Origin: Iodidimonas sp. SYSU 1G8
GTDB lineage: Bacteria > Pseudomonadota > Alphaproteobacteria > SMXS01
Length of the DNA stretch: 64,000 bases
Direction: 5' to 3'
NCBI RefSeq assembly: GCF_039655775.1
Contig: NZ_JBBYXJ010000001.1
Span: forward strand, 2,193,501 to 2,257,500
Position numbers and translations under genes: made by a program. The notes under the pieces are model-generated. The model was given only the letters and a program-made list of their open reading frames with translations. It searched no databases and had not been told where the DNA came from. Of the stretch, positions 1-64,000 are shown piece after piece (position 1 is the stretch's first letter; each line of letters begins with the position of its first letter).

Positions 1-724
1 CGCTGAGACGGTCGTTGAACTGCTTGGCCACGTTGACCGCGTCCTGACCGGTCAGCGCGTCGGCGACCAGCAGGATTTCGGCCGGCATGGCGGCGAACTT
101 GACCGCGTCCAGTTCGGACATCAGGCCTTCGTCCACGTGCAGGCGGCCGGCGGTGTCCAGCATCACCACGTCGTAGCCGCCGAGACGGCCGGCTTCCATG
201 GCGCGCTTGGCGATGTCCAGCGGCATCTGGCCGGGAATGATCGGCAGCGTGGCCACGTTGATCTGCTGACCGAGAATCTTCAGCTGCTCCTGCGCCGCGG
301 GACGGCGCGTGTCCAGCGAGGCCATCAGCACCCGCTTGCGGTCCTTGGTGGTGAGCCGCTTGGCGATCTTGGCGGTGGAGGTCGTCTTGCCCGAGCCCTG
401 CAGGCCGACCATCATGATCGGCACCGGCGGCACGGCGGCGAGGAAAAGCTCCTCGGCCTCGCCGCCCAGCATGGCGACCAGCTCGTCATTGACGATCTTG
501 ACCACCATCTGGCCGGGCGTGACCGACTTCAGGACTTCCTGGCCGACGGCGCGCGCGCGCACCTTCTCGACGAAGTCCTTGACCACCGACAGCGCCACGT
601 CGGCCTCGAGCAGCGCCACGCGCACCTCGCGCATGGCGGCGCCGACGTCGGATTCATTGAGAACCCCGCGTCCCCGCAGCGTATCGAAGATGTCGCCTAA
701 ACGGCCTGACAGCGTCTCGAACAT
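1..724 (-). CDS. ffh: Signal recognition particle protein Ffh (SRP54), 3' end cut by window edge
   Basis: GTPase of the signal recognition particle; binds signal peptides of nascent membrane proteins and 4.5S RNA and delivers ribosomes to FtsY. The first 241 codons are present and begin MFETLSGRLGDIFDTLRGRG, the typical Ffh N-domain. The G-domain P-loop GLQGSGKTT is at residues 107-115, followed by DTRRPAA and DTAGRL motifs. The rest of the G domain and the methionine-rich M domain lie outside the window. The start is the ATG at 722-724; the frame stays open to base 1. Its receptor gene ftsY is 6 kb away on the other strand. Identification is secure; only the end is unknown. Confidence 0.96.
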   Translation of the reverse strand, partial: MFETLSGRLGDIFDTLRGRGVLNESDVGAAMREVRVALLEADVALSVVKDFVEKVRARAVGQEVLKSVTPGQMVVKIVNDELVAMLGGEAEELFLAAVPPVPIMMVGLQGSGKTTSTAKIAKRLTTKDRKRVLMASLDTRRPAAQEQLKILGQQINVATLPIIPGQMPLDIAKRAMEAGRLGGYDVVMLDTAGRLHVDEGLMSELDAVKFAAMPAEILLVADALTGQDAVNVAKQFNDRLS

Positions 725-1004
725 TTTTCCAAACACCAACGCCACCCGCGGGCGAACACTCGCTGACGGGTGGGTATCCTTGGACACGAAAACACGGCGC
801 TTTCGTTGAGCGCGCGGAACCTAGGCGCGAAGCGGGGCTGAGTCAAGAGATCTGGCGTCGCGGGGCACGGCGCGGCCTGGCCGTGGTACCTGAAAACCGT
901 GGCGATCGCGCCTCGGACAGCCAAGGTACCTTCAAATCGCCCCAATTCGCCGCCACATCCTCCCGGCGAAACGACAGAAACGCCAATAAAAGAAGGGCAG
1001 GACC
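725..1004. other. Intergenic region between ffh and the entericidin gene
   Basis: About 280 bases without a credible gene. It must hold the ffh promoter (leftward) and the promoter of the small lipoprotein gene (rightward). I see no convincing terminator, riboswitch or repeat. A purine-rich AGAAGGG just before 1005 is the ribosome binding site of the entericidin gene. Confidence 0.5.
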
Positions 1005-1148
1005 ATGAACTCCACCATACTGAAGCGGCTCGCCATCATCGCGCTGGCCACCCTGGCGACCGCCTGCAACACGGTCCAGGGCGCCGGCCAGGATGTGCAG
1101 AGCATCGGCCGTGCCGGCGAGAGGGCGCTGGACGGCGCGATGCGGTAG
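1005..1148 (+). CDS. Entericidin-family small lipoprotein
   Basis: A 47-residue protein, MNSTILKRLAIIALATLATA followed by CNTVQGAGQDVQSIGRAG. It has a short basic N-terminus, a hydrophobic signal segment and a lipobox ending in Cys21, then the GxGxDVxxxGxA pattern of the entericidin A/B family (small membrane lipoproteins, antidote/bacteriolytic pair in enterics, of unknown role in most alphaproteobacteria). An AGAAGGG ribosome binding site sits 8 bases before the ATG. It stands alone; no second entericidin is adjacent. Length is normal for the family. Confidence 0.85.
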   Translation: MNSTILKRLAIIALATLATACNTVQGAGQDVQSIGRAGERALDGAMR

Positions 1149-1167
1149 TCCGCCCTACGCCCAGTCT

Positions 1168-1566
1168 TCATTCGCCAGGCGTTTGCGGCCGGTAGGCTAC
1201 CTCTATCTCTCCAAACGTCTCGGCCTGCTGGAAAGTGCGAGACCGGGGATCGTACGAGATCTCGAGATTGTCGGGCGTCAACCATCTCACGTCGGCCCAA
1301 GGTCCGCCCCAAGTCGACGGCTCGGCGGCCCCTCGCCCACCATCGGCGATGAATACGTTCCCTCCTTTATTCGGAAGCATGTCGCCAGTCTCGATGACCG
1401 AAATTTGCGTGGTTAAGCCAGTCGTGGCGCCGCAGTCACGCTGGAACAACACAGCTACATGACGCCCATCAGGAGAATCGGACCGCGAGACTTCGATATT
1501 CTCGCAACCGTCGGAACAACCGGCGAGAATGACCCCAGCAAAGACAACGATCATCCATCCATACAT
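1168..1566 (-). CDS. Small putative lipoprotein of unknown function
   Basis: A 132-residue protein starting MYGWMIVVFAGVILAGCSDG: a hydrophobic segment followed by a lipobox (LAGC), so a predicted lipoprotein. The mature part has the sequence SPDGRHVAVLFQRDCGATTG near residues 30-50, a pattern I recognise from uncharacterised bacterial lipoproteins that carry a conserved RDCGATT motif. Three cysteines (lipobox Cys, the one in DGCEN, the one in RDCGA) are present. The ATG at 1566 is chosen because it puts the signal segment at the N-terminus; longer in-frame starts upstream add a non-hydrophobic leader. Base composition is more AT-rich than the flanking genes, which suggests recent acquisition. 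Function unknown. Confidence 0.7.
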   Translation of the reverse strand: MYGWMIVVFAGVILAGCSDGCENIEVSRSDSPDGRHVAVLFQRDCGATTGLTTQISVIETGDMLPNKGGNVFIADGGRGAAEPSTWGGPWADVRWLTPDNLEISYDPRSRTFQQAETFGEIEVAYRPQTPGE

Positions 1567-1667
1567 ATCAGGGAGCTTATAAGGCGCCGTCCGGGTGTCA
1601 ATGGACGCGGAGCTTCGCCCCACCTGCCCTATTGCCGCCGCACCGGCCCACTCCGTATGCTTGCGCC

Positions 1668-2378
1668 ATGAACGCCGCACCGCCAGAAGCCGCGCCGCCT
1701 GTCCCTTACGGGCCGTGGGCGACGCTTGGGCTGACGGTGGTCATCTTCATCGGCGCGGGCATGATCGCCAGCGGACTGGTCGGCGTCGTCACCGGACGCG
1801 GCGTGCAGGACAGCGTCGCCGGCGGCGATACGAACGCCATGCTGACGGCCATGATCCTGAGCGGCATCATCGGCACCGCCATGACCGCCGAGCTGGTGCA
1901 TCTGCGCGCGCCCGGCCGGGTCGCGGATTATCTGGCGCTGCGCTGGACCGACAACGGCACCGCCTGGCGCTGGAGCCTGCTGACCGTCGGCTACCTGTTT
2001 CTCGCGCTGCTCGTCGACAACATGGCCCGTGTGAGCTTCGACGTGGTCTCGCCGCACAATCCCCTGGCCAATGCGGCGATCGGCCCGCTGTTCCTGCTGG
2101 CCACGCTCTTCGTCGCGCCGGTGTTCGAGGAGGTCCTGTTCCGCGGCTTCGTGATGGAAGGCCTGTCGCCGACACTGCTGGGCCAGTCCGGCGCCATCAC
2201 CATCGCGGCGCTGAGCTGGGCGTTGCTGCACAGCCAATACGACGTCATCACCATGTTGCTGCTGTTCGGCTTCGGCGTGCTGCTCGGCGTCGCGCGGGTG
2301 GTGACGGGATCGCTCCTCCTGCCCATCGTTCTCCACGCCGTTTTCAACACGGCGTCCATCACGCTTTCAGGCCTGTAA
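1668..2378 (+). CDS. CPBP-family intramembrane glutamic endopeptidase (copy 1)
   Basis: Integral membrane protein of 236 residues with several hydrophobic helices and the motifs of the CPBP (CAAX protease/bacteriocin-processing, Rce1-like) family: EEVLFRG with the catalytic Glu pair at 154-155 and Arg159, a second-motif His188 (LLHSQYD), and HAVFN with His223 and Asn227. Start chosen at ATG 1668 (MNAAPPEAAPPVPYG), giving a cytoplasmic Pro/Ala-rich lead before the first helix. Substrate unknown; members process prenylated proteins in eukaryotes and are immunity or processing proteins in some bacteria. A paralogue follows 57 bases downstream. Confidence 0.88.
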   Translation: MNAAPPEAAPPVPYGPWATLGLTVVIFIGAGMIASGLVGVVTGRGVQDSVAGGDTNAMLTAMILSGIIGTAMTAELVHLRAPGRVADYLALRWTDNGTAWRWSLLTVGYLFLALLVDNMARVSFDVVSPHNPLANAAIGPLFLLATLFVAPVFEEVLFRGFVMEGLSPTLLGQSGAITIAALSWALLHSQYDVITMLLLFGFGVLLGVARVVTGSLLLPIVLHAVFNTASITLSGL

Positions 2379-2435
2379 CGAGCGGCGGGTTTCCTTTGCC
2401 AGCGGGCCCTGCCGCCGGTTACGCTTTGCGCCGAC

Positions 2436-3257
2436 ATGGCCAACGACCACGCCGAAATGACGAGGCCCGCACCCGCCTCCAGTAGCTACTGGGGCGGATG
2501 GCCCACCATTGGCCTGTCGGCGTTGATCCTGCTGGGCGTCGGCGTGGCCTACGCCGCCGGCGCCGTTTTCGTCGGGCTGGTGGGCAAGCTGCACATCGCT
2601 ACCTTGCTGGTCGATCTGTTCCCGGTTCTCGCGATCCTGTTCCCGGACTCGTTCCAGTTGCCCGGCATGTTCAGTCCGCCGATCGAGACCGACGCGCTGA
2701 TGCATATCTACTGGCTGGGCGCCCTGGCCGGCCTCGTGCTGATCTACGCGGCCATTCGCCGCCGCCGGGGCGTGAGCTTCGGCGAGTATCTCGACCTGCG
2801 GCCCATTCCGCATCTGGCGCTGCTGCCGTGGATCGGGGTGCTGGCGCTGTACTTCTGCCTGTTCGTGGTGCTGCCCGAGCTGGTGATGGCCCATGACGGC
2901 GTCGGCAGCGGCCTGATCGCCGGCGGCACCTTCTTCTACTTCGTCAGCGCCGTGACCATCGCGCCGGTGTTCGAGGAAATCCTGTTCCGCGGCTTCATCT
3001 TCGCCGGGCTGGCCCGCTCGAGGATCGGCATGGCCGGCGCCATCGTGCTGACCACCGCCATGTGGACCGCCGTCCACCGCCACTTCACCGTCGAATGGTT
3101 CAACGAGATTTACGGGCTGGGCGTGCTGTTCGGCGCCGGCCTGATCTTTGCCCTGGCCCGGGTGCGCACCGGCTCGCTGTTCGCCGCCATTGCCCTGCAC
3201 GCCAGCTGGAACGCCACCCTGCTGCTCGTCGACGTCATGGTCCTGAAACGTCTGTGA
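2436..3257 (+). CDS. CPBP-family intramembrane glutamic endopeptidase (copy 2)
   Basis: A second CPBP family protease, 273 residues, in tandem with the previous gene. Motif 1 is EEILFRG with Glu180 and Glu181, motif 2 centres on His214 (AVHRHFT), and motif 3 is HASWN with His255 and Asn259, so all expected active-site residues are present. It has more N-terminal membrane segments than copy 1. The two share the arrangement PVFEE(V/I)LFRGF but are otherwise diverged, suggesting an old duplication or paired recruitment. No Shine-Dalgarno is obvious, so translation may follow from copy 1. Confidence 0.87.
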   Translation: MANDHAEMTRPAPASSSYWGGWPTIGLSALILLGVGVAYAAGAVFVGLVGKLHIATLLVDLFPVLAILFPDSFQLPGMFSPPIETDALMHIYWLGALAGLVLIYAAIRRRRGVSFGEYLDLRPIPHLALLPWIGVLALYFCLFVVLPELVMAHDGVGSGLIAGGTFFYFVSAVTIAPVFEEILFRGFIFAGLARSRIGMAGAIVLTTAMWTAVHRHFTVEWFNEIYGLGVLFGAGLIFALARVRTGSLFAAIALHASWNATLLLVDVMVLKRL

Positions 3258-3261
3258 TCCT

Positions 3262-3295
3262 GCTTTTGGCTTGAGTCAGCTTTTGGCTTGAGTCA
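3262..3295. repeat. Perfect tandem duplication, 2 x 17 bp
   Basis: The 17-mer GCTTTTGGCTTGAGTCA occurs at 3262-3278 and again, without spacer, at 3279-3295, just after the second CPBP gene. It looks like a small slippage duplication in the intergenic region before the transporter gene. No function is evident. Confidence 0.9.
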
Positions 3296-3364
3296 CGGGC
3301 GCCGCGCCTCCTACAAGGCATGCGGGGAAACAGCGCAGCCGCGCCCGAAACGGGACAGTCCATC

Positions 3365-4828
<1,464 letters not shown>

Positions 4829-4877
4829 GTCGCCGAGGGCCCGGCCCATATAACCGCGCCAGGAACGAGCAGGCGCC

Positions 4878-5711
4878 ATGGACCATCAGGCTACAGTGCG
4901 GGACTTCGTGAAGATGCACGGGCTGGGCAACGATTTCGTTGTCTTCGACGCCCGTTCCCATCCGCTCGTCCTGACGCCCGAACAGGCGCGCTTCGTCGCC
5001 GACCGCCATCTGGGCATCGGCTGCGACCAGATCATCACCATCCTGCCCTCCGGCAAGGCCGACGCCTTCATGCGCATCCAGAACGCCGATGGCAGCGAAG
5101 TCTCGGCCTGCGGCAATGCCACCCGCTGCGTCGCCAGCCGGCTGATGAGCGAATCCGGCCGCGACCAGGTGACCATCGAGACCGCCGCCGACCTGCTCCG
5201 CTGCGAGCTGGAAGCGGTGCAGGAGGAACTGGTCTCGGTCGACATGGGCGAGCCGCGCCTCGACTGGACGCAAATTCCCCTGGCGCGCCAAACCGATACC
5301 GCCGCCGCCGACTACGCGCTGGGGCCGCTGTCGGCGCCGGGCTGCGTCAATGTGGGCAATCCCCACGCCGTATTCTTCGTCGAGGACGCCGACGCGGTCG
5401 ATCTGGCCGGTCTTGGCCCGCGCATCGAAACCGATCCGTTCTTTCCCGAGAAGGTGAACGTCAGCATCGCCCAGATCCTCTCCGGCGACGAGATCCGCCT
5501 GCGGGTCTGGGAGCGCGGCGTGGGCATCACCCAGGCCTGCGGCACCGCCGCCTGCGCGACCGCCGTCGCGGCCATGCGCCGTGGCCTGACCGGCCGCGCC
5601 GTGATGGTGCGGCTCGATGGCGGCCCGCTGGAGATCAGCTGGGGCGACGATAACCGCATCATCATGCGCGGCCCGGTCGCCACCAGCTTCAGCGGACAGG
5701 TGCGGCTGTGA
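4878..5711 (+). CDS. dapF: Diaminopimelate epimerase
   Basis: Converts LL- to meso-diaminopimelate in the lysine and peptidoglycan pathway, by a two-cysteine mechanism. The N-terminus reads VKMHGLGNDFVVFD. The first catalytic cysteine is Cys78 in NADGSEVSACGNATRC; the second lies in GVGITQACGTAACATAVA near residue 221. At 277 residues it is full length. Its last four bases overlap the GTG start of mtaB, so the block dapF-mtaB-ftsY-yciB is very probably one translationally coupled operon. Confidence 0.97.
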   Translation: MDHQATVRDFVKMHGLGNDFVVFDARSHPLVLTPEQARFVADRHLGIGCDQIITILPSGKADAFMRIQNADGSEVSACGNATRCVASRLMSESGRDQVTIETAADLLRCELEAVQEELVSVDMGEPRLDWTQIPLARQTDTAAADYALGPLSAPGCVNVGNPHAVFFVEDADAVDLAGLGPRIETDPFFPEKVNVSIAQILSGDEIRLRVWERGVGITQACGTAACATAVAAMRRGLTGRAVMVRLDGGPLEISWGDDNRIIMRGPVATSFSGQVRL

Positions 5712-6967
5712 GCGCGCCCGAGATCGTCACCTTCGGCTGCCGGCTGAACACGCTGGAATCGGAAGTGATCCGCCGCAACGCGGTGGCCGCCGGCCTCGAC
5801 GACGCGGTAATCTTCAACACCTGCGCCGTCACCAACGAAGCCGTGCGCCAGGCCCGCCAGGCCATCCGCCGCGCCCGCCGCGAAAAGCCGGACGCGCGCA
5901 TCATCGTCACCGGCTGCGCCGCCCAGACCGACCCCGCCGCCTTCGCCGGCATGCCCGAAGTCGACCGCGTGCTGGGCAACGAGGAAAAGCTGCAGCCGCG
6001 ATCATTCGATTTCGGCATCGGCCAGACCGAGCGCGTCCAGGTCAACGACATCATGTCCGTGCGCGAGACCGCCGGTCATCTGGTCGACGGCATCGATGGC
6101 CGCACCCGCGCTTTCGTGCAGGTGCAGAATGGCTGCGACCACCGCTGCACCTTCTGCATCATTCCCTACGGCCGCGGTAATTCCCGCAGCGTGCCCATGG
6201 GCGCGGTCGTCGAGCAGGTGAAGCTGCTGGTCGATAGCGGCTACCGCGAGGTGGTCGTGACCGGCGTCGACATCACGTCCTATGGCGCCGACCTGCCTGG
6301 CGCGCCCTCGCTGGGCACGCTGTGCGCCAAGATCCTGAAGGCGGTTCCCGCGCTGCCGCGCCTGCGCCTGTCGTCCATCGATTCGGTCGAGGTCGATCCC
6401 GTGCTGATGGAACTGATCGCGGGCGAGGAGCGCCTGATGCCGCATCTGCATCTGAGCCTCCAGGCGGGCGACGACATGATCCTCAAGCGAATGAAGCGCC
6501 GTCACGGCCGCCAGCAATCCATCGACTTCTGCGAGCAGGTCCGTAGCCTGCGCCCGGAAATGGTGTTCGGCGCCGATCTGATCGCCGGATTCCCGACGGA
6601 AACCGAAGAGATGTTCGCCAACACGCTGGCCTGCGTCGATGAAGCCGACATCGCCTTCCTGCACGTCTTCCCCTATTCGGCCCGGCCCGGCACGCCCGCC
6701 GCGCGCATGCCGCAGCTGAAGGGCGATGTGATCCGCGAGCGCGCCGCCATTCTGCGCCTGCGCGGCGAACAGCGCCGCGATGCTTTCTATGCGCGCCAGC
6801 AGGGCCGCGACGCCGAGGTGCTGGTCGAAAAGGTCGAGGGCGGCGTCAGCATCGGCCACACCCAGCATTTCGCCCCCATCGTGATCGAGGGCGAAGCCGA
6901 CGGGATCGTCCGCGCCCGCATCACCGGCCGTGAAGGCCTGTCGCTGACGGGGCGGCTCGCCGCGTGA
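5708..6967 (+). CDS. mtaB: tRNA (N6-threonylcarbamoyladenosine(37)-C2)-methylthiotransferase MtaB
   Basis: Radical SAM methylthiotransferase that adds the 2-methylthio group to t6A37 of tRNAs. N-terminal UPF0004 domain with cluster cysteines 11 (VTFGCRLNTLES), 39 and 70; radical-SAM CxxxCxxC cysteines 143, 147 and 150 in NGCDHRCTFCIIPYGRG; a TRAM-like segment at the C-terminus. The FGCRLN form separates MtaB from MiaB and RimO. Translation begins at GTG 5708, overlapping the dapF stop (GTGA). Length 419 residues is normal. Confidence 0.95.
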   Translation: MSAPEIVTFGCRLNTLESEVIRRNAVAAGLDDAVIFNTCAVTNEAVRQARQAIRRARREKPDARIIVTGCAAQTDPAAFAGMPEVDRVLGNEEKLQPRSFDFGIGQTERVQVNDIMSVRETAGHLVDGIDGRTRAFVQVQNGCDHRCTFCIIPYGRGNSRSVPMGAVVEQVKLLVDSGYREVVVTGVDITSYGADLPGAPSLGTLCAKILKAVPALPRLRLSSIDSVEVDPVLMELIAGEERLMPHLHLSLQAGDDMILKRMKRRHGRQQSIDFCEQVRSLRPEMVFGADLIAGFPTETEEMFANTLACVDEADIAFLHVFPYSARPGTPAARMPQLKGDVIRERAAILRLRGEQRRDAFYARQQGRDAEVLVEKVEGGVSIGHTQHFAPIVIEGEADGIVRARITGREGLSLTGRLAA

Positions 6968-7917
6968 GTGACACCGAGAAAAAAGGCTGGTTCACCCGTC
7001 TCAAGGACGGCCTGAAGAAAAGCACCTCGTCGGTCTCCGACGGAATCAGCGGCCTGTTCACCACCGGCATTCTCAGCGGCAAGCGCAAGCTGGACGCCGA
7101 GACCCTGGACGAGCTGGAAGACGTGCTGATCATGGCCGATTTCGGCGTGGTCACCGCCGCCAAGGTCACCGAGGAACTGGGCCGCACCCGTCTGGACAAG
7201 GAAGTCTCGTCCGAGGAAATCCGCCGTACGCTGGCCAGCGTGGTCGCCCGGACCCTCGCGCCCGTCGCCAAACCGCTGGTGATCGACCCGGCCAACCGGC
7301 CCCATGTGATCCTGGTCGTCGGCGTCAATGGCAGCGGCAAGACCACCACCATCGGCAAGCTGGCGCGCCAGTTCCGCGCCCAGGGCAAATCGGTGATGCT
7401 GGCGGCGGGCGACACGTTCCGCGCCGCCGCCATCGAGCAGCTTGCCGTCTGGGGCGAGCGCAACAACGTTCCCGTCATCGCCAAGCCGGTCGGCTCGGAC
7501 GCCGCCGCCGTCGCCTATGAAGCGCTGGACGCGGCCCGCGCGGCCAATGTGGACGTGCTGATGATCGACACCGCCGGCCGCCTGCAGAACAAGCAGGGCC
7601 TGATGGAAGAGCTGGCCAAGGTGGTCCGCGTCATCCGCAAATACGACCCCTCGGCGCCGCACGACACGCTGCTGGTCCTCGACGCCACCACCGGCCAGAA
7701 CGCGGTGCAGCAGGTCGACGTGTTCCGCAGCGTCGCCCAGGTGACCGGGCTGATCATGACCAAGCTGGATGGCACCGCGCGCGGCGGCGTCCTCGTGGCC
7801 TGCGCCGAGCGCTTCAAGCTGCCGATCCACGCCATCGGCGTCGGCGAGAGCATCGAGGATCTGCAACCCTTCGACGCCAACGAGTTCGCCAACACCATCG
7901 CGGGAGTCGCCTCATGA
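6964..7917 (+). CDS. ftsY: Signal recognition particle receptor FtsY
   Basis: Membrane-associated GTPase that docks the SRP-ribosome complex. NG domain only: P-loop GVNGSGKTT at residues 120-128, DTFRAAA, DTAGRLQNK and TKLDGTARGG. There is a short basic amphipathic N-terminus (WFTRLKDGLKKSTSSVSDG) instead of the long acidic A domain of E. coli, as usual in alphaproteobacteria. The GTG start overlaps the mtaB stop and the stop overlaps the yciB start. Its partner Ffh is encoded at the left edge of the window. Confidence 0.97.
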   Translation: MSDTEKKGWFTRLKDGLKKSTSSVSDGISGLFTTGILSGKRKLDAETLDELEDVLIMADFGVVTAAKVTEELGRTRLDKEVSSEEIRRTLASVVARTLAPVAKPLVIDPANRPHVILVVGVNGSGKTTTIGKLARQFRAQGKSVMLAAGDTFRAAAIEQLAVWGERNNVPVIAKPVGSDAAAVAYEALDAARAANVDVLMIDTAGRLQNKQGLMEELAKVVRVIRKYDPSAPHDTLLVLDATTGQNAVQQVDVFRSVAQVTGLIMTKLDGTARGGVLVACAERFKLPIHAIGVGESIEDLQPFDANEFANTIAGVAS

Positions 7918-8474
7918 GCGCCGGACTGAAGCTGCTGCTCGATCTCGGGCCGCTCGTGGTGTTCTTCGGCGCCTATTTCGCCGGCCAGATCTATATCGCG
8001 ACCGGCGCGTTCATGGTCGCCACCGTGGCCGCGATCAGCGTCTACTGGATCAAGACCCGGCACATTCCGGCGAACCAGCTCATCACCCTGGCCATCGTCC
8101 TGATCTTCGGCGGGCTGACCCTGTGGCTGCATGACGACCGCTTCATCAAGATGAAGCCGACCATGATCTATGCCCTGTTCGCCGCCATCCTGTTCGGCGG
8201 CCTGCTGACCGGCCGTCCGTTCCTGAAGCTGGTCTTCGAGGCGGCGTTTCCGCCCATGGTCGACCGGGGCTGGCGGCTGCTGACCATCCGCTGGGCCTGC
8301 CTGTTCGCGGCGCTGGCGGTGCTGAACGAGATCGTCTGGCGCAATTTCTCCGAGGAGTTCTGGGTCAGCTTCAAGCTGTTCGGCTTCCTGCCCCTGACCA
8401 TGGTCTTCGCCATGGCGCAGATCCCGCTGATGAACCGCTACGCCATCCAGGAAAAGCCCGCCGACGAGGCTTAG
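7914..8474 (+). CDS. yciB: Inner membrane septation protein YciB (IspZ/IspA family)
   Basis: A 186-residue protein with five or so hydrophobic helices. It begins LKLLLDLGPLVVFFGAYF and has KPTMIYALFAAILFGGL and LNEIVWRNFSEEFWVSFK, all hallmarks of the YciB/intracellular septation protein A family. Members interact with elongation and division machinery and affect envelope homeostasis; the biochemical role is not settled. The ATG overlaps the ftsY TGA by four bases, and it is the last gene of the coupled block. Its stop faces the Nudix gene stop one base away. Confidence 0.93.
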   Translation: MSAGLKLLLDLGPLVVFFGAYFAGQIYIATGAFMVATVAAISVYWIKTRHIPANQLITLAIVLIFGGLTLWLHDDRFIKMKPTMIYALFAAILFGGLLTGRPFLKLVFEAAFPPMVDRGWRLLTIRWACLFAALAVLNEIVWRNFSEEFWVSFKLFGFLPLTMVFAMAQIPLMNRYAIQEKPADEA

Positions 8475-8475
8475 G

Positions 8476-9030
8476 CTATTTCTTCACGCCGAGATTGCCC
8501 CACTCGCCCGGCGGATTGGTGAACGGGCTGAACGGCCCTTTTCCGTCGATCTCCCTGAACTGGTTGAGCGCCCAATGGACGCTGGGAAACGCCAGTTCGT
8601 CCCAGGGAATCTCGTCCCACGCGAACAGCCGGACATCGAGGCTCTCGGTTCCCGGCGAAAACACCGGCTCGTCCAGGACCGCCTTGTAGATCAGCTGCAC
8701 CTGGCTGATCCGGGGCACGTTGTAGACCGCCAGAAGCTGCTCGATCCGGATATCCGCCGTCGCTTCCTCATAGGCTTCGCGGCGCGCACCGTCCTCGGTC
8801 GATTCATGTTCCTCGAGGAAGCCGGCCGGCAGGGTCCAGAAGTCGCGGCGCGGCTGGATCGCGCGGCGGCACAGCAGGAACCGGCCGTCATGGGTCACGA
8901 CGGCGCCGACCACGATCTTCGGATTGTCGTAGAAGATCAGGCCGCAATTGTCACAGATCAGCCGGTCCCGGTTGTCGCCATCGGGCACGCGCTTGGTGAA
9001 GTTGTCGAGATGCATGGGATGATGGACCAT
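8476..9030 (-). CDS. Nudix hydrolase with N-terminal zinc ribbon-like segment
   Basis: A 184-residue Nudix protein. The Nudix box runs GFLEEHESTEDGARREAYEE with the canonical REAYEE core. Upstream, DRLICDNCGLIFYDNPKIVVG contains one CxxC pair and matches the NudC-like zinc-ribbon plus N-terminal strand found in a common alphaproteobacterial Nudix family; only one CxxC knuckle is visible, so metal binding by the ribbon is uncertain. The nucleotide substrate is unknown (NADH or ADP-ribose type are possible). It lies 20 bases downstream of ccmI on the same strand and may be cotranscribed. An internal ATG at 9015 is an alternative start. Confidence 0.88.
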   Translation of the reverse strand: MVHHPMHLDNFTKRVPDGDNRDRLICDNCGLIFYDNPKIVVGAVVTHDGRFLLCRRAIQPRRDFWTLPAGFLEEHESTEDGARREAYEEATADIRIEQLLAVYNVPRISQVQLIYKAVLDEPVFSPGTESLDVRLFAWDEIPWDELAFPSVHWALNQFREIDGKGPFSPFTNPPGEWGNLGVKK

Positions 9031-9050
9031 GCCGCCACTTTGGCACGGCC

Positions 9051-10175
9051 TCAGTCGGCCTTCAACGCCGCCAGCGCATCCTTCGCCTGGACATTGCCGG
9101 GATCGATCCGCAGCGCCTGTGCATAGGCGGCGGCAGCTTCGTCCGTGCGCTCGAGCACCGTGTAGGCGCGCCCGAGACGAAGCCAGCCCTCCAGATCCTC
9201 GGGTGTTTCCTCAAGACGGGCGGCCAGGCGCTGCACCATGCCCTCGATCATGGCCGAGCGGTCTTCCGGCGCCATCTCCTGCGCGGCCGCCACATCGGCG
9301 GCGCTGGGACCCGGCGCGGGCGCCGCGACTGCAGCGGATGCCGGCAGGCCGAGGCGGCGCGCGGCGCGGTCGAGTCCGCGCTGGAGAATCTCCGCCCAGG
9401 CGGCATCGGGCGGCGTGTCGGCGGCCAGCGCGGTCCAGCGGTCGAACGCGGCGCGGTCCTTGTGATCCTGGAAATCGGCAAGCCCGAGATAATAGCGCGC
9501 CATGGGTTCGCCCGGTGTCAGCAGCAGCGCCTTGTCGAAGGCAGCGCGGGCCTCCCGGTTGACCATGCCCGCGTCCCGCGCCACATAGGCCTGCCCCAAC
9601 GCCAGCCAGTGCTCGACCCGTCCAGGCTCGAGCCGGGCCGCGTTGGCATAGGCCTCGGCGGCCAGATCGTAACGGCCCACCGAACGGGCAAGCGGGCCGA
9701 GCATCAGCCAGCCCTGCATCTCGTCGGGGCGCGTGCGCATCACGGCGGCCATGCGGACGGCCAGTTCATCGGGAGTCGCGTCCTCCGCCGCCACATCCGC
9801 CTCGCGAACCGCCGGCGTGTCGGGCAGCCCCGGATTGCCGAGCGCCGCATAGGTCACGGCGGCGAGGATGACCGTCGTCAGCGCCACCGCCACCGCCCAG
9901 CCGCGCTGGCCGGCCGGAGACGCCGCGCTGCCCGGCTGCTCGTGCCGCTCGGAGGCCCGCAACAGGCGGCGCTCGATCTCGATCCGCGCGGCGGCGGCTT
10001 CCTCGCGCGGCACCACGCCCGCATCCAGCTCGACCTGCAGCTCCGACAGCTGCTTGCGGTACAGCGCCACGTCATAGGCGTTGCGATCCGGCAGACCGCC
10101 CCGCCGGCGCAGAAACGGCAGGCACAGCACCACCGTCACCAAAACCGCGAGAAGCGTGAACAGGGCGTAGAGCAT
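9051..10175 (-). CDS. ccmI: Cytochrome c maturation protein CcmI
   Basis: Apocytochrome c chaperone of the System I heme ligation complex. 374 residues: a first membrane helix (MLYALFTLLAVLVTVVLCLP), a cytoplasmic stretch with DRNAYDVALYRKQLSELQ (leucine-zipper-like loop of CcmI), a second helix near residues 100-120, and a periplasmic TPR domain containing several A(L/R)xLxP(G/E)-type tetratricopeptide helices. Start at ATG 10175, whose bases overlap the ccmH stop (ATGA). The gene ends the ccm operon. Confidence 0.92.
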   Translation of the reverse strand: MLYALFTLLAVLVTVVLCLPFLRRRGGLPDRNAYDVALYRKQLSELQVELDAGVVPREEAAAARIEIERRLLRASERHEQPGSAASPAGQRGWAVAVALTTVILAAVTYAALGNPGLPDTPAVREADVAAEDATPDELAVRMAAVMRTRPDEMQGWLMLGPLARSVGRYDLAAEAYANAARLEPGRVEHWLALGQAYVARDAGMVNREARAAFDKALLLTPGEPMARYYLGLADFQDHKDRAAFDRWTALAADTPPDAAWAEILQRGLDRAARRLGLPASAAVAAPAPGPSAADVAAAQEMAPEDRSAMIEGMVQRLAARLEETPEDLEGWLRLGRAYTVLERTDEAAAAYAQALRIDPGNVQAKDALAALKAD

Positions 10176-10633
10176 CAGCGGTCCCGGCCCAGCAGCGCAT
10201 CGAGCCGCGCCTGCTCGTCGGCATCGAGTCGTTCGGGCGCCGAGGCGGGCCGCTGGCGGCGGATGAATGCCCAGGCGCCGAAGCCGCCCGCGAGCAGCAG
10301 CAGCACCGGCGCCAGCCACAGCAAAGCGGTGCGGATGTTGAAGGGCGGCTTCATCAGGATCCAGTCGCCGTAACGGGTGACCATGAATTCCCGCACCTGC
10401 CGGTCGTCATCGCCCGCCGCGATGCGCTCGCGCACCACGACGCGCAGGTCCCGCGCCAGATCGGCGTTGGAATCGTTGATCGACTGGTTCTGGCACACAA
10501 GGCAGCGCAGATCCTCCATCAGCTCGCGGGCGCGCGTCTCCTGCGCCGGATCGGCCAGCATGGTCTCGTCGGCGCCGACCGCGAAGGCGGGTGCCGACCA
10601 GAGCAGCGCGAGCAGCAGCGCCAGCGCCCTCAC
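10175..10633 (-). CDS. ccmH: Cytochrome c maturation protein CcmH
   Basis: Periplasmic-facing thiol oxidoreductase that reduces apocytochrome c with CcmG. 152 residues; signal peptide RALALLLALLWSAPAFA, the LRCLVCQNQSI motif with Cys44 and Cys47, and a C-terminal helix (ALLWLAPVLLLLAGGFGAW). Translation should start at GTG 10631-10633, which overlaps the ccmG TGA by four bases; longer open frames upstream are inside ccmG and not credible. It is the short alphaproteobacterial CcmH, with the CcmI function encoded separately. Confidence 0.93.
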   Translation of the reverse strand: MRALALLLALLWSAPAFAVGADETMLADPAQETRARELMEDLRCLVCQNQSINDSNADLARDLRVVVRERIAAGDDDRQVREFMVTRYGDWILMKPPFNIRTALLWLAPVLLLLAGGFGAWAFIRRQRPASAPERLDADEQARLDALLGRDR

Positions 10634-11160
10634 TTCAGGCTCTCCAGCATGGGCTCGAGTCCTTTGGCGACAACAGCCTCGTTGAGCGCGCCCTGGTAGC
10701 GCCACACCACGTTTCCTGCCCGGTCGACGACGAAGGTTTCCGGCACGCCCGCCAGTCCCCAGTCGATGAAGACCCGGCCTGTCTCGTCGAAGCCGACCCG
10801 GCTGAAGGGATTGCCGTCGCGCGCGAACCATTCGGCGACGGCCGGACGCTTGTCCTTGTAGTCGATCCCGACCACGGCGACGCCGGTCCGTTCGGCGAGC
10901 CGCATCAGCACCGGATGCTCCTCGTGGCACGGCGCGCACCAGCTGGCGAAAAAATTGACGATGGTGACCTGTCCCTTGAGGTCGGCCGACGACAGGCCGG
11001 GCGTCCCGTCCAGGGCCGGCGGCAGGTCGAATTCCGGCACGGGCCTGTCCTTGATGGCGAACGGCGTCTCGGACGGATCCAGATTGAGATAGAACGCCGC
11101 GCCAAACGCCACGGCGATGGTCAGGAAGATGCCGAGCGGCAGGACATGCTGCGGCTTCAT
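10630..11160 (-). CDS. ccmG: Thiol:disulfide interchange protein CcmG (DsbE)
   Basis: Membrane-anchored periplasmic thioredoxin-fold protein of cytochrome c maturation. 176 residues; N-terminal anchor LPLGIFLTIAVAFGAAFYL, redox motif WCAPC with Cys75 and Cys78, and the later cis-proline region GVPETFVVD, which is characteristic of CcmG. Start ATG 11160 overlaps the ccmF stop by four bases. Confidence 0.95.
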   Translation of the reverse strand: MKPQHVLPLGIFLTIAVAFGAAFYLNLDPSETPFAIKDRPVPEFDLPPALDGTPGLSSADLKGQVTIVNFFASWCAPCHEEHPVLMRLAERTGVAVVGIDYKDKRPAVAEWFARDGNPFSRVGFDETGRVFIDWGLAGVPETFVVDRAGNVVWRYQGALNEAVVAKGLEPMLESLK

Positions 11161-13130
11161 TCGGCGGGCACTCCCGCCGGCACCTTCGCCGCGCGCGGCG
11201 CGCCGACGCGCAGCCGCCGGTCGGACAGCGATACCGCGCCGCCCAGCACCAGGATCAGCGCCCCGGCCCAGATCCACGAGATCAGCGGCTTGTGATAGAG
11301 CCGCACGCCCCAGCGCCCGTCGCTCTGTGCCGCGCCGATCACCGCGTAAAGGTCGCCGGTAAAGAGCGGATAAATGGCCGCTTCCGTGGTTTCCTGCGGC
11401 GGGTTGCTGAAGCGTCGGCTTTCCGGATAGAGCCGGGCGATGAACCGGCTGTCATGATCATAGACCGAAAAAGTTCCGCGCACTGACGCGTAATTGGGGC
11501 CGCGCACCGGCCCCACGGCGTCGAGCACGAAACGGTAGCCGCCGACGGTCACGCTGTCGCCCGGTTCGATGACGGTTATTTCCTCGCGCTGCCAGGCGCT
11601 GGAGACGGCGATACCGAAGATCATCACTGCGATGCCCAGATGAGCGATAATCATGCCCCACGACCCGCGCGGCAGGCCCAGCGCGCGGCGCAGCGCCTGG
11701 CCGGGCGCGCGGAACAGATTGATGCGCTGGGCGAATTCGGTCAGCACCGCCGCCGTCAGCCAGACGCCATAGGCGACGCCGAGACTGGCCCAGAAAGGCC
11801 CCTCGGTCAGCAGCGCCACGGCGATGCCGGCGATGACCGCCAGCAGCAGCGCCGGCCGCAACTTTTTCAGCGCGCCGCGCAGATTGCCGCGCTTCCAGGC
11901 CAACAGCGGCCCCAGTCCCATGAACGGGATCAGCAGCGCCATCAGCGCCGGGAACACCGCGTTGAAGAACGGCGCGGCGACCGAGACCTGATAGCCCAGC
12001 TCCTTGGCGAACAGCGGATAGAGCGTGCCGAACAGGATGACGAAGGTCGCCACCGCGAGCACCAGATTGTTCACGATCAGGCTGGTCTCGCGCGAGATGG
12101 GCGAGAACATGCCGGTCGGGCGCAGGGACGGCGCGCGAATGGCGTAGAGCGCCAGCGAGCCGCCGACCACGACGACGAGGAACGCCAGAATGAAGACGCC
12201 GCGCTCCGGGTCGTTGGCGAAGGAATGCACTGAGGTCAGCACGCCCGAGCGCACGAGGAAGGTACCGAGCAGGCTGAGCGAGAACGCCAGGATGGCGAGC
12301 AGGATGGTCCAGCTTTTCAGCGTGTCGCGCTTCTCGACCACGATGGCGCTGTGCAGCAGCGCGGTCGCCGCCAGCCAGGGCATAAAGGACGCGTTCTCGA
12401 CCGGGTCCCAGAACCACCAGCCGCCCCAGCCCAGTTCGTAATAGGCCCACCACGACCCAAGCGCGATCCCGGCGGTCAGGAACGACCAGGCGGCCAGCGT
12501 CCAGGGCCGCACCCAGCGCGCCCAGGCCGGATCGACCCGGCCCTCGATCAGGGCGGCGATGGCGAAGGAGAAGGCGATGGAAAGGCCGACATAGCCCAGA
12601 TAGAGCATGGGCGGATGGAACGCGAGACCTGGGTCCTGCAGCAGTGGATTGAGGCCGGCGCCGTCCAGCGGCACCGGGTCCATGCGGGCGAACGGGTTGG
12701 AGGTGAACAGCGAGAAGGCGATGAAGCCGAGCGTGACCAGCGACTGCACCGCGAGCACGCGGGCGCGGAAGGCCGGCGGCAGGTTGCGCCCGAACGCGCC
12801 GACGGCGGCGCCGAACAGAGCCAGGATCAGGATCCACAGCAGGATCGACCCCTCGTGATTCCCCCACACGCCGCTGATCTTGTAGAGCATGGGCTTCTGG
12901 GTGTGGGAATTGAGCGCCACGTTCACCACCGAGAAGTCCGAGACCACATAGGCCCAGGTCAGCGCCGCGAAGGAGATCGAAACCAGGAACAGCTGCGCGA
13001 AGGCCGCCGGGCGGGCGAAGGCGATCAGGTAAGGATTGCCGCGATGGGCGCCGAGCAGCGGCAAGGTGCCCTGCAACAACGCGACCACCAGCGCCAGGAT
13101 GAGGGCAAAGTGGCCGGTTTCGACGATCAT
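11157..13130 (-). CDS. ccmF: Heme lyase subunit CcmF
   Basis: Large polytopic subunit (657 residues) of the CcmFHI heme lyase. It contains many transmembrane helices and the tryptophan-rich WWD-type motif in ELGWGGWWFWDPVENASFMPW, plus conserved histidines in GHFALILAL and in the VHSFANDP loop. The start chosen is ATG 13130 (MIVETGHFALILALV), overlapping the ccmE stop; an in-frame upstream ATG would extend into ccmE. Part of the full ccm operon. Confidence 0.96.
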   Translation of the reverse strand: MIVETGHFALILALVVALLQGTLPLLGAHRGNPYLIAFARPAAFAQLFLVSISFAALTWAYVVSDFSVVNVALNSHTQKPMLYKISGVWGNHEGSILLWILILALFGAAVGAFGRNLPPAFRARVLAVQSLVTLGFIAFSLFTSNPFARMDPVPLDGAGLNPLLQDPGLAFHPPMLYLGYVGLSIAFSFAIAALIEGRVDPAWARWVRPWTLAAWSFLTAGIALGSWWAYYELGWGGWWFWDPVENASFMPWLAATALLHSAIVVEKRDTLKSWTILLAILAFSLSLLGTFLVRSGVLTSVHSFANDPERGVFILAFLVVVVGGSLALYAIRAPSLRPTGMFSPISRETSLIVNNLVLAVATFVILFGTLYPLFAKELGYQVSVAAPFFNAVFPALMALLIPFMGLGPLLAWKRGNLRGALKKLRPALLLAVIAGIAVALLTEGPFWASLGVAYGVWLTAAVLTEFAQRINLFRAPGQALRRALGLPRGSWGMIIAHLGIAVMIFGIAVSSAWQREEITVIEPGDSVTVGGYRFVLDAVGPVRGPNYASVRGTFSVYDHDSRFIARLYPESRRFSNPPQETTEAAIYPLFTGDLYAVIGAAQSDGRWGVRLYHKPLISWIWAGALILVLGGAVSLSDRRLRVGAPRAAKVPAGVPAE

Positions 13131-13591
13131 TTTTCGTATCCCGCGCCGTCGCGCTGCCATTCGCCCGAGCGCTTGAGCGCGTCCGTCACTTCCGGCGGCA
13201 TGTAGTTCTCATCATGCTTGGCCAGCACGCGGGTGGCGACGAACACGCCATCCGCGCCCAGCTCGCCCTCGGCCACGGCGCCTTGCCCTTCGGCGAACAG
13301 ATCGGGCACCAACCCATGTTGCTTCTGGTCGTAGACCACCGGCACTTCCGCCGCCATGTCCGTCACCGTGAAGTGGACGATCATGCCGTCTTCCCGGCGC
13401 ACGCTGCCTTCCTTGACCAGACCGCCCAGATGGAACGAGGCGGACGGCGGCGCCGCCAGCTGCTTCAGGTCGCCCGGGCTGTAGAAGAAGCGCACATTGT
13501 CGCCGATGGCGAAAAACACGAGCGCGCCGGCGAAACCGAGGATGGCCAGCCCGGCGGCGACGAACAGCATGCGCTGGGTCTTACGCTTCAT
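13127..13591 (-). CDS. ccmE: Heme chaperone CcmE
   Basis: Periplasmic heme carrier anchored by one N-terminal helix (residues 8-29). The covalent heme-binding histidine is His126 in VLAKHDENYMPPEV, with the conserved Tyr130 next to it, so the classical HxxxY motif is intact. Length 154 residues is typical. Its start overlaps the end of ccmD by 11 bases and its stop overlaps the ccmF start. Confidence 0.96.
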   Translation of the reverse strand: MKRKTQRMLFVAAGLAILGFAGALVFFAIGDNVRFFYSPGDLKQLAAPPSASFHLGGLVKEGSVRREDGMIVHFTVTDMAAEVPVVYDQKQHGLVPDLFAEGQGAVAEGELGADGVFVATRVLAKHDENYMPPEVTDALKRSGEWQRDGAGYEK

Positions 13592-13748
13592 CGGCGCCTC
13601 GCAGGGTCTCCAGCCGCTGCTCCAGCACCGCCTGACGGCGCAAGGCCGCGCGCAGCTTCAGATAGCTGGCCAGCGCGATCCCCGGCAGGATGATCGCCGC
13701 CGCCGCGTAGGACGACCAGATGTAGAACCCGTGCTCCCACATGGGCAT
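13581..13748 (-). CDS. ccmD: Heme exporter small subunit CcmD
   Basis: A 55-residue protein with one membrane helix (YAAAAIILPGIALASYL) and a basic, charged C-terminal tail, starting MPMWEHGFYIWSSYA, which is the typical CcmD pattern. CcmD helps release holo-CcmE from CcmABC. ATG 13748 overlaps the ccmC stop (ATGA), which fixes the start; the end overlaps ccmE by 11 bases. Confidence 0.9.
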   Translation of the reverse strand: MPMWEHGFYIWSSYAAAAIILPGIALASYLKLRAALRRQAVLEQRLETLRGADEA

Positions 13749-14488
13749 CAGCCTTCCGCCTGCATGGCCTGGAGCGCGCGCACGCGCCGCTCGGCCACTT
13801 CGGCGCGGATGCGCCACAGCAGCACCGAGACGAAATACGCCTTGAACGCGAACAGCATTACAAACAGCGGCCACAGCATGGCCGGGTCGATGGTCGGCCC
13901 ATCGCGGCGGAACACGCTGGCGGGCTGGTGCAGGGTGTTCCACCACTGCACCGAGAAGTGAATGACCGGGATGTTGATCAGGCCGACAAGCGCCAGGATC
14001 GCCGCGGCCCGCGCCGCCTTTTCCGGGTCCTCGAACACCTGCCACAAGGCCATGTAGCCCAGATAGAGGAAGAACAGGATCAGGAACGAGGTCAGCCGCG
14101 CATCGCCCCATTCCCACCAGGTGCCCCACATGGGCGCGCCCCACAGCGCGCCGGTGACCAGCGCCAGCAGGGTGAAGCCGGCGCCGATCGGCGCGCAGTT
14201 CTTGGCCGCGATGTCGGCGAGCGGATGACGCCAGATGAAGCCCATGGCGCTGAACACGGCCATGGTCACATAGGTGGCCAGCGCCATCCAGGCGGCGGGA
14301 ACGTGCAGATACATGATCCGCACCGTTTCCTTCTGCTTGGCATCGGGCGGCGACCCGACCAGCGCCAGGTAAAGACCCACCGCGAACAGCAGCGCCGTCA
14401 GCGCCAGCGCCCACGGCAGAACCAGGGCGCTGAGGCGGGCGAAACGCGTGGGATTTGCGAAACGGTGCCAGCCGGACATGGCAGTCAT
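13748..14488 (-). CDS. ccmC: Heme exporter protein CcmC
   Basis: Six-helix membrane protein (246 residues) of the heme-handling family that attaches heme to CcmE. The WWD signature reads WGTWWEWGDARLTS, and the flanking heme-ligand histidines are in YLHVPAAW and IHFSVQWWNTLHQP. It starts 37 bases after ccmB ends, the only real gap in the operon, with GGGACC before the ATG. An internal ATG nine bases on is an alternative start. Confidence 0.95.
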   Translation of the reverse strand: MTAMSGWHRFANPTRFARLSALVLPWALALTALLFAVGLYLALVGSPPDAKQKETVRIMYLHVPAAWMALATYVTMAVFSAMGFIWRHPLADIAAKNCAPIGAGFTLLALVTGALWGAPMWGTWWEWGDARLTSFLILFFLYLGYMALWQVFEDPEKAARAAAILALVGLINIPVIHFSVQWWNTLHQPASVFRRDGPTIDPAMLWPLFVMLFAFKAYFVSVLLWRIRAEVAERRVRALQAMQAEG

Positions 14489-14525
14489 GTAGCGGTCCCG
14501 TGGATTACGTGCAAGCGGAGTCGGA

Positions 14526-15179
14526 TCATTCCAGCGCGAGCCGCAGCGCCGCCGCCGCGGCGACCGGCGCGAGCACCAGCGAAACCAGGCTGACCGCGCC
14601 CAGCAGCATCAGCGCCTCGCCGCCGGACTCGGCGCCGGACGCCGCCACGCCGAAGATCAGCGTCGGGATGTAGAGCGGCAGCACCAGCAGCGGCACCAGC
14701 ACGCCGCCGCGCCGGATTCCGGCGGTCAGCGCCGCGCCGATGGCGCCGATCAGGCTGAGCGCCGGCGTGCCGATCAGGACGGCGAGCAGCAGGTCCGGAA
14801 ACGCCGCCGGCGGCAGGTTGAGCAGCACGCCGAGCAGCGGCGAGGCGATCACCAGCGGCAATCCGACCACCAGCCAGTGCGCCAGCACCTTGGCCAGCAC
14901 GGTCACGAACAGCGGCTGCGGCGACAGCGCCAGGATGTCCAGGCTGCCATCCTCGAAATCGGCCTGGAACAGCCGGTCGAGCGACAACAGCGTGGCGAGC
15001 AGCGCGGCGACCCAGATCACCCCCGGCGCCACCCGCCGCAGCGCCATGGGATCGGCGCCGATGGCGAACGGAAACAATGCCGCGACGATGACGAAGAAGC
15101 CGACCGCCAGCAGCGAGCCGCCGCCCTGGCGCCGGGCGATCAGCAGGTCGCGCCGGACGATGGCGAAAAAGCCGCTCAT
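14526..15179 (-). CDS. ccmB: Heme exporter protein CcmB
   Basis: Membrane subunit of the CcmAB ABC complex, which uses ATP to free holo-CcmE. 217 residues with six predicted helices; begins MSGFFAIVRRDLLIARRQGG and contains FQADFEDGSLDILALSP, a typical CcmB motif. ATG 15179 overlaps the ccmA stop by four bases; longer forms of this frame upstream lie inside ccmA. Confidence 0.94.
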   Translation of the reverse strand: MSGFFAIVRRDLLIARRQGGGSLLAVGFFVIVAALFPFAIGADPMALRRVAPGVIWVAALLATLLSLDRLFQADFEDGSLDILALSPQPLFVTVLAKVLAHWLVVGLPLVIASPLLGVLLNLPPAAFPDLLLAVLIGTPALSLIGAIGAALTAGIRRGGVLVPLLVLPLYIPTLIFGVAASGAESGGEALMLLGAVSLVSLVLAPVAAAAALRLALE

Positions 15180-15820
15180 GCGAACACCGCCCGCCGCCGG
15201 CCGGCGATCTCCAGCACCTGCGCCCCCGGCACGTCGATGCCGATATGGGTGGCGATGACGACGCTGCCGCCGCCGGCCCGGTGCGCGGCGATGGCCGCCT
15301 CGATCCGGGCGGTCGAGGCTGTGTCCAGCGCCACAGTCGGCTCGTCGAGCAGCCACAGCGCCCGGCGCGTGACCAGCAGACGCGCCAGGTTGAGCCGGCG
15401 CCGCTGGCCCGCCGAGAAGAAGCGCACCGGCAGGTCGCGCAGCGCCGCCAGCCCGAACGCGTCCAGCGCGCCGTCCACATCGGCCGGCCCGCCCATCACT
15501 AGAGCCAGCGACGCCAGGTTCTCGGCCGCCGTCAGCACCGGCTTGAGCGGATCGAGATGACCGGCATAGTGAAGCCGCGCCCGGTACGCGGCGGGATCGG
15601 CCCACGCGTCCTCGCCATTCCAGCGCACCGAACCCTCGGCCGGCCGGATATAGCCCGCGAGGACTCGCAGCAGGCTCGACTTGCCGGCGCCGTTCGGGCC
15701 GCGCAGCACCAGCGCGCCGCCCGGTACCACCCCGCACGACAGCCCTGCGAAAACCTCATGTTCCCCGCGCCTGCAGGTGAGGTTTTCGGCGACAAGGCCG
15801 GTGGCGTCGGCATTTGGCAT
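15176..15820 (-). CDS. ccmA: Heme exporter ATP-binding protein CcmA
   Basis: ABC ATPase, 214 residues. Walker A is GPNGAGKSS (about residues 41-49), signature FSAGQRRRLNLARLL, Walker B LWLLDEPT, and H-loop ATHIG. It is the first gene of ccmABCDEFGHI. The region 15821-15965 between it and the divergent acnA should carry promoters for both. Confidence 0.95.
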   Translation of the reverse strand: MPNADATGLVAENLTCRRGEHEVFAGLSCGVVPGGALVLRGPNGAGKSSLLRVLAGYIRPAEGSVRWNGEDAWADPAAYRARLHYAGHLDPLKPVLTAAENLASLALVMGGPADVDGALDAFGLAALRDLPVRFFSAGQRRRLNLARLLVTRRALWLLDEPTVALDTASTARIEAAIAAHRAGGGSVVIATHIGIDVPGAQVLEIAGRRRAVFA

Positions 15821-15965
15821 GAGGCGAGGAATTCTCCGCTGATCTGGCGCGAGACCTTATCCCCGTTGCCCGGCGCCCGTCCAACTTTGCGGTTGGCAAG
15901 GGAGTCGTATTGGTGCAAAACCGGCACGATCAGCCGGAAACCACACAATTCAGGAGCAGCGTGAC

Positions 15966-18656
<2,691 letters not shown>

Positions 18657-18680
18657 CTCATTCCGCCAAGGACGACCGGA

Positions 18681-18706
18681 CGGGAGGCTTCGGCCTCCCG
18701 TTTTTT
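18681..18706 (+). terminator. Rho-independent terminator of acnA
   Basis: Perfect 8-bp stem CGGGAGGC / GCCTCCCG with a stable TTCG tetraloop (18681-18700), followed by six T residues. It lies 24 bases after the acnA stop and ends the transcript ahead of the accessory islet. Confidence 0.93.
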
Positions 18707-18872
18707 GTTTAAGGTCATGCCTTCATCAAGTGTGCTGACACCGGGTCAATAGTCTTAGCTCAGCATCTCAGTCTGGGCCATGGTGGGCCGGTTTTTTCGG
18801 TTGAAAATAGCGAAAGTCGAGAAACGGCCCCGGAGCGCGTCTATGCCGATTAAGTACGGACACGCTTGCTCT

Positions 18873-19805
18873 CTATCGAGCGGCCTCAGCAATAAAGACA
18901 ATCTTTGCTGCTGCTAGATGGAGAGCGTAGGCCGAGATATAGGCCGGCAAGTCCTTTGGCTTAGAGCCTTGGCCATGAGAAGCGTCGTTATCTCTAATTT
19001 TCGGAAGGCCGCTTTGCAGCGTCGCCAGCAACTGGTCGAAGCTATTGTCCATATAGTCAGGCCAAAGGACATTGGCGCGCGCGATCTTGACGAGATCAGA
19101 GATGCGCGCTCCTTTTTGATACGTCCACCCCTTCTGATCGAAGATCGCCTTGAAAGTACTCTCCAGAGCATTCGCCGCCATGGCCACCGCTTGACGGTGC
19201 TCCCCAGCGCGATAGTGGGTGTGAGCGGCGATGAATTCCTGCCGGGGTCCTTCAAAACCGGGGCCGCTCAAGAGGGCAAGGGCGGGTTTGACCACTTCAA
19301 CGTGAATATATTGGCTGTCGACGCGGATTAACCGGTAATCTTCCACTTGATAGCCTACACCGGCCTGCTGGAGGCGGTAATTGATTTCTTCGATCGCTTG
19401 ACCAGCAACTGTAGTGACCCTCCATCTCTGTCGATGCTGACGAAATTCATCGCTTCCGACCATGCCTACTCCGGTCGCGATCAATTCAACAAGGTCAAGC
19501 CAATCTTCGGTCGAGCAGTCGCGCATGAAGGTTAAAATCCGTGCGCCGGAAAAGGTCTCGTAATTCAGAGCTTCCAAACCTTTTTCGCGAAGAAACACAC
19601 GCTCGATCTTGCCCCACGCCCCATTGTCCTCGTCCGCTCGTAGTACGGAATCTCCGCGATAGCCAACAGCCCCTATCGCCTCAAGTGCGATCTGTTGGAT
19701 CTGAACGCGAAGGCTGGACGGGATAAGGGCATACTGAAAAAAATCAGCCTGACTCGTACCTTTGACTTCCGCCTGTCTCTTGGAGAATAGGTCGAAAATT
19801 GCCAT
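18873..19805 (-). CDS. AbiJ-like protein with C-terminal HEPN-type domain, putative abortive infection effector
   Basis: A 310-residue soluble protein. The N-terminus (MAIFDLFSKRQAEVKG, then LIPSSLRVQIQQIALEAIG at residues 27-45) resembles the AbiJ N-terminal type 4 domain seen in STM4504/CBY_0614-like proteins. The C-terminal half (about 190-310) looks like a helical HEPN domain: THYRAGEHRQAVAMAANALE, then Arg271-x5-His277 in IRDNDASHG, fitting the R-x4-6-H signature of HEPN ribonucleases, then a final long helix. HEPN-AbiJ proteins are linked to phage-induced growth arrest. The ATG at 19805 follows AGGATTCT. G+C is visibly lower than in acnA. The domain names are from recalled family patterns, not a search. 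Confidence 0.7.
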   Translation of the reverse strand: MAIFDLFSKRQAEVKGTSQADFFQYALIPSSLRVQIQQIALEAIGAVGYRGDSVLRADEDNGAWGKIERVFLREKGLEALNYETFSGARILTFMRDCSTEDWLDLVELIATGVGMVGSDEFRQHRQRWRVTTVAGQAIEEINYRLQQAGVGYQVEDYRLIRVDSQYIHVEVVKPALALLSGPGFEGPRQEFIAAHTHYRAGEHRQAVAMAANALESTFKAIFDQKGWTYQKGARISDLVKIARANVLWPDYMDNSFDQLLATLQSGLPKIRDNDASHGQGSKPKDLPAYISAYALHLAAAKIVFIAEAAR

Positions 19806-20027
19806 TAATAGAATCCTTTCCCAAACCCCAGTGCAAGACGCTCGGTCTTCCCACCAAGGATAGCTGTTGCAGTCGATCTAAGGGTATAATCAGCTAGCTA
19901 ATATGCCCTTATCTGTAGCGAACGCTCTTATTCGGGTACGAGTTGAATGCCTACGTCCGAGTCTTTCGAGGTCTGCTCCCCGACAAGACTTCGAAACTGG
20001 AGGCATTTTCACGTCAAACATCTATGT

Positions 20028-20834
20028 TTAGCTGAACATCGAAAAAAGAGGAGTCCAGATTGGAGCTGCTGCTATTGCGTTACCAGCTGCCCCACCAATG
20101 GCACCTTCAATTATCGTTTTCAACGATTTGCCTGCCGCCCTAATAATGGTAGGATCAGGCTCATCAATTAGTTGGGCTTCGATAGTAGCGACCTGCGCAT
20201 CAGCTCGCCGACGTTGCGCTTTATCGAGACCGAGCTCGTCAACATGTCGCTTATATAGCGCTACAATGCTCTCAAGTTCGTCATATGAGTAAAAAGTCGC
20301 CTGCACCCCGTGCCCCCCGGGGGCAATATTTTGTATCGGAGAGTTATACATATTATTAATATTGTAAGCTACAGTGGGTGACGTGCTCGGGTTTTCCTGT
20401 GGAGGCGGCGGCAAAATTTCATTTACATAAGCCAAAAAATCACGGTTGAATGGTATTATAACTGAAGAGACGATCTTTCTAAGATTCCCAAGCAGCTTGG
20501 AGCCGCTGTAAAAATATCTAAATGCTAAATCGAGAAACCACTCTGGATTGTTAGCTGCTCGCTCGATAAGATGGATAGTTATCCCAAACTCTTCTTCGCG
20601 CACAGATGGCCAATTGAGTCGGGCACTTCCCGCCATTCCACCGCCTGGACTAGAATTCTCTAAAAATTTATCGAAATCTACTTTTGACTTCAGATCATCT
20701 GTTATAATTTTTAAGTCATCAGCGTTCAACGCTAATGCAAGTCGTTTAAGCGGGCGCTCAAACGTATTATAGTCAGCAGCCTGTAAATCCAACACTGCAT
20801 AATTCACTTCACGTAGGGCCGTTTCGACCGTCAC
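20028..20834 (-). CDS. Uncharacterised protein with putative C-terminal membrane-active segment, coupled to upstream small gene
   Basis: A 268-residue protein with three parts. Residues 1-140 contain GGGMAGSARLNWPSVREEEFG and a later IPFNRDFLAYV, a pattern I have seen in uncharacterised proteins. Residues 140-180 are a low-complexity linker (PPPPQENPSTSP, then YNINNMYNSPIQNIAPGG) reminiscent of the NSxIQ linker in AbiTii-type proteins. Residues 180-268 are helical, ending TIIEGAIGGAAGNAIAAAPI, a glycine/alanine-rich stretch that could insert in a membrane. The GTG start at 20834 overlaps the stop of the 94-residue gene (GTGA), so the two are translationally coupled. Markedly AT-rich. Function unknown; a defence role is an inference from composition and neighbours. 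Confidence 0.75.
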   Translation of the reverse strand: MTVETALREVNYAVLDLQAADYNTFERPLKRLALALNADDLKIITDDLKSKVDFDKFLENSSPGGGMAGSARLNWPSVREEEFGITIHLIERAANNPEWFLDLAFRYFYSGSKLLGNLRKIVSSVIIPFNRDFLAYVNEILPPPPQENPSTSPTVAYNINNMYNSPIQNIAPGGHGVQATFYSYDELESIVALYKRHVDELGLDKAQRRRADAQVATIEAQLIDEPDPTIIRAAGKSLKTIIEGAIGGAAGNAIAAAPIWTPLFSMFS

Positions 20835-21115
20835 AACTCAGCACCCCGCTTCATACGGCTCTCAGCAGCACTGTCGAGGATTGCCTGCCGATACCGTTCC
20901 TTCACCTCGCTAACAAGCCCTTCGATCATATTGCTTCTGCCATAACCGCCGACGCGTTCGTCGATTGCTACTTCCACCTGCTGAATCGCAAGGTCGATGC
21001 TTTGGGGATCATGGGGGTCGAATTCAACGTTTGTGATTTCGCCGTCCAAGGCTGCTATCGCCTTTTCAAGGTCCTTCATATTCTGCATCAACTCGTTCAA
21101 CCCTTTTTTGCCCAT
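20831..21115 (-). CDS. Small uncharacterised protein, first gene of a coupled pair
   Basis: A 94-residue, charged, helical protein beginning MGKKGLNELMQNMKDLEKAI, followed by EFDPHDPQSIDLAIQQVEVA and a C-terminal helix with EVKERYRQAIL. No membrane segment or known catalytic motif. GGAGT five bases or so before the ATG at 21115 supports this start over longer readings that lack a ribosome site. It overlaps the 268-residue gene by four bases. The conserved-looking FDPxDPxSI turn suggests a real family, but I cannot name one. It could act as sensor, chaperone or antidote for the larger partner. Confidence 0.75.
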   Translation of the reverse strand: MGKKGLNELMQNMKDLEKAIAALDGEITNVEFDPHDPQSIDLAIQQVEVAIDERVGGYGRSNMIEGLVSEVKERYRQAILDSAAESRMKRGAEL

Positions 21116-21415
21116 AAGAATACTCCAAAAAATTTGAATAAATTTTATCGTATCGCACGGCAGACTTCCACCATTTGTGGTCGCTGGTAGCACCAGCTGA
21201 TTGTCGGGCCGAGTTCGAACACGAGCGAGCTTCAGCTCGCAGACGGATCCGGAGTGTGCTTGTTGTAGAAGGGCGCGGCGATGACACTCCAGTTCCAATC
21301 TGAGCCACTCCCGCTCCCACCCCCGACCGGTTTTGCTTGACCCCCGTGCCTCCCCCGGTACCTTGGGGAGCCAATCGCCCCGCCAACGGCGACTCCCGCT
21401 GACGCACGGACCCTC
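21116..21415. other. Intergenic region between the accessory pair and the mrp operon
   Basis: About 300 bases with no credible gene. The left part is AT-rich (TTTGAATAAATTTTATCG near 21131) and probably carries the leftward promoter of the two-gene module; the right part returns to high G+C and must hold the mrp promoter. A 6-bp hairpin GCGAGC-TTCA-GCTCGC lies at 21225-21240 without a T-run. The composition change near 21180-21220 may mark the islet boundary. No tRNA or clear attachment repeat is visible. Confidence 0.5.
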
Positions 21416-24259
21416 ATGCGCCTTGCCCTGATCGTTCTGCTACCCTTCATCGGCAGCCTGCTGCCCGTGCTGTTCATCAGGGCCGGGCGCAATGCCTGCG
21501 CCATCGCCACCGGGCTGGTCACCGCCAGCGCCCTTGCCCTGCTGCTGTCGCTGGCGCCGGCCGTGCTGGCGGGCGAGACCATCCAGGCCCGCTGGGACTG
21601 GATGCCCGCTTTGGGCCTCAACGTCACCTTCTTCCTCGACGGGCTGGGCCTGCTGTTCGCCGGGCTGATCCTGGGCATCGGCCTGCTGATCATCGTCTTC
21701 GCCCGCTTCTATCTGGCGCGCCAGGACCCGATGGGGCGCTTCTTTGCCTATCTGCTGCTGTTCCAGGGCGCCATGGTCGGCATCGTGCTGTCCGACAACG
21801 TGCTGCTGATGCTGGTGTTCTGGGAACTGACCAGCCTGTCGTCCTTCCTGCTGATCGGCTACTGGCGCCATTTGCCCGAAGGGCGCCAGGGCGCGCGCAT
21901 GGCGCTGGCCGTCACCGGCGGCGGCGGGCTGGCGCTGATCGGCGGCATGCTGATCCTGGGCCACATCGCCGGCTCCTACGACCTCACCGTCATTCTGGAA
22001 CAGCGCGAAGTGATCCAGGCCTCGCCGCTCTACCTGCCGGCGCTGGTCCTGATCCTGCTGGGCTGCTTCACCAAATCCGCCCAGTTTCCGTTCCATTTCT
22101 GGCTGCCGCATGCCATGGCGGCGCCCACGCCCGTGTCGGCGTATCTGCATTCGGCCACCATGGTGAAGGCCGGCCTGTTCCTCATGGCCCGGCTGTGGCC
22201 GGTGCTGGCGGGCACCGACGAATGGTTCTACCTCGTCGCCACCACCGGTGCGGTCACCATGGTGCTGGGCGCCTGGTTCGCCCTGTTCAAGGACGATCTG
22301 AAGGCCCTGCTCGCCTATTCCACCATCAGCCAGCTCGGCCTCGTCACCATGCTGCTGGGCTTCGGCACCCCCATGGCCGCCACGGTCGCCGTCTTCCACA
22401 TCATCAACCACGCCAGCTTCAAAGCGGCCCTGTTCATGACCGCCGGCATCGTCGACCACGAGGTCGGCACCCGCAGCACCCACCGCCTCGGCGGGCTGGC
22501 GCGCATGATGCCCATCACCGCCACCCTGGCCGTGGTCGCCGCCGCCTCCATGGCCGGCATCCCGCCGCTGAACGGCTTCATCTCCAAGGAGATGATGCTG
22601 GACGAGGCCGCCAACACCCTGTGGGCGGATTTCACCTGGGCGGTGCCGGCCGTAGCCACCCTGGGCGCGCTGTTCTCGGTCGCCTATTCGTTCCGCTACA
22701 TCCTGCACGTGTTCTTCGGGCCCAAGCGCACCGACTATCCCAGCAAGCCGCACGACCCGCCTTTGGGCATGTGGCTGCCGGCGGCGCTGCTGGTGGCGCT
22801 GGTGGTGCTGATCGGCCTGGCGCCCGCGCTGATCGCCGGGCCGCTCGTCGCCTCCTCGGCCTCGGCCGTGATCGGCGGCGCCTTGCCCGACTACTATCTG
22901 TCGCTCTGGCACGGCGTCACGCCGGCGCTGTTCATGAGCCTGATCGCCATCGGCGGCGGCCTTTTGCTGCTGTGGCGGCACGACGCGGCCAGCGACCTGT
23001 GGCTGAAGGCGCCGCGTCCCGAAGCCAAGCTGCTGTTCGAGGGCGGACTGGACCGGGCGGTGCGCGCCGCGACGCGCCTCACCGACGCCGTCCACAACGG
23101 CTCGCTCCAGCGCATGATCGCCGTCACCCTCGGCGTCCTCGTGGTCATGGGGCTGGCGGTGTTTCCCGCCGCCGACGCCATCCAGGGCCCGCGCCCCATG
23201 CTGCCGGTGACGCCCGTGGCGCTGGCGGGCTGGGCGGTGCTGATCGCCGGCTGCATCGCCCTCGTGGTGCTGCACCGCCAGCGTCTCCTGTCGCTGATCG
23301 TGGTCGCCGTCCTCGGGCTGCTCGTCTCGCTCGCCTTCATCCACCTGTCGGCGCCGGACCTCGCCCTGACGCAGATCTCCGTCGAGGTGGTCACCCTGCT
23401 GCTGATGCTGCTGGCGCTGAACCTGCTGCCCAATGAAAGCCCGGTGGAAAGCTCGGTCGTGCGGCGCACGCGCGACGCCGTGCTCGCCGGCATGGTCGGC
23501 CTCGGCGTCGGCGCCGCCGTCTTCGGCGTCATGACCCGCGATTTCACCTCCATCTCCGACTATCACCTGGCCAATTCCTACACGGGCGGCGGCGGCACCA
23601 ACGTGGTGAACGTCATCCTGGTCGACTTCCGCGGCTTCGACACCTTCGGCGAGATCATCGTCCTCGGCATCGCGGCGCTGGCCATCTTCGCGCTGATCAG
23701 CAGCGTCGGTACCGGCGCGGCGGGCCGCCGGCTGGCGCGCTGGATACCCGATCAGGCCCGCTCGAAGGATCATCATCCGCTGATGATGGTGGTCGCCACC
23801 CGCGTCATGCTGCCGCTCGCCTTGCTGGTCGGCGTCTACATCTTCCTGCGCGGCCACAACCAGCCGGGCGGCGGCTTCATCGCCGGGCTGATGGTCGCCA
23901 TCGCCCTGATCATGCAGTACATGGCCTCGGGCTTTACCTGGACGCAGAACCGGATGAAGGCCGACTATCACGGCTTCATCGGCTGGGGCATCCTGGCCGG
24001 CGGCCTCACCGGCGTGGGTGCCTGGTTCGCGGGCCGGCCGTTCCTGACCTCGGATTTCGGCTACGTCACCCTGCCCATCGTCGGCACCTTCGAGCTGGCG
24101 ACCGCCATGGCGTTCGATATCGGCGTCTTCCTCACCGTCGTCGGCGCCGTGATGCTGGCGCTCGCCACCCTGTCCCGCGTCGGCCGTCTCGCCGAACATC
24201 AGAAACTACCGGATACCCCCATGGACCACGATCCTTCCGCTGGCATGGCGAGGCCCTGA
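21416..24259 (+). CDS. mrpA: Monovalent cation/H+ antiporter subunit A, MrpA-MrpB fusion
   Basis: Largest subunit of the Mrp (Mnh/Pha) Na+/H+ antiporter. 947 residues: an NADH dehydrogenase-5/NuoL-like proton-channel part through about residue 500 (FHFWLPHAMAAPTPVSAYLHSATMVKAG, HIINHASFKAALFMTAGI), an MrpA C-terminal part with SAPDLALTQISVEVVTLLLMLL, and an MnhB domain from about residue 790 (LRGHNQPGGGFIAGLMVAIAL). The fusion of subunits A and B is typical of alphaproteobacterial PhaAB. First of six genes (A/B, C, D, E, F, G) with spacings of a few bases; the start has no strong Shine-Dalgarno. Confidence 0.95.
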   Translation: MRLALIVLLPFIGSLLPVLFIRAGRNACAIATGLVTASALALLLSLAPAVLAGETIQARWDWMPALGLNVTFFLDGLGLLFAGLILGIGLLIIVFARFYLARQDPMGRFFAYLLLFQGAMVGIVLSDNVLLMLVFWELTSLSSFLLIGYWRHLPEGRQGARMALAVTGGGGLALIGGMLILGHIAGSYDLTVILEQREVIQASPLYLPALVLILLGCFTKSAQFPFHFWLPHAMAAPTPVSAYLHSATMVKAGLFLMARLWPVLAGTDEWFYLVATTGAVTMVLGAWFALFKDDLKALLAYSTISQLGLVTMLLGFGTPMAATVAVFHIINHASFKAALFMTAGIVDHEVGTRSTHRLGGLARMMPITATLAVVAAASMAGIPPLNGFISKEMMLDEAANTLWADFTWAVPAVATLGALFSVAYSFRYILHVFFGPKRTDYPSKPHDPPLGMWLPAALLVALVVLIGLAPALIAGPLVASSASAVIGGALPDYYLSLWHGVTPALFMSLIAIGGGLLLLWRHDAASDLWLKAPRPEAKLLFEGGLDRAVRAATRLTDAVHNGSLQRMIAVTLGVLVVMGLAVFPAADAIQGPRPMLPVTPVALAGWAVLIAGCIALVVLHRQRLLSLIVVAVLGLLVSLAFIHLSAPDLALTQISVEVVTLLLMLLALNLLPNESPVESSVVRRTRDAVLAGMVGLGVGAAVFGVMTRDFTSISDYHLANSYTGGGGTNVVNVILVDFRGFDTFGEIIVLGIAALAIFALISSVGTGAAGRRLARWIPDQARSKDHHPLMMVVATRVMLPLALLVGVYIFLRGHNQPGGGFIAGLMVAIALIMQYMASGFTWTQNRMKADYHGFIGWGILAGGLTGVGAWFAGRPFLTSDFGYVTLPIVGTFELATAMAFDIGVFLTVVGAVMLALATLSRVGRLAEHQKLPDTPMDHDPSAGMARP

Positions 24260-24260
24260 C

Positions 24261-24611
24261 ATGGAAATGCTGGTTGCCTCCGCCATCGCCGTGCTCACCG
24301 CCGCCGGGGTCTATCTCATCCTGCGGGCGCGCACCTTCCCGGTCGTGCTCGGGCTGGCGCTGCTGTCCTATGCGGTGAATCTGTTCCTTGTCTCCATGGG
24401 CCGCCTGGCCATCAATCAGCCGCCGATCCTCGGCGACACCGCCACCTCCTATACGGATCCGTTGCCCCAGGCGCTGGTCCTGACCGCCATCGTCATCGCC
24501 TTCGGCATGACGGCGGTGGTCGTCGTCCTGGCGCTGCGCAGCTTCATCGAAAGCGGCAGCGATCACGTGGACGGCCGCGAACCGGGCGCGGCGCCGGAGG
24601 CCGAACGGTGA
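24261..24611 (+). CDS. mrpC: Na+/H+ antiporter subunit C
   Basis: A 116-residue, three-helix NuoK-like subunit of the Mrp antiporter. Contains VNLFLVSMGRL and DPLPQALVLTAIVIAFGMTA, the standard MnhC signature with its conserved membrane residues. Starts one base after the mrpA stop and overlaps mrpD by four bases (GTGA), so expression is tightly coupled. Confidence 0.95.
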   Translation: MEMLVASAIAVLTAAGVYLILRARTFPVVLGLALLSYAVNLFLVSMGRLAINQPPILGDTATSYTDPLPQALVLTAIVIAFGMTAVVVVLALRSFIESGSDHVDGREPGAAPEAER

Positions 24612-26134
24612 ACCACTGGATCATCGCCCCCATCGTCATTCCGGCCTTCAGCGCGGCGCTGATCGTGCTGTTCATGCGTCATCACCTGTCGCTGGCGCGC
24701 ATCTTTTCCGTCGCCAGCACCGTCGCCGTGCTCGCCGTGTCGCTGGCGCTGACCTGGTCGGCCGCGCACAATCCGCCCGCGCTCTATGCCCTGGGCAACT
24801 GGCCGGCGCCCTTCGGCATCGTCCTCGTGCTGGACCGCCTGTCGGCCATGATGGTGCTGCTGGCCTCGGTCGTGGGCCTGATCGCGCTGCTCCATGCCGT
24901 CAATGGCTGGGATGCCAGGGGACGGCATTTCCACGCCCTGTGGCAGTTCCAGCTGATGGGCATCAACGGCGCGTTCCTGACCGGCGACCTGTTCAACCTG
25001 TTCGTGTTCTTCGAGGTCCTGCTCATCGCCTCCTATGGCCTCATGCTGCACGGCGCGGGGCGGGAACGGCTGCGGGCCGGCGTGCACTATGTGATGATCA
25101 ATCTGGTGGGCTCGTCCCTCTTCCTGATCGGCGTCGGCCTGATCTACGGCATGACCGGCACGCTGAACATGGCGGACCTCGCGGTGAAGGTGCCGCTGGT
25201 GGCCGAGGCCGACCAGGCGCTGCTGCGGACCGGCGCGCTGGTGCTGCTGATCGTCTTCGCCATCAAGGCCGCGCTGGTGCCGCTGCATCTGTGGCTGCCG
25301 GGGACCTATGCCAACGCGCCGGCCCCGGTCGCCGCGCTGTTCGCCATCATGACCAAGGTGGGCGCCTACGCCATCATCCGCGTCTACACGCTGATCTTCG
25401 GCGGCGACGCCGGCGCGTCGGCGTGGATGGCCGCCGACTGGCTGCTGCCGGCGGCGCTGGTGACCATCGCGGTCGGGGCCGCCGGCGTGCTCGCGGCGCG
25501 CGGGCTGGGCTGGCTCGTCGCCTTCGCCACCATCGGCTCCATGGGCACCCTGCTGGCCGCCGTGGGGCTGTTCACCGAAACCGGGATGACGGCGGCGCTT
25601 TACTATCTGCTGCACTCGACGCTGACCGTGGCGGCCCTGTTCCTGGTGGCCGACCTGATCGCCGCGCGGCGCGGCGCCCATGGCGGCACCCTCGACATCG
25701 CGCCGCGTTTTGCCCAGGCCGAGGCGCTGGGCGCGCTGTTCTTCCTGGGCGCCATCGCCATGGCCGGCCTGCCGCCCCTGTCGGGCTTCATCGGCAAGCT
25801 GCTGATCCTCGACAGCGCCCGCGATCCCGGCACGGCGCCGTGGATCTGGGCCGCGATCCTGATCGCCTCGCTGGTCACCACCATCGGATTCGCCCGGGCC
25901 GGTAGCCGCCTGTTCTGGAAGAGCACGGCCGAGGATGGCACCATCGAGGCGGCACCCCAGCCCCGCCCGGCGCTGATGATCGGCATCGCCGCCCTGCCCC
26001 TGGCGCTGCTCGTGGGGCTGACCGTCGCCGCCGGTCCGGTCAGCGATTATCTCGCCGCGACCGCCGCCGACCTGTTCGATTCGTCGGCCTACATCGCCGC
26101 GGTGCTGCCCCCGGGCCTGAAGGCCGCTCCATGA
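24608..26134 (+). CDS. mrpD: Na+/H+ antiporter subunit D
   Basis: NuoN/NuoM-like proton-channel subunit of the Mrp complex, 508 residues and about 14 helices. Motifs include TGDLFNLFVFFEVLLIASYGL (with the conserved glutamate), FAIKAALVPLHLWLPGTYANAPAPVAALF and GLPPLSGFIGKL. GTG start at 24608 overlapping the mrpC stop. It ends ten bases before mrpE. Confidence 0.95.
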   Translation: MNHWIIAPIVIPAFSAALIVLFMRHHLSLARIFSVASTVAVLAVSLALTWSAAHNPPALYALGNWPAPFGIVLVLDRLSAMMVLLASVVGLIALLHAVNGWDARGRHFHALWQFQLMGINGAFLTGDLFNLFVFFEVLLIASYGLMLHGAGRERLRAGVHYVMINLVGSSLFLIGVGLIYGMTGTLNMADLAVKVPLVAEADQALLRTGALVLLIVFAIKAALVPLHLWLPGTYANAPAPVAALFAIMTKVGAYAIIRVYTLIFGGDAGASAWMAADWLLPAALVTIAVGAAGVLAARGLGWLVAFATIGSMGTLLAAVGLFTETGMTAALYYLLHSTLTVAALFLVADLIAARRGAHGGTLDIAPRFAQAEALGALFFLGAIAMAGLPPLSGFIGKLLILDSARDPGTAPWIWAAILIASLVTTIGFARAGSRLFWKSTAEDGTIEAAPQPRPALMIGIAALPLALLVGLTVAAGPVSDYLAATAADLFDSSAYIAAVLPPGLKAAP

Positions 26135-26144
26135 GGACGCCGCC

Positions 26145-26636
26145 ATGCTGAAACGCCTGCTGCCGCATCCCACCCTGACCCTGATCCTGACGGTCATGTG
26201 GGTCTTCCTGGTCAACGGTTTCTCCATGGGCGCCGTGGTGCTGGGGCTGATCCTCGGCGTGCTCATCCCGCTGTTCACCGCCCGGTTCTGGCCCGACAAG
26301 GCGCCCATTCGCAGCTGGCGGGCGGCAGGCGTCTACGCCCTGATCGTGCTGTGGGACATCATTGTCGCGAATATCCAGGTCGCCTACTGGGTCGTGTTCA
26401 AGCGCAACGACCAGTTGCACACGCGCTGGATCTCGGTGCCGCTCGATGTGAAGTCGCCCGAGGCGATCACCGTCCTCGCGGGCACGATCACCATGACGCC
26501 GGGCACCGTCTCGGCCGATCTGTCGGCCGACGGCCGCAGCCTGCTGGTGCATTGCCTGAACGCGCCGGACCCGGAAGACGCGGTCGCCCAGATCAAGACC
26601 CGCTATGAAGCCCGGCTGAAGGAGGTCTTCGGATGA
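26145..26636 (+). CDS. mrpE: Na+/H+ antiporter subunit E
   Basis: A 163-residue subunit with two N-terminal membrane helices and a soluble tail, containing ITVLAGTITMTPGTVSADL, the diagnostic MnhE motif. Ends with an ATGA overlap to mrpF. GAGGACGCC precedes the ATG. Confidence 0.94.
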   Translation: MLKRLLPHPTLTLILTVMWVFLVNGFSMGAVVLGLILGVLIPLFTARFWPDKAPIRSWRAAGVYALIVLWDIIVANIQVAYWVVFKRNDQLHTRWISVPLDVKSPEAITVLAGTITMTPGTVSADLSADGRSLLVHCLNAPDPEDAVAQIKTRYEARLKEVFG

Positions 26637-26902
26637 TCGACTATGCCCTGCTGTTCGCCATGGGCTGCCTGTCACTCGCGCTGGTGATGAATTTATGGCG
26701 GCTGCTGCGCGGCCCGCTCCTGACCGACCGCATCCTGGCGCTCGACACCATGGCGATCAACGCCATCGCGCTGATCGTCCTCGCCGGCATCCGCTGGAGC
26801 AGCACCCTCTACTTCGAGGCCGCGCTGCTGTTCGCCATGGTCGGCTTCGTCTCCACCGTCGCCTATTGCCGCTTCCTGATGCGCGGCGACGTGATCGAAT
26901 GA
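26633..26902 (+). CDS. mrpF: Na+/H+ antiporter subunit F
   Basis: An 89-residue three-helix subunit: LWRLLRGPLLTDRILALDTMAINAIAL is the MnhF signature, and ALLFAMVGFVSTVAYCRFL forms the last helix. Start overlaps mrpE; mrpG follows after seven bases. Confidence 0.94.
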   Translation: MIDYALLFAMGCLSLALVMNLWRLLRGPLLTDRILALDTMAINAIALIVLAGIRWSSTLYFEAALLFAMVGFVSTVAYCRFLMRGDVIE

Positions 26903-26909
26903 GGCAGCC

Positions 26910-27317
26910 ATGATCGTCGCCGAAATCGTCATCTCCCTGCTGCTGGTCATCGGCGGCCTGTTCGCGCTGGTCGGCTCCTACGGCCTGATCAAGCTGCCCG
27001 ACCTGATGAGCCGTCTGCACGCGCCCACCAAGGCGACCACGGTCGGCGTCGGCAGCTGCCTGCTGGCCTCCATCGGCTATTTCATGCTGACCGAACAGCG
27101 CGTGTCGGTGCACGAGCTGATCATCACCCTGTTCCTGTTCCTGACCGCGCCGATCACGGCGAGCATGGTCGCCAAGACGTTCCTGCACCGCAATGACCGG
27201 GTGAAGGGCGACCTGCCGCCCACCAACGGCGAGACGGGATGGGCGACCTACGATCCCGCGCCCGGCCTGAAAGACGCGGACGCGGGCGCCAGGAAGCCCA
27301 GGGACGCGTCGGTCTAG
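26910..27317 (+). CDS. mrpG: Na+/H+ antiporter subunit G
   Basis: A 135-residue MnhG/PhaG subunit: LFALVGSYGLIKLPDLMSRLHAPTKATTVGVG is diagnostic, followed by a third helix (LIITLFLFLTAPITASMVA) and a hydrophilic tail. Last gene of the operon; its TAG overlaps the htpG stop on the opposite strand by two bases. Confidence 0.94.
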   Translation: MIVAEIVISLLLVIGGLFALVGSYGLIKLPDLMSRLHAPTKATTVGVGSCLLASIGYFMLTEQRVSVHELIITLFLFLTAPITASMVAKTFLHRNDRVKGDLPPTNGETGWATYDPAPGLKDADAGARKPRDASV

Positions 27318-29197
27318 GCGAGGCCCTTGGCCATCAGGTCGGCGAGGCGGCGGGCGAACGCCGCCGGATCGGCCGGCAGCTCGCCTTCCAGAATCCGCGC
27401 CTGATCCAGCAGCAGCAGCGCCGGATCGCCGAGCGCGTCCAGCGCGCCGGGCTGGTCGGCCCGCTCCGCCAGCGCCGCGATCAGCGGATGGCCCGGATTG
27501 ATCTCCAGGATACGCTGCGCCTCGAACCCCAGCTGGTTGTGCTGCTTCAACAGGCGCTGCAGGTTGAGGTCCATGTCGCCATCGTCGGCCACCAGGCAGA
27601 CGGCGCTGCCGGTCAGGCGGTCGGTGGTGCGCACGTCCTTCACCTGATCGCCCAGCGCGTGCTTGAGCGCCGCGATCAGCGTGACCATGCGCGCGTCGTC
27701 GGCTGGCTTCTCCGCGCTCTCGTCCTTGCCGTCCAGCTTCGACAGGTCGGCGCCGCCGCGCGTCACCGAGCGGAACGCCTTGCCCTCGTGCTCGGGCACC
27801 ATGGACAGCCAGAAATCGTCGACCGGATCGGTCAGCAGCAGCACCTCGACCCCGCGCGAGGTGAAGCCCTCCAGATGCGGGCTGCGCCGCGCCGCGTCGA
27901 TGTCCGGTGCCGAGACGTAATAGATCGCGTCCTGGCCCTCCTTCATGCGGGCGAGGTAATCGCCCAGCGTGGTCCAGCCGTCGCCATGGGTCGACCGGAA
28001 GCGGGCGATCTTCAGCAGCGCCCCGCGCCGCTCGCCATCCTCGTAGATGCCTTCCTTGATGACCGGGCCGAAGCTGGACCAGATCTTGTCGAACCCGTCC
28101 GCATCATCCTTCGCCTTGGCCTCGAGCGCCGAGACGACGCGGCCGGTTACCGCCTTGCGCATGCGCGCGACCACCGGGTTGTTCTGCAGCATCTCTCGGC
28201 TGACGTTGAGCGGCAGGTCTTCCGAATCGACCACGCCGCGCAGGAAGCGCAGATAGCCGGGGATCAGGTCGTCCGTGTCGTCGGTGATGAAGACCCGCTT
28301 CACATAGAGCTTCACGCGCGGCTTGCGCGCCGGGTCGAACAGGTCGAGCGGGCGCTCCTCCGGCACGAACAGCAGCGCCGTGTACTCGATCGCGCCTTCG
28401 GCCCGGTAATGCAGCGTCAGCGCCGGCGCATCGAAGGCGTGGCCCGCATGGCGATAGAACGCGGTGTACTGCTCGTCGGTGACCTCGGCCTTGGGCCGGG
28501 TCCACAGCGCCGAGCCCTTGTTGACCGATTCCTCCTCGGTCACCGCGCCGTCCTTCACCTCTGACAGGTGAATCGGGAAGGCGATGTGGTCGGAATAGGT
28601 GGTGACGATGTGGCGCAGGCGGTGGACATCGAGATATTCCGACTCGTCCTCGCGCACGTGCAGCACGATGGTCGTGCCGCGCCCGTCCCGCGCCGCCGGC
28701 TCGATGGTGTAGCTGCCCTGGCCGTCGGAGGTCCATTTCCACGCCTGCGCGTCACCCGCCTTGCGGCTGGTGACCTCGACCTTGTCCGCCACCATGAAGG
28801 CCGCGTAGAAGCCGACGCCGAACTGGCCGATCAGCGAGACGTCCTTCTTCGAATCGCCGCTGAGCTTTTCCATGAACGCCGCCGTGCCCGACCGGGCGAT
28901 GGTGCCCAGATTGGCGATCAGATCGTCCCGGTTCATGCCGATGCCATTGTCGGCGATGGTCAGCGTCCGCGCGGCCGCATCGGCGGTGATGGCGATCCGG
29001 AACGCCGAATCGCCTTCGGTCAGCGACGGATCGGTCAACGCGTCATAGCGCAGCCGATCGCACGCGTCGGACGCGTTGGAGATCAGCTCGCGCAGGAAAA
29101 TCTCGGTCTCGGAATAGACCGAGCGCACCATCATGTTGAGGAGGCGCGCGACTTCGGCCTGGAATTCGTGCTTTTCAACGGTCTCGGTGGTGGACAT
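27314..29197 (-). CDS. htpG: Molecular chaperone HtpG (Hsp90)
   Basis: ATP-dependent Hsp90 chaperone, 627 residues. The GHKL ATPase domain shows FLRELISNASDACDRLRY (Glu/Asn for ATP and Mg2+), IADNGIGMNRDDL, GQFGVGFYAAFMVADKVEV and GTTIVLHV; the middle domain has YVKRVFITDDTDDLIPGYLRFLRGVVDSEDLPLN with the conserved catalytic-loop arginine region. GGGAG lies before the ATG. A heat-shock-type promoter is visible just upstream (29228-29256). Convergent with mrpG. Confidence 0.97.
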   Translation of the reverse strand: MSTTETVEKHEFQAEVARLLNMMVRSVYSETEIFLRELISNASDACDRLRYDALTDPSLTEGDSAFRIAITADAAARTLTIADNGIGMNRDDLIANLGTIARSGTAAFMEKLSGDSKKDVSLIGQFGVGFYAAFMVADKVEVTSRKAGDAQAWKWTSDGQGSYTIEPAARDGRGTTIVLHVREDESEYLDVHRLRHIVTTYSDHIAFPIHLSEVKDGAVTEEESVNKGSALWTRPKAEVTDEQYTAFYRHAGHAFDAPALTLHYRAEGAIEYTALLFVPEERPLDLFDPARKPRVKLYVKRVFITDDTDDLIPGYLRFLRGVVDSEDLPLNVSREMLQNNPVVARMRKAVTGRVVSALEAKAKDDADGFDKIWSSFGPVIKEGIYEDGERRGALLKIARFRSTHGDGWTTLGDYLARMKEGQDAIYYVSAPDIDAARRSPHLEGFTSRGVEVLLLTDPVDDFWLSMVPEHEGKAFRSVTRGGADLSKLDGKDESAEKPADDARMVTLIAALKHALGDQVKDVRTTDRLTGSAVCLVADDGDMDLNLQRLLKQHNQLGFEAQRILEINPGHPLIAALAERADQPGALDALGDPALLLLDQARILEGELPADPAAFARRLADLMAKGLA

Positions 29198-29227
29198 GGC
29201 TTTCTCCCGGTTCGCGGTCGGTTCGCT

Positions 29228-29256
29228 AGATAGGGAACCGGGACGGCGGCATCAAG
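29228..29256 (-). promoter_or_regulatory. Probable RpoH (heat-shock sigma) promoter of htpG
   Basis: Reading leftward, CTTG (29253-29256) is followed after 17 bases by CCCTATCT (29228-29235), a good fit to alphaproteobacterial RpoH promoters (CTTG near -35 and a C-rich CNTAT-type -10). The predicted transcript would start about 24 bases before the htpG ATG. The match is by eye; htpG is a classical heat-shock gene, which supports it. Confidence 0.6.
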
Positions 29257-29300
29257 ACGTCAATTGATCGGGAGGGGGAAAGCAGGGCCTGAAAAGAGAA

Positions 29301-29427
29301 ATGCCCGGCCGTCAGAGATGAAATGGGCTTGGGGGCTACAGATCCATCTCGAGACGACCGGGCGACGAGGCCAACAACGGTCATTCTACCCTGAAATGTG
29401 GCGGGATTTAGACTCGCCCGGGGCAAG
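29301..29427 (+). ncRNA. Structured RNA-like element, copy 1 of 2 (class unknown)
   Basis: A hairpin is formed by GCCCGG (29303-29308) with CCGGGC (29358-29363), GTC with GAC, and GAGATG (29315-29320) with CATCTC (29345-29350). It presents a G-rich loop at 29321-29344. Then come GACGAGGCCAACAAC (29364-29378), an 18-base variable spacer, and TGTGGCGGGATTT (29397-29409) leading into a weaker stem (GGCGGG/CTCGCC). Six T residues follow at 29442-29447. The same blocks with different but complementary stems recur in copy 2. The strand is inferred from the conserved 3' block and T-run; the opposite reading is possible. No family recognised. Confidence 0.6.
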
Positions 29428-29493
29428 GTTGAGACAGTGCGTTTTTTCTGGAAGGCGCGGCCGGACGGGAAACGACGTGCTCCGGACATGAAG

Positions 29494-29618
29494 ATGCCCG
29501 GTCGCTTCAGACGGAATGGGCTTGGGGGCTACAGATCCGACTGATGCGACCGGGCGACGAGGCCAACAACCAGATAGTCGCTCCGGATTGTGGCGCGATT
29601 TGGCCCGACCGCGGGCAA
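29494..29618 (+). ncRNA. Structured RNA-like element, copy 2 of 2 (class unknown)
   Basis: Same architecture as copy 1, about 193 bases downstream. A perfect 10-bp stem GCCCGGTCGC (29496-29505) / GCGACCGGGC (29546-29555) encloses TCAG-A-CGGA (29507-29515) / TCCG-A-CTGA (29536-29544). The loop at 29516-29535 is identical to the core of the copy 1 loop. GACGAGGCCAACAAC follows at 29556-29570, then 18 variable bases and TGTGGCGCGATTT (29589-29601), and a small GCCCG/CGGGC hairpin (29603-29616). The inner stems differ from copy 1 by paired changes, which argues for a selected RNA fold. It may be a small RNA or a leader of the DUF2794 gene 90 bases on. Confidence 0.62.
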
Positions 29619-29707
29619 ACCGGAGGTCTTTTCGTCGCTTTTCCGAGACGGCCGCCCGGGTAAAAACCCGTGGACAACCGGCGTGTCACGGCAGTTTAAT
29701 AATTGTC

Positions 29708-30049
29708 ATGCAGAACGTTACATCGATCGCGGATTACCGCGCGCCGCCGCCCACCGTGTTCTTCCACCGGCGGGAGCTGGACCAGATTCTGCGCGTCTAC
29801 GGACGCATGGTCGCCGAAGGCGAATGGCGCGATTACGCCATGAACGACGGCGCCGAACAGGCCGTCTTCGCGGTCTTCCGCCGCACCAGCGAAATGCCGC
29901 TGTACCGCATCGTCAAATGTCCGAAATGGGCCAAGCGCCAAGGCGCCTATGCGATCCTCGCGCCCGGCGACCAGATCCTCAAGCGCGGCCATGAGTTGGA
30001 GACCGTGCTGCGCTTCTTCGACCGGAAGAAGCTCAACGTCGTCGACTGA
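29708..30049 (+). CDS. DUF2794 family protein
   Basis: A 113-residue protein starting MQNVTSIADYRAPPPTVFFH and containing DYAMNDGAEQAVFAVFRRTSEMPLYRIVK, the pattern of the alphaproteobacterial DUF2794 family, whose function is not known. No membrane segment or catalytic motif is evident. The ATG at 29708 is the family start; longer in-frame readings upstream would run into the structured RNA element. A strong inverted repeat follows the stop. Confidence 0.9.
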   Translation: MQNVTSIADYRAPPPTVFFHRRELDQILRVYGRMVAEGEWRDYAMNDGAEQAVFAVFRRTSEMPLYRIVKCPKWAKRQGAYAILAPGDQILKRGHELETVLRFFDRKKLNVVD

Positions 30050-30060
30050 CGCCCAAACGA

Positions 30061-30087
30061 GAACGCCCGGCACGAGGCCGGGCGTTC
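30061..30087. terminator. Bidirectional terminator between DUF2794 and ybhL
   Basis: Perfect 10-bp inverted repeat GAACGCCCGG / CCGGGCGTTC with a 7-base loop, set between two convergent stops (30049 and 30108). The T-runs on either side are short, so termination efficiency is uncertain, but position and stability fit a shared terminator. Confidence 0.7.
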
Positions 30088-30107
30088 CGTAATCCGTGAG
30101 ACAGCCG

Positions 30108-30848
30108 CTACTCGCGCGAGCTGCCGAACAGGCGGAGCATCATCAGGAACAGGTTGATGAAGTCCAGGTAGAGGGTCAGCGCGCCCATCAGGGACAGCTT
30201 GGCGAGCGTCTCCTCGCCATGGCCCTCGTAATACTGTTCCTTGATCCTCTGGGTGTCGTAGGCGGTCAGGCCCGCGAAGACCAGCACGCCGATCACCGAA
30301 ACCACGAAGCTCAGCATGCTCGAGGCGACGAACAGGTTGACGACGCTGGCGATGATGATGCCGATCAGCCCCATGAACAGGAACTTGCCGACCGGCCCAA
30401 GGTCACGCTTGGTCGTGTAACCGTAGAGGCTGAGGCTGCCGAACATGGCCGCCGAGATGAAGAACACCCGCGCGATGCTCTCGCCGGTGTAGATCATGAA
30501 GATGCTGCTGAGCGAGAGGCCCATGAGGGCCGCGTAAACCCAGAATGTCGCCTGCAAGGCGAACACGCTGAGCTTGTTGACGCCGAAACTCATCAGCAGA
30601 ACAAGGCCGAGCGGAGCGAACAGCACGACCCACTTCAGCGGCGACATGTAGATCGCCTGACCGAAAGAGGTCAGCTCACCCGCGTCCGTGACGGCCATGT
30701 TGGAAACGAGAAGGGCGATGATGCCCGTCAGCAGCACGCCCGACGCCATGTAGTTGTAGACGCCGAGCATGTACGAGCGGAGACCCTGATCGATCTCGGC
30801 CGCGGTGCCGGCGCCGACGCTATACGGCGTTCTGTAGTCTTGTGCCAT
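30108..30848 (-). CDS. ybhL: Bax inhibitor-1/YccA family membrane protein YbhL
   Basis: A 246-residue, seven-helix membrane protein of the BI-1 (TMBIM) family, members of which act as pH-sensitive Ca2+ leak channels or modulate membrane proteases. Signatures: an early GLRSYMLGVYNYMASGVLLTG, later FAGLTAYDTQRIKEQY and the C-terminal LYLDFINLFLMMLRL with its conserved aspartates. ATG 30848 has AAGGAG ten bases upstream, which fixes the start over an upstream in-frame GTG. Its leader contains two abutting hairpins. Standing alone between a terminator and the ybbP end. Confidence 0.93.
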   Translation of the reverse strand: MAQDYRTPYSVGAGTAAEIDQGLRSYMLGVYNYMASGVLLTGIIALLVSNMAVTDAGELTSFGQAIYMSPLKWVVLFAPLGLVLLMSFGVNKLSVFALQATFWVYAALMGLSLSSIFMIYTGESIARVFFISAAMFGSLSLYGYTTKRDLGPVGKFLFMGLIGIIIASVVNLFVASSMLSFVVSVIGVLVFAGLTAYDTQRIKEQYYEGHGEETLAKLSLMGALTLYLDFINLFLMMLRLFGSSRE

Positions 30849-30872
30849 TTCTGACCAACTCCTTTTCAAACA

Positions 30873-30916
30873 GGCCACGCACGAAGGCTAAACCAGTGGC
30901 CCCTAATATTGAGGGG
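30873..30916 (-). promoter_or_regulatory. Structured 5' leader of ybhL (candidate ybhL RNA motif)
   Basis: Reading leftward, CCCC-N9-GGGG (30913-30916 with 30900-30903) is followed directly by CCAC-N17-GTGG, extendable to the 6-bp stem GGCCAC/GTGGCC (30873-30878 with 30896-30901). The two stems share two G residues and so compete. This precedes the ybhL ribosome binding site. A conserved 'ybhL' leader RNA has been described upstream of homologous genes in alphaproteobacteria; whether this is that motif needs a covariance-model search. Confidence 0.45.
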
Positions 30917-30955
30917 AGTTCCCGGCAATTCAAGCGAATCAAGATTACGATATTG

Positions 30956-33465
30956 TCATTCCGTTCGAAGAAGCGGCGCGGGCTTCTCTCCGAGCGCGCG
31001 CCATGTGCCCAGGAACCCGAACGCGACCGTAACGATAAGTCCCCCGATGGCGGTAGCGACAAGAATTTCCGGCTGCCAGATCCAGCGCGCGTCCATGATC
31101 CGGGTAATGACCAGCCAGGCGCCCAGGGTGCCGAGCGCCATGGCGATGAGCGCCGTGATGAGGCCCATCAGCGCGTACTCGACCAGGTAGACCCGGGCGA
31201 TGTCGCTGCGGCGCGCGCCCAGCACCTTCAGCACCACGGCATCGCGCACCCGGTCGGCATAGCCCGCGGCCATCGCGCCGGCCAGGACAACCACGCCCGC
31301 GACCAGCGCGGCAGAGGCCGCCGCCGAGACCGCCTGATTGATCTGCTCCAGCAGCGAACCGACGGTGTTCAGGATGTCGCGGACCCGCACTGCGGTGACG
31401 TTGGGATACGCCTCGGCCACGGCACGGTCGATGGCCGCCTCGTGCGCGGCGTCCACCTTGACCGTGGCCAGATGGGAGTGGGGCGCGGCCTCGAGCGTGC
31501 CCGGCGCGAAGATGACCGAGAAGTTCATGCCCATGCCGGACCAGTCGATATCGCGCAGATTGCCGATAGCGGCGGTGATCGGCCGGCCCATGATGTTGAA
31601 GGTCAGCGTATCGCCAATGGACAGGTTCATGCCTTCGGCGAGCTGGGCGTCGAAAGAGATCAGCGGCGGCCCGGCATAGTCCTTCGGCCACCATTCGCCC
31701 GCGACGACGCGATTGTCCTTGGGCAGCTCTGCCGCGTAGGTCAGCCCCCGGTCGCCGCGCACCGCCCACTGGGCATCGCCGGCGATCTTGGCGTCCTCGG
31801 CCCGCACGCCGTCGACCTCGGTAATGGTGGCCCGCAGCATGGGCGCGCGGGTGACGTCGCTGACGCCCGGCATGGCGCGCAGCATGGTCTCGAAGCCCTC
31901 GATCTGGTCGGGCTGGATATCGATGAAGTAATAGGCCGGCGCGTCGGCGGGCACGCCGTCCTCGATCTGCGCGCCCAGATTGGTGGTGATCTGGGCGACG
32001 GTGACCAGCAGGGTGAGACCGAGACCAAGCGAGAGCACCACGTTCGGCGTCGCCGCGCCGGGCCGGTGCAGATTGCCCAGCGCCATGCGCCACACCCGGC
32101 TCGACGGTCGCGGAAGCAGCGCGGTGAAACGCATCAGCGCCAGCCCCGCCAGCCAGAGCACGACGAAACTGGCCGCCGCCCCGAGCAGGAACCACAGAGT
32201 GAACCGCCGCTCGTCGGAGAACAGCACCGCGAGCCCGGCCAGGGCCAGCACGGCCGCGCCGGTCATGGCCATGTAGCGCCAGTGTGGTCGGCCCGAGACC
32301 GGCGCGACGATCTGCCGGAACAGGCCTGCCGCCGGCACATCGCGAGCGCGTCCCAGCGGCCAGACCGCGAAGGCGAGCACGGTGAGAACGCCGTAGGCGC
32401 TGGCGAGCAGCAGCGGCCCCGGATAGAGGCCGGCGCGCGCGGGGACCGGCAGCATGTCCTGCAGGAGCGCGATGGCGGCGAAGGGGATCGCGGCACCGAT
32501 GACCAGACCGATGGCGACGCCCACCAGCGCGATCAGCAGCACCTGCCACAGATAGATCCGGAAAATGGTGCCGCCGCCCGCCCCCAGGCACTTGAACGTG
32601 GCGATCGCCTCGCGCTTGGTGGCCATGTAGCCGGACGTGGCGTTGGCGACGCCGACGCCGCCGACCAGCAGGGCGGTGAGGCCGGACAGCGATAGGAACA
32701 CGGCCAGCCGCTCGAGGAAGCGCTTGACCCCGTCCGCGCCGTTCTGCCGGTCGCGCATGCGCCAGCCGGCATCGGGGAACCGTGTGTCCAGATCCTGCTT
32801 CACCTGCTCCAGATCGGTGTCCGGCGGCAGCTTCAGCCGGTATTGGTGGCGCACGATGCTGCCCTGCTGGATCAGGGCCGCCGCGCCGACGCTGGCGTCG
32901 GACACGATCACGCGGGCGCCCAGCGTGAAGCCGTCGCCCGCCTTGTCCGGTTCGGTCAGGGTCACAGCGCGGATTTCGTAATCCAGGTCGCCGATCCGCA
33001 GGGTATCGCCGACCGTGGTGCGTGTCTTGTCCAGCACCGCCTGTTCGGCGATGGCGCCCCAGCGGCCGTTCCGTTCGGCGAGCGCCTCGGCGAGCGGCAT
33101 GGCGGGCACGAGCTCGACCGCGCCGTAGAGCGGATAGGCACCGTCGACGGCCTTGAGCTCGACCGTCGCCCGCCGGTCCAGATCGGCGGCGGCCATGGAG
33201 CGCAGCGTCAGGGTTCGGCTCACCGGATAGCGCGCCGTTATGTAGTCGAGCGCCGGCGCGGGGAGCGGCTCGCTGGTCATGCGCAACTCGATATCGCCGC
33301 CGAGGATGGGCCGTCCATGCTCGCTGATGCCTTGCATCACCGCCTCGCGCACACCGCCCACCGCCGCGATGGCCGCGACGCCGAGCACGATGCACAAGAG
33401 GAAGACGGTGAAGCCTTTCAGGCCGCCCCGCAATTCCCGCAGCGCCAGCCGCAGCGAGAGCGGCA

Positions 33466-33466
<1 letters not shown>
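30956..33466 (-). CDS. ybbP: ABC transporter permease, YbbP/FtsX-like
   Basis: An 836-residue permease with an N-terminal helix (FTVFLLCIVLGVAAIAAVGGV), a large periplasmic part, and two FtsX-like blocks, e.g. GLTALLVGGVGVANATSGYMATKREAIATFKCLGA near residues 260-295 and AAGYADRVRDAVVLKVLGARRSDI near the end. This is the YbbP arrangement (MacB-superfamily mechanotransmission transporters, probably acting on lipids or lipoproteins). Its ATG shares one base with the ybbA stop (TGATG). TesA is encoded divergently, as in E. coli. Confidence 0.9.
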
Positions 33467-34164
<698 letters not shown>

Positions 34165-34176
34165 AAAGGAACACTC

Positions 34177-34851
34177 ATGAGGCCGGACACAAGCCAGCGA
34201 TATGGGACGTTCGGCCGGGTTGTCAATTTCTGCGCCGCGTTTCTTCTGGCCGCCTTCTGCTACGCCGCCACGGCGGCGGCGGATGACACCCTGGACGTGC
34301 TGGTGCTGGGCGACAGCCTGAGCGCCGGGTATGGGCTGGAACCCGGTCAGTCATTTCCGGCGAAGCTGGAAAAGAAGCTGATCGCGGGCGGGCTGAAGGT
34401 GAAGGTCCACAATGCGGGCGTGTCGGGCGACACGGCCAGCGCCGGCCTGAGCCGGCTGGACTGGGCGTTGGCCGGCGTGCCCGGCGGCAAGCCCGACCTG
34501 GCCATCGTGGAGCTGGGCGCCAATGACGCGCTGCGCGGCATCGACCCGAAAGTGACCATCAAGGCCCTGTCCGGCATCCTCGACCGCTTCCGCAAGGACG
34601 GCGTCCCGGTGCTCCTGGCCGGCATGAAGTCGCCGCCGAACATGGGCAGCGACTACCTGAAGCAGTTCGATGCGATCTATCCGGACCTGGCCAGGAAATA
34701 TGGCGTCGCGCTCTATCCCTTCTTCCTGGAGGGTGTCGCGGGGATCAGGAAACTGAATCTGCCCGACGGAATCCATCCGACCGCCGAGGGCATCGATGTG
34801 ATCGTGGCACGCATCACGCCCATGGTTCATAGTCTGCTGACCAAGCAGTAA
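34177..34851 (+). CDS. tesA: Arylesterase / acyl-CoA thioesterase I, TesA-like SGNH hydrolase
   Basis: Periplasmic GDSL esterase of 224 residues. A signal peptide (FCAAFLLAAFCYAATAAA) precedes the mature domain. The catalytic serine is Ser47 in GDSLSAGYGL; block III is GANDAL and the Asp/His pair is in LPDGIHPTAEG. AAGGA seven bases before the ATG at 34177 decides the start over the upstream in-frame ATG at 34141, which lies inside ybbA. Divergent from ybbAP, the widely conserved tesA-ybbA-ybbP locus. Confidence 0.93.
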   Translation: MRPDTSQRYGTFGRVVNFCAAFLLAAFCYAATAAADDTLDVLVLGDSLSAGYGLEPGQSFPAKLEKKLIAGGLKVKVHNAGVSGDTASAGLSRLDWALAGVPGGKPDLAIVELGANDALRGIDPKVTIKALSGILDRFRKDGVPVLLAGMKSPPNMGSDYLKQFDAIYPDLARKYGVALYPFFLEGVAGIRKLNLPDGIHPTAEGIDVIVARITPMVHSLLTKQ

Positions 34852-34877
34852 TCATAATCGAATCAGGGGGATAACAC

Positions 34878-35915
34878 ATGGAATACCGACGCCTCGGGCG
34901 CACGGATCTTACTGTCAGCGCCATCTGCCTGGGCACCATGACCTGGGGCCAGCAGAACACGGAAGCCGAGGCGCACGAGCAGCTCGACTATGCGCTGGGC
35001 GAAGGCATCAACTTCATCGACACCGCCGAGATGTATCCGGTGCCGCCCCGTCCCGAGACCCAGGGCCGTACGGAAGCCTATATCGGCAGCTGGATCGCCA
35101 GCCGCAAGAACCGCGACAGGTTCGTGCTCGCCACCAAGGTGTCGGGCGCCGGCCGCATGAACCATATCCGCGACGGCAATATCCGGCTCGACCGCAAGAA
35201 CATCGAGGCCGCGGTGGACGCCAGCCTGAAGCGGCTGCAAACCGACTACATCGACCTCTACCAGTTCCACTGGCCCGACCGGAAGACCAACCATTTCGGC
35301 ACGCTCGGCTATGTCCACAAGGACGACCCGGACACAATTCCCGTCGCCGAGACGCTTGCGGTGATGCAGGACATCATCAGGACCGGCAAGGTGCGCCATA
35401 TCGGCGTTTCCAACGAAACCGCCTGGGGATTGCTGGACTATGTGCGCCAGAGCGAGACCAAGGGCCTGCCGCGGATCGCCACCATCCAGAACCCCTACAA
35501 CTTCCTGAACCGCCTGTTCGAGATCGCGCTGGCCGAAATCTCGCACCGGGAAGAGATCGGCCTGCTGGCCTATTCGCCGCTGGCCATGGGCATCCTGTCG
35601 GGGAAATATCTGGGCGGCGCGAAGCCGGAAGGCGCGCGGCGCACGCTGTTCGACCGCTTCACCCGTTATGATCCGCCGGCCATCGACGGCCTCGCGGCCC
35701 GCTACGTCAAGCTGGCGCGCGATCATGGGCTCGATCCGTCGCAAATGGCGCTGGCCTTCGTCACCTCGCGTCCCTTCGTCGCCTCGAACCTGATCGGCGC
35801 GACCAGCATGGAACAGCTGAAGACCGACATCGCCAGCAAGGACGTCACCCTGAGCGAGGACGTGCTGAAAGGCATCGAAGAGATTCATAATTCGCATGCC
35901 AATCCGGCCTGCTGA
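34878..35915 (+). CDS. NADP-dependent aldo/keto reductase, Tas-like
   Basis: A 345-residue TIM-barrel aldo-keto reductase. N-terminus MEYRRLGRTDLTVSAICLGT; catalytic-tetrad regions FIDTAEMYP (Asp, Tyr), VLATKV (Lys) and LYQFHWPD (His); cofactor-binding segment near IGATSMEQLKTDI. The insertion PVPPRPETQGRTEAYIGSWI after the Tyr matches the Tas/YdbC-like subgroup. GGGGG seven bases before the ATG is a good ribosome site. It follows tesA by 26 bases and is probably cotranscribed. Confidence 0.92.
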   Translation: MEYRRLGRTDLTVSAICLGTMTWGQQNTEAEAHEQLDYALGEGINFIDTAEMYPVPPRPETQGRTEAYIGSWIASRKNRDRFVLATKVSGAGRMNHIRDGNIRLDRKNIEAAVDASLKRLQTDYIDLYQFHWPDRKTNHFGTLGYVHKDDPDTIPVAETLAVMQDIIRTGKVRHIGVSNETAWGLLDYVRQSETKGLPRIATIQNPYNFLNRLFEIALAEISHREEIGLLAYSPLAMGILSGKYLGGAKPEGARRTLFDRFTRYDPPAIDGLAARYVKLARDHGLDPSQMALAFVTSRPFVASNLIGATSMEQLKTDIASKDVTLSEDVLKGIEEIHNSHANPAC

Positions 35916-35933
35916 GACGCTACGGTAGATGCC

Positions 35934-36518
35934 ATGCTGCGCCTTTTCGTCGCTTTGCCCCTGCCCTTCGAGGTGCGTGAGCGCCTGACCGGCCTGATGG
36001 GCGGCGTTCACGGCGCACGCTGGCAGACCGACGCCCAGTTGCACCTGACGCTGCGGTTCATCGGCGAGGTGGACGAGGCGCGGGCAGAGGACATCGACAG
36101 CGCGCTGCGGGCGGTGCAGTTCACGCCGTTCCAAGTCCAGCTTGCGGGTGTCGGGCTGTTCGGCGACACCCGCAAGCCCCGCATGCTGTGGGCCGGCGTC
36201 GGACCTGAAGCGCCGCTGGCGCATCTGGCGCAGAAGATCGAGACGGCGCTGGTGCGGATCGGCCTGCCAGCCGAGACCCGCAAGTTCCTGCCGCACATCA
36301 CCCTGTCGCGCTTCAAGGGGCCGAGCGGGCGGCTCGATCGCTTCCTGGCCGAATATGACCAGCTGTGGTCGCCGCCCTGGACGGTGGACCGCTTCACCCT
36401 GTACCGCAGCCACCTTGCCCATTCGGGCGCCATCTATGACCCGCTCGCCAGCTATCCCGACGACGAGGAAGCGGATGCCGGACCGTTCGAGGATGACGAG
36501 CCGGAACCGGCGCCCTGA
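35934..36518 (+). CDS. thpR: RNA 2',3'-cyclic phosphodiesterase ThpR
   Basis: 2H-superfamily phosphoesterase (194 residues) that opens 2',3'-cyclic phosphates on RNA ends. The two HxT catalytic motifs are HLTL at residues 37-40 and HITL at 121-124, with MLRLFVALPLPFEVRERL at the start. An acidic, proline-rich tail (PDDEEADAGPFEDDEPEP) is an unusual extension of about 20 residues. Eighteen bases after the aldo-keto reductase. Confidence 0.93.
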   Translation: MLRLFVALPLPFEVRERLTGLMGGVHGARWQTDAQLHLTLRFIGEVDEARAEDIDSALRAVQFTPFQVQLAGVGLFGDTRKPRMLWAGVGPEAPLAHLAQKIETALVRIGLPAETRKFLPHITLSRFKGPSGRLDRFLAEYDQLWSPPWTVDRFTLYRSHLAHSGAIYDPLASYPDDEEADAGPFEDDEPEPAP

Positions 36519-36545
36519 AGGACCGGTGTCGTGACGGCAGCCCGA

Positions 36546-37250
36546 CTAGTCGCCCCGAACCAGACGCCTGAGCGCTTCGCCATCGGCGGCGTCCAGCGCC
36601 TTGCCCCGGGCGTGATAGACGCCGTCCTTCTCGTCGATCACCAGCGTGAGATTTCCGTTCTGTCCGGGCTCGCCATAGCGCTCGAAGAGGCTGGCGAGGC
36701 GGCCGCTCGCCGCGCCGGGTGCCGCGTCCTTGACGGCGACGGACAGCGCCCGCTGTCCATCCGCCAGGAGCATGTGTCCCTGAACCCGTTCGACCATGAC
36801 CGGCGCCCCGCCATCCACCGCGAGCGCCACGTTTACCGAATCGGCATCGAGACGCAGACGGCCGGTTTCGTAGCCCACCATGCTGGCAAGCCCGCGTTCG
36901 GCGGTGAAGCTACCCGACGCGCCGTCGATGGCGAAGGCGACGGGCGCATCCAGGTGGAAAATCAGATGATCGTTGTTGAGCGGCTGGAACATCACGGTCA
37001 GCGACGGCGTGGAGATCGTGTCCCCATCTCCCCAGGCCAGCGTCACATCGGTCAGCTGGACGTTCAGGCGGAACGGAAAGCCGTCCACACCGGCGACCGT
37101 CTGGCTCAAGCGCGCGCCCTCCGGCAAGGCCCGGGCCATGTAGCCCGGCACCGCGGCCTCGAGCCGGGCCGCTTCCCGGTGCCACCAGACCGCGTAACCT
37201 GCAAGGAGCAGGCCGAGGACGCCGAACAGCACCACATAGCGATTGAACAT
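36546..37250 (-). CDS. DUF2125 family protein
   Basis: A 234-residue protein with one N-terminal membrane helix (YVVLFGVLGLLLAGYAVWW) and a periplasmic beta-rich domain with VDGFPFRLNVQLTDVTLAW and LNNDHLIFHLDAPVAF, matching alphaproteobacterial DUF2125 proteins of unknown function. ATG 37250 (MFNRYVVLFG) with AAAGG upstream is preferred over a longer in-frame reading. The gene is convergent with thpR and divergent from the ChaC gene. Confidence 0.88.
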   Translation of the reverse strand: MFNRYVVLFGVLGLLLAGYAVWWHREAARLEAAVPGYMARALPEGARLSQTVAGVDGFPFRLNVQLTDVTLAWGDGDTISTPSLTVMFQPLNNDHLIFHLDAPVAFAIDGASGSFTAERGLASMVGYETGRLRLDADSVNVALAVDGGAPVMVERVQGHMLLADGQRALSVAVKDAAPGAASGRLASLFERYGEPGQNGNLTLVIDEKDGVYHARGKALDAADGEALRRLVRGD

Positions 37251-37317
37251 GGCGAGGCCTTTCCCTTGATCGCCCCGACTAACTAGGATGAGACGGCAGC
37301 AAGAGCAACCGAAGAGC

Positions 37318-37848
37318 ATGCGGCAACAGGACGATCTGTGGATATTCGGCTATGGCTCGCTGATGTGGCGGCCCGGCTTCGACTTCGTGGAAGCGCAGCC
37401 GGCGCGGCTGCACGGCTTTCACCGCGCCTTCTGCATCTATTCCTGGCACCACCGGGGCACCCGCGAGCGGCCCGGACTGGTGCTGGGGCTGGATTCGGGC
37501 GGCTCGTGCCTGGGGCGGGCCTTCCGCGTCGCCCCGGAGCGGGCCGAGGAGGTCATCGCCTATCTGGACGCGCGCGAGATGGTCACCGCCGTCTACCGGC
37601 CCATCCTGCATCCCGTGCGGCTGCCCGAGGGGAAGGTACTGGCGCGCGCCTATGCGGTGGACCGCGCCCATGAGCAATATGCCGGCAAGCTGCCGGTGGA
37701 AGAACAGGCCCGGATCATGAACGGGGCCAGCGGCGTCTCGGGCGTGAACATCGATTATCTGGCCAGCACCATCGCCCATCTGGACGAGATGGGCATCAAG
37801 GACGGCCCGCTGCACCAGGTTTGGAAACTGCTGGGCGCGCCCGCCTGA
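37318..37848 (+). CDS. Gamma-glutamylcyclotransferase, ChaC-like
   Basis: A 176-residue protein of the ChaC family, which degrades glutathione to 5-oxoproline and Cys-Gly. It has the GYGSLMW substrate loop (WIFGYGSLMWRPGFDF), the FCIYSWHHRGTRERPGLVLGL region, and the catalytic glutamate in YLDAREM. ATG 37318 is preferred; an upstream in-frame ATG at 37288 with weak AGG adds ten residues. Ends ten bases before the nrdJ stop on the other strand. Confidence 0.9.
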   Translation: MRQQDDLWIFGYGSLMWRPGFDFVEAQPARLHGFHRAFCIYSWHHRGTRERPGLVLGLDSGGSCLGRAFRVAPERAEEVIAYLDAREMVTAVYRPILHPVRLPEGKVLARAYAVDRAHEQYAGKLPVEEQARIMNGASGVSGVNIDYLASTIAHLDEMGIKDGPLHQVWKLLGAPA

Positions 37849-37857
37849 GCGTCGATT

Positions 37858-40800
37858 CTATCCGCACTTGGAATAGCCACAGGAGATGCAGGTGTCGCAG
37901 CCTTCCTGGCGGATCAGCGACGGCGCGCCGCATTTGGGGCACGAGCGCATGGCGGGCCGCCCTTCCGCGTCGCCCACGGCCAAGCGCAGCCGCTCGGCCT
38001 TGGGATTGAAGTCCTGTTCCGCCTTGATGAAGCCGATGTCGATCAGATGCGCCTCGATCACCTCGCCGATGGCCGCGAGCAGCGACGGCACATAGTGGCC
38101 GCGCATCCACTGGCCGCCGCGCGGGTCGAACACGGCCTTCAGTTCCTCGACCACGAAGGACACGTCGCCGCCGCGCCGGAACACGGCACTGATCATGCGG
38201 GTCAGGCCCAGCGTCCAGGCGTAATGCTCCATGTTCTTGGAGTTGATGAAGATTTCGAAGGGCCGGCGCCGTCCGTCCTGCACCACGTCGTTGAGGGTGA
38301 TGTACATGGCGTGGTCGCTGTCAGCCCATTTGATCTTGTAGGTCTTGCCCGGCAGCGCCTCGGGCCGATCGAGCGGACGGGTCATGTAGACCACGCCGCC
38401 CGCGGCGTATTCGTCGGCATGGCGCGGTGCGGGTTCCTCCAGCGGCAGGCGCGGCTCGTCGGCGTCGGCCTGCGGCGTCGCCTCCAGCACCGAGCCGGTG
38501 ACGTCGTTGGGCCGATAGGTGGTGCAGCCCTTGCAACCCATCTCGTAGGCCTGCATGTAGACGTCCTTGAACGCCTCGAACGAGATGTCCTCGGGGCAGT
38601 TGATGGTCTTGGAGATGGAGCTGTCGATATATTTCTGGACCGCCGCCTGCATCCGCACATGATCCCGCGGCTGCAGGGTCTGGGCGGTCACGAAATAGTC
38701 GGGCAGCACGGCGTTTTCGCCGAACTGGCGGATGTATTGGCGGTAGGCGTGGTCGCTGACCGTCTCTTCCTTGCGCGTGCCGTCGGGCATCAGCACCTTG
38801 CGCGTGTAGGTGAAGCTGAACACCGGCTCCAGCCCGGACGAGACATTGTCGGCGAACAGGGAAATGGTGCCGGTGGGGGCGATCGACGTCAGCAGGGCGT
38901 TGCGGATGCCGTGGGTCCGGATCGCCTCGCGTACATCCTCGTCCATCTCGGACACGCTGGCGCCCGCCAGATATTTTTCCGCATCGAACAGCGGAAACGC
39001 GCCCTTCTCGGCGGCTAGCGCCGCCGACGCCAGATAGGCGGCACGCTGGATCCGCGCCATCCAGCGTTCGATCAGGGCGATGGCCTCGGGAGCACCGTAG
39101 CGCGCCCGGCACATGATGAGGGCGTCGGCCAGACCGGTCACGCCCAGGCCGATGCGCCGCTTGGCCCGTGCCTCATGCGCCTGCTGCTCCAGCGGGAAAC
39201 GGGAAGTGTCGACCACATTGTCCATCATGCGGACCGCAATGGTGACGAGATCGTCCAGCGCGTCCATGTCGAGCGCCGCCGCCGGCGTAAACGGATCGGT
39301 CACCAGCATGGCCAGATTGACCGAGCCGAGCAGGCACGCGCCATAGGGAGGGAGCGGCTGCTCGCCACAATTGTGCACGTACAGACCGTTGGCGTCGAAC
39401 GCGTTGACGCCAGGCACCTGCACGTCGAAAACCTCCGCGTCGCCATTGGGTTCGATGGCCTCGACCACGGCGACGAAACGCTCCTTGTTGAGCTGGCGGC
39501 GATAACCCGACAGGGACTGGCGCAGGCGCGCGTCCTTGTCGGTATCCTCGAATCCCACACGCTCCGCGAATACAGACAGATTATCGCCCGCGATCACCAG
39601 TTCGTGGTCGGCGCGGCATTCATAGGCCGCCTTGCCGCCCTTGCCGTCGGGCAAGAGGCGCGGGCCCGCGGGCCTGCGGTCACGGTACAGCCGGGACGCG
39701 ATGCCAAAACGCGCCAGCATGCGCTGCACCGCCCGAAGGGTTTCGACATCGCTTTGCGCCAGCCTGACGCTGACACCCTTGGCATGAGTGCCCTGCACCG
39801 ATCCATCGGCATCAAAGAGTGCCCGCAAAAAGCCGCGATGAAAGCCGGACGATGTGGTCTCGACCTGGGGGGTTGTCGCCTTGGTGCCCGGCGCCATGCC
39901 CAGCGATTCGGCGAGGGACTTGATGGCGGCCGACGACAGACGACGCTCGCCGCGCCCGGCAACGGCCGACCATCCCCTGAAGTCGCTGCGATGCGGCAGG
40001 CGGCGGGCCGCGTCCAGCGCGCGATCCATCACGGCGAGCACGCCAGGGCGCTCGACCGATCCGCAGACCACCATGCTGCCCGGCCATGCGGAGAGCACCG
40101 CCTTGTCGTCCTTCAGGGTGCCGTCGCCGACAAGAAGCCCCATCAGATAGCCTTCATCCTCGCCATAGGCGCCCGCCCAGCCCGGAGCGGCGCGGTGGTC
40201 ATGCAGGACGACCCGGTCACCCGGTTGAAGCTCACCCGCCTTTCTCCATGCCGTTTCGCGGACATCGCGTGTCAGCCTGACCGTCACCTGCACGGGATGA
40301 TCGGCTGTCAGGCGCAACTCATGCCCGGAGTCGGTGGACAGGCGCAGCACCGCCTTGCGGCCTGTCGAAAAGAATCCCTGTTCACCGGACGGCCAAACCT
40401 TGCCGTCCACCACGGCATCGAACGGCGTGCCGACAAGGCTGGAGACCTGGCGAGGGCCGCCGGCGGTCATCACCCATGTGTCGGCGGTCACGCACGGGTT
40501 AGTCGCCGCGATGGTTTCCGCGTACCACAGATTGTTTCGCTGGTTGATCCGGTCGATGAAGATCACGCCCGGTTCGGCGTAGGCATAGGTGGCGCGCATG
40601 ATGCTGTCCCACAGCGCGCGGGCCGCCATGGTGCGATAGACGGTGCCGTCGAACACCAGATCCCAGGTGCCGTCGTTCCGGACCGCCTCGACGAAGGCGT
40701 CGGTGACCAGCACCGACATGTTGAACATGCGCAGCCGGCCGGGGTCCTGCTTGGCGGCGATGAACGCTTCGATGTCCGGATGATCGCAGCGCATGGTCGC

Positions 40801-41298
40801 CATCATGGCGCCGCGCCGGTGGCCAGCGCTCATGATGGTGCGGCACATGGCGTCCCACACGTCCATGAAGGGCAGCGGGCCGGACGCGTCGGCGCCGACG
40901 CCCTTCACCCGCGCGCCCTTGGGCCGCAGGGTGGAGAAGTCATAGCCGATGCCGCCACCCTTCTGCATGGTCAGCGCCGCTTCGCGCAAATTGTCGAAGA
41001 TGCCGCTCATGTCGTCCGGGATGGTGCCCATGACGAAACAGTTGAAAAGGGTGACGTCGCGGCCCGAGCCGGCGCCGGCGACGATGCGGCCGGCGGGCAG
41101 GAACTTGAACCCTTCGAGCGCCGCGTGAAACCGCGCCGCCCAGGACTCGCGGCTGTCGGCGGCTTCCGGTTCGGCCAGCGCCCGGGCGATTCGCCACCAC
41201 GTATCGTCGACCGATTTGTCCACCGCCGTGCCGTCGGCGGCCTTCAGGCGGTACTTCATGTCCCAGATCTGGGTGGAAATCGGTGCGGTCGCCGTCAT
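37858..41298 (-). CDS. nrdJ: Vitamin B12-dependent (class II) ribonucleotide reductase containing an intein
   Basis: Adenosylcobalamin-dependent reductase making deoxyribonucleotides. The precursor is 1146 residues; removing the intein leaves about 771. Extein motifs: FNCFVMGTIPDDMSGIFDNL (first redox cysteine), GGGIGYDFSTLRPKGA, NP/CGEQPLPPYGACLLGSVNL (active-site cysteine, split by the intein) and SIAPTGTISLFADNVSSG. The C-terminus has two CxxC pairs in CPKCGAPSLIRQEGCDTCISCGYSKC, a zinc-ribbon/redox tail. Start chosen at ATG 41298 with GGATGG upstream; ATG 41310 is an alternative. Two DnaA-box-like sites lie upstream. No class I genes are in the window, so dependence on B12 cannot be judged here. 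Confidence 0.95.
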   Translation of the reverse strand: MTATAPISTQIWDMKYRLKAADGTAVDKSVDDTWWRIARALAEPEAADSRESWAARFHAALEGFKFLPAGRIVAGAGSGRDVTLFNCFVMGTIPDDMSGIFDNLREAALTMQKGGGIGYDFSTLRPKGARVKGVGADASGPLPFMDVWDAMCRTIMSAGHRRGAMMATMRCDHPDIEAFIAAKQDPGRLRMFNMSVLVTDAFVEAVRNDGTWDLVFDGTVYRTMAARALWDSIMRATYAYAEPGVIFIDRINQRNNLWYAETIAATNPCVTADTWVMTAGGPRQVSSLVGTPFDAVVDGKVWPSGEQGFFSTGRKAVLRLSTDSGHELRLTADHPVQVTVRLTRDVRETAWRKAGELQPGDRVVLHDHRAAPGWAGAYGEDEGYLMGLLVGDGTLKDDKAVLSAWPGSMVVCGSVERPGVLAVMDRALDAARRLPHRSDFRGWSAVAGRGERRLSSAAIKSLAESLGMAPGTKATTPQVETTSSGFHRGFLRALFDADGSVQGTHAKGVSVRLAQSDVETLRAVQRMLARFGIASRLYRDRRPAGPRLLPDGKGGKAAYECRADHELVIAGDNLSVFAERVGFEDTDKDARLRQSLSGYRRQLNKERFVAVVEAIEPNGDAEVFDVQVPGVNAFDANGLYVHNCGEQPLPPYGACLLGSVNLAMLVTDPFTPAAALDMDALDDLVTIAVRMMDNVVDTSRFPLEQQAHEARAKRRIGLGVTGLADALIMCRARYGAPEAIALIERWMARIQRAAYLASAALAAEKGAFPLFDAEKYLAGASVSEMDEDVREAIRTHGIRNALLTSIAPTGTISLFADNVSSGLEPVFSFTYTRKVLMPDGTRKEETVSDHAYRQYIRQFGENAVLPDYFVTAQTLQPRDHVRMQAAVQKYIDSSISKTINCPEDISFEAFKDVYMQAYEMGCKGCTTYRPNDVTGSVLEATPQADADEPRLPLEEPAPRHADEYAAGGVVYMTRPLDRPEALPGKTYKIKWADSDHAMYITLNDVVQDGRRRPFEIFINSKNMEHYAWTLGLTRMISAVFRRGGDVSFVVEELKAVFDPRGGQWMRGHYVPSLLAAIGEVIEAHLIDIGFIKAEQDFNPKAERLRLAVGDAEGRPAMRSCPKCGAPSLIRQEGCDTCISCGYSKCG
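39370..40494 (-). mobile_element. Intein with LAGLIDADG homing endonuclease domain in nrdJ
   Basis: A 375-residue in-frame insertion between ...AATNP and CGEQPLPPYG. Its first residue is Cys269 (CVTADTWVMTAGGPRQV), block B is TADHPVQV with the splicing histidine, and it ends VNAFDANGLYVHN with Asn643, followed by Cys644 as the +1 residue: all splicing residues are intact. Two LAGLIDADG (DOD) helices are visible, GYLMGLLVGDGT and GFLRALFDADGS, so the homing endonuclease may be active. The insertion point is the strictly conserved NPCGEQPLP active-site motif. Splicing activity is inferred. Confidence 0.95.
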
Positions 41299-41402
41299 GG
41301 CAGAATCCATCCTGTTGCTGCGGCCATGATAGGCCGTCCGCGGCGGACGGGCAACCGCGCGTGTTCCTGTTATGTTTCTGTCACAGAGAGCACTGAGGCG
41401 AG

Positions 41403-41455
41403 TTATCCACCGCCGCCCACAGGCTACGCGGCATTAATCCCCATTGTTATCCACA
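41403..41455 (+). promoter_or_regulatory. Pair of DnaA-box-like sites upstream of nrdJ
   Basis: TTATCCACA at 41447-41455 is a perfect DnaA box, and TTATCCACC at 41403-41411 matches 8 of 9, in the same orientation 44 bases apart. The first overlaps the last codons of plsC, the second lies about 105 bases upstream of the nrdJ start. DnaA regulates ribonucleotide reductase genes in some bacteria; a role here is inference. Confidence 0.4.
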
Positions 41456-42174
41456 GGCCGGAAGCCCGACTCGGCGAGCAGCGCGGCGGTGGCGGGCTCG
41501 ATCCGTCCAGCCAGCTCGGCCATGAACTCCCGCTTGTCGAGGCCGGGCGGGATGGGCGGCAGATAGTGGATGATCACCGTTCCCGGGTGCTTCGCGAGGG
41601 CGTTCTTGCCCCAGAACAGCCCGGAATTCAGTGCCACGGGCACGACGGGCACCTTGAGATGCCGGTAGAGGCCGGCCACGCCGGGGCGGTAGTCGGGCAC
41701 CGCGCCCGGCGCCGACCGGGTGCCTTCGGGAAAGATCAGCACAGGGCGGCCCTCGGCCTTGATCCGGTCGGCGGCGCGCAGCATCTGCCGCATGGCGCCC
41801 GCCGAACCCGCGCGGTCGATGGGGATCATGCCCATGCGCTGGCTGAACCAGCCATAGAGCGGGATCGCCAGCAACTCCTTCTTCATGACGATGCCGGGAT
41901 CGCGCAGCAGTATCTGGAACAGGAAGGTTTCGTAGGCCGACTGGTGCTTGGACGCGACGATGAACGTGCCTTCGGGCACATGCTCGGCGCCGCGCACCTC
42001 GTAGCGGATGCCGGCGATGTGGCGCACCAGCCATTCGGCGCCGGTCGCCCAGATGTTCTGCGCGTTCATCGACCAGCGCGGCGGCCCGACCAGCGCCGGC
42101 GAGAGCCCGATGACGGCGATGGCGGTCCACGCCCAGAACGACAGCGTGAACAGCACGGACCGGATCATCATCAT
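41434..42174 (-). CDS. plsC: 1-acyl-sn-glycerol-3-phosphate acyltransferase
   Basis: Membrane-bound acyltransferase making phosphatidic acid. 246 residues with an N-terminal helix. The catalytic HX4D box is present as HQSAYE (in VASKHQSAYETFLFQ), with Glu for Asp as often seen in alphaproteobacteria; the glycerophosphate motif is FPEGTRS and the third motif lies around VPVVPVALNSG. Start overlaps the ydcF-like stop by four bases. Confidence 0.92.
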   Translation of the reverse strand: MMMIRSVLFTLSFWAWTAIAVIGLSPALVGPPRWSMNAQNIWATGAEWLVRHIAGIRYEVRGAEHVPEGTFIVASKHQSAYETFLFQILLRDPGIVMKKELLAIPLYGWFSQRMGMIPIDRAGSAGAMRQMLRAADRIKAEGRPVLIFPEGTRSAPGAVPDYRPGVAGLYRHLKVPVVPVALNSGLFWGKNALAKHPGTVIIHYLPPIPPGLDKREFMAELAGRIEPATAALLAESGFRPVDNNGD

Positions 42175-42779
42175 GCGTTGGGCGCTCCGGCGATGCGGTC
42201 ATAGAGGTTGGCTTTCGCCCAAACGACCAGCAGCTTGTTGTATTCGGCGAACAGGATGCGCGCGGAGGGCGCGTGACGCCACCATGTCGCGGGCCGGACG
42301 TAGTCGCTGAATACCGGATGGGGCACCAGCACCAGATCCCTTGTGTAGCGCCGGATTTCCAGCAGGCTGCGCTTCATGTGGAAATCGGCGGTGACCACCC
42401 GCAGCGAGCGGTACTCGTGCCGCGCGGCCCATTCGGCGATTTCCTGGGCATTGCCGACCGTGTCGAGCGCCTGCCGGCCAATATCGATGCAACAGGCGAA
42501 CAGGTCGACGTCACGGCGCCGGTTGAGGCCCAGGCTCTGAATCAGCTCGGGGTCGTTGGTGCGGGCGTTGACGCCCGAGATCAGCAGCCGCTCGCCATGC
42601 CCGCCCGCCAGCAGCGCCACCGCCTCGCTGAGGCGCGAGGGACCGCCGGTCAGGACCACGATGGCGTCGGTGTGGCGCAGCTTGGTGGGCGGCACATCGG
42701 GCAATTCGTGGATGTAGTTGAGGAACCCCGCGAGCCAGCCCGCCGCCGCGAGCAGGACGAGGAGCAGCAGCTTGCGCAT
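42171..42779 (-). CDS. YdcF family (DUF218) protein
   Basis: A 202-residue protein with an N-terminal membrane anchor (LLLLVLLAAAGWLAGFL) and a DUF218 domain: DAIVVLTGGPSRLSEAVALL, ERLLISGVN, NAQEIAEWAA and RVVTADFHMKRSLLEIRR. SanA/ElyC relatives act in envelope precursor metabolism; the reaction is not established. It lies between ftsX (one-base gap) and plsC (4-base overlap), forming the operon ftsE-ftsX-ydcF-plsC. Confidence 0.9.
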   Translation of the reverse strand: MRKLLLLVLLAAAGWLAGFLNYIHELPDVPPTKLRHTDAIVVLTGGPSRLSEAVALLAGGHGERLLISGVNARTNDPELIQSLGLNRRRDVDLFACCIDIGRQALDTVGNAQEIAEWAARHEYRSLRVVTADFHMKRSLLEIRRYTRDLVLVPHPVFSDYVRPATWWRHAPSARILFAEYNKLLVVWAKANLYDRIAGAPNA

Positions 42780-42780
42780 G

Positions 42781-43656
42781 TCAGTTCATGTCCGCCAGCG
42801 CGCGCTTCACCGCGAACCGCGCCGTCAGCATGGTGATCAGGCCGGCGGCGAAGGGCAGCACCAGCAGGCTCGCGAGCACGCGCCGGTCCGGAATCAGCTG
42901 CGGCAGCAGCGCGCCTTCCAGCCGCTGATTGACGAAATGGATCGCCAGCATGCCGAGGCCGAGGAAGATCAGGCCGAGAATGGCGCCCTTGATCCCGACC
43001 ACAAGGAACCGCCGCTGGTAGGCGCCGGCGATCAGTCCGTCGCGCGCGCCCATCATGTGCACGATTTCCACCGTGTCGCGCTGCGCCGCCAGATTGGCGC
43101 GGGTGGCGAAGACGATGATGACCACCGTCGCCAGGCCGACGAGGCCGACGATGATGCCGCTGACCCATTGCACGATGCGCATCAGCACCAGCAGATCGGC
43201 GAGCCAGCGCTCGTGGGCGTCGACGCGCACGCTGGGCGCGACCTTGACGAGGGCCTGGCCCAACGCTTCCACATCCACCGTCGCCTCGGGCGCCAGCTTG
43301 ACGTCGATCAGCGCCGGGATCGGCAGGTCGGGGCCGACATTGCCCTTGCCGAGCCAGGGCTCGAGCAGCGCCGCGACTTCGTCGCCTGTTTCCTCGCGCG
43401 CGTCGGCGATGCCGGGCGTGCGCCTCAGCTCGTCGAGCACGGCGGCGACTTCCCTGGCGCGGCCGTCCGGGTCGGCGTTGATGACCTGCACGGTCAGGCT
43501 GCGCGACAGGCCCTCGTGCCAGGTCTGCGCGGTGGCCTGCAGCCCGAGCGCGACCAGCATGGCCACGCCGGCCAGGAACACCATGACGGCGACGACCCAG
43601 GGCAACAGGCGGCCATGGACGTTTTCACTGGGCAGGAAGCGGATCTGTCGGAACAT
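42781..43656 (-). CDS. ftsX: Cell division protein FtsX
   Basis: Permease-like partner of FtsE that controls periplasmic peptidoglycan hydrolases at the septum. 291 residues: helix 1 (LLPWVVAVMVFLAGVAMLVALGL), a periplasmic extracellular loop of about 130 residues, then three helices including VSGIIVGLVGLATVVIIVFATR and the motif TVEIVHMMGARDGLIAGAYQRRF. ATG 43656 is chosen because upstream in-frame codons fall in ftsE. Confidence 0.92.
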   Translation of the reverse strand: MFRQIRFLPSENVHGRLLPWVVAVMVFLAGVAMLVALGLQATAQTWHEGLSRSLTVQVINADPDGRAREVAAVLDELRRTPGIADAREETGDEVAALLEPWLGKGNVGPDLPIPALIDVKLAPEATVDVEALGQALVKVAPSVRVDAHERWLADLLVLMRIVQWVSGIIVGLVGLATVVIIVFATRANLAAQRDTVEIVHMMGARDGLIAGAYQRRFLVVGIKGAILGLIFLGLGMLAIHFVNQRLEGALLPQLIPDRRVLASLLVLPFAAGLITMLTARFAVKRALADMN

Positions 43657-43684
43657 GAAACTCGCGAATGGTTCGGCCGGCCGG

Positions 43685-44434
43685 TCAGTCGCGGGAGGAT
43701 CCCAGGGCCTGCGGCATGGCATCGGGCAGTTTGGGGCCGGCGAACGATCCCGGCAAGAGCGTGGCGTCGGCGCCCGGCGGCAGTTCTATCAGGTCTCCGG
43801 CCTCCAGATGAAGCCTCGGCACTTCGATACTCTCCACCAGCCGCATGTCGTGGGTGGCAATGACGGTGGTGGTGCCGAGACGATTCAGTTCGATGAACAG
43901 CCGCATCAGGCGGTCGGCCATTTCCTCGTCCACGTTGCCGGTGGGCTCGTCGGCCAGCAACACGGACGGACGGTTGATGACCGCGCGGGCGATGGCGACG
44001 CGCTGCTTCTCGCCGCCGGACAGGGTCGACGGCCGGGCCTGCATGCGGTCCTTCAGGCCGACCCAGACCAGCAGCTCCTCCACATGGTTCTTCACCTCCG
44101 ATTTTGGCGCGCCGCTGATGCGCAGCGGCAGCGCCACATTGTCGTAGGCGGAGAGGTGGTCGAGCAGCCGGTAGTCCTGGAAGACCACCCCGATGTTGCG
44201 CCGCAGCCGCGGCAGCGCCGAGCGCTTGGCGGTGACGATATCGACGCCCATCATGCTGATCAGCCCGCGCGACGGTCGCTCGGACAGATACATCAGCTTC
44301 ATCAGCGACGACTTTCCGGCGCCGCTGCGGCCGGTGAGGAAGTAAAAGGAACCGCGCTCCAGGTGGAAGGTTATGTCGCGCAGAACCTCCTCGCCCATGC
44401 CATAGCGCATTCCAACATTGTCAAAGCGGATCAT
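43685..44434 (-). CDS. ftsE: Cell division ATP-binding protein FtsE
   Basis: ABC ATPase of the FtsEX complex, 249 residues. MIRFDNVGMRYG start, Walker A GRSGAGKSS, signature LSGGEKQRVAIARAV, Walker B VLLADEPTGNVD, H-loop ATHD. A C-terminal extension of about 30 residues (PPGADATLLPGSFAG) goes beyond the E. coli length. ATG 44434 is chosen; earlier in-frame starts would cross the divergent promoter region. Confidence 0.94.
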   Translation of the reverse strand: MIRFDNVGMRYGMGEEVLRDITFHLERGSFYFLTGRSGAGKSSLMKLMYLSERPSRGLISMMGVDIVTAKRSALPRLRRNIGVVFQDYRLLDHLSAYDNVALPLRISGAPKSEVKNHVEELLVWVGLKDRMQARPSTLSGGEKQRVAIARAVINRPSVLLADEPTGNVDEEMADRLMRLFIELNRLGTTTVIATHDMRLVESIEVPRLHLEAGDLIELPPGADATLLPGSFAGPKLPDAMPQALGSSRD

Positions 44435-44583
44435 GCATGACACCCTAACGCATCGGCTTTGGACTGTCTCAGTAAAGTGGACGGGATGGCTTCGTTCACG
44501 TTGACGCGCCCGTCGCGATCGGGGACGGTGCCCGGGCCAACCCAACCCAGTATATAACCGTTTCTCAGGTCGCATCGCCTCTT

Positions 44584-45543
44584 ATGATCATTACATGCCC
44601 CAACTGCTCGACGCGCTACACGCTGCCGCAGGACAAGATCAAGCCGGGGGGACAACGGGTCCGATGCGCCAAGTGCGGCAATGTCTGGCATCAGCAGCCA
44701 GACGAGGCCGCGGCGCCTGAGCCGGTCGCCGAACCCGTCTTCGTGCCGCCATCGGGCGCCGATCTTCCCGCCGACGCCGCCGCGGCCATGCCGCCGGACG
44801 AGGCTCCGCCTGCCGCCGCCGCGCCGCCTGCACCTGCCGAACCGGCCCCGGCGGCCGCGGGCTTCGCCGATTTCCATCAGGAGACGAAACCGCTAAGCGG
44901 CTCCAAGGAGGAGTTGGTGCGTCCGAGGCCAGGCGACGACGGCGATGACTCGGGTGGCGCGGGTCGCAAATGGGCCATCGCCGCCGTGATCCTGGTCGTC
45001 TTCGCGCTCGGTGCGGCCGTCCTGTTCAAGGACCAGCTGGCGGCGCTGACAGGGCTCGGCGGACCGGCCGTCACCGAGACGGCCGCGCCGGCGGCGAGCG
45101 AGGCGCCGCCCGCGCCGGTCCCGGAAGAGCCGGTTCCCATGACGCTGGATTTTGAAAACGTCGAGTCCTCGGTCGAGGAAATCGACGGCATCCGGTACCT
45201 GCAGTTACAGGGCGTGCTGATCAACAAGGGCGACCGGAAGCAGACCGTGCCGCCCCTGTCCTTCGAAATGCGCGACAAGGACGGCAACAGCCTGGGGCAA
45301 TGGGTATTCGAGGTAGAGACGCAGACCTTGGAGCCCTTTGCCAAGGCACCGTTCAAGAGCCGCAAGGACCTGCCGCCCGTGGCGCTTTACGAACTGGTGC
45401 CGGGCTTCTCCATTCCGGGTCAGGCGCAAGCCGGAACCGCCGGAGCCGCGCCGGGCGAGGCGGCGGCGACCGCCGAAGGCGCGCCCGCCGCTGGTACCGG
45501 CACCCCCGCGCAACCGGCGGCATCCGCGCCCGCGACCAACTGA
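44584..45543 (+). CDS. MJ0042-type zinc-ribbon protein with DUF3426-like domain
   Basis: A 319-residue protein divergent from ftsE. An N-terminal zinc ribbon with two CxxC pairs (ITCPNCSTRYTLPQDKI ... VRCAKCGNVWHQQ) is followed by a Pro/Ala/Glu-rich linker, one transmembrane helix (WAIAAVILVVFALGAAVLF, about 130-150), and a periplasmic DUF3426-type domain with YLQLQGVLINKGDRKQTVPP, and an Ala/Pro-rich tail. The topology is a cytoplasmic zinc ribbon with an outer domain. Its conserved place beside ftsEX suggests a division or envelope role, not proven. Confidence 0.85.
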   Translation: MIITCPNCSTRYTLPQDKIKPGGQRVRCAKCGNVWHQQPDEAAAPEPVAEPVFVPPSGADLPADAAAAMPPDEAPPAAAAPPAPAEPAPAAAGFADFHQETKPLSGSKEELVRPRPGDDGDDSGGAGRKWAIAAVILVVFALGAAVLFKDQLAALTGLGGPAVTETAAPAASEAPPAPVPEEPVPMTLDFENVESSVEEIDGIRYLQLQGVLINKGDRKQTVPPLSFEMRDKDGNSLGQWVFEVETQTLEPFAKAPFKSRKDLPPVALYELVPGFSIPGQAQAGTAGAAPGEAAATAEGAPAAGTGTPAQPAASAPATN

Positions 45544-45550
45544 GAGGGTC

Positions 45551-46417
45551 TCAGCCCTTCCGGGCGGTGACGATCCAGGCGCCCGCCGAGAGCATCACGC
45601 CGCGCTCGGTCCGGTAGGTCTCCAGCGCCGCGCGCACGGCCTCGCGCGCCTTGGCGCGGGTCGCTTCGTCCGCGTCCTTGAGCAGCGCCGAGACCGGACC
45701 GATCTCCAGACTGAAATCCACCGCGTCGTCCAGCACCAGCATGCCGCCCAGCACGACCTTGGGCGCGAAGGGCTCGATGGCGATGTCGGTGAAGCCGGCC
45801 TCGGTCAGGATGCGCCGGATGCGTTCGGGATCGCCGAACGAGAACGGCCCCGGATCCTCGGGTCCCGGCCGCTCGGGCGGCGGCACCAGCGGCAATACCG
45901 CCTTGAGCTGCAGCGACACCCACTGATTGCGGTCGAGCGGCTGCCAGCAGGCAAAGGCGATGCGCCCGCCGGGGCGTAGCGCGCCGTGGACGTTGCGGAA
46001 CGCCGTCGCCGGGTTGCGGAAGAACATGACGCCGAAGCGGGAGAAGGCCAGATCGAAGCTTTCCTCGTGGAGCTTGCCGGTTTCCACGTCCACCAGTTCG
46101 AAAAACACGTTGGTCATCTCGGTCTGCGCCGCGAGATATTCGGCGCGCGCCAGCATGGGTTCCGAGATATCGACGCCGACCACCTCGCCGGTCACGCCGA
46201 CGAGGCGCGAGAGGTCGATGGTGGTTTCGCCGCAGCCGCAGCCGATGTCGAGCACAGCCTCGCCGGAGCGGACGACGGCCTGGCGGATGGCCTCGGCGCC
46301 GAAAGGCTCCAGCATGGCGTCGAGGGCGTTCTGGTAGCGGACGAATTTCTCGCCGCCCTCGCCGTTCCAGAACTCGATCTGTTCGGCGTTGGGACCGGCC
46401 GCTTCAAGCGTCTGCAT
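45551..46417 (-). CDS. Class I SAM-dependent methyltransferase
   Basis: A 288-residue methyltransferase of the UbiE/Methyltransf_25 type. SAM-binding motif I is AVLDIGCGCGETTIDLS, motif II acidic residue in GVDISEPMLARA, and SFDLAFSRFGVMFF for motif III. A C-terminal extension lacks known motifs. GGAGGAATTC just before ATG 46417 fixes the start. Substrate unknown. Convergent with the zinc-ribbon gene. Confidence 0.88.
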   Translation of the reverse strand: MQTLEAAGPNAEQIEFWNGEGGEKFVRYQNALDAMLEPFGAEAIRQAVVRSGEAVLDIGCGCGETTIDLSRLVGVTGEVVGVDISEPMLARAEYLAAQTEMTNVFFELVDVETGKLHEESFDLAFSRFGVMFFRNPATAFRNVHGALRPGGRIAFACWQPLDRNQWVSLQLKAVLPLVPPPERPGPEDPGPFSFGDPERIRRILTEAGFTDIAIEPFAPKVVLGGMLVLDDAVDFSLEIGPVSALLKDADEATRAKAREAVRAALETYRTERGVMLSAGAWIVTARKG

Positions 46418-46531
46418 GAATTCCTCCCATGGACCAAGCCGGGAGTATGAGACGCGGCCCCGGTCAACGCAACATGGTGGACGGCGGCGGCGCCGCGCCA
46501 TACAAATTCAACCGCACAGCGGGGAGCAGGC

Positions 46532-47365
46532 ATGGACACGGGATTCGTCACCAGCGCGGACGGCACGCGCCTGTTCTACCGGGACAGCGGCCAGAGCGAT
46601 CTGCCGGCCATCCTGTTCATTCACGGCTTCCTGCAGAACAGCCTGTCCTGGCAGTTTCAATTGGACGACCCCGAGTTGGGCGACGCCTTCCGGCTGGTCG
46701 CGTTCGATCTGCGCGGCCACGGCCAGTCCGGCAAGCCGGAAGCGCCGGAGGCGTATCTGGAAGCCCGGCGCTGGTCCGAGGATGTCAGCGCGGTGCTGGA
46801 TGGCCTGGGCATCGACCGGGCGGTGCTGGTGGGCTGGTCCTATGGCGGCTATGTGATCGCCGATCATCTGCGCCATGCGGGACCGGCGCGCGCCGCCGGC
46901 CTGGTGATGGTCGGCACCAGCCTTCATCTGGGCGGAGAGGCGGCGGCCCGCATCCTGTCGCCGGACGTGGCCGGGATGTTCCCGCGCCTGGTGTCGAGCA
47001 ATCCGGCCAAGAACATGCCTGCGCTGCAGGCCTTCGCCGGCTACCTGACCGCCGAGCCCATGCCGGAGTCGCTGTATTACGAATGCCTGGGCTATGCGGC
47101 GGTGGTGCCGCCCCATGCGCGCTTCAACATCCTGCACCGCGAGGCTGACAACACGGCGCTGGCGCGCGAGAGCGGCCTGCCCGTGCTGGTGCCCCATGGC
47201 AGCGCCGACATGCTGATGCCGCTGAGCGCGGGCGAGCATGTGGCGGCGTCCTTCCCGCAGGCCCGCCTGTCGGTCTATGAGGGCACCGGCCATTCCCCCT
47301 TCATGGAGGAGATGGACCGCTTCAACGCCGAGCTGTTCACTTTCGCCGCCGCCAGTTTCGCCTGA
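46532..47365 (+). CDS. Alpha/beta-fold hydrolase
   Basis: A 277-residue alpha/beta hydrolase. Oxyanion-loop HGFLQNSLSWQ, nucleophile elbow GWSYGG (Ser near residue 108), acid in PHGSADMLMPL and the catalytic histidine in GTGHSPFMEE. GGGGAG lies six bases before the ATG. Closest in look to esterases/haloperoxidase-like hydrolases; substrate unknown. Head of a run of four same-strand genes (hydrolase, phosphatase, VOC, SDR). Confidence 0.9.
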   Translation: MDTGFVTSADGTRLFYRDSGQSDLPAILFIHGFLQNSLSWQFQLDDPELGDAFRLVAFDLRGHGQSGKPEAPEAYLEARRWSEDVSAVLDGLGIDRAVLVGWSYGGYVIADHLRHAGPARAAGLVMVGTSLHLGGEAAARILSPDVAGMFPRLVSSNPAKNMPALQAFAGYLTAEPMPESLYYECLGYAAVVPPHARFNILHREADNTALARESGLPVLVPHGSADMLMPLSAGEHVAASFPQARLSVYEGTGHSPFMEEMDRFNAELFTFAAASFA

Positions 47366-47376
47366 AAGGACCCATC

Positions 47377-47952
47377 ATGAGCCAACCCGTCCGCCTTTAT
47401 CTGATCCGTCACGGCCAGGCCACCGGCGGCTGGGACCAGGACATGGACCCCGGCCTGAGCGATCTGGGCTGGGAACAGGCCAGCGAGGCCGCCGCGTCCC
47501 TCGAGAGCCTCGGCCCGCTGCCGATCGTCACCAGCCCCATGCGCCGCACCCAGGAAACGGCAAGGCCCTTCGCAGCGCAGTGGGGCACCGTGCCGCGCAT
47601 CGAGCCGCGTATTTCCGAAATCCCCTCGCCCAGCGAGGATCTGGAGGCGCGCAAGGCCTGGCTGCTCGAGGCCATGGCCGGGACGTGGAAGGACGACGCG
47701 GCCCAGCGCGCGGGCGAGCACGATCTGATCGCCTGGCGCGACGGCGTCATCGACGCGATCCGCGAAATCCGCGAGCCGACCGTCATCACCTCGCACTACA
47801 TCGCCATCAACGTCATCGCCGGTCACCTGCTGGGCAATGACGCGCTGGTGTGCTTCCGGCCCGACAATTGCTCGATCACCGTCGTGGAAAACCATGACGG
47901 CGTGCTCAAGCTGGTGGCGCTGGGCCGCGAGGCGGAAACGGAAATCCGGTAA
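47377..47952 (+). CDS. Histidine phosphatase family protein
   Basis: A 191-residue phosphoglycerate-mutase-like phosphatase. The RHG motif is LIRHGQATGGWDQD, with the second-arginine region SPMRRTQETARPF and the catalytic late histidine in TSHYIAIN. All core residues of branch 1 histidine phosphatases are visible. AAGGA precedes the ATG. Substrate unknown; lies 11 bases after the hydrolase. Confidence 0.9.
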   Translation: MSQPVRLYLIRHGQATGGWDQDMDPGLSDLGWEQASEAAASLESLGPLPIVTSPMRRTQETARPFAAQWGTVPRIEPRISEIPSPSEDLEARKAWLLEAMAGTWKDDAAQRAGEHDLIAWRDGVIDAIREIREPTVITSHYIAINVIAGHLLGNDALVCFRPDNCSITVVENHDGVLKLVALGREAETEIR

Positions 47953-48011
47953 ATCGCATTGCCAAACCCGTCCGGTCCGGGCTTCAATGGCCGCTCATCG
48001 GGGAGATGACC

Positions 48012-48554
48012 ATGAGTGAACGCAAGGGAATGCCCGGGCTGCGCGGCGTCGAGCACATCGGCATCACCGTCCCGGACTTCGACGAAGCCTATGATTTCTT
48101 CGTCAACGTGATGGGTTTCCGGCCTTTCTACCGCCACGGCCCCTACAAGGGCGAGTGGATGGAGGGCACGCTGAACGTGCATCCGGAGGCCGAGATCAGG
48201 AAGGTGCAGCAGCTGTGCGGCGGCGCCGGCCTGAACATCGAGCTGTTCGAATACGCCTCGCCCGACCAGCGCCAGAAGATGCCGCGCAACACCGACTGGG
48301 GCGGCCACCACATCGCCATCTATGTGGACGACATGGACGCCGCCGTGGCGCATCTGAAGGCGCATGGGGTACGGATCATGAAGGGCGGCGATCCCGGCCC
48401 GGAGATCGCCAGCGGCCCCGAGGCGGGCGCGCGGTCATGCTATTTCCTGACGCCCTGGGATTTCCAGATGGAACTGATCAGCTATCCGGGCGGCAAGGCC
48501 TACGAGAAGGATTACGAGGAGCGGCTGTGGGACCCACGGCATCCTGGACGATAA
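48012..48554 (+). CDS. VOC (glyoxalase/dioxygenase-type) protein, copy 1
   Basis: A 180-residue vicinal-oxygen-chelate protein with two beta-alpha-beta-beta-beta modules: LRGVEHIGITVPDFDEAYDFF (metal His) and WGGHHIAIYVDDMDAAVAHL (second His), ending DFQMELISYPGG (metal Glu). Such proteins are lactoylglutathione lyases, epimerases or ring-cleavage dioxygenases; this one cannot be assigned. GGGGAG at 48000-48005 is placed six bases from the ATG at 48012 and abuts the other in-frame ATG (48006), so 48012 is preferred. Confidence 0.85.
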   Translation: MSERKGMPGLRGVEHIGITVPDFDEAYDFFVNVMGFRPFYRHGPYKGEWMEGTLNVHPEAEIRKVQQLCGGAGLNIELFEYASPDQRQKMPRNTDWGGHHIAIYVDDMDAAVAHLKAHGVRIMKGGDPGPEIASGPEAGARSCYFLTPWDFQMELISYPGGKAYEKDYEERLWDPRHPGR

Positions 48555-48569
48555 GGGGGAGAACGAGAC

Positions 48570-49346
48570 ATGGTGGGACGGGTCGAAGGTAAGGTGTGCG
48601 TCGTCACGGGCGGCGCGATGGGATTGGGCGAGGCGGATTGCCGCTTGCTGGCGCAGGAAGGCGGCACCGTCATCATCGCCGACATCGCCGATGAAAAGGG
48701 CAAGGCCCTGGCGGCGGAGATCGGCGCCGAATACGTGCATCTCGACGTCACCACCGAGGCGGCGTGGATCGACTTCATCGCCCATGTGAAGCAGACATAC
48801 GGCAAGCTGAACGTGCTGGTGAACAATGCCGGCATCGTCATTCCCGCCACGGTGGAAACCTGCACCGAAGACCAGTGGCGCAAGGTCAACGCGGTGAGCA
48901 CCGACGCCACCTTCTTCGGCATGAAGCATGCCATTCCGCTGATGCGCGAGAGCGGCGAGCCCTGTTCGATCATCAACATGTCGTCCATCGCCGGCATTGT
49001 CGGCGTGCCTTATGTGTTCGCCTACGCGGCGGCCAAGGGCGCCGTGCGCCTGATGAGCAAGGCGGCCGCCGTGCACTGCGCTCAGAACGGCGACAAGATC
49101 CGGGTGAATTCGGTCCATCCCGGCGGCATCGTCACGCCCATGACCATCGCCGTGGGCAAGCAGGTCGCCGAAGCCCGCGCCGCCGACCCGCGCAACACCG
49201 CGCCGGTGCGCGGCACCCGCCCGGGCGAGCCCAACGACATCGCCTGGATGGTGGTCTATCTGGCCTCGGACGAATCCAAATACACCAATGGCGCCGAGAT
49301 GATCGTCGACAACACGGTCACCGCCATGGAAGGCGTGGTGCCGTAG
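48570..49346 (+). CDS. Short-chain dehydrogenase/reductase
   Basis: A 258-residue classical SDR. Cofactor motif TGGAMGLG at residues 13-20, DxxV at LDV, NNAG at 85-88, catalytic Ser138/139, Tyr152 and Lys156 (YAAAK). Asp38 after the second strand suggests NAD+ preference. GGGGGAG precedes the ATG. Its look is that of hydroxysteroid or 3-ketoacyl dehydrogenases; the substrate is open. Sixteen bases after the VOC gene. Confidence 0.92.
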   Translation: MVGRVEGKVCVVTGGAMGLGEADCRLLAQEGGTVIIADIADEKGKALAAEIGAEYVHLDVTTEAAWIDFIAHVKQTYGKLNVLVNNAGIVIPATVETCTEDQWRKVNAVSTDATFFGMKHAIPLMRESGEPCSIINMSSIAGIVGVPYVFAYAAAKGAVRLMSKAAAVHCAQNGDKIRVNSVHPGGIVTPMTIAVGKQVAEARAADPRNTAPVRGTRPGEPNDIAWMVVYLASDESKYTNGAEMIVDNTVTAMEGVVP

Positions 49347-49396
49347 GACGCGGCGCTTCTCAGGCTATTGATGGGCTAGCACCGGTGGCCTGCGAC

Positions 49397-49444
49397 GTGT
49401 CGATATAATTGACACCCGGGCAGAACTGTCTCATATATCAGACA
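49397..49444 (+). promoter_or_regulatory. Paired operator-like inverted repeats upstream of higBA
   Basis: Two similar palindromes: GTGTC-N9-GACAC (49397-49415) and TGTCT-N8-AGACA (49427-49444), both with AT-rich centres. The second reaches the first base of the toxin ATG. Their TGTC/GACA arms and close spacing suggest autoregulation by the antitoxin, the usual control of such modules. No Shine-Dalgarno is present before the toxin start, so the mRNA may be leaderless. Confidence 0.6.
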
Positions 49445-49737
49445 TGGACTACAGGGTTGAAACCCTTCCCGAGTTCGATGAGTGGCTTGACGCTATCACG
49501 GACGATGTCGCTCAGGCTGCCATCGCCAACCGGGTGGAGCGGATGCGCCGGGGTCTGTTCGGCGACTGGGCCGCTGTAGGCGACGGCGTCAGCGAACTGC
49601 GGGTGGATGTAGGACAGGGTTATCGCTCCTACTATGTCATCCGCAGGTTGACGACCGTGATCGTGCTCTGCGGCGGCACCAAGAAAACTCAGTCCAGGGA
49701 TATCAGGCGCGCCAAGACATTGGCGGCGGACGTCTAG
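49444..49737 (+). CDS. RelE/HigB-type toxin
   Basis: A 97-residue mRNA-interferase-type toxin of the HI1419/Gp49-like addiction module family: LPEFDEWLDAITD, IANRVERMRRGLFGDWAAVGDGVSELRVDVGQGYRSYY and LCGGTKKTQSRDIRRAK are diagnostic. The basic C-terminal segment carries the expected catalytic Arg/Lys residues. Toxin precedes antitoxin, as in HigBA. The genes are more AT-rich than neighbours, suggesting a mobile origin. Confidence 0.9.
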   Translation: MDYRVETLPEFDEWLDAITDDVAQAAIANRVERMRRGLFGDWAAVGDGVSELRVDVGQGYRSYYVIRRLTTVIVLCGGTKKTQSRDIRRAKTLAADV

Positions 49738-49752
49738 AAAAGGAGCCAACGC

Positions 49753-50079
49753 ATGCCTCGTCAGACAAAGGCATTCGATGCGTCCAAGTACATCAGGACC
49801 CCGGCAGCCGAAGCCCGCTTCCTGAGTGACGCGCTGGAGAGCGGTCATGCCGGCCATATCGCCGATGCCCTTGGCGTCATCGCAAAGGCGCGCGGGATAT
49901 CGAAGATCGCACGCGACAGCGGGCTCCCGAGAGCCACTATCTACTCGGCACTCAATCATGGCGCGAACCCCACGCTTGAGACCGTGCTGAAGATCGCGGC
50001 GGCGCTTGGCTATGGATTCACGCTGGCGCCGCAAGCAATCTCTGACAGTGAAGAGGCCATAGACCTGCAACAGGCCTGA
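49753..50079 (+). CDS. HigA-type antitoxin (HI1420 family, XRE helix-turn-helix)
   Basis: A 108-residue antitoxin: an N-terminal toxin-neutralising segment (FDASKYIRTPAAEARFLSDALE) and a helix-turn-helix (GISKIARDSGLPRATIYSALN, then TLETVLKIAAALGYGF). AAGGAG lies before the ATG. It likely represses its own operon through the paired palindromes at 49397-49444. A weak hairpin (50083-50118) follows the gene. Confidence 0.9.
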   Translation: MPRQTKAFDASKYIRTPAAEARFLSDALESGHAGHIADALGVIAKARGISKIARDSGLPRATIYSALNHGANPTLETVLKIAAALGYGFTLAPQAISDSEEAIDLQQA

Positions 50080-50121
50080 TGAGGCGGATTGCCCAGTCCG
50101 CTGGACCGCCGATCCGCCCCC

Positions 50122-51495
50122 CTATTCCGCAACCCCAGCCGCCGCCTGCCGCCGTCTTTCCAGTTCGGCGCGGACTTGCGCGTGGGATTCCTCGGTGATG
50201 GAGTAGCGCCAGGCGACCGCGCCGGCCGCGAGGAAGAAGACGGACGGGACCAGGGCGAACATGATCTTCAGGCCCTGGATCTGGTCGGGACCGTTGGTGA
50301 ACACCTTCGGGTCAAAGCCGAACCAGGCCAGCCCCATCAGCGCCACCCAGGCGGCGAAGGAGGTCGAGGCTTTCTGCGCCACCGACCAGACGGCGAAATA
50401 GAGCGCGGCGCGGTCCTCGCCGCTGCGCAGGGAATCCACGTCGATGACGTCGGCTTTCATGGAGTTGGGCAGCGAGGCAAAGGCGCCGGCCGCGAAGCCC
50501 GAGAGGATGGTGAGCGGCGCCATCCACCAGAAATCGCCCGGGCCGTGCAGCATGTAGAACGGGTTGACGACGCTGATCATCACGAAGCTGGCGATCCAGG
50601 CCTTGTGCTTGCCGATGCGGCGCGACAGCCAGACCCAGAAGGGTACCGCGGCCATATTGAAGACGTAGAAGAACAGCAGCATGTAGATGCCGCGCTTCTC
50701 TTCGCCCACCACGTGCCGGATGTAATAGAGGTAAAGCGTGGTGGTGATGGCGAGCGCCGTGAAGCTGAGCAGGAACGCGAAGACCAGGCGCAGGAACGGC
50801 CCGTTGGTCCACATCAGCTTGAGGCCCGTCATCAGCGGCATGACCGAGCGAATGTAGTTCCGTTTCTCGTCCACCTGGGTCACGGTCAGCAGAATACAGA
50901 CGGGAATCATCACGACGACGAGGATGCCGACCAGCTTCAGCGTCTCGCCGGTGCCGCCATAGCCGAACCACGCGAGCGCGATCACCGGCAGGACCTGGGC
51001 CAGCAGCTGGCCGATGACGCCGGCCATGGAGCGCCAGCCCGTGACCACCGAGCGTTCGTGGAAATCGGTCGTCAGCTCGGCCGCCCAGGCGTAATAGGGG
51101 ATCAGCAGCATGGACCAGCCGATCCACATCAACATCATCCAGCCGGCCAGATACCAGATGGTGGCATCCGGCGGCGGCAGGAACAGCATGTAGAACGAGA
51201 GGGCCAGGATGGGCGCCGAGGCCAGGATCCAGGGCCTGCGCCGGCCCCAGCGCGACTGGCTCATGTCGCTGAGCCGCCCGATCAGCGGATCGACCAGCAA
51301 GTCGAGCAGCCGGGTGATCAACAGGACATTCGCCACCATGACCAGGTCGAGCCCCAGGTCGCTGGTGTAGAAGTTCGGCAGGAAAACGGCCAGCGGGATG
51401 AGCGCCATCATGACGGGCATGTCCGTCAGGCCGTAGAAGAAGATGGTCCGTTTGCTCAGGCGGGCGCCCGCGGGCGCGGTCTCATGGTTCGGCAT
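50122..51495 (-). CDS. MFS transporter of the GPH (glycoside-pentoside-hexuronide) type
   Basis: A 457-residue, 12-helix permease. The N-half has LSKRTIFFYGLTDMPV and DPLIGRLSDMSQSRWGRRRPWI, the GPH:cation symporter signature, and YAWAAELTTDFHERSVVTGWR. GPH relatives in catabolic clusters often carry hydrophobic acids rather than sugars, so the substrate is left open. ATG 51495 with GGGGAG upstream is preferred to 51519. Divergent from the EthD gene. Confidence 0.88.
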   Translation of the reverse strand: MPNHETAPAGARLSKRTIFFYGLTDMPVMMALIPLAVFLPNFYTSDLGLDLVMVANVLLITRLLDLLVDPLIGRLSDMSQSRWGRRRPWILASAPILALSFYMLFLPPPDATIWYLAGWMMLMWIGWSMLLIPYYAWAAELTTDFHERSVVTGWRSMAGVIGQLLAQVLPVIALAWFGYGGTGETLKLVGILVVVMIPVCILLTVTQVDEKRNYIRSVMPLMTGLKLMWTNGPFLRLVFAFLLSFTALAITTTLYLYYIRHVVGEEKRGIYMLLFFYVFNMAAVPFWVWLSRRIGKHKAWIASFVMISVVNPFYMLHGPGDFWWMAPLTILSGFAAGAFASLPNSMKADVIDVDSLRSGEDRAALYFAVWSVAQKASTSFAAWVALMGLAWFGFDPKVFTNGPDQIQGLKIMFALVPSVFFLAAGAVAWRYSITEESHAQVRAELERRRQAAAGVAE

Positions 51496-51640
51496 CGCTA
51501 ATTTTCTCCCCGGTAACATGTTTGCAGGCTGGTATCGGGGTTGCCAAGCGAAACCCGCGTTGCGGAAGGCCTTGAGCCTGTTACATTTCTGTCAGGAAAG
51601 CGGCGCGCAGGGGAGCGGCGGCGCGAAACAGGGGACAATC

Positions 51641-52318
51641 ATGATCAAATCCTTCGGCATGCTGCACAAGCGCGGCGACATCAGTCAGGAACAGTTCCAC
51701 GCCCATTGGCGCGGCCCCCATGCCGAGCATGCTGTGAAGCTGGTGCCCATCATGCGCCGCTATGTCCAGAACCACCGGGCGGCGACGCCCTATCCCGGAT
51801 ACGCGCCGCCATCGGACGGGTGCCCCGAGGTGTGGCTGGATTCGGTGGAGACGGCGAAGATCCTGACCACCATGCCGGAATACATGACCGGCGCCTTCAT
51901 CGACGAGCCCGCTTTCATGCGGGTGCGGTCGGACGGCGTGCTGGTGCGCGAGACGGTGGTCAAGGAAGGGCCGAAACTGTCGCGCGACGACCGGCCCGTG
52001 AAGGCGCTGTTCTTCCTGAAGCGCGGCGCCTCCGTGTCGCAGCGGGCCTTCGAGGATTTCTGGCTGCACCGGGACACGCCGCTGCTGACGGGTGGCGATC
52101 ATCTCCAGCGCTGGGTCAAGTCCACGCTGGTGCCGCAGGCCTATGCGGGCACGGACGCGCTCTATGACGGGGTCGAGGAGCTGTGGTGGCCCGACCAGGC
52201 GGCCCATGACCGCGACGCGGCGACCGCCGCGCTGTCGCTGCAGCTGGACAAGCATGTGGACCGCAAGGCGACGCGGGTCATGTTCGTCGACGAGAACCGG
52301 GTCGTCTGGGACGACTGA
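51641..52318 (+). CDS. EthD-domain protein, duplicated fold
   Basis: A 225-residue protein of two EthD-like ferredoxin-fold repeats: MIKSFGMLHKRGDISQEQFHAHWRGPHAE in the first half and VKALFFLKRGASVSQRAFEDFWLHRDTPL in the second. EthD family proteins accompany P450 or oxygenase pathways and some are dehydratase/cyclase-like; the function is not known. The start is ATG 51641 with AGGGGA before it. Its place beside a P450/Rieske cluster fits that association. Confidence 0.82.
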   Translation: MIKSFGMLHKRGDISQEQFHAHWRGPHAEHAVKLVPIMRRYVQNHRAATPYPGYAPPSDGCPEVWLDSVETAKILTTMPEYMTGAFIDEPAFMRVRSDGVLVRETVVKEGPKLSRDDRPVKALFFLKRGASVSQRAFEDFWLHRDTPLLTGGDHLQRWVKSTLVPQAYAGTDALYDGVEELWWPDQAAHDRDAATAALSLQLDKHVDRKATRVMFVDENRVVWDD

Positions 52319-52324
52319 GCCGCC

Positions 52325-53548
52325 CTACTGCTTCGGCATGCGGCTGTGCAGCGCGCCCGAGGCCTCGAGCGCGCTGATCCGCTCGTCGGGCACGCCCAGC
52401 TCGCGCATGACCTCGCGGTTGTGCTCGCCAAGACCCGGCGGGTCGTAGCGGAACGAGGCGGGTGACGCCGAGAACTTGACCGGCTGGCGCATGGAGCGAT
52501 AGCCGCCTTCCCACGGGTGCTGCCGGTGCTCGAAGAAGTCGACGGCGCTCAGATGCTCTTCCGTCTTCAGATCCTCGATCCGGTTGACCTTCATGACCGG
52601 CACGTCCGCCTCGGTCAGCAGGCTCATCCAGTCGTCGCTGGTGCGGGTCAGCGTCACCTCGGCCAGCATGCGGTAAAGCTCGCGGATGTTGCCGGCGATG
52701 CCGGCCATGGACTTGAAGCGGGGATCGTCATCGGCGACGGGCGTGCCGCCGAGGCGGAACACGGTGCGCCACTGTTCGCTCGAATAGGGCATGATGCAGA
52801 CATAGCCGTCCTTCGTGCGGTACGGCCTGCGGTGGGCGTTGATCACCCGATGATAGCCGTAATCGCCCAGCGGCGGCTCGTAGGTGTGCCCGTTCAGATG
52901 CTCGATCATCAGGAACGAGGTGAAGCTTTCCAGCATGGGCACCTCGACGAACTGGCCCTCGCCGGTGCGCTCGCGGTGGAACAGGGCGGCGAGCGTGGCA
53001 TAGGCGGCGTGCAGGCCGGTGGTCTTGTCGGCGGCCAGGGTCGCCATGTAGCGCGGCTCCTCGTCCGGGTCGATCATGGTGTTGAGGCTGACGGCGCTGG
53101 CCGCGGCCTGCACCAGATCGTCATAGGCCGGGCGGCCCGCATACGGCCCGTCACTGCCGAAGCCGACCGCATGGACATAGACGATGTCGGGCCTGACCGC
53201 GCGGACGGCCTCGTAACCGAAGCCCAGGCGCTCGACCGCCTCGAGCCGCACATTGTGGAGAAACACGTCGGCGGTCTTGACCAGCTCCATCAGCGCCTCG
53301 CGCGCGCCTTCTTTCTTCAAATCGAGGCACAGCGATCGTTTGTTGCGGTTGCAGTTCATGAAGATGGGGCCGAAGCCGGCATGGGGCGAGTTGCCCGCCC
53401 AGCGGGTCATGTCCGACTGGGGCGATTCGACCCGGATCACGTCCGCGCCCAGATCGCCCATGATCTGGCCGGCATAGGGGCCGAGCACCACGGTCGACAT
53501 GTCGATCACCCGGATGCCGTCCAATGGCCCGCGCTTGTCCTGCGTCAT
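52325..53548 (-). CDS. CaiB/BaiF family (family III) CoA-transferase
   Basis: A 407-residue CoA-transferase that moves CoA between acids. N-terminus GPLDGIRVIDMSTVVLGPYAGQIMGDLGADVIRVESP, nucleotide region NRNKRSLCLDLK, the catalytic aspartate in RPAYDDLVQAASA-like context and GEGQFVEVPMLES. ATG 53548 with GGGGAA upstream is the family start. Convergent with the EthD gene and downstream of the Rieske/VOC genes on the same strand; it probably activates a catabolic acid. Confidence 0.92.
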   Translation of the reverse strand: MTQDKRGPLDGIRVIDMSTVVLGPYAGQIMGDLGADVIRVESPQSDMTRWAGNSPHAGFGPIFMNCNRNKRSLCLDLKKEGAREALMELVKTADVFLHNVRLEAVERLGFGYEAVRAVRPDIVYVHAVGFGSDGPYAGRPAYDDLVQAAASAVSLNTMIDPDEEPRYMATLAADKTTGLHAAYATLAALFHRERTGEGQFVEVPMLESFTSFLMIEHLNGHTYEPPLGDYGYHRVINAHRRPYRTKDGYVCIMPYSSEQWRTVFRLGGTPVADDDPRFKSMAGIAGNIRELYRMLAEVTLTRTSDDWMSLLTEADVPVMKVNRIEDLKTEEHLSAVDFFEHRQHPWEGGYRSMRQPVKFSASPASFRYDPPGLGEHNREVMRELGVPDERISALEASGALHSRMPKQ

Positions 53549-53671
53549 CGATTTCCCCGTCTCAATAAAGCTGGTTGGAGGGGGATATTGCCGGGTTAAC
53601 GCGACTGAAAAAAGGGCTCTGTTGTTCAAGCGGGCCGGGTCGGCCGGTTTTTATTCCAGAACCGGGACGCC

Positions 53672-54211
53672 TCAACCTTTCGGCGGCGTCCAGTCGATAC
53701 GCCGGATCGGGTCGGTCTTGCCGTCCCACGCCTCGTGCACGTCCTTCCAGTTCTGGAAGGAGGCACGGACCTGCGGGTTGTCCTGATACAGCTCGACGAA
53801 GCAGCCGAACAGATGGCGGGCATCCATGTAGGCGACGCGGGCGGCCGAGAACAGCTCGGTCACCGTCTCGCAGCCCGCCGCCTCGTAACGGCGCTTTTCC
53901 TCGTCGATGTCCGGCACCAGAAGGGCGAAATGGTGAAAGCCCTGTTCGCCCTTCTTGTACATGTCGCCATAGCAGGACGGCACGTCGTTGTGCACCTGCA
54001 CCAGCTGGATATGGGCGGGGCCGGCCTGGCCGAACGCATAGGACACGTCCACATCGCACGGCTTGCCCCGATAGACCACGTCCTTGGACTTGTGGTGCGG
54101 CATGAGGAAGAACGGTCCGGCCCCCACGAAATCGACCCAGCGCATGCACGCCGCCTCGATATCGTCGACAACATAGGCGTATTGCTGAACGGGGTACCGG
54201 ACCAGACTCAT
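53672..54211 (-). CDS. VOC family protein, copy 2
   Basis: A 179-residue vicinal-oxygen-chelate protein (MSLVRYPVQQYAYVVDDIEAACMRW ... GFHHFALLVPDIDEEKRRYEAAG ... GCFVELYQD). Metal-ligand positions look incomplete in the first module (Tyr where His is usual), so it may be non-catalytic or use a different metal set. Eleven bases after the Rieske oxygenase gene, so probably cotranscribed. Diverged from copy 1. Confidence 0.82.
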   Translation of the reverse strand: MSLVRYPVQQYAYVVDDIEAACMRWVDFVGAGPFFLMPHHKSKDVVYRGKPCDVDVSYAFGQAGPAHIQLVQVHNDVPSCYGDMYKKGEQGFHHFALLVPDIDEEKRRYEAAGCETVTELFSAARVAYMDARHLFGCFVELYQDNPQVRASFQNWKDVHEAWDGKTDPIRRIDWTPPKG

Positions 54212-54222
54212 GCCGTGCGCTC

Positions 54223-55500
54223 CTATTCCGCCGCCAGGGACTGCTGCTGGCGCAGCCGCTCATTGGTGTCGTTCGGGTGGATCCACTCGTCGGTCAGCAC
54301 CGGCTCGACCTTCAGATGCGCCGGCACCTGGTTCGGGCCGATCATCTTGTCGATGTTCTGGTGCATGTGGTAGATGCGCGCTTCCTGGTAGCAGAGCGGC
54401 ACGCCCTTGAACGCGTAGGATTCCACGGACTTCTGGATCCAGTCGCCGAACTGGGTGTCCTCGGTGACGACCACGTTGAACCATTCGATGTGCTGGCGCC
54501 ATTCGGCGGGCACCGGGCCATTGCCCCAATCCATGGCGAACCAGCGCAGCTCGAACTTGGTCTCGCGGATGTTCACCGGCCAGAAGTTCAGCACCGGGAA
54601 CAGGGTCGAGCCGAGCGGCGAGACCCAGTTCGGTTCCACGTGATAGGACTGGGTGCAGGTGCGGCCGATCTCGCCCACCGTGTCGATCTGCGGCAGGTGC
54701 GTCGCCGTGGAGGCATAGCCGCCGCGCTTCTCGCGCACCCGGTTCGGCGCCACCATGCGGGAATGACCATGCGGATAGAGCGTGTTGACGTTGCCGCGGT
54801 AATCGAGCGCCGGGTCCACCGTCTGCGGATGGATCGACTTCACATGGTAGACTTCCATGTTCGCCTCGATGGCGATCTTCCAATTGCAGTGCAGATCCCA
54901 GACGTAGTGATCAACGAGGCGCAGCTTGTCGAACTGGAATTCCTTCCACTCGTCGGCGATCGGACCGAGATACTGCAGCAGCGGCATGGCTTCGTCGTCG
55001 AAGTTGACGAAGATCAGCTTGCCGTACCGCTCGGTGCGCACCGGATACAGGCTGCGGCACTCGAAATCGAAATCGATGAAGTCGCGCTTGTCGCGGATGC
55101 CGATCAGGTCGCCCTGATGGTTGTAGGTCCAGCCATGATAGTTGCAGACCAGGCCGTGCTCGGCATGGCCGCGCTGTTCGGTGACGACCGGCGCGCCGCG
55201 GTGACGGCAGGTGTTGTAGAACGAGCGGACCTCGCCATCCTTGCCGTGCACGATGACGATGGGCTGGCGCGCCATCTCCCACAGCATGTAATCGCCCGGG
55301 TTGGGGATGTCGTCCAAGGTGGCGGCAAGCATCCAGGTCTTGCGCCAGTAGTGCTTGTTCTCCAGCTCGAAGAATTCCGGATCATTGTAGCGGCCGGCGG
55401 GCACGTCCGGGAATTTCGGGAAACCGGCGGGCGGCGACTTGCGCTTGAACTCGAAATCGATCTGTTGGCGGATTTCCTGGATTTGCTGTTCAGTCAGCAT
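54223..55500 (-). CDS. Rieske non-heme iron oxygenase, alpha subunit
   Basis: A 425-residue ring-hydroxylating oxygenase. Rieske motif CxH-x18-CxxH: Cys98, His100, Cys119, His122 (TCRHRGAPV ... LVCNYHGWTY). The mononuclear iron region is EANMEVYHVKSIHP with His219 and His224. C-terminal domain with FWPVNIRETKFELRWFAMDWG. Related enzymes include carnitine, aromatic and steroid oxygenases; no reductase gene is present here. Genes P450, Rieske, VOC run on one strand. Confidence 0.93.
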   Translation of the reverse strand: MLTEQQIQEIRQQIDFEFKRKSPPAGFPKFPDVPAGRYNDPEFFELENKHYWRKTWMLAATLDDIPNPGDYMLWEMARQPIVIVHGKDGEVRSFYNTCRHRGAPVVTEQRGHAEHGLVCNYHGWTYNHQGDLIGIRDKRDFIDFDFECRSLYPVRTERYGKLIFVNFDDEAMPLLQYLGPIADEWKEFQFDKLRLVDHYVWDLHCNWKIAIEANMEVYHVKSIHPQTVDPALDYRGNVNTLYPHGHSRMVAPNRVREKRGGYASTATHLPQIDTVGEIGRTCTQSYHVEPNWVSPLGSTLFPVLNFWPVNIRETKFELRWFAMDWGNGPVPAEWRQHIEWFNVVVTEDTQFGDWIQKSVESYAFKGVPLCYQEARIYHMHQNIDKMIGPNQVPAHLKVEPVLTDEWIHPNDTNERLRQQQSLAAE

Positions 55501-55559
55501 GTCACCGTCTCCTGATTGAGCATATTATGCACGGATGCATCTTTGCATGGTTCGCTGGA

Positions 55560-56804
55560 TCAGCCAACAGCGGGGGTTAGCCGCAGCGGCAGTTTGGTCG
55601 GTCCCCGCAGCGCGAAGCTGGGGTGGTAATGGATGTCTTCCGGCGCGACGGCCAGTTCGATGGCGCTGAAACGGTCGAGGAAGGCGCGGAAGCTGACCAG
55701 CATCTCGGCACGGGCCAGCTGCGAGCCGACGCAGTGATGAATGCCGGAGCCGAAGGCGATGTGCGCGCCGTTGTTCTTGCGGTCCAGGTCGAAATCCTCG
55801 GCCCGCTCGAACTTGGCGGCGTCGCGGTTGCCGGCGGCATAACGGATCATCACCGTCGCCCCTTTCGGGATCGCGACGCCGCCCAGTTCCGTGTCCTCGG
55901 TCACATAGCGGAACAGGCCCTGCACCGGCGATTCGACCCGCAGAATCTCCTCGACGAACTTTGGCAGCAGGTCCGGCGCGGCGCGCAGCCGCGCCTGGAG
56001 CGCCTGATCCTCGGCGAGCCGCTGGAGGCCGTTGGCGATGCCGTTGGTGGTGGTCTCGTTGCCGGCGACGAGGATTTGCTCGACGATGGAGAGCACCTCC
56101 TTGTCCGTCAGCGGCCGCTCGCCATCATAGGTCGCCTGCACCAGGTCGCTCATGATGTCGTCGCGCGGCTCGATCCGGCGTTCGGCCATGCGGGCGATCA
56201 TGTAGTGCTGCATTTCGACCACCTTCTCGGCGGCATCGATCAGCACCTCGTCCGGCACCTTCATGCCCAGACCGATCACCCAGGCGTCGGACCATTCCTT
56301 GAACTTCTGGAAGTCGGCGCGCGGCACACCGAGCTGGTCGGCGATGACGTACATGGGCACCGGCACGGCGAAATCGGCGACGCCGTCGCAGGCGCCGCGC
56401 GCCGCGAACTGGCCGACCAGCTCATCGACCACGTCGGTGATGTAAGCCTCCATCTGGCGGATGCGGCCCGCGCGGAAGGCGTCGTTGACCAGGCCGCGAT
56501 AGATGGTGTGTCCGGGCTGGTCGTTGTTGACGATGGTCGGCATGAACCGGCCATAGCCCTTCTCGTTGATGATCCGCTCGGCTTCCTCGCAGTAGAGGCC
56601 GGCGCGGCGGCCCGACGGCGCCAGGTTGGAATAGATCTTCGGGTTCTTCATGACCTCCATCAGAAGGTCATAGGTCGTGACGATATACATGCCCGTCTCG
56701 GGCATCAGATAGACCGGCGCCTCGTTGCGAAGCACTTTGTAGTAGTCGAAAGGACACTGCTGCACGGCAGGATCCAGCAGGCTGAATTGCTGCGGCTTGT
56801 TCAT
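55560..56804 (-). CDS. Cytochrome P450
   Basis: A 414-residue bacterial-type soluble P450. I-helix oxygen motif AGNETT (residues 247-252), ExxR at Glu286-Arg289, heme loop FGSGIHHCVGSQLAR with Cys358, and the meander region EDFDLDR. N-terminus FSLLDPAVQQCPFDYYKVLR is like CYP families acting on terpenoid or steroid substrates (inference). No ferredoxin gene is visible nearby. The 5' region contains a lux-box-like palindrome shared with the divergent LuxR gene. Confidence 0.94.
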   Translation of the reverse strand: MNKPQQFSLLDPAVQQCPFDYYKVLRNEAPVYLMPETGMYIVTTYDLLMEVMKNPKIYSNLAPSGRRAGLYCEEAERIINEKGYGRFMPTIVNNDQPGHTIYRGLVNDAFRAGRIRQMEAYITDVVDELVGQFAARGACDGVADFAVPVPMYVIADQLGVPRADFQKFKEWSDAWVIGLGMKVPDEVLIDAAEKVVEMQHYMIARMAERRIEPRDDIMSDLVQATYDGERPLTDKEVLSIVEQILVAGNETTTNGIANGLQRLAEDQALQARLRAAPDLLPKFVEEILRVESPVQGLFRYVTEDTELGGVAIPKGATVMIRYAAGNRDAAKFERAEDFDLDRKNNGAHIAFGSGIHHCVGSQLARAEMLVSFRAFLDRFSAIELAVAPEDIHYHPSFALRGPTKLPLRLTPAVG

Positions 56805-56866
56805 CGCGAGACACTTCCCCGTATTCCCGATGTCATGGAGTTTGGGCGCTGAGGCCTGTAACGTCT

Positions 56867-56886
56867 ACCTCTCGGAATCGACAGGT
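56867..56886. promoter_or_regulatory. Lux-box-like palindrome between P450 and LuxR genes
   Basis: The 20-base site has the form ACCT-N-TCG-N4-CGA-N-AGGT, an inverted repeat with 14 of 20 positions symmetric; it also matches the classical lux box (ACCTGTAGGATCGTACAGGT) at 14 of 20 positions. It lies 20 bases before the LuxR ATG and about 60 bases before the P450 ATG. It is the obvious binding candidate for the adjacent regulator. Confidence 0.6.
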
Positions 56887-56906
56887 TGGGGGAGTGCCGC
56901 GCGAGG

Positions 56907-57674
56907 ATGGGACTGAACGACGTCAATGCGTGCCTGGACGCGCTGGAGACCGCGACGCGCCTCGCCGACGGCGTCAGCCTCTTGCGACGGATCGGAGAGC
57001 TGATCGGGGTGCCGCTGGTGGCGGCGCTCGACGACATCTCGACGACCGTGCCGCTGACCGACGAGAAGGGCAACCGGCTCGCCGAGCTGTTCGGCTGGAA
57101 CAAGGTGGCCATCGACGAATGGGTCGAGCAGAACTTCACCCTGCTGAGCCCGACGACGCATGCCTGCCGTTTCCAGCACCTGCCGTTCTTCTGGCAGGCC
57201 AACGACCCATGGCCGCACGAGGACACGCTGGAGCCGATCCAGCGCAAGGTGCTGGAATGGCAGGTGGCGCACGGTATCCACGGCGCCATCATCGTGCCGA
57301 CGCACATGTCGCGCGGGCGGGTGGGATCGGTCTCGTGGCTCAACCGGGACCCGGATCTCGACCTGGAGCCGATCTGGCGCCGCCATCGCCGCGCGCTGCT
57401 GCTGGCGTCCATGCAGTTCATGCAGCTGGCGGACGCGGCGCGCGGCATCCAGGCGCCCGAGACCGAATTCATCTACCTGACCAGCCGCGAGATCGAGTGC
57501 CTGACCTGGGCGGCGCGCGGCAAGACCGATCAGGAAACCGGCGTCATCTTGTCGATCTCTCCATCGACGGCGCGGTTTCACATCGAGAACGCCACACAGA
57601 AGCTGAACGCGGTCACGCGGACACAGGCCGTGGCCAAGGCCGCGCAGCTGGGGATCATCGGGCCGATTTTCTAG
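56907..57674 (+). CDS. LuxR-family transcriptional regulator (solo)
   Basis: A 255-residue regulator: N-terminal autoinducer-binding-like domain (about 10-170) and C-terminal LuxR helix-turn-helix ([36 protein letters not shown], about 191-227). No luxI synthase is in the window. The usual Asp-Pro of AHL binders appears as Ser81-Pro82 and the Trp of the pocket is kept (Trp96), so the ligand may not be an acyl-homoserine lactone. ATG 56907 follows AGG; a TTG at 56886 in frame would add seven residues. Divergent from the P450. Confidence 0.9.
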
Positions 57675-57675
57675 G

Positions 57676-58038
57676 CTAGCGGCGCCAGTTCTCGACGAGC
57701 AGGTCCGGCACGCGCGTGAACTCCTTGGTGCTGTCGGTCACGACCGTGCAACCCAGCGCCAAGCCATGGGCCGCGATGAACAGATCGTTCGCTCCGATCA
57801 ATGCGCCGTTCCGCTCAAGGTAGGAACGAATTCTGCCATAGGCTTCGTCCGCGGGGCTTTCGAACGGCAGCACGACAATTCGTTCAAGAAAGTCCTCGAT
57901 CCGCCGCCGAAGACGGTCTGAGGCGCCCTTGGACAACCAGAAACGAAGCTCCGAGGCGACGACGATGCTGGTGCAGACATTCTCGCTTCCGACATCGGTC
58001 ACATGCCGTGCCAGAGGACCTAGCGGATCGCGGGCCAT
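57676..58038 (-). pseudogene. vapC: VapC-type PIN toxin lacking a normal start (probably inactivated)
   Basis: The readable frame from ATG 58038 gives 120 residues of PIN domain: VCTSIVVASELRFWLSKG, ESPADEAYGRIRSYLERNGALIGANDLFIAAHGLALG and TDSTKEFTRVPDLLVENW. But the true PIN N-terminus is encoded upstream in frame, SYLLDTNILSV (58039-58071), including the first catalytic Asp; no ATG, GTG or TTG exists between it and an in-frame stop. Where homologues have the ATG there is GCG (58072-58074). Starting at 58038 loses the first catalytic acid, so the toxin is likely dead or starts at an unusual codon. Confidence 0.7.
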
Positions 58039-58304
58039 GACCGAGAGAATGTTGGTGTCGAGCAGGTAGCTCGCGGATCGACGAGTTCCGGTGGCCGGTC
58101 GTCAATCTCAGGCAAATCCTCATCTATGGGCTCAAGCGTCGCCAGCCACTCCGCCAGGGGCTGCTTCCTGGCGGCTTCGATGATGATCCTGTCGCCTTCC
58201 TTACGCATGACGGCATCGTCACCCGGAAGCTCGAACTCCTTCGGGATACGCACGGCCTGGCTCCGGCCGTTTCTGAAAAGCTTTACCTGGCGTTCCACGC
58301 CCAT
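58020..58304 (-). CDS. vapB: VapB-type AbrB-fold antitoxin with read-through C-terminus
   Basis: A 94-residue SpoVT/AbrB-type antitoxin: VKLFRNGRSQAVRIPKEFELPGDDAVMRKEGDRIII followed by the toxin-binding tail PLAEWLATLEPIDEDLPEIDDRPPEL. GGAG lies just before ATG 58304. The reading continues past the place where the family normally stops, adding about 17 odd residues (VDPRATCSTPTFSRSWPAIR) in the vapC region, so antitoxin and toxin frames overlap by 19 codons or more. This supports a damaged vapB-vapC junction. Confidence 0.82.
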   Translation of the reverse strand: MGVERQVKLFRNGRSQAVRIPKEFELPGDDAVMRKEGDRIIIEAARKQPLAEWLATLEPIDEDLPEIDDRPPELVDPRATCSTPTFSRSWPAIR

Positions 58305-58375
58305 GGGCGACTCCATCCGGCATAGGCCTTAGCATATGCCGGATAGTGCGCGTCGTCCAAGGCGCAAGAGCGGGA

Positions 58376-59401
58376 TCAGGTCTGCGAGGCGAGGACCCAG
58401 AGCCGGTCGGCGCCGGCCTTGGCCACCTGGCGGCCCAGTTCGGCCTGCCAGTAGGGCTCGCCGCCGAACTCGTCGCGCCAGGCCCACATGCGGCGGGTAA
58501 ACTGGTGCAGCGCGTATTCGTGGGTGAAGCCGATGGCGCCGTGGGCCTGATGGGCCAGCTCGGCGGCCACGCCGGCCGCCTCGCCCACGCGGGCCTTGGC
58601 GACGGCGATGTTGATGCCGTTATCGCCTGCTTCCGTGCTCTCGATCGCGGCATCGGCCGCCGCGGAGGCCGCCGCCACCTGACCGGCCATGGCCGCCATG
58701 GACTGCTGCACCGCCTGGAACTTGGACAGGGTGCGGCCGAACTGGACACGGTCCTGCACGTACTGCAGCGACATCGCGAGAATGCCTTCCATGGCACCCG
58801 CCATCTGTACCGAACGCGCCAGCGCACCGAGACGCATCAGCGCCTCGAACGCCACGGCGCCGCCGACGACGGTCGCGGGCGCGCCGTCGAAGATCACGGT
58901 GTCGCGCGGTTCGCCGGCCATGCTCTTGCCCGGCTCGATCGTCACCTGGGCAGGATCGACCACCACGAGGCCTTCCGAGGTCAGCACCACGATGGCCGAC
59001 GCATTGCGGGCGAACGGAATACGCGTCGCCGTTCCGGAAAGCTTGCCGCCGACGACCGCGATGGTCTCGTTGGCACGGACCGGGGCGACGGTGAGCGGTC
59101 CCGCCGGCACATCGGCGCCGGCCTGCGCCAGCAGGACGCCGGCGATCAGGGTTTCGGCCAGCGGCAGCGGCGCCGCGTAACGGCCGGAGGTCTTCAGGAA
59201 ATAGAGGCCATCGCCGAGCGTGCCGCCGGCACCGCCGCGTTCCTCGGGCACCGAGGCCTGGGTCAGGCCGGACTCTTCCAGGGTCTGCCACAGGCCGGCG
59301 GGCCACTCGCCCTTCTCGGCCTTGTCGATCAGAACCTGATCGCAGATGTCACGGAAGATGCGGTCCGCCGTGTCGAGGATAAGAGTGCGCATTTCGTTCA
59401 T
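58376..59401 (-). CDS. Acyl-CoA dehydrogenase family protein (smaller partner)
   Basis: A 341-residue flavin-fold acyl-CoA dehydrogenase, shorter than the usual 380. FAD/substrate regions ASVPEERGGAGGTLGDGLYF, DRVQFGRTLSKFQAVQQSMA and QAHGAIGFTHEYALHQFTRR are present. Its start overlaps the stop of the larger dehydrogenase by four bases. Such size-mismatched pairs form alpha2-beta2 heterotetramers in steroid and related side-chain catabolism, where one partner lacks the catalytic base; that is an inference here. Confidence 0.88.
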   Translation of the reverse strand: MNEMRTLILDTADRIFRDICDQVLIDKAEKGEWPAGLWQTLEESGLTQASVPEERGGAGGTLGDGLYFLKTSGRYAAPLPLAETLIAGVLLAQAGADVPAGPLTVAPVRANETIAVVGGKLSGTATRIPFARNASAIVVLTSEGLVVVDPAQVTIEPGKSMAGEPRDTVIFDGAPATVVGGAVAFEALMRLGALARSVQMAGAMEGILAMSLQYVQDRVQFGRTLSKFQAVQQSMAAMAGQVAAASAAADAAIESTEAGDNGINIAVAKARVGEAAGVAAELAHQAHGAIGFTHEYALHQFTRRMWAWRDEFGGEPYWQAELGRQVAKAGADRLWVLASQT

Positions 59402-60552
59402 CGTAGGCCGAGCCCCCTTGCGATCATGCCGCGCAGAATTTCGCGCGTGCCGCCCTGAATGGTGAGAGACGGGGCGATCAGCGTCGCCGTCTTCAGCATG
59501 GATTCATAGGTGGAGTTGCCGCCGGCGCCGTCTTCCGGCGAGCAGATGAGGCGGGCGACCTCGGGCACTTCCTTGCAGTAATTGGTGCCGAGATCCTTCA
59601 CCAGCGCCGCTTCGGTGATGGGCATCTTGCCGTCCGCCAGCATGCCGGCGACCGACAGCGCCATGCCGCGCAGGGTGGCGAGATGGGCGGTCAACCTGCC
59701 GATGGCGCGGGCCTCGGTCTCGGTCGGATTGTCGCCGACCGAGCGGACCAGCTCGACCAGGGTCTGGAAGGTGCTGAGAATGCGTTCAGGGCCGCTGCGC
59801 TCGTAGGCCAGCTCGCTCATCACCTGTTCCCAGCCATTGCCGACCTCGCCGACCACGTTCTCGTCCGGCACGAAGCAATCGGTGAAGACTTCCTGGTTGA
59901 AATGATGCTCGCCCGCCAGATTGTAGACCGGGCGCACTTCGACGCCGGGCGAGTTCAGATCGACGATCATCTGGCTCATGCCGGCATGACGGTGCTGCGG
60001 ATCGAGCGGCGAGGTGCGCACCAGCGCGATCATGTAGTGGCAGACGTGGGCCAGCGAGGTCCAGAGCTTGGTGCCGTTCAGTAGCCAGCCGCCATCGACC
60101 TTGGTGGCCGAGCAGCGGACCGAGGCCAGGTCGGAGCCGCTGTCCGGCTCGGACATGCCGATGCAGAAATAGGATTCGCCGCGCACGATCGGCGGCAGGA
60201 AGCGCTCGCGCTGTTCCTCGGTGCCGTATTTCAGGAGAAGCGGGCCGCTCTGGCGGTCGGCGACCCAGTGGGCGCCGCAGGGCGCACCGGCGGCGAGGAC
60301 TTCCTCGATGATCACATAGCGGTCGAGGAAGGTCAGTTCGCGGCCGCCATACTTTTTCGGCCAGGTGACGCCGATGAACCCGGCGGCGCCGAAACGCCTG
60401 GAGAATTCGATGTCGTAGCGCGCCATGGCTTCCTGGCCGCGGCTGAAGCCGCCAGCGGCATAATCCTTCTCGAGAAAAGCGCGGATTTCGGCCCGCATGG
60501 CGTCCTGTTCGGGCGCCAACGTGCGTGGCGGATAGGTCAATGCTGTGCTCAT
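59398..60552 (-). CDS. Acyl-CoA dehydrogenase family protein (larger partner)
   Basis: A 384-residue acyl-CoA dehydrogenase: LEKDYAAGGFSRGQEAMARYD near the N-terminus, WPKKYGGRELTFLDRYVI, SYFCIGMSEPDSGSDLASVRCSATK, and IQGGTREILRGMIARGLGLR at the C-terminus. First gene of the coupled pair (ATGA with the 341-residue partner). Fits the oxygenase/CoA-transferase cluster as the beta-oxidation-like step. Confidence 0.92.
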   Translation of the reverse strand: MSTALTYPPRTLAPEQDAMRAEIRAFLEKDYAAGGFSRGQEAMARYDIEFSRRFGAAGFIGVTWPKKYGGRELTFLDRYVIIEEVLAAGAPCGAHWVADRQSGPLLLKYGTEEQRERFLPPIVRGESYFCIGMSEPDSGSDLASVRCSATKVDGGWLLNGTKLWTSLAHVCHYMIALVRTSPLDPQHRHAGMSQMIVDLNSPGVEVRPVYNLAGEHHFNQEVFTDCFVPDENVVGEVGNGWEQVMSELAYERSGPERILSTFQTLVELVRSVGDNPTETEARAIGRLTAHLATLRGMALSVAGMLADGKMPITEAALVKDLGTNYCKEVPEVARLICSPEDGAGGNSTYESMLKTATLIAPSLTIQGGTREILRGMIARGLGLR

Positions 60553-60675
60553 GGTCTCCCCCTGGGCATCCTGGGTTCCGGGATGGGTTGGTTCCTCTAC
60601 GCGAGGGATCCGCCGCCGGATTGGTGGCGTGCAACTTAGGCCGGTTCAGGTCTGACCTGCAAGGCTGCAGGGACT

Positions 60676-61389
60676 CTAGAGACTTTCGAAAATGACGTAG
60701 CCGTCCGTACGTTTCAGCACGGCCCAGCGGGCCGGCCCGAAGACGTCGGCCATCTCCGGCTCGACATAGATGACCCGGACCGGCGCGCCGCCCGACGCGG
60801 CCTTGGCAGCCAGATTATCGGCGACCTGAACGAGCAGTTCGCGGCCGAAGGGATTGTAGAAATAGCAGACCAGCGGCCCGTCCGGCGGCACGAAGGCACC
60901 CGCATCGCAGCAGACGGATTCCAGATCGAAGCACTGCTGCCCCTCGCCGCGATAGACGCGGATATTGGCCTCGCAGATATCGTGCAGTTCCCGGCTGTAC
61001 TCGACGCCCATGATCTTGCCGAACGGATAGGACGACGCGACCAGCAGCACGCGGCCCTTGCCCGAACCGAAATCGATGAAGGTGTGCTCGCGGTAATCCA
61101 CATCGAGCGCGCCGATCACCTGGTTGATGACCTCGATGCTGGTCGCCTGATAGCGGTGGGCGAATTTCGCCGCCTCGGCATCCACATTCAGCTCGCCCAC
61201 CTCGAGGGTGCGAGCGGTATCGACACCATGCTTCTCGTCGAAGTCCATGTCCTTGGACCAGGCCACGGCGCGGCGTCCGATCAGCCGCATGAAGGCGTAC
61301 CAGACATTGTAGAAGATCAAATAGACGAACCGGACCGGTCCGTGCCGCTTCCATGCCAGTGCGAGCCGGCGAAAATCCATTCCGTTCAT
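60676..61389 (-). CDS. Putative class I SAM-dependent methyltransferase
   Basis: A 237-residue protein with a SAM-binding glycine loop, FIDFGSGKGRVLLVASSYPF, an acidic motif after it (IMGVEYSRELHDICEANI), and LVCYFYNPFGRELL. An N-terminal part with RFVYLIFYNVWYAFMRLIGR looks membrane-associated. Substrate unknown; a polysaccharide or lipid is likely from its neighbours. The ATG overlaps the stop of the acyltransferase gene. Confidence 0.78.
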   Translation of the reverse strand: MNGMDFRRLALAWKRHGPVRFVYLIFYNVWYAFMRLIGRRAVAWSKDMDFDEKHGVDTARTLEVGELNVDAEAAKFAHRYQATSIEVINQVIGALDVDYREHTFIDFGSGKGRVLLVASSYPFGKIMGVEYSRELHDICEANIRVYRGEGQQCFDLESVCCDAGAFVPPDGPLVCYFYNPFGRELLVQVADNLAAKAASGGAPVRVIYVEPEMADVFGPARWAVLKRTDGYVIFESL

Positions 61390-62333
61390 CCTTCCGCCGC
61401 CGGTCCGCGCCGCAGCCAGCGTTTCACCAGACGCTTCAGCCCCAACCGGTCGAGGAGGCTACCGGCGCCCGCGCCCAGCGCCTCGACCAGTCCGCGCGCG
61501 CCGACCAGTGCATAATGTTTCGCCGACCGGCGCAACAGGTAAACATCGGCGCACCGGACCGAGCCGGTCGCGAACAGCGTCTTGTGCGGCCCCTCGCCCT
61601 CGGTGAAGTCGAAATAGCGAAAGCGTCCGTCCTCGAACAGGGTGCGCAGGGCGAGCAGCTGCAGCACGGTGCCGGGAGAGAGTGCCGACAGCGCCGGGTC
61701 GAAGCCCACATAGGCATAGAGCAGCGCCTCGCCTTCGGCCGGGCAGTAGATATAGGCAGCGGGCGCGCCGCCAAGGAACAGCAGGAAGCCGTAGACGCGC
61801 CCGATCTCGGCCAGATCGCGCATCTCCGCCAGAAAGCCGGCATCGTCCGGCAGGCCGGCATCCAGCAGCCGTTCCTGGTAGGTGAGCCGCGATACCTGCC
61901 GCGCGAGATGGTGGAACTCAACCATCTCCGCTGGCGTCCGATAGACACGGAAATCCGCCGTGCCACCCGACTCAGTCTCGAATTTTTTCAGTTTGCGCAG
62001 CAGCGTCGAGCGGGTCTTGCCCGAGAACCGGGCCATGTAGCGCTCGTGGCCAAGCGACAGGTCGACGAAGCAGCGATTGTAGAGCGCCGGCACATAACAG
62101 ATGTAGCCGTCGCGCGTCGCCAGCGGCGCCGGATCCCCGGCCACGGGCTGCGAGCGCCAGAGATAGCCGGCGCAGGCGCTCGGCAGCGGCTCGGCCGGCG
62201 TCCCCGGCAGGCCAGGCGCCCGGTCGAGAAAGGAGCCGCCGCGCACCAGCATGGTCAGCACCGGCGAGATCAGTTTCACGTCCCCCACCCGGAAAGGGAA
62301 GCGGACCTGCTGGATGCGCCAGTCGTCGTTCAC
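61386..62333 (-). CDS. FemAB/CelD-like GNAT acyltransferase
   Basis: A 315-residue protein with the BioF2/CelD-like acetyltransferase fold: LSLGHERYMARFSGKTRSTLLRKLKKFE, YLTYQERLLD-like region, GGAPAAYIYCP, YAYVGFDPALSALSPGTVLQLLALRTLFE and RYFDFTEGEGPHKTLFA. Such proteins acylate exopolysaccharides or transfer amino acids to cell-wall precursors. A GTG at 62333 with AGGAAG six bases upstream is the best start; a TTG 18 bases earlier is an alternative. Confidence 0.82.
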   Translation of the reverse strand: MNDDWRIQQVRFPFRVGDVKLISPVLTMLVRGGSFLDRAPGLPGTPAEPLPSACAGYLWRSQPVAGDPAPLATRDGYICYVPALYNRCFVDLSLGHERYMARFSGKTRSTLLRKLKKFETESGGTADFRVYRTPAEMVEFHHLARQVSRLTYQERLLDAGLPDDAGFLAEMRDLAEIGRVYGFLLFLGGAPAAYIYCPAEGEALLYAYVGFDPALSALSPGTVLQLLALRTLFEDGRFRYFDFTEGEGPHKTLFATGSVRCADVYLLRRSAKHYALVGARGLVEALGAGAGSLLDRLGLKRLVKRWLRRGPAAEG

Positions 62334-62364
62334 CAGCGGCTTCCTGCTCAAGGACGGAGCGCGT

Positions 62365-63315
62365 TCACTGATAGAGCCGGCTGACCAGCTGCTCGACCAT
62401 GCGGGCGCCGGTACGCACCGCGTTCGAACGGATGGGTAGGGCTTGCGGCGCCTCGGATAGCACCAGATCGGCGAAGCCTCGGGTCACGATGCCCTGCTCG
62501 CGCGCCCCGCCCAGAAAATGGCAGAGTTGTCCAAAGCGGTTGACCACCACCGGATCCGGCCTCGTGCGCGCGGGATTCATAAGCTCGAAGCCGTGCGACA
62601 CCAGCACGGCGGTCGCCCGGCCCGCGACCTTGGCTGTCTTGAGCACCGCCGACATTTCGTTGAACGAAACGGCGCAGAGCTGCATGGGCCGCACATGGCC
62701 GGGGCGGTCGGAGAAATGGGTGACGGGGACTTCCCATATTCCGTCCACCTGGACAGCCGTTTCGAGTGGCTGGTTGAAATCGAGTGCGCAGTCCGAGCTC
62801 ATATGGGCGAGATTGTAACTGGTATCGAAGACGAGGCCGCAGCGCGCCAGCGCCCGCAGGGTCGCACGATCGGCGCCGTAATTGCCGGCCCGGAACGCGA
62901 CGATGTCGCCGACGCCGCAACGCGCCATCGCATCCAGGCCGATCTCGATCATGGCGGCCTGATCATCCTCGTCGAACTGGTGCATGTTGCGGCCCGTGCG
63001 GCCGCCGAAGGGATTGCCATCCCAGACACCGACCCATTCGGGATGCAGGTGCAACTGCACTTCGTGCCCGCCACCGCGGACCATGTCGACGGTGCGGGCC
63101 AGGAACTCGTCACCGAGCACGGCCGTATGCAGCGCCTCGATGAAGAACACGCCCTTAAGCCCGTGCGCGTTGAGGGCCTCGATCTGATAGCCAATGCCGT
63201 GCGCGCCATGCCGATGACGGCCGAGAATGCAGCGGGCGTAATTGTCGCGCGCGGCCTCGAGGTCGGTGCCGGCCGGCCAGAATTCCGTGTCCACGGTGAT
63301 GAGCACATCGAGCAT
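62365..63315 (-). CDS. Polysaccharide deacetylase-like protein
   Basis: A 316-residue NodB-fold protein: LDVLITVDTEFWP opening strand with the metal-binding Asp, GGGHEVQLHLHPEWVGVWDGN with HxHP, FRAGNYGADRATLRALARCG and VLVSHGFEL. The His-rich motif fits the deacetylase metal site. GGGAG eight bases before ATG 63315 decides the start over ATG 63381. First gene of the operon with the acyltransferase and methyltransferase. Confidence 0.87.
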   Translation of the reverse strand: MLDVLITVDTEFWPAGTDLEAARDNYARCILGRHRHGAHGIGYQIEALNAHGLKGVFFIEALHTAVLGDEFLARTVDMVRGGGHEVQLHLHPEWVGVWDGNPFGGRTGRNMHQFDEDDQAAMIEIGLDAMARCGVGDIVAFRAGNYGADRATLRALARCGLVFDTSYNLAHMSSDCALDFNQPLETAVQVDGIWEVPVTHFSDRPGHVRPMQLCAVSFNEMSAVLKTAKVAGRATAVLVSHGFELMNPARTRPDPVVVNRFGQLCHFLGGAREQGIVTRGFADLVLSEAPQALPIRSNAVRTGARMVEQLVSRLYQ

Positions 63316-63408
63316 CCAGGCGCTCCCGCTTGTCGGCGCAAGCTGATTGTAAGGGCGCCGGAGCCATGCATTATAGTGCATGGGGAAGACACGGATAGGG
63401 GAGGAAAA

Positions 63409-64000
63409 ATGGACGGCGTGAATCTCAGCGTATTCGGCACGACCGTGGGCCTGGCCTTCATCATGGTGGGCCTGGGCATTCTATATGCGTATCGCCGCAT
63501 CCTGCCCTATGTGAAGGCGCCCGAGGCCCAGCCCCACAAGCCGCCGGCCATGATGATCGGCATCTTCGGCAACTTCATGAAGGGTTGCTATGCGTGCCTG
63601 ACCGTGGGCGTGGCGCTGATCGTGGCTGCCAATGTGTTCGGCCCCGGCATTCCGCTGGCGCGCGGCCTGTCGCAGGTGCCCGTCACCCTGTACTACGCGG
63701 CGGCGCTGGGGTTGCTGTTGGTGCTCCTGACCTACAACGTGCTGCACCACCGGGTGCGCGCGGCGGTGGAGAATTTCGGCAACGAGGACAAGACGGCCGA
63801 CCGGATCGCCCGGGTCCACGCCAATTACACCGAATATGTCCCCACCGGGCTGGGATTGCTGATCGCGCTGGAATGGTCCGGCGCGCCGACGGCCATGGTG
63901 CATTTCGGCGGCGCCCTGTTCACCCTGGCGCGCTACCTGCACGCCTGGGGTTACAGCAGGCATGAGATGGCCAGTTTCGGCCGCATCGTCGGCATCCAGT
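63409..64000 (+). CDS. MAPEG family membrane protein, 3' end cut by window edge
   Basis: Opens with ATG 63409 after GGGGAGGA. About 197 residues are visible: a first helix (VGLAFIMVGLGILYAY), then LTVGVALIVAANVF, a helix VTLYYAAALGLLLVLLTYNVL and the MAPEG core RIARVHANYTEYVPTGLGLLIALEW and FGGALFTLARYLHAWGYSRH. MAPEG proteins include microsomal glutathione transferases and eicosanoid enzymes; the bacterial substrate is unknown. The N-terminal helix and 50-residue linker before the core are longer than in minimal MAPEG proteins. Confidence 0.85.
   Translation, partial: MDGVNLSVFGTTVGLAFIMVGLGILYAYRRILPYVKAPEAQPHKPPAMMIGIFGNFMKGCYACLTVGVALIVAANVFGPGIPLARGLSQVPVTLYYAAALGLLLVLLTYNVLHHRVRAAVENFGNEDKTADRIARVHANYTEYVPTGLGLLIALEWSGAPTAMVHFGGALFTLARYLHAWGYSRHEMASFGRIVGIQ

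Follow-up and report, generated by a model that had tools for sequence, protein, structure and literature searches.

We identified two tandem candidate small RNA (sRNA) genes on the minus strand of a 64,000-nucleotide stretch of the Iodidimonas sp. SYSU 1G8 genome (hereafter the window, to which positions refer unless a contig or locus is named), lying between htpG and a gene encoding a DUF2794 protein. Taken as a whole, the reading that we consider fairly probable is that these are trans-acting sRNAs homologous to BjrC174 (Rfam family RF02355), each with its own promoter block, which would pair with target RNAs through a C-rich loop and be activated by ChvI. Their identity as BjrC174 homologues and their minus-strand orientation are, judged from sequence comparison, very likely. 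The elements, their parts and the flanking genes are as follows:

29293..29375, minus strand: sRNA copy 1, from the 5' G of GTTGG at 29375 to the end of the T-rich tract (predicted extent)
29303..29363, minus strand: copy 1 hairpin with C-rich loop (loop core 29325-29337; folded with the loop held open)
29364..29375, minus strand: copy 1 conserved 5' tail, GTTGGCCTCGTC, invariant in the 26 nearest A4 rows
29383..29388, minus strand: copy 1 putative -10-like hexamer TAGAAT, read from the sequence
29400..29424, minus strand: copy 1 upstream block GCC-N8-GTC-N8-GCC, a degenerate putative response-regulator site
29486..29567, minus strand: sRNA copy 2 (predicted extent)
29496..29555, minus strand: copy 2 hairpin (loop core 29518-29530; folded with the loop held open)
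29556..29567, minus strand: copy 2 conserved 5' tail, GTTGGCCTCGTC, invariant in the 26 nearest A4 rows
29574..29579, minus strand: copy 2 putative -10-like hexamer GACTAT (A4 columns 41-46)
29592..29616, minus strand: copy 2 upstream block, outer GCCs 22 apart and middle repeat degenerate (GGC)
27314..29197, minus strand: htpG (HSP90), downstream neighbour
29708..30049, plus strand: DUF2794 gene (PF10984; 127.5 bits), divergent neighbour, often conserved with the sRNA

Read 5' to 3' on the minus strand, each element consists of the upstream block, the -10-like hexamer, a gap of 6-7 nt, the GTTGG... sequence, the hairpin and the T-rich tract, and both copies share the near-fixed C-rich loop AGCCCCCAAGCCC and the fixed 5' tail. 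A first-pass annotation of this DNA had described two copies spaced by about 193 bases with a shared loop, the sequence GACGAGGCCAACAAC, an 18-base spacer, a TGTGGCG-GATTT block and compensating stem changes, and all of these are present in the sequence. Its extent needs correction: the block rightwards of about 29383 (copy 1) or 29574 (copy 2) looks like promoter and not RNA.

The view that the tandem pair consists of structured small RNAs under selection, their stems covarying around a fixed loop, is borne out by comparison between genomes. A covariance model built from 26 copies (R1) finds homologues among the relatives, and the aligned homologues retain the complementary pairs. In a 36-sequence alignment (A3), the outer 9-bp stem is paired in 99.4% of 323 cells (23-48% in controls slid by 1-3 columns), and none of 500 shuffles attains any of the five measures used. 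Double changes occur in 9/9 outer-stem pairs (28 cells), although the rows of A3 are related, so that these counts are not independent events. Throughout the alignments of relatives, the stem letters change together, and the loop and the adjoining strip are invariant. Two duplicate rows were dropped, and both a mosaic copy (L004) and a copy with a loop one base shorter (L019) were excluded from alignments A2, A3 and A4.

Regarding family membership, the elements had been described as matching no known family; a relative does exist in RF02355, found by Rfam covariance scan, and what stands of the earlier statement is that the score falls below the Rfam cut-off in this genome. Scanning the whole window at the gathering threshold gave no Rfam match for either element. 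The sole RF02355 match in the window is with copy 2 on the minus strand, covering model positions 89-150 of 201 (20.5 bits, E 0.16; cut-off 45), which alone is not significant. Homology is instead demonstrated through intermediates on the same strand, using R2, a minus-orientation covariance model trained without the RF02355-positive genus, which matches copy 1 at 29295-29427 (minus; 110.8 bits) and copy 2 at 29488-29619 (minus; 128.3 bits). In that genus, presumably Bradyrhizobium, RF02355 scores above its cut-off in 11/11 genomes examined with one match each, and the R2 match in G366 (C1:1128153-1128283, minus) falls inside a full-length RF02355 match (1128119-1128312, minus; 175.5 bits). 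L150, from another family, passes RF02355 at its R2 locus on the same strand (54.5 bits), and in family f42 5/7 genomes have RF02355 matches below cut-off (33.5-36.8 bits), with R1 scoring 15.8-27.5 bits at the same loci. By sequence, then, the window copies are homologues of RF02355 and not formal members of it.

Across the class, R2 matches 34/385 genomes and R1 8/385, and RF02355 matches 1/289 genomes of a class sample at E<=0.001. In a phylum sample, 16/299 genomes have R2 matches, namely our own genome and 15 labelled as the same class, the class label being mostly not given for the 283 genomes without a match. The loop varies across the class, yet it remains C-rich. One genome of family f42 (G050) has two R2 matches about 1.7 kb apart (C11:36043 and 37749), a possible independent duplication. 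We treated as chance three additional R2 matches within the window (8.8-11.9 bits), an R1 match in G136 (26.2 bits) and other low-scoring Rfam matches (miRNA etc.). The window's only gathering-level RNA match is an ffh sRNA (RF01793; 734-787, minus; 44.6 bits).

An excerpt of PMC4842269 describes BjrC174 as an abundant Bradyrhizobium sRNA with an active promoter and without mapped RpoD/RpoN promoter motifs. The window copies resemble it in strand, in a locus beside a divergent DUF2794 gene, in a hairpin with a C-rich loop (AGCCCCCAGCCCCCC in BjrC174) and in a GUUGG-type sequence before the hairpin. They differ in that RF02355 is longer, and in copy number, with one RF02355 match per genome (11/11) as against 2-5 copies per genome in seven genomes of the window's genus, drafts included. 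The RF02355 model ends in a second hairpin with UUUU, while the window match spans model positions 89-150 of 201.

The shared DUF2794 locus is likewise supported by comparison. DUF2794 lies within the fetched flank in 17/27 loci (the other 10 have no DUF2794 nearby), and it is divergent from the RNA in 17/17, as in the window, as well as in 4/4 further loci; in the RF02355-positive genus, the divergent gene directly adjoins the RNA in 5/5 loci examined. This adjacency is a feature found here and does not form part of Rfam's definition of RF02355. The neighbouring genes observed were DUF2794, htpG and Bax1-I; on the far side of the RNA, the neighbour is htpG in this order and in L130 and L150, and an ABC-transporter ATPase gene in several other families. 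Four R2 matches (L134, L136, L138 and L140) have no DUF2794, HtpG, YbhL or ABC gene nearby, and correspond either to moved genes or to false positives. In the open-access papers searched, DUF2794 appears in one paper, as a gene listed in a MucR table with no mention of sRNA, BjrC174 is named in one paper, a text search for RF02355 returned no match, and we found no report joining this sRNA to DUF2794, ChvI or multi-copy loci.

R1 identified five genomic copies, of which two are those in the window and three are dispersed (C2:1557705, C2:1521751 and C1:168850), in other intergenic regions with other neighbours. An interpretation of the element as an htpG or DUF2794 leader was rejected, given these other neighbours. 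BLAST with the window pair gave matches in 8/21 genomes, our own included, from two genera; at least one copy is present in 10/10 genomes of the order, again including our own, and copy numbers in the seven genomes of the genus, which include incomplete drafts, are 5, 5, 2, 4, 5, 2 and 5. The dispersed copies are mostly syntenic between species (6/6 beside a DbpA-type helicase gene, 5/5 beside a DUF2189 gene and 1/2 beside a Rieske oxygenase gene) and cluster by syntenic place in a small tree with modest support, and so they look like old paralogues rather than recent repeats. Within the main genus of the order, almost all copies have an identical loop, while their stems drift. In a draft relative (G004), the mosaic copy L004:1506-1637 joins a copy-1-type stem half to a copy-2-type half and has a broken inner stem, reflecting either recombination between tandem copies or assembly collapse. 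L014 and L020 have two copies of the locus about 2.7 and 2.0 kb apart (193 bases in the window). The genome encodes 55 TonB-receptor plug domains, and two dispersed copies (L080 and L081) have such genes within several kb.

The TGTGGCG-GATTT block that the first-pass annotation had included in the RNA is indeed present in both copies, but it is more likely to be promoter, as part of an array GCC-N8-GCC-N8-GCC seen in the homologues. In A4, an alignment of 60 homologue matches, GCC occupies columns 4-6 in 50/60 rows, columns 15-17 in 35/60 and columns 26-28 in 53/60. Pairs of GCCs 11 apart are present in 35/60 rows (5.5% of window 46-mers), and triples in 27/60 (0.14% of window 46-mers); the model that found the A4 rows itself contains the upstream block, so the conservation is partly due to this selection, the spacing peak being specific nonetheless. 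Pairs at distance 11 were found in 27/34 distant and 8/26 nearest rows (shuffled means 0.8 and 0.6), as against 0-5 of the 34 distant rows at any other distance between 5 and 19. In each window copy the outer GCCs survive, the middle one being lost, and a strict GCC-N8-GCC is present in neither. In the putative -10-like hexamer, 90% of the 60 rows have A at column 42 and 81% have T at column 46. Neither an EcfG-type promoter (GGAAC-N15-18-(C)GTT) nor a TTGAC-type promoter was found in any of the 60 rows, and in other families the -10 could be read as an RpoH type (CCCCATATT-like), as noticed by eye.

An 11-bp direct repeat placed just upstream of the -10, replacing the -35, is the layout of PhoB/OmpR-type activation. 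According to an excerpt of PMC9731502, the Sinorhizobium meliloti ChvI consensus, as cited there, is N-GCC-N8-GCC, and the Caulobacter ChvI motif differs (TTGC-N3-GCAA). The spacing of the GCC array is thus that reported for Sinorhizobium ChvI, which led us to propose ChvI as the activator. CenR, whose site is TGA-N8-TGA in the portion of PMC9275681 available to us, was set aside as regulator, since the repeats here are GCC. The predicted activator of transcription is a response regulator of the PhoB/OmpR type, with ChvI as the likeliest candidate, bound to GCC repeats 11 bp apart just upstream of the -10. We give ChvI control an even chance in the wider family and consider it somewhat improbable in this genome. 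A known case for comparison is ChvR of Caulobacter, described in an excerpt of PMC6237742 as a ChvI-activated sRNA of 84 nt; its length is similar to the one predicted here, and ChvI control, demonstrated for ChvR, is a prediction for our elements. Compared by description only, ChvR also differs in adjoining recF and in being reported as specific to C. crescentus.

Alternatively, the conserved block from the GCC repeats to the -10-like hexamer could itself be transcribed, with the 5' end further upstream. In favor of this, the hairpin of the 201-nt RF02355 model is preceded by about 88 nt, and the match of L144 to that model runs its full length. No conserved pairing is predicted in the block, however, and an 11-bp period, the distance seen in 27/34 distant rows, suits binding sites on the DNA helix, so that we regard a transcribed block as rather unlikely.

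Under the promoter reading, the transcript would be about 82 nt long, comprising a 5' GUUGG... sequence, the hairpin, which may serve also as terminator, and a U-rich tract. The C-rich loop would act as the seed: by pairing with G-rich mRNA stretches, it would alter the translation or decay of these mRNAs. We propose such pairing because GsrN, the general-stress sRNA of Caulobacter, is the nearest studied case: according to an excerpt of PMC5869019, its pairing with G-rich RNAs is believed to depend on the six Cs in its loop. By this analogy, a base-pairing mechanism seems somewhat more probable than its alternatives taken together. The two are likened by description only, as alphaproteobacterial RNAs with an exposed C-rich loop; GsrN homologues typically lie near the ecfG/phyR locus and have an EcfG promoter; the elements described here have a DUF2794 neighbour, and an EcfG-type motif occurs in 0/60 rows. 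The 'cuckoo'/CcsR sRNAs are also multi-copy with C-rich hairpin loops, and they are set apart, again by description only, by a CCUCC loop in place of the CCCCC-AAG-CCC found here.

A search for targets of the loop among TonB-receptor starts (30 of 55 receptors, with guessed starts) revealed no enrichment, 126/300 shuffled loops being as good. For the 5' tail against the same starts, the figure was 26/300, and with coding controls at 10/300 this is not specific. The genome has nine perfect 10-base complements to the loop; five are the sRNA copies themselves, and none of the other four lies, by eye, at a convincing start. The lack of target enrichment sits well with a model in which the identical loop and 5' tail of the RNA bind and titrate a protein, the copies raising the dose, as do the near-constancy of the loop against drifting stems in the order's main genus and the retention of copies at syntenic places. 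Against titration, the C-rich loop of GsrN is tied to G-rich target RNAs (excerpt of PMC5869019), and the class-wide variation of a loop that stays C-rich is what pairing with G-runs would allow. We therefore consider titration improbable, somewhat more so than a transcribed upstream block.

The first-pass annotation had placed the RNA on the plus strand with a G-rich loop; the evidence favors instead the minus strand with a C-rich loop, through an asymmetry of G.U pairs, a T-rich tract, the strand of RF02355 and -10-like hexamers read on the minus strand. When the loop is held open, the minus strand folds better in 31 of 36 rows and the plus strand in four (L007, L012, L015 and L016), with one tie; L004 was excluded from this comparison and L019 failed the loop pattern, leaving 36 rows, and the distant rows included some flank, so that a few of their pairs fall outside the hairpin. 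L007, L012 and L015 are close orthologues in which, as in L016, the plus fold is better even with the loop held open. Under the same constraint, the energies for minus and plus are -33.8 vs -25.3 kcal/mol in copy 1 and -35.9 vs -32.3 kcal/mol in copy 2, and the 36 rows contain 69 G.U pairs on the minus strand as against 19 on the plus. One column pair of A3 cycles on the minus strand through U.G (17), C-G (12), U-A (6) and G.U (1), and its commonest state on the plus strand is a C.A mismatch. In addition, RF02355 and the minus-strand model match the same loci on the same strand.

The 12 nt that follow the minus-strand hairpin are 46% T (0.462) in the 26 nearest copies, against 20% (0.197) in the background of the same loci, and 0/10000 resamples are as high. 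The tract is weaker in the other 34 rows (0.250 vs 0.203; 245/10000 resamples), where 'nearest' means the genus plus G007, so that g3 loci of the same family (L038 and L039) are counted among the 34. Such T-rich DNA after a hairpin, in an element with several copies, might suggest a mere conserved terminator or repeat without RNA function, a reading made very improbable by the fixed loop and 5' tail, the conserved upstream block, the orthology of the copies, which are not recent repeats, and the excerpted description of the homologue BjrC174 as an abundant sRNA (PMC4842269). Least credible of all is a plus-strand structured RNA or DUF2794 5' leader with a G-rich loop, for which speak the position upstream of DUF2794 in many families, the plus-strand folds (copy 2 better than 200/200 shuffles, z -3.52; copy 1 than 192/200, z -1.89) and the tie between strands when the loop is unconstrained (minus better in 14/28), a tie we attribute to the ability of the G-rich loop to make G.U pairs with itself, and against which stand the G.U asymmetry, the T tract, the RF02355 strand and the location of 3/5 genome copies away from the single DUF2794 copy found in the genome.

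Returning to the minus-strand sRNAs, the family itself was already known from Bradyrhizobium, and its breadth, the strand-consistent extension, the amplification and the promoter array seem to be new. An sRNA that Rfam describes for Bradyrhizobiaceae belongs to an old family, present in many alphaproteobacterial families and often divergent from DUF2794. It is possible, though on balance we doubt it, that this DUF2794-linked BjrC174 family is a class-wide envelope-stress sRNA, a conserved output of ChvG-ChvI and a counterpart of the MicF type, here with five copies in a genome rich in TonB receptors. A near-fixed, seed-like loop, together with a conserved upstream array matching one published ChvI consensus, offers a testable regulator and locus in model species, and a genus with up to five copies may serve as a natural experiment in dose and specialisation.
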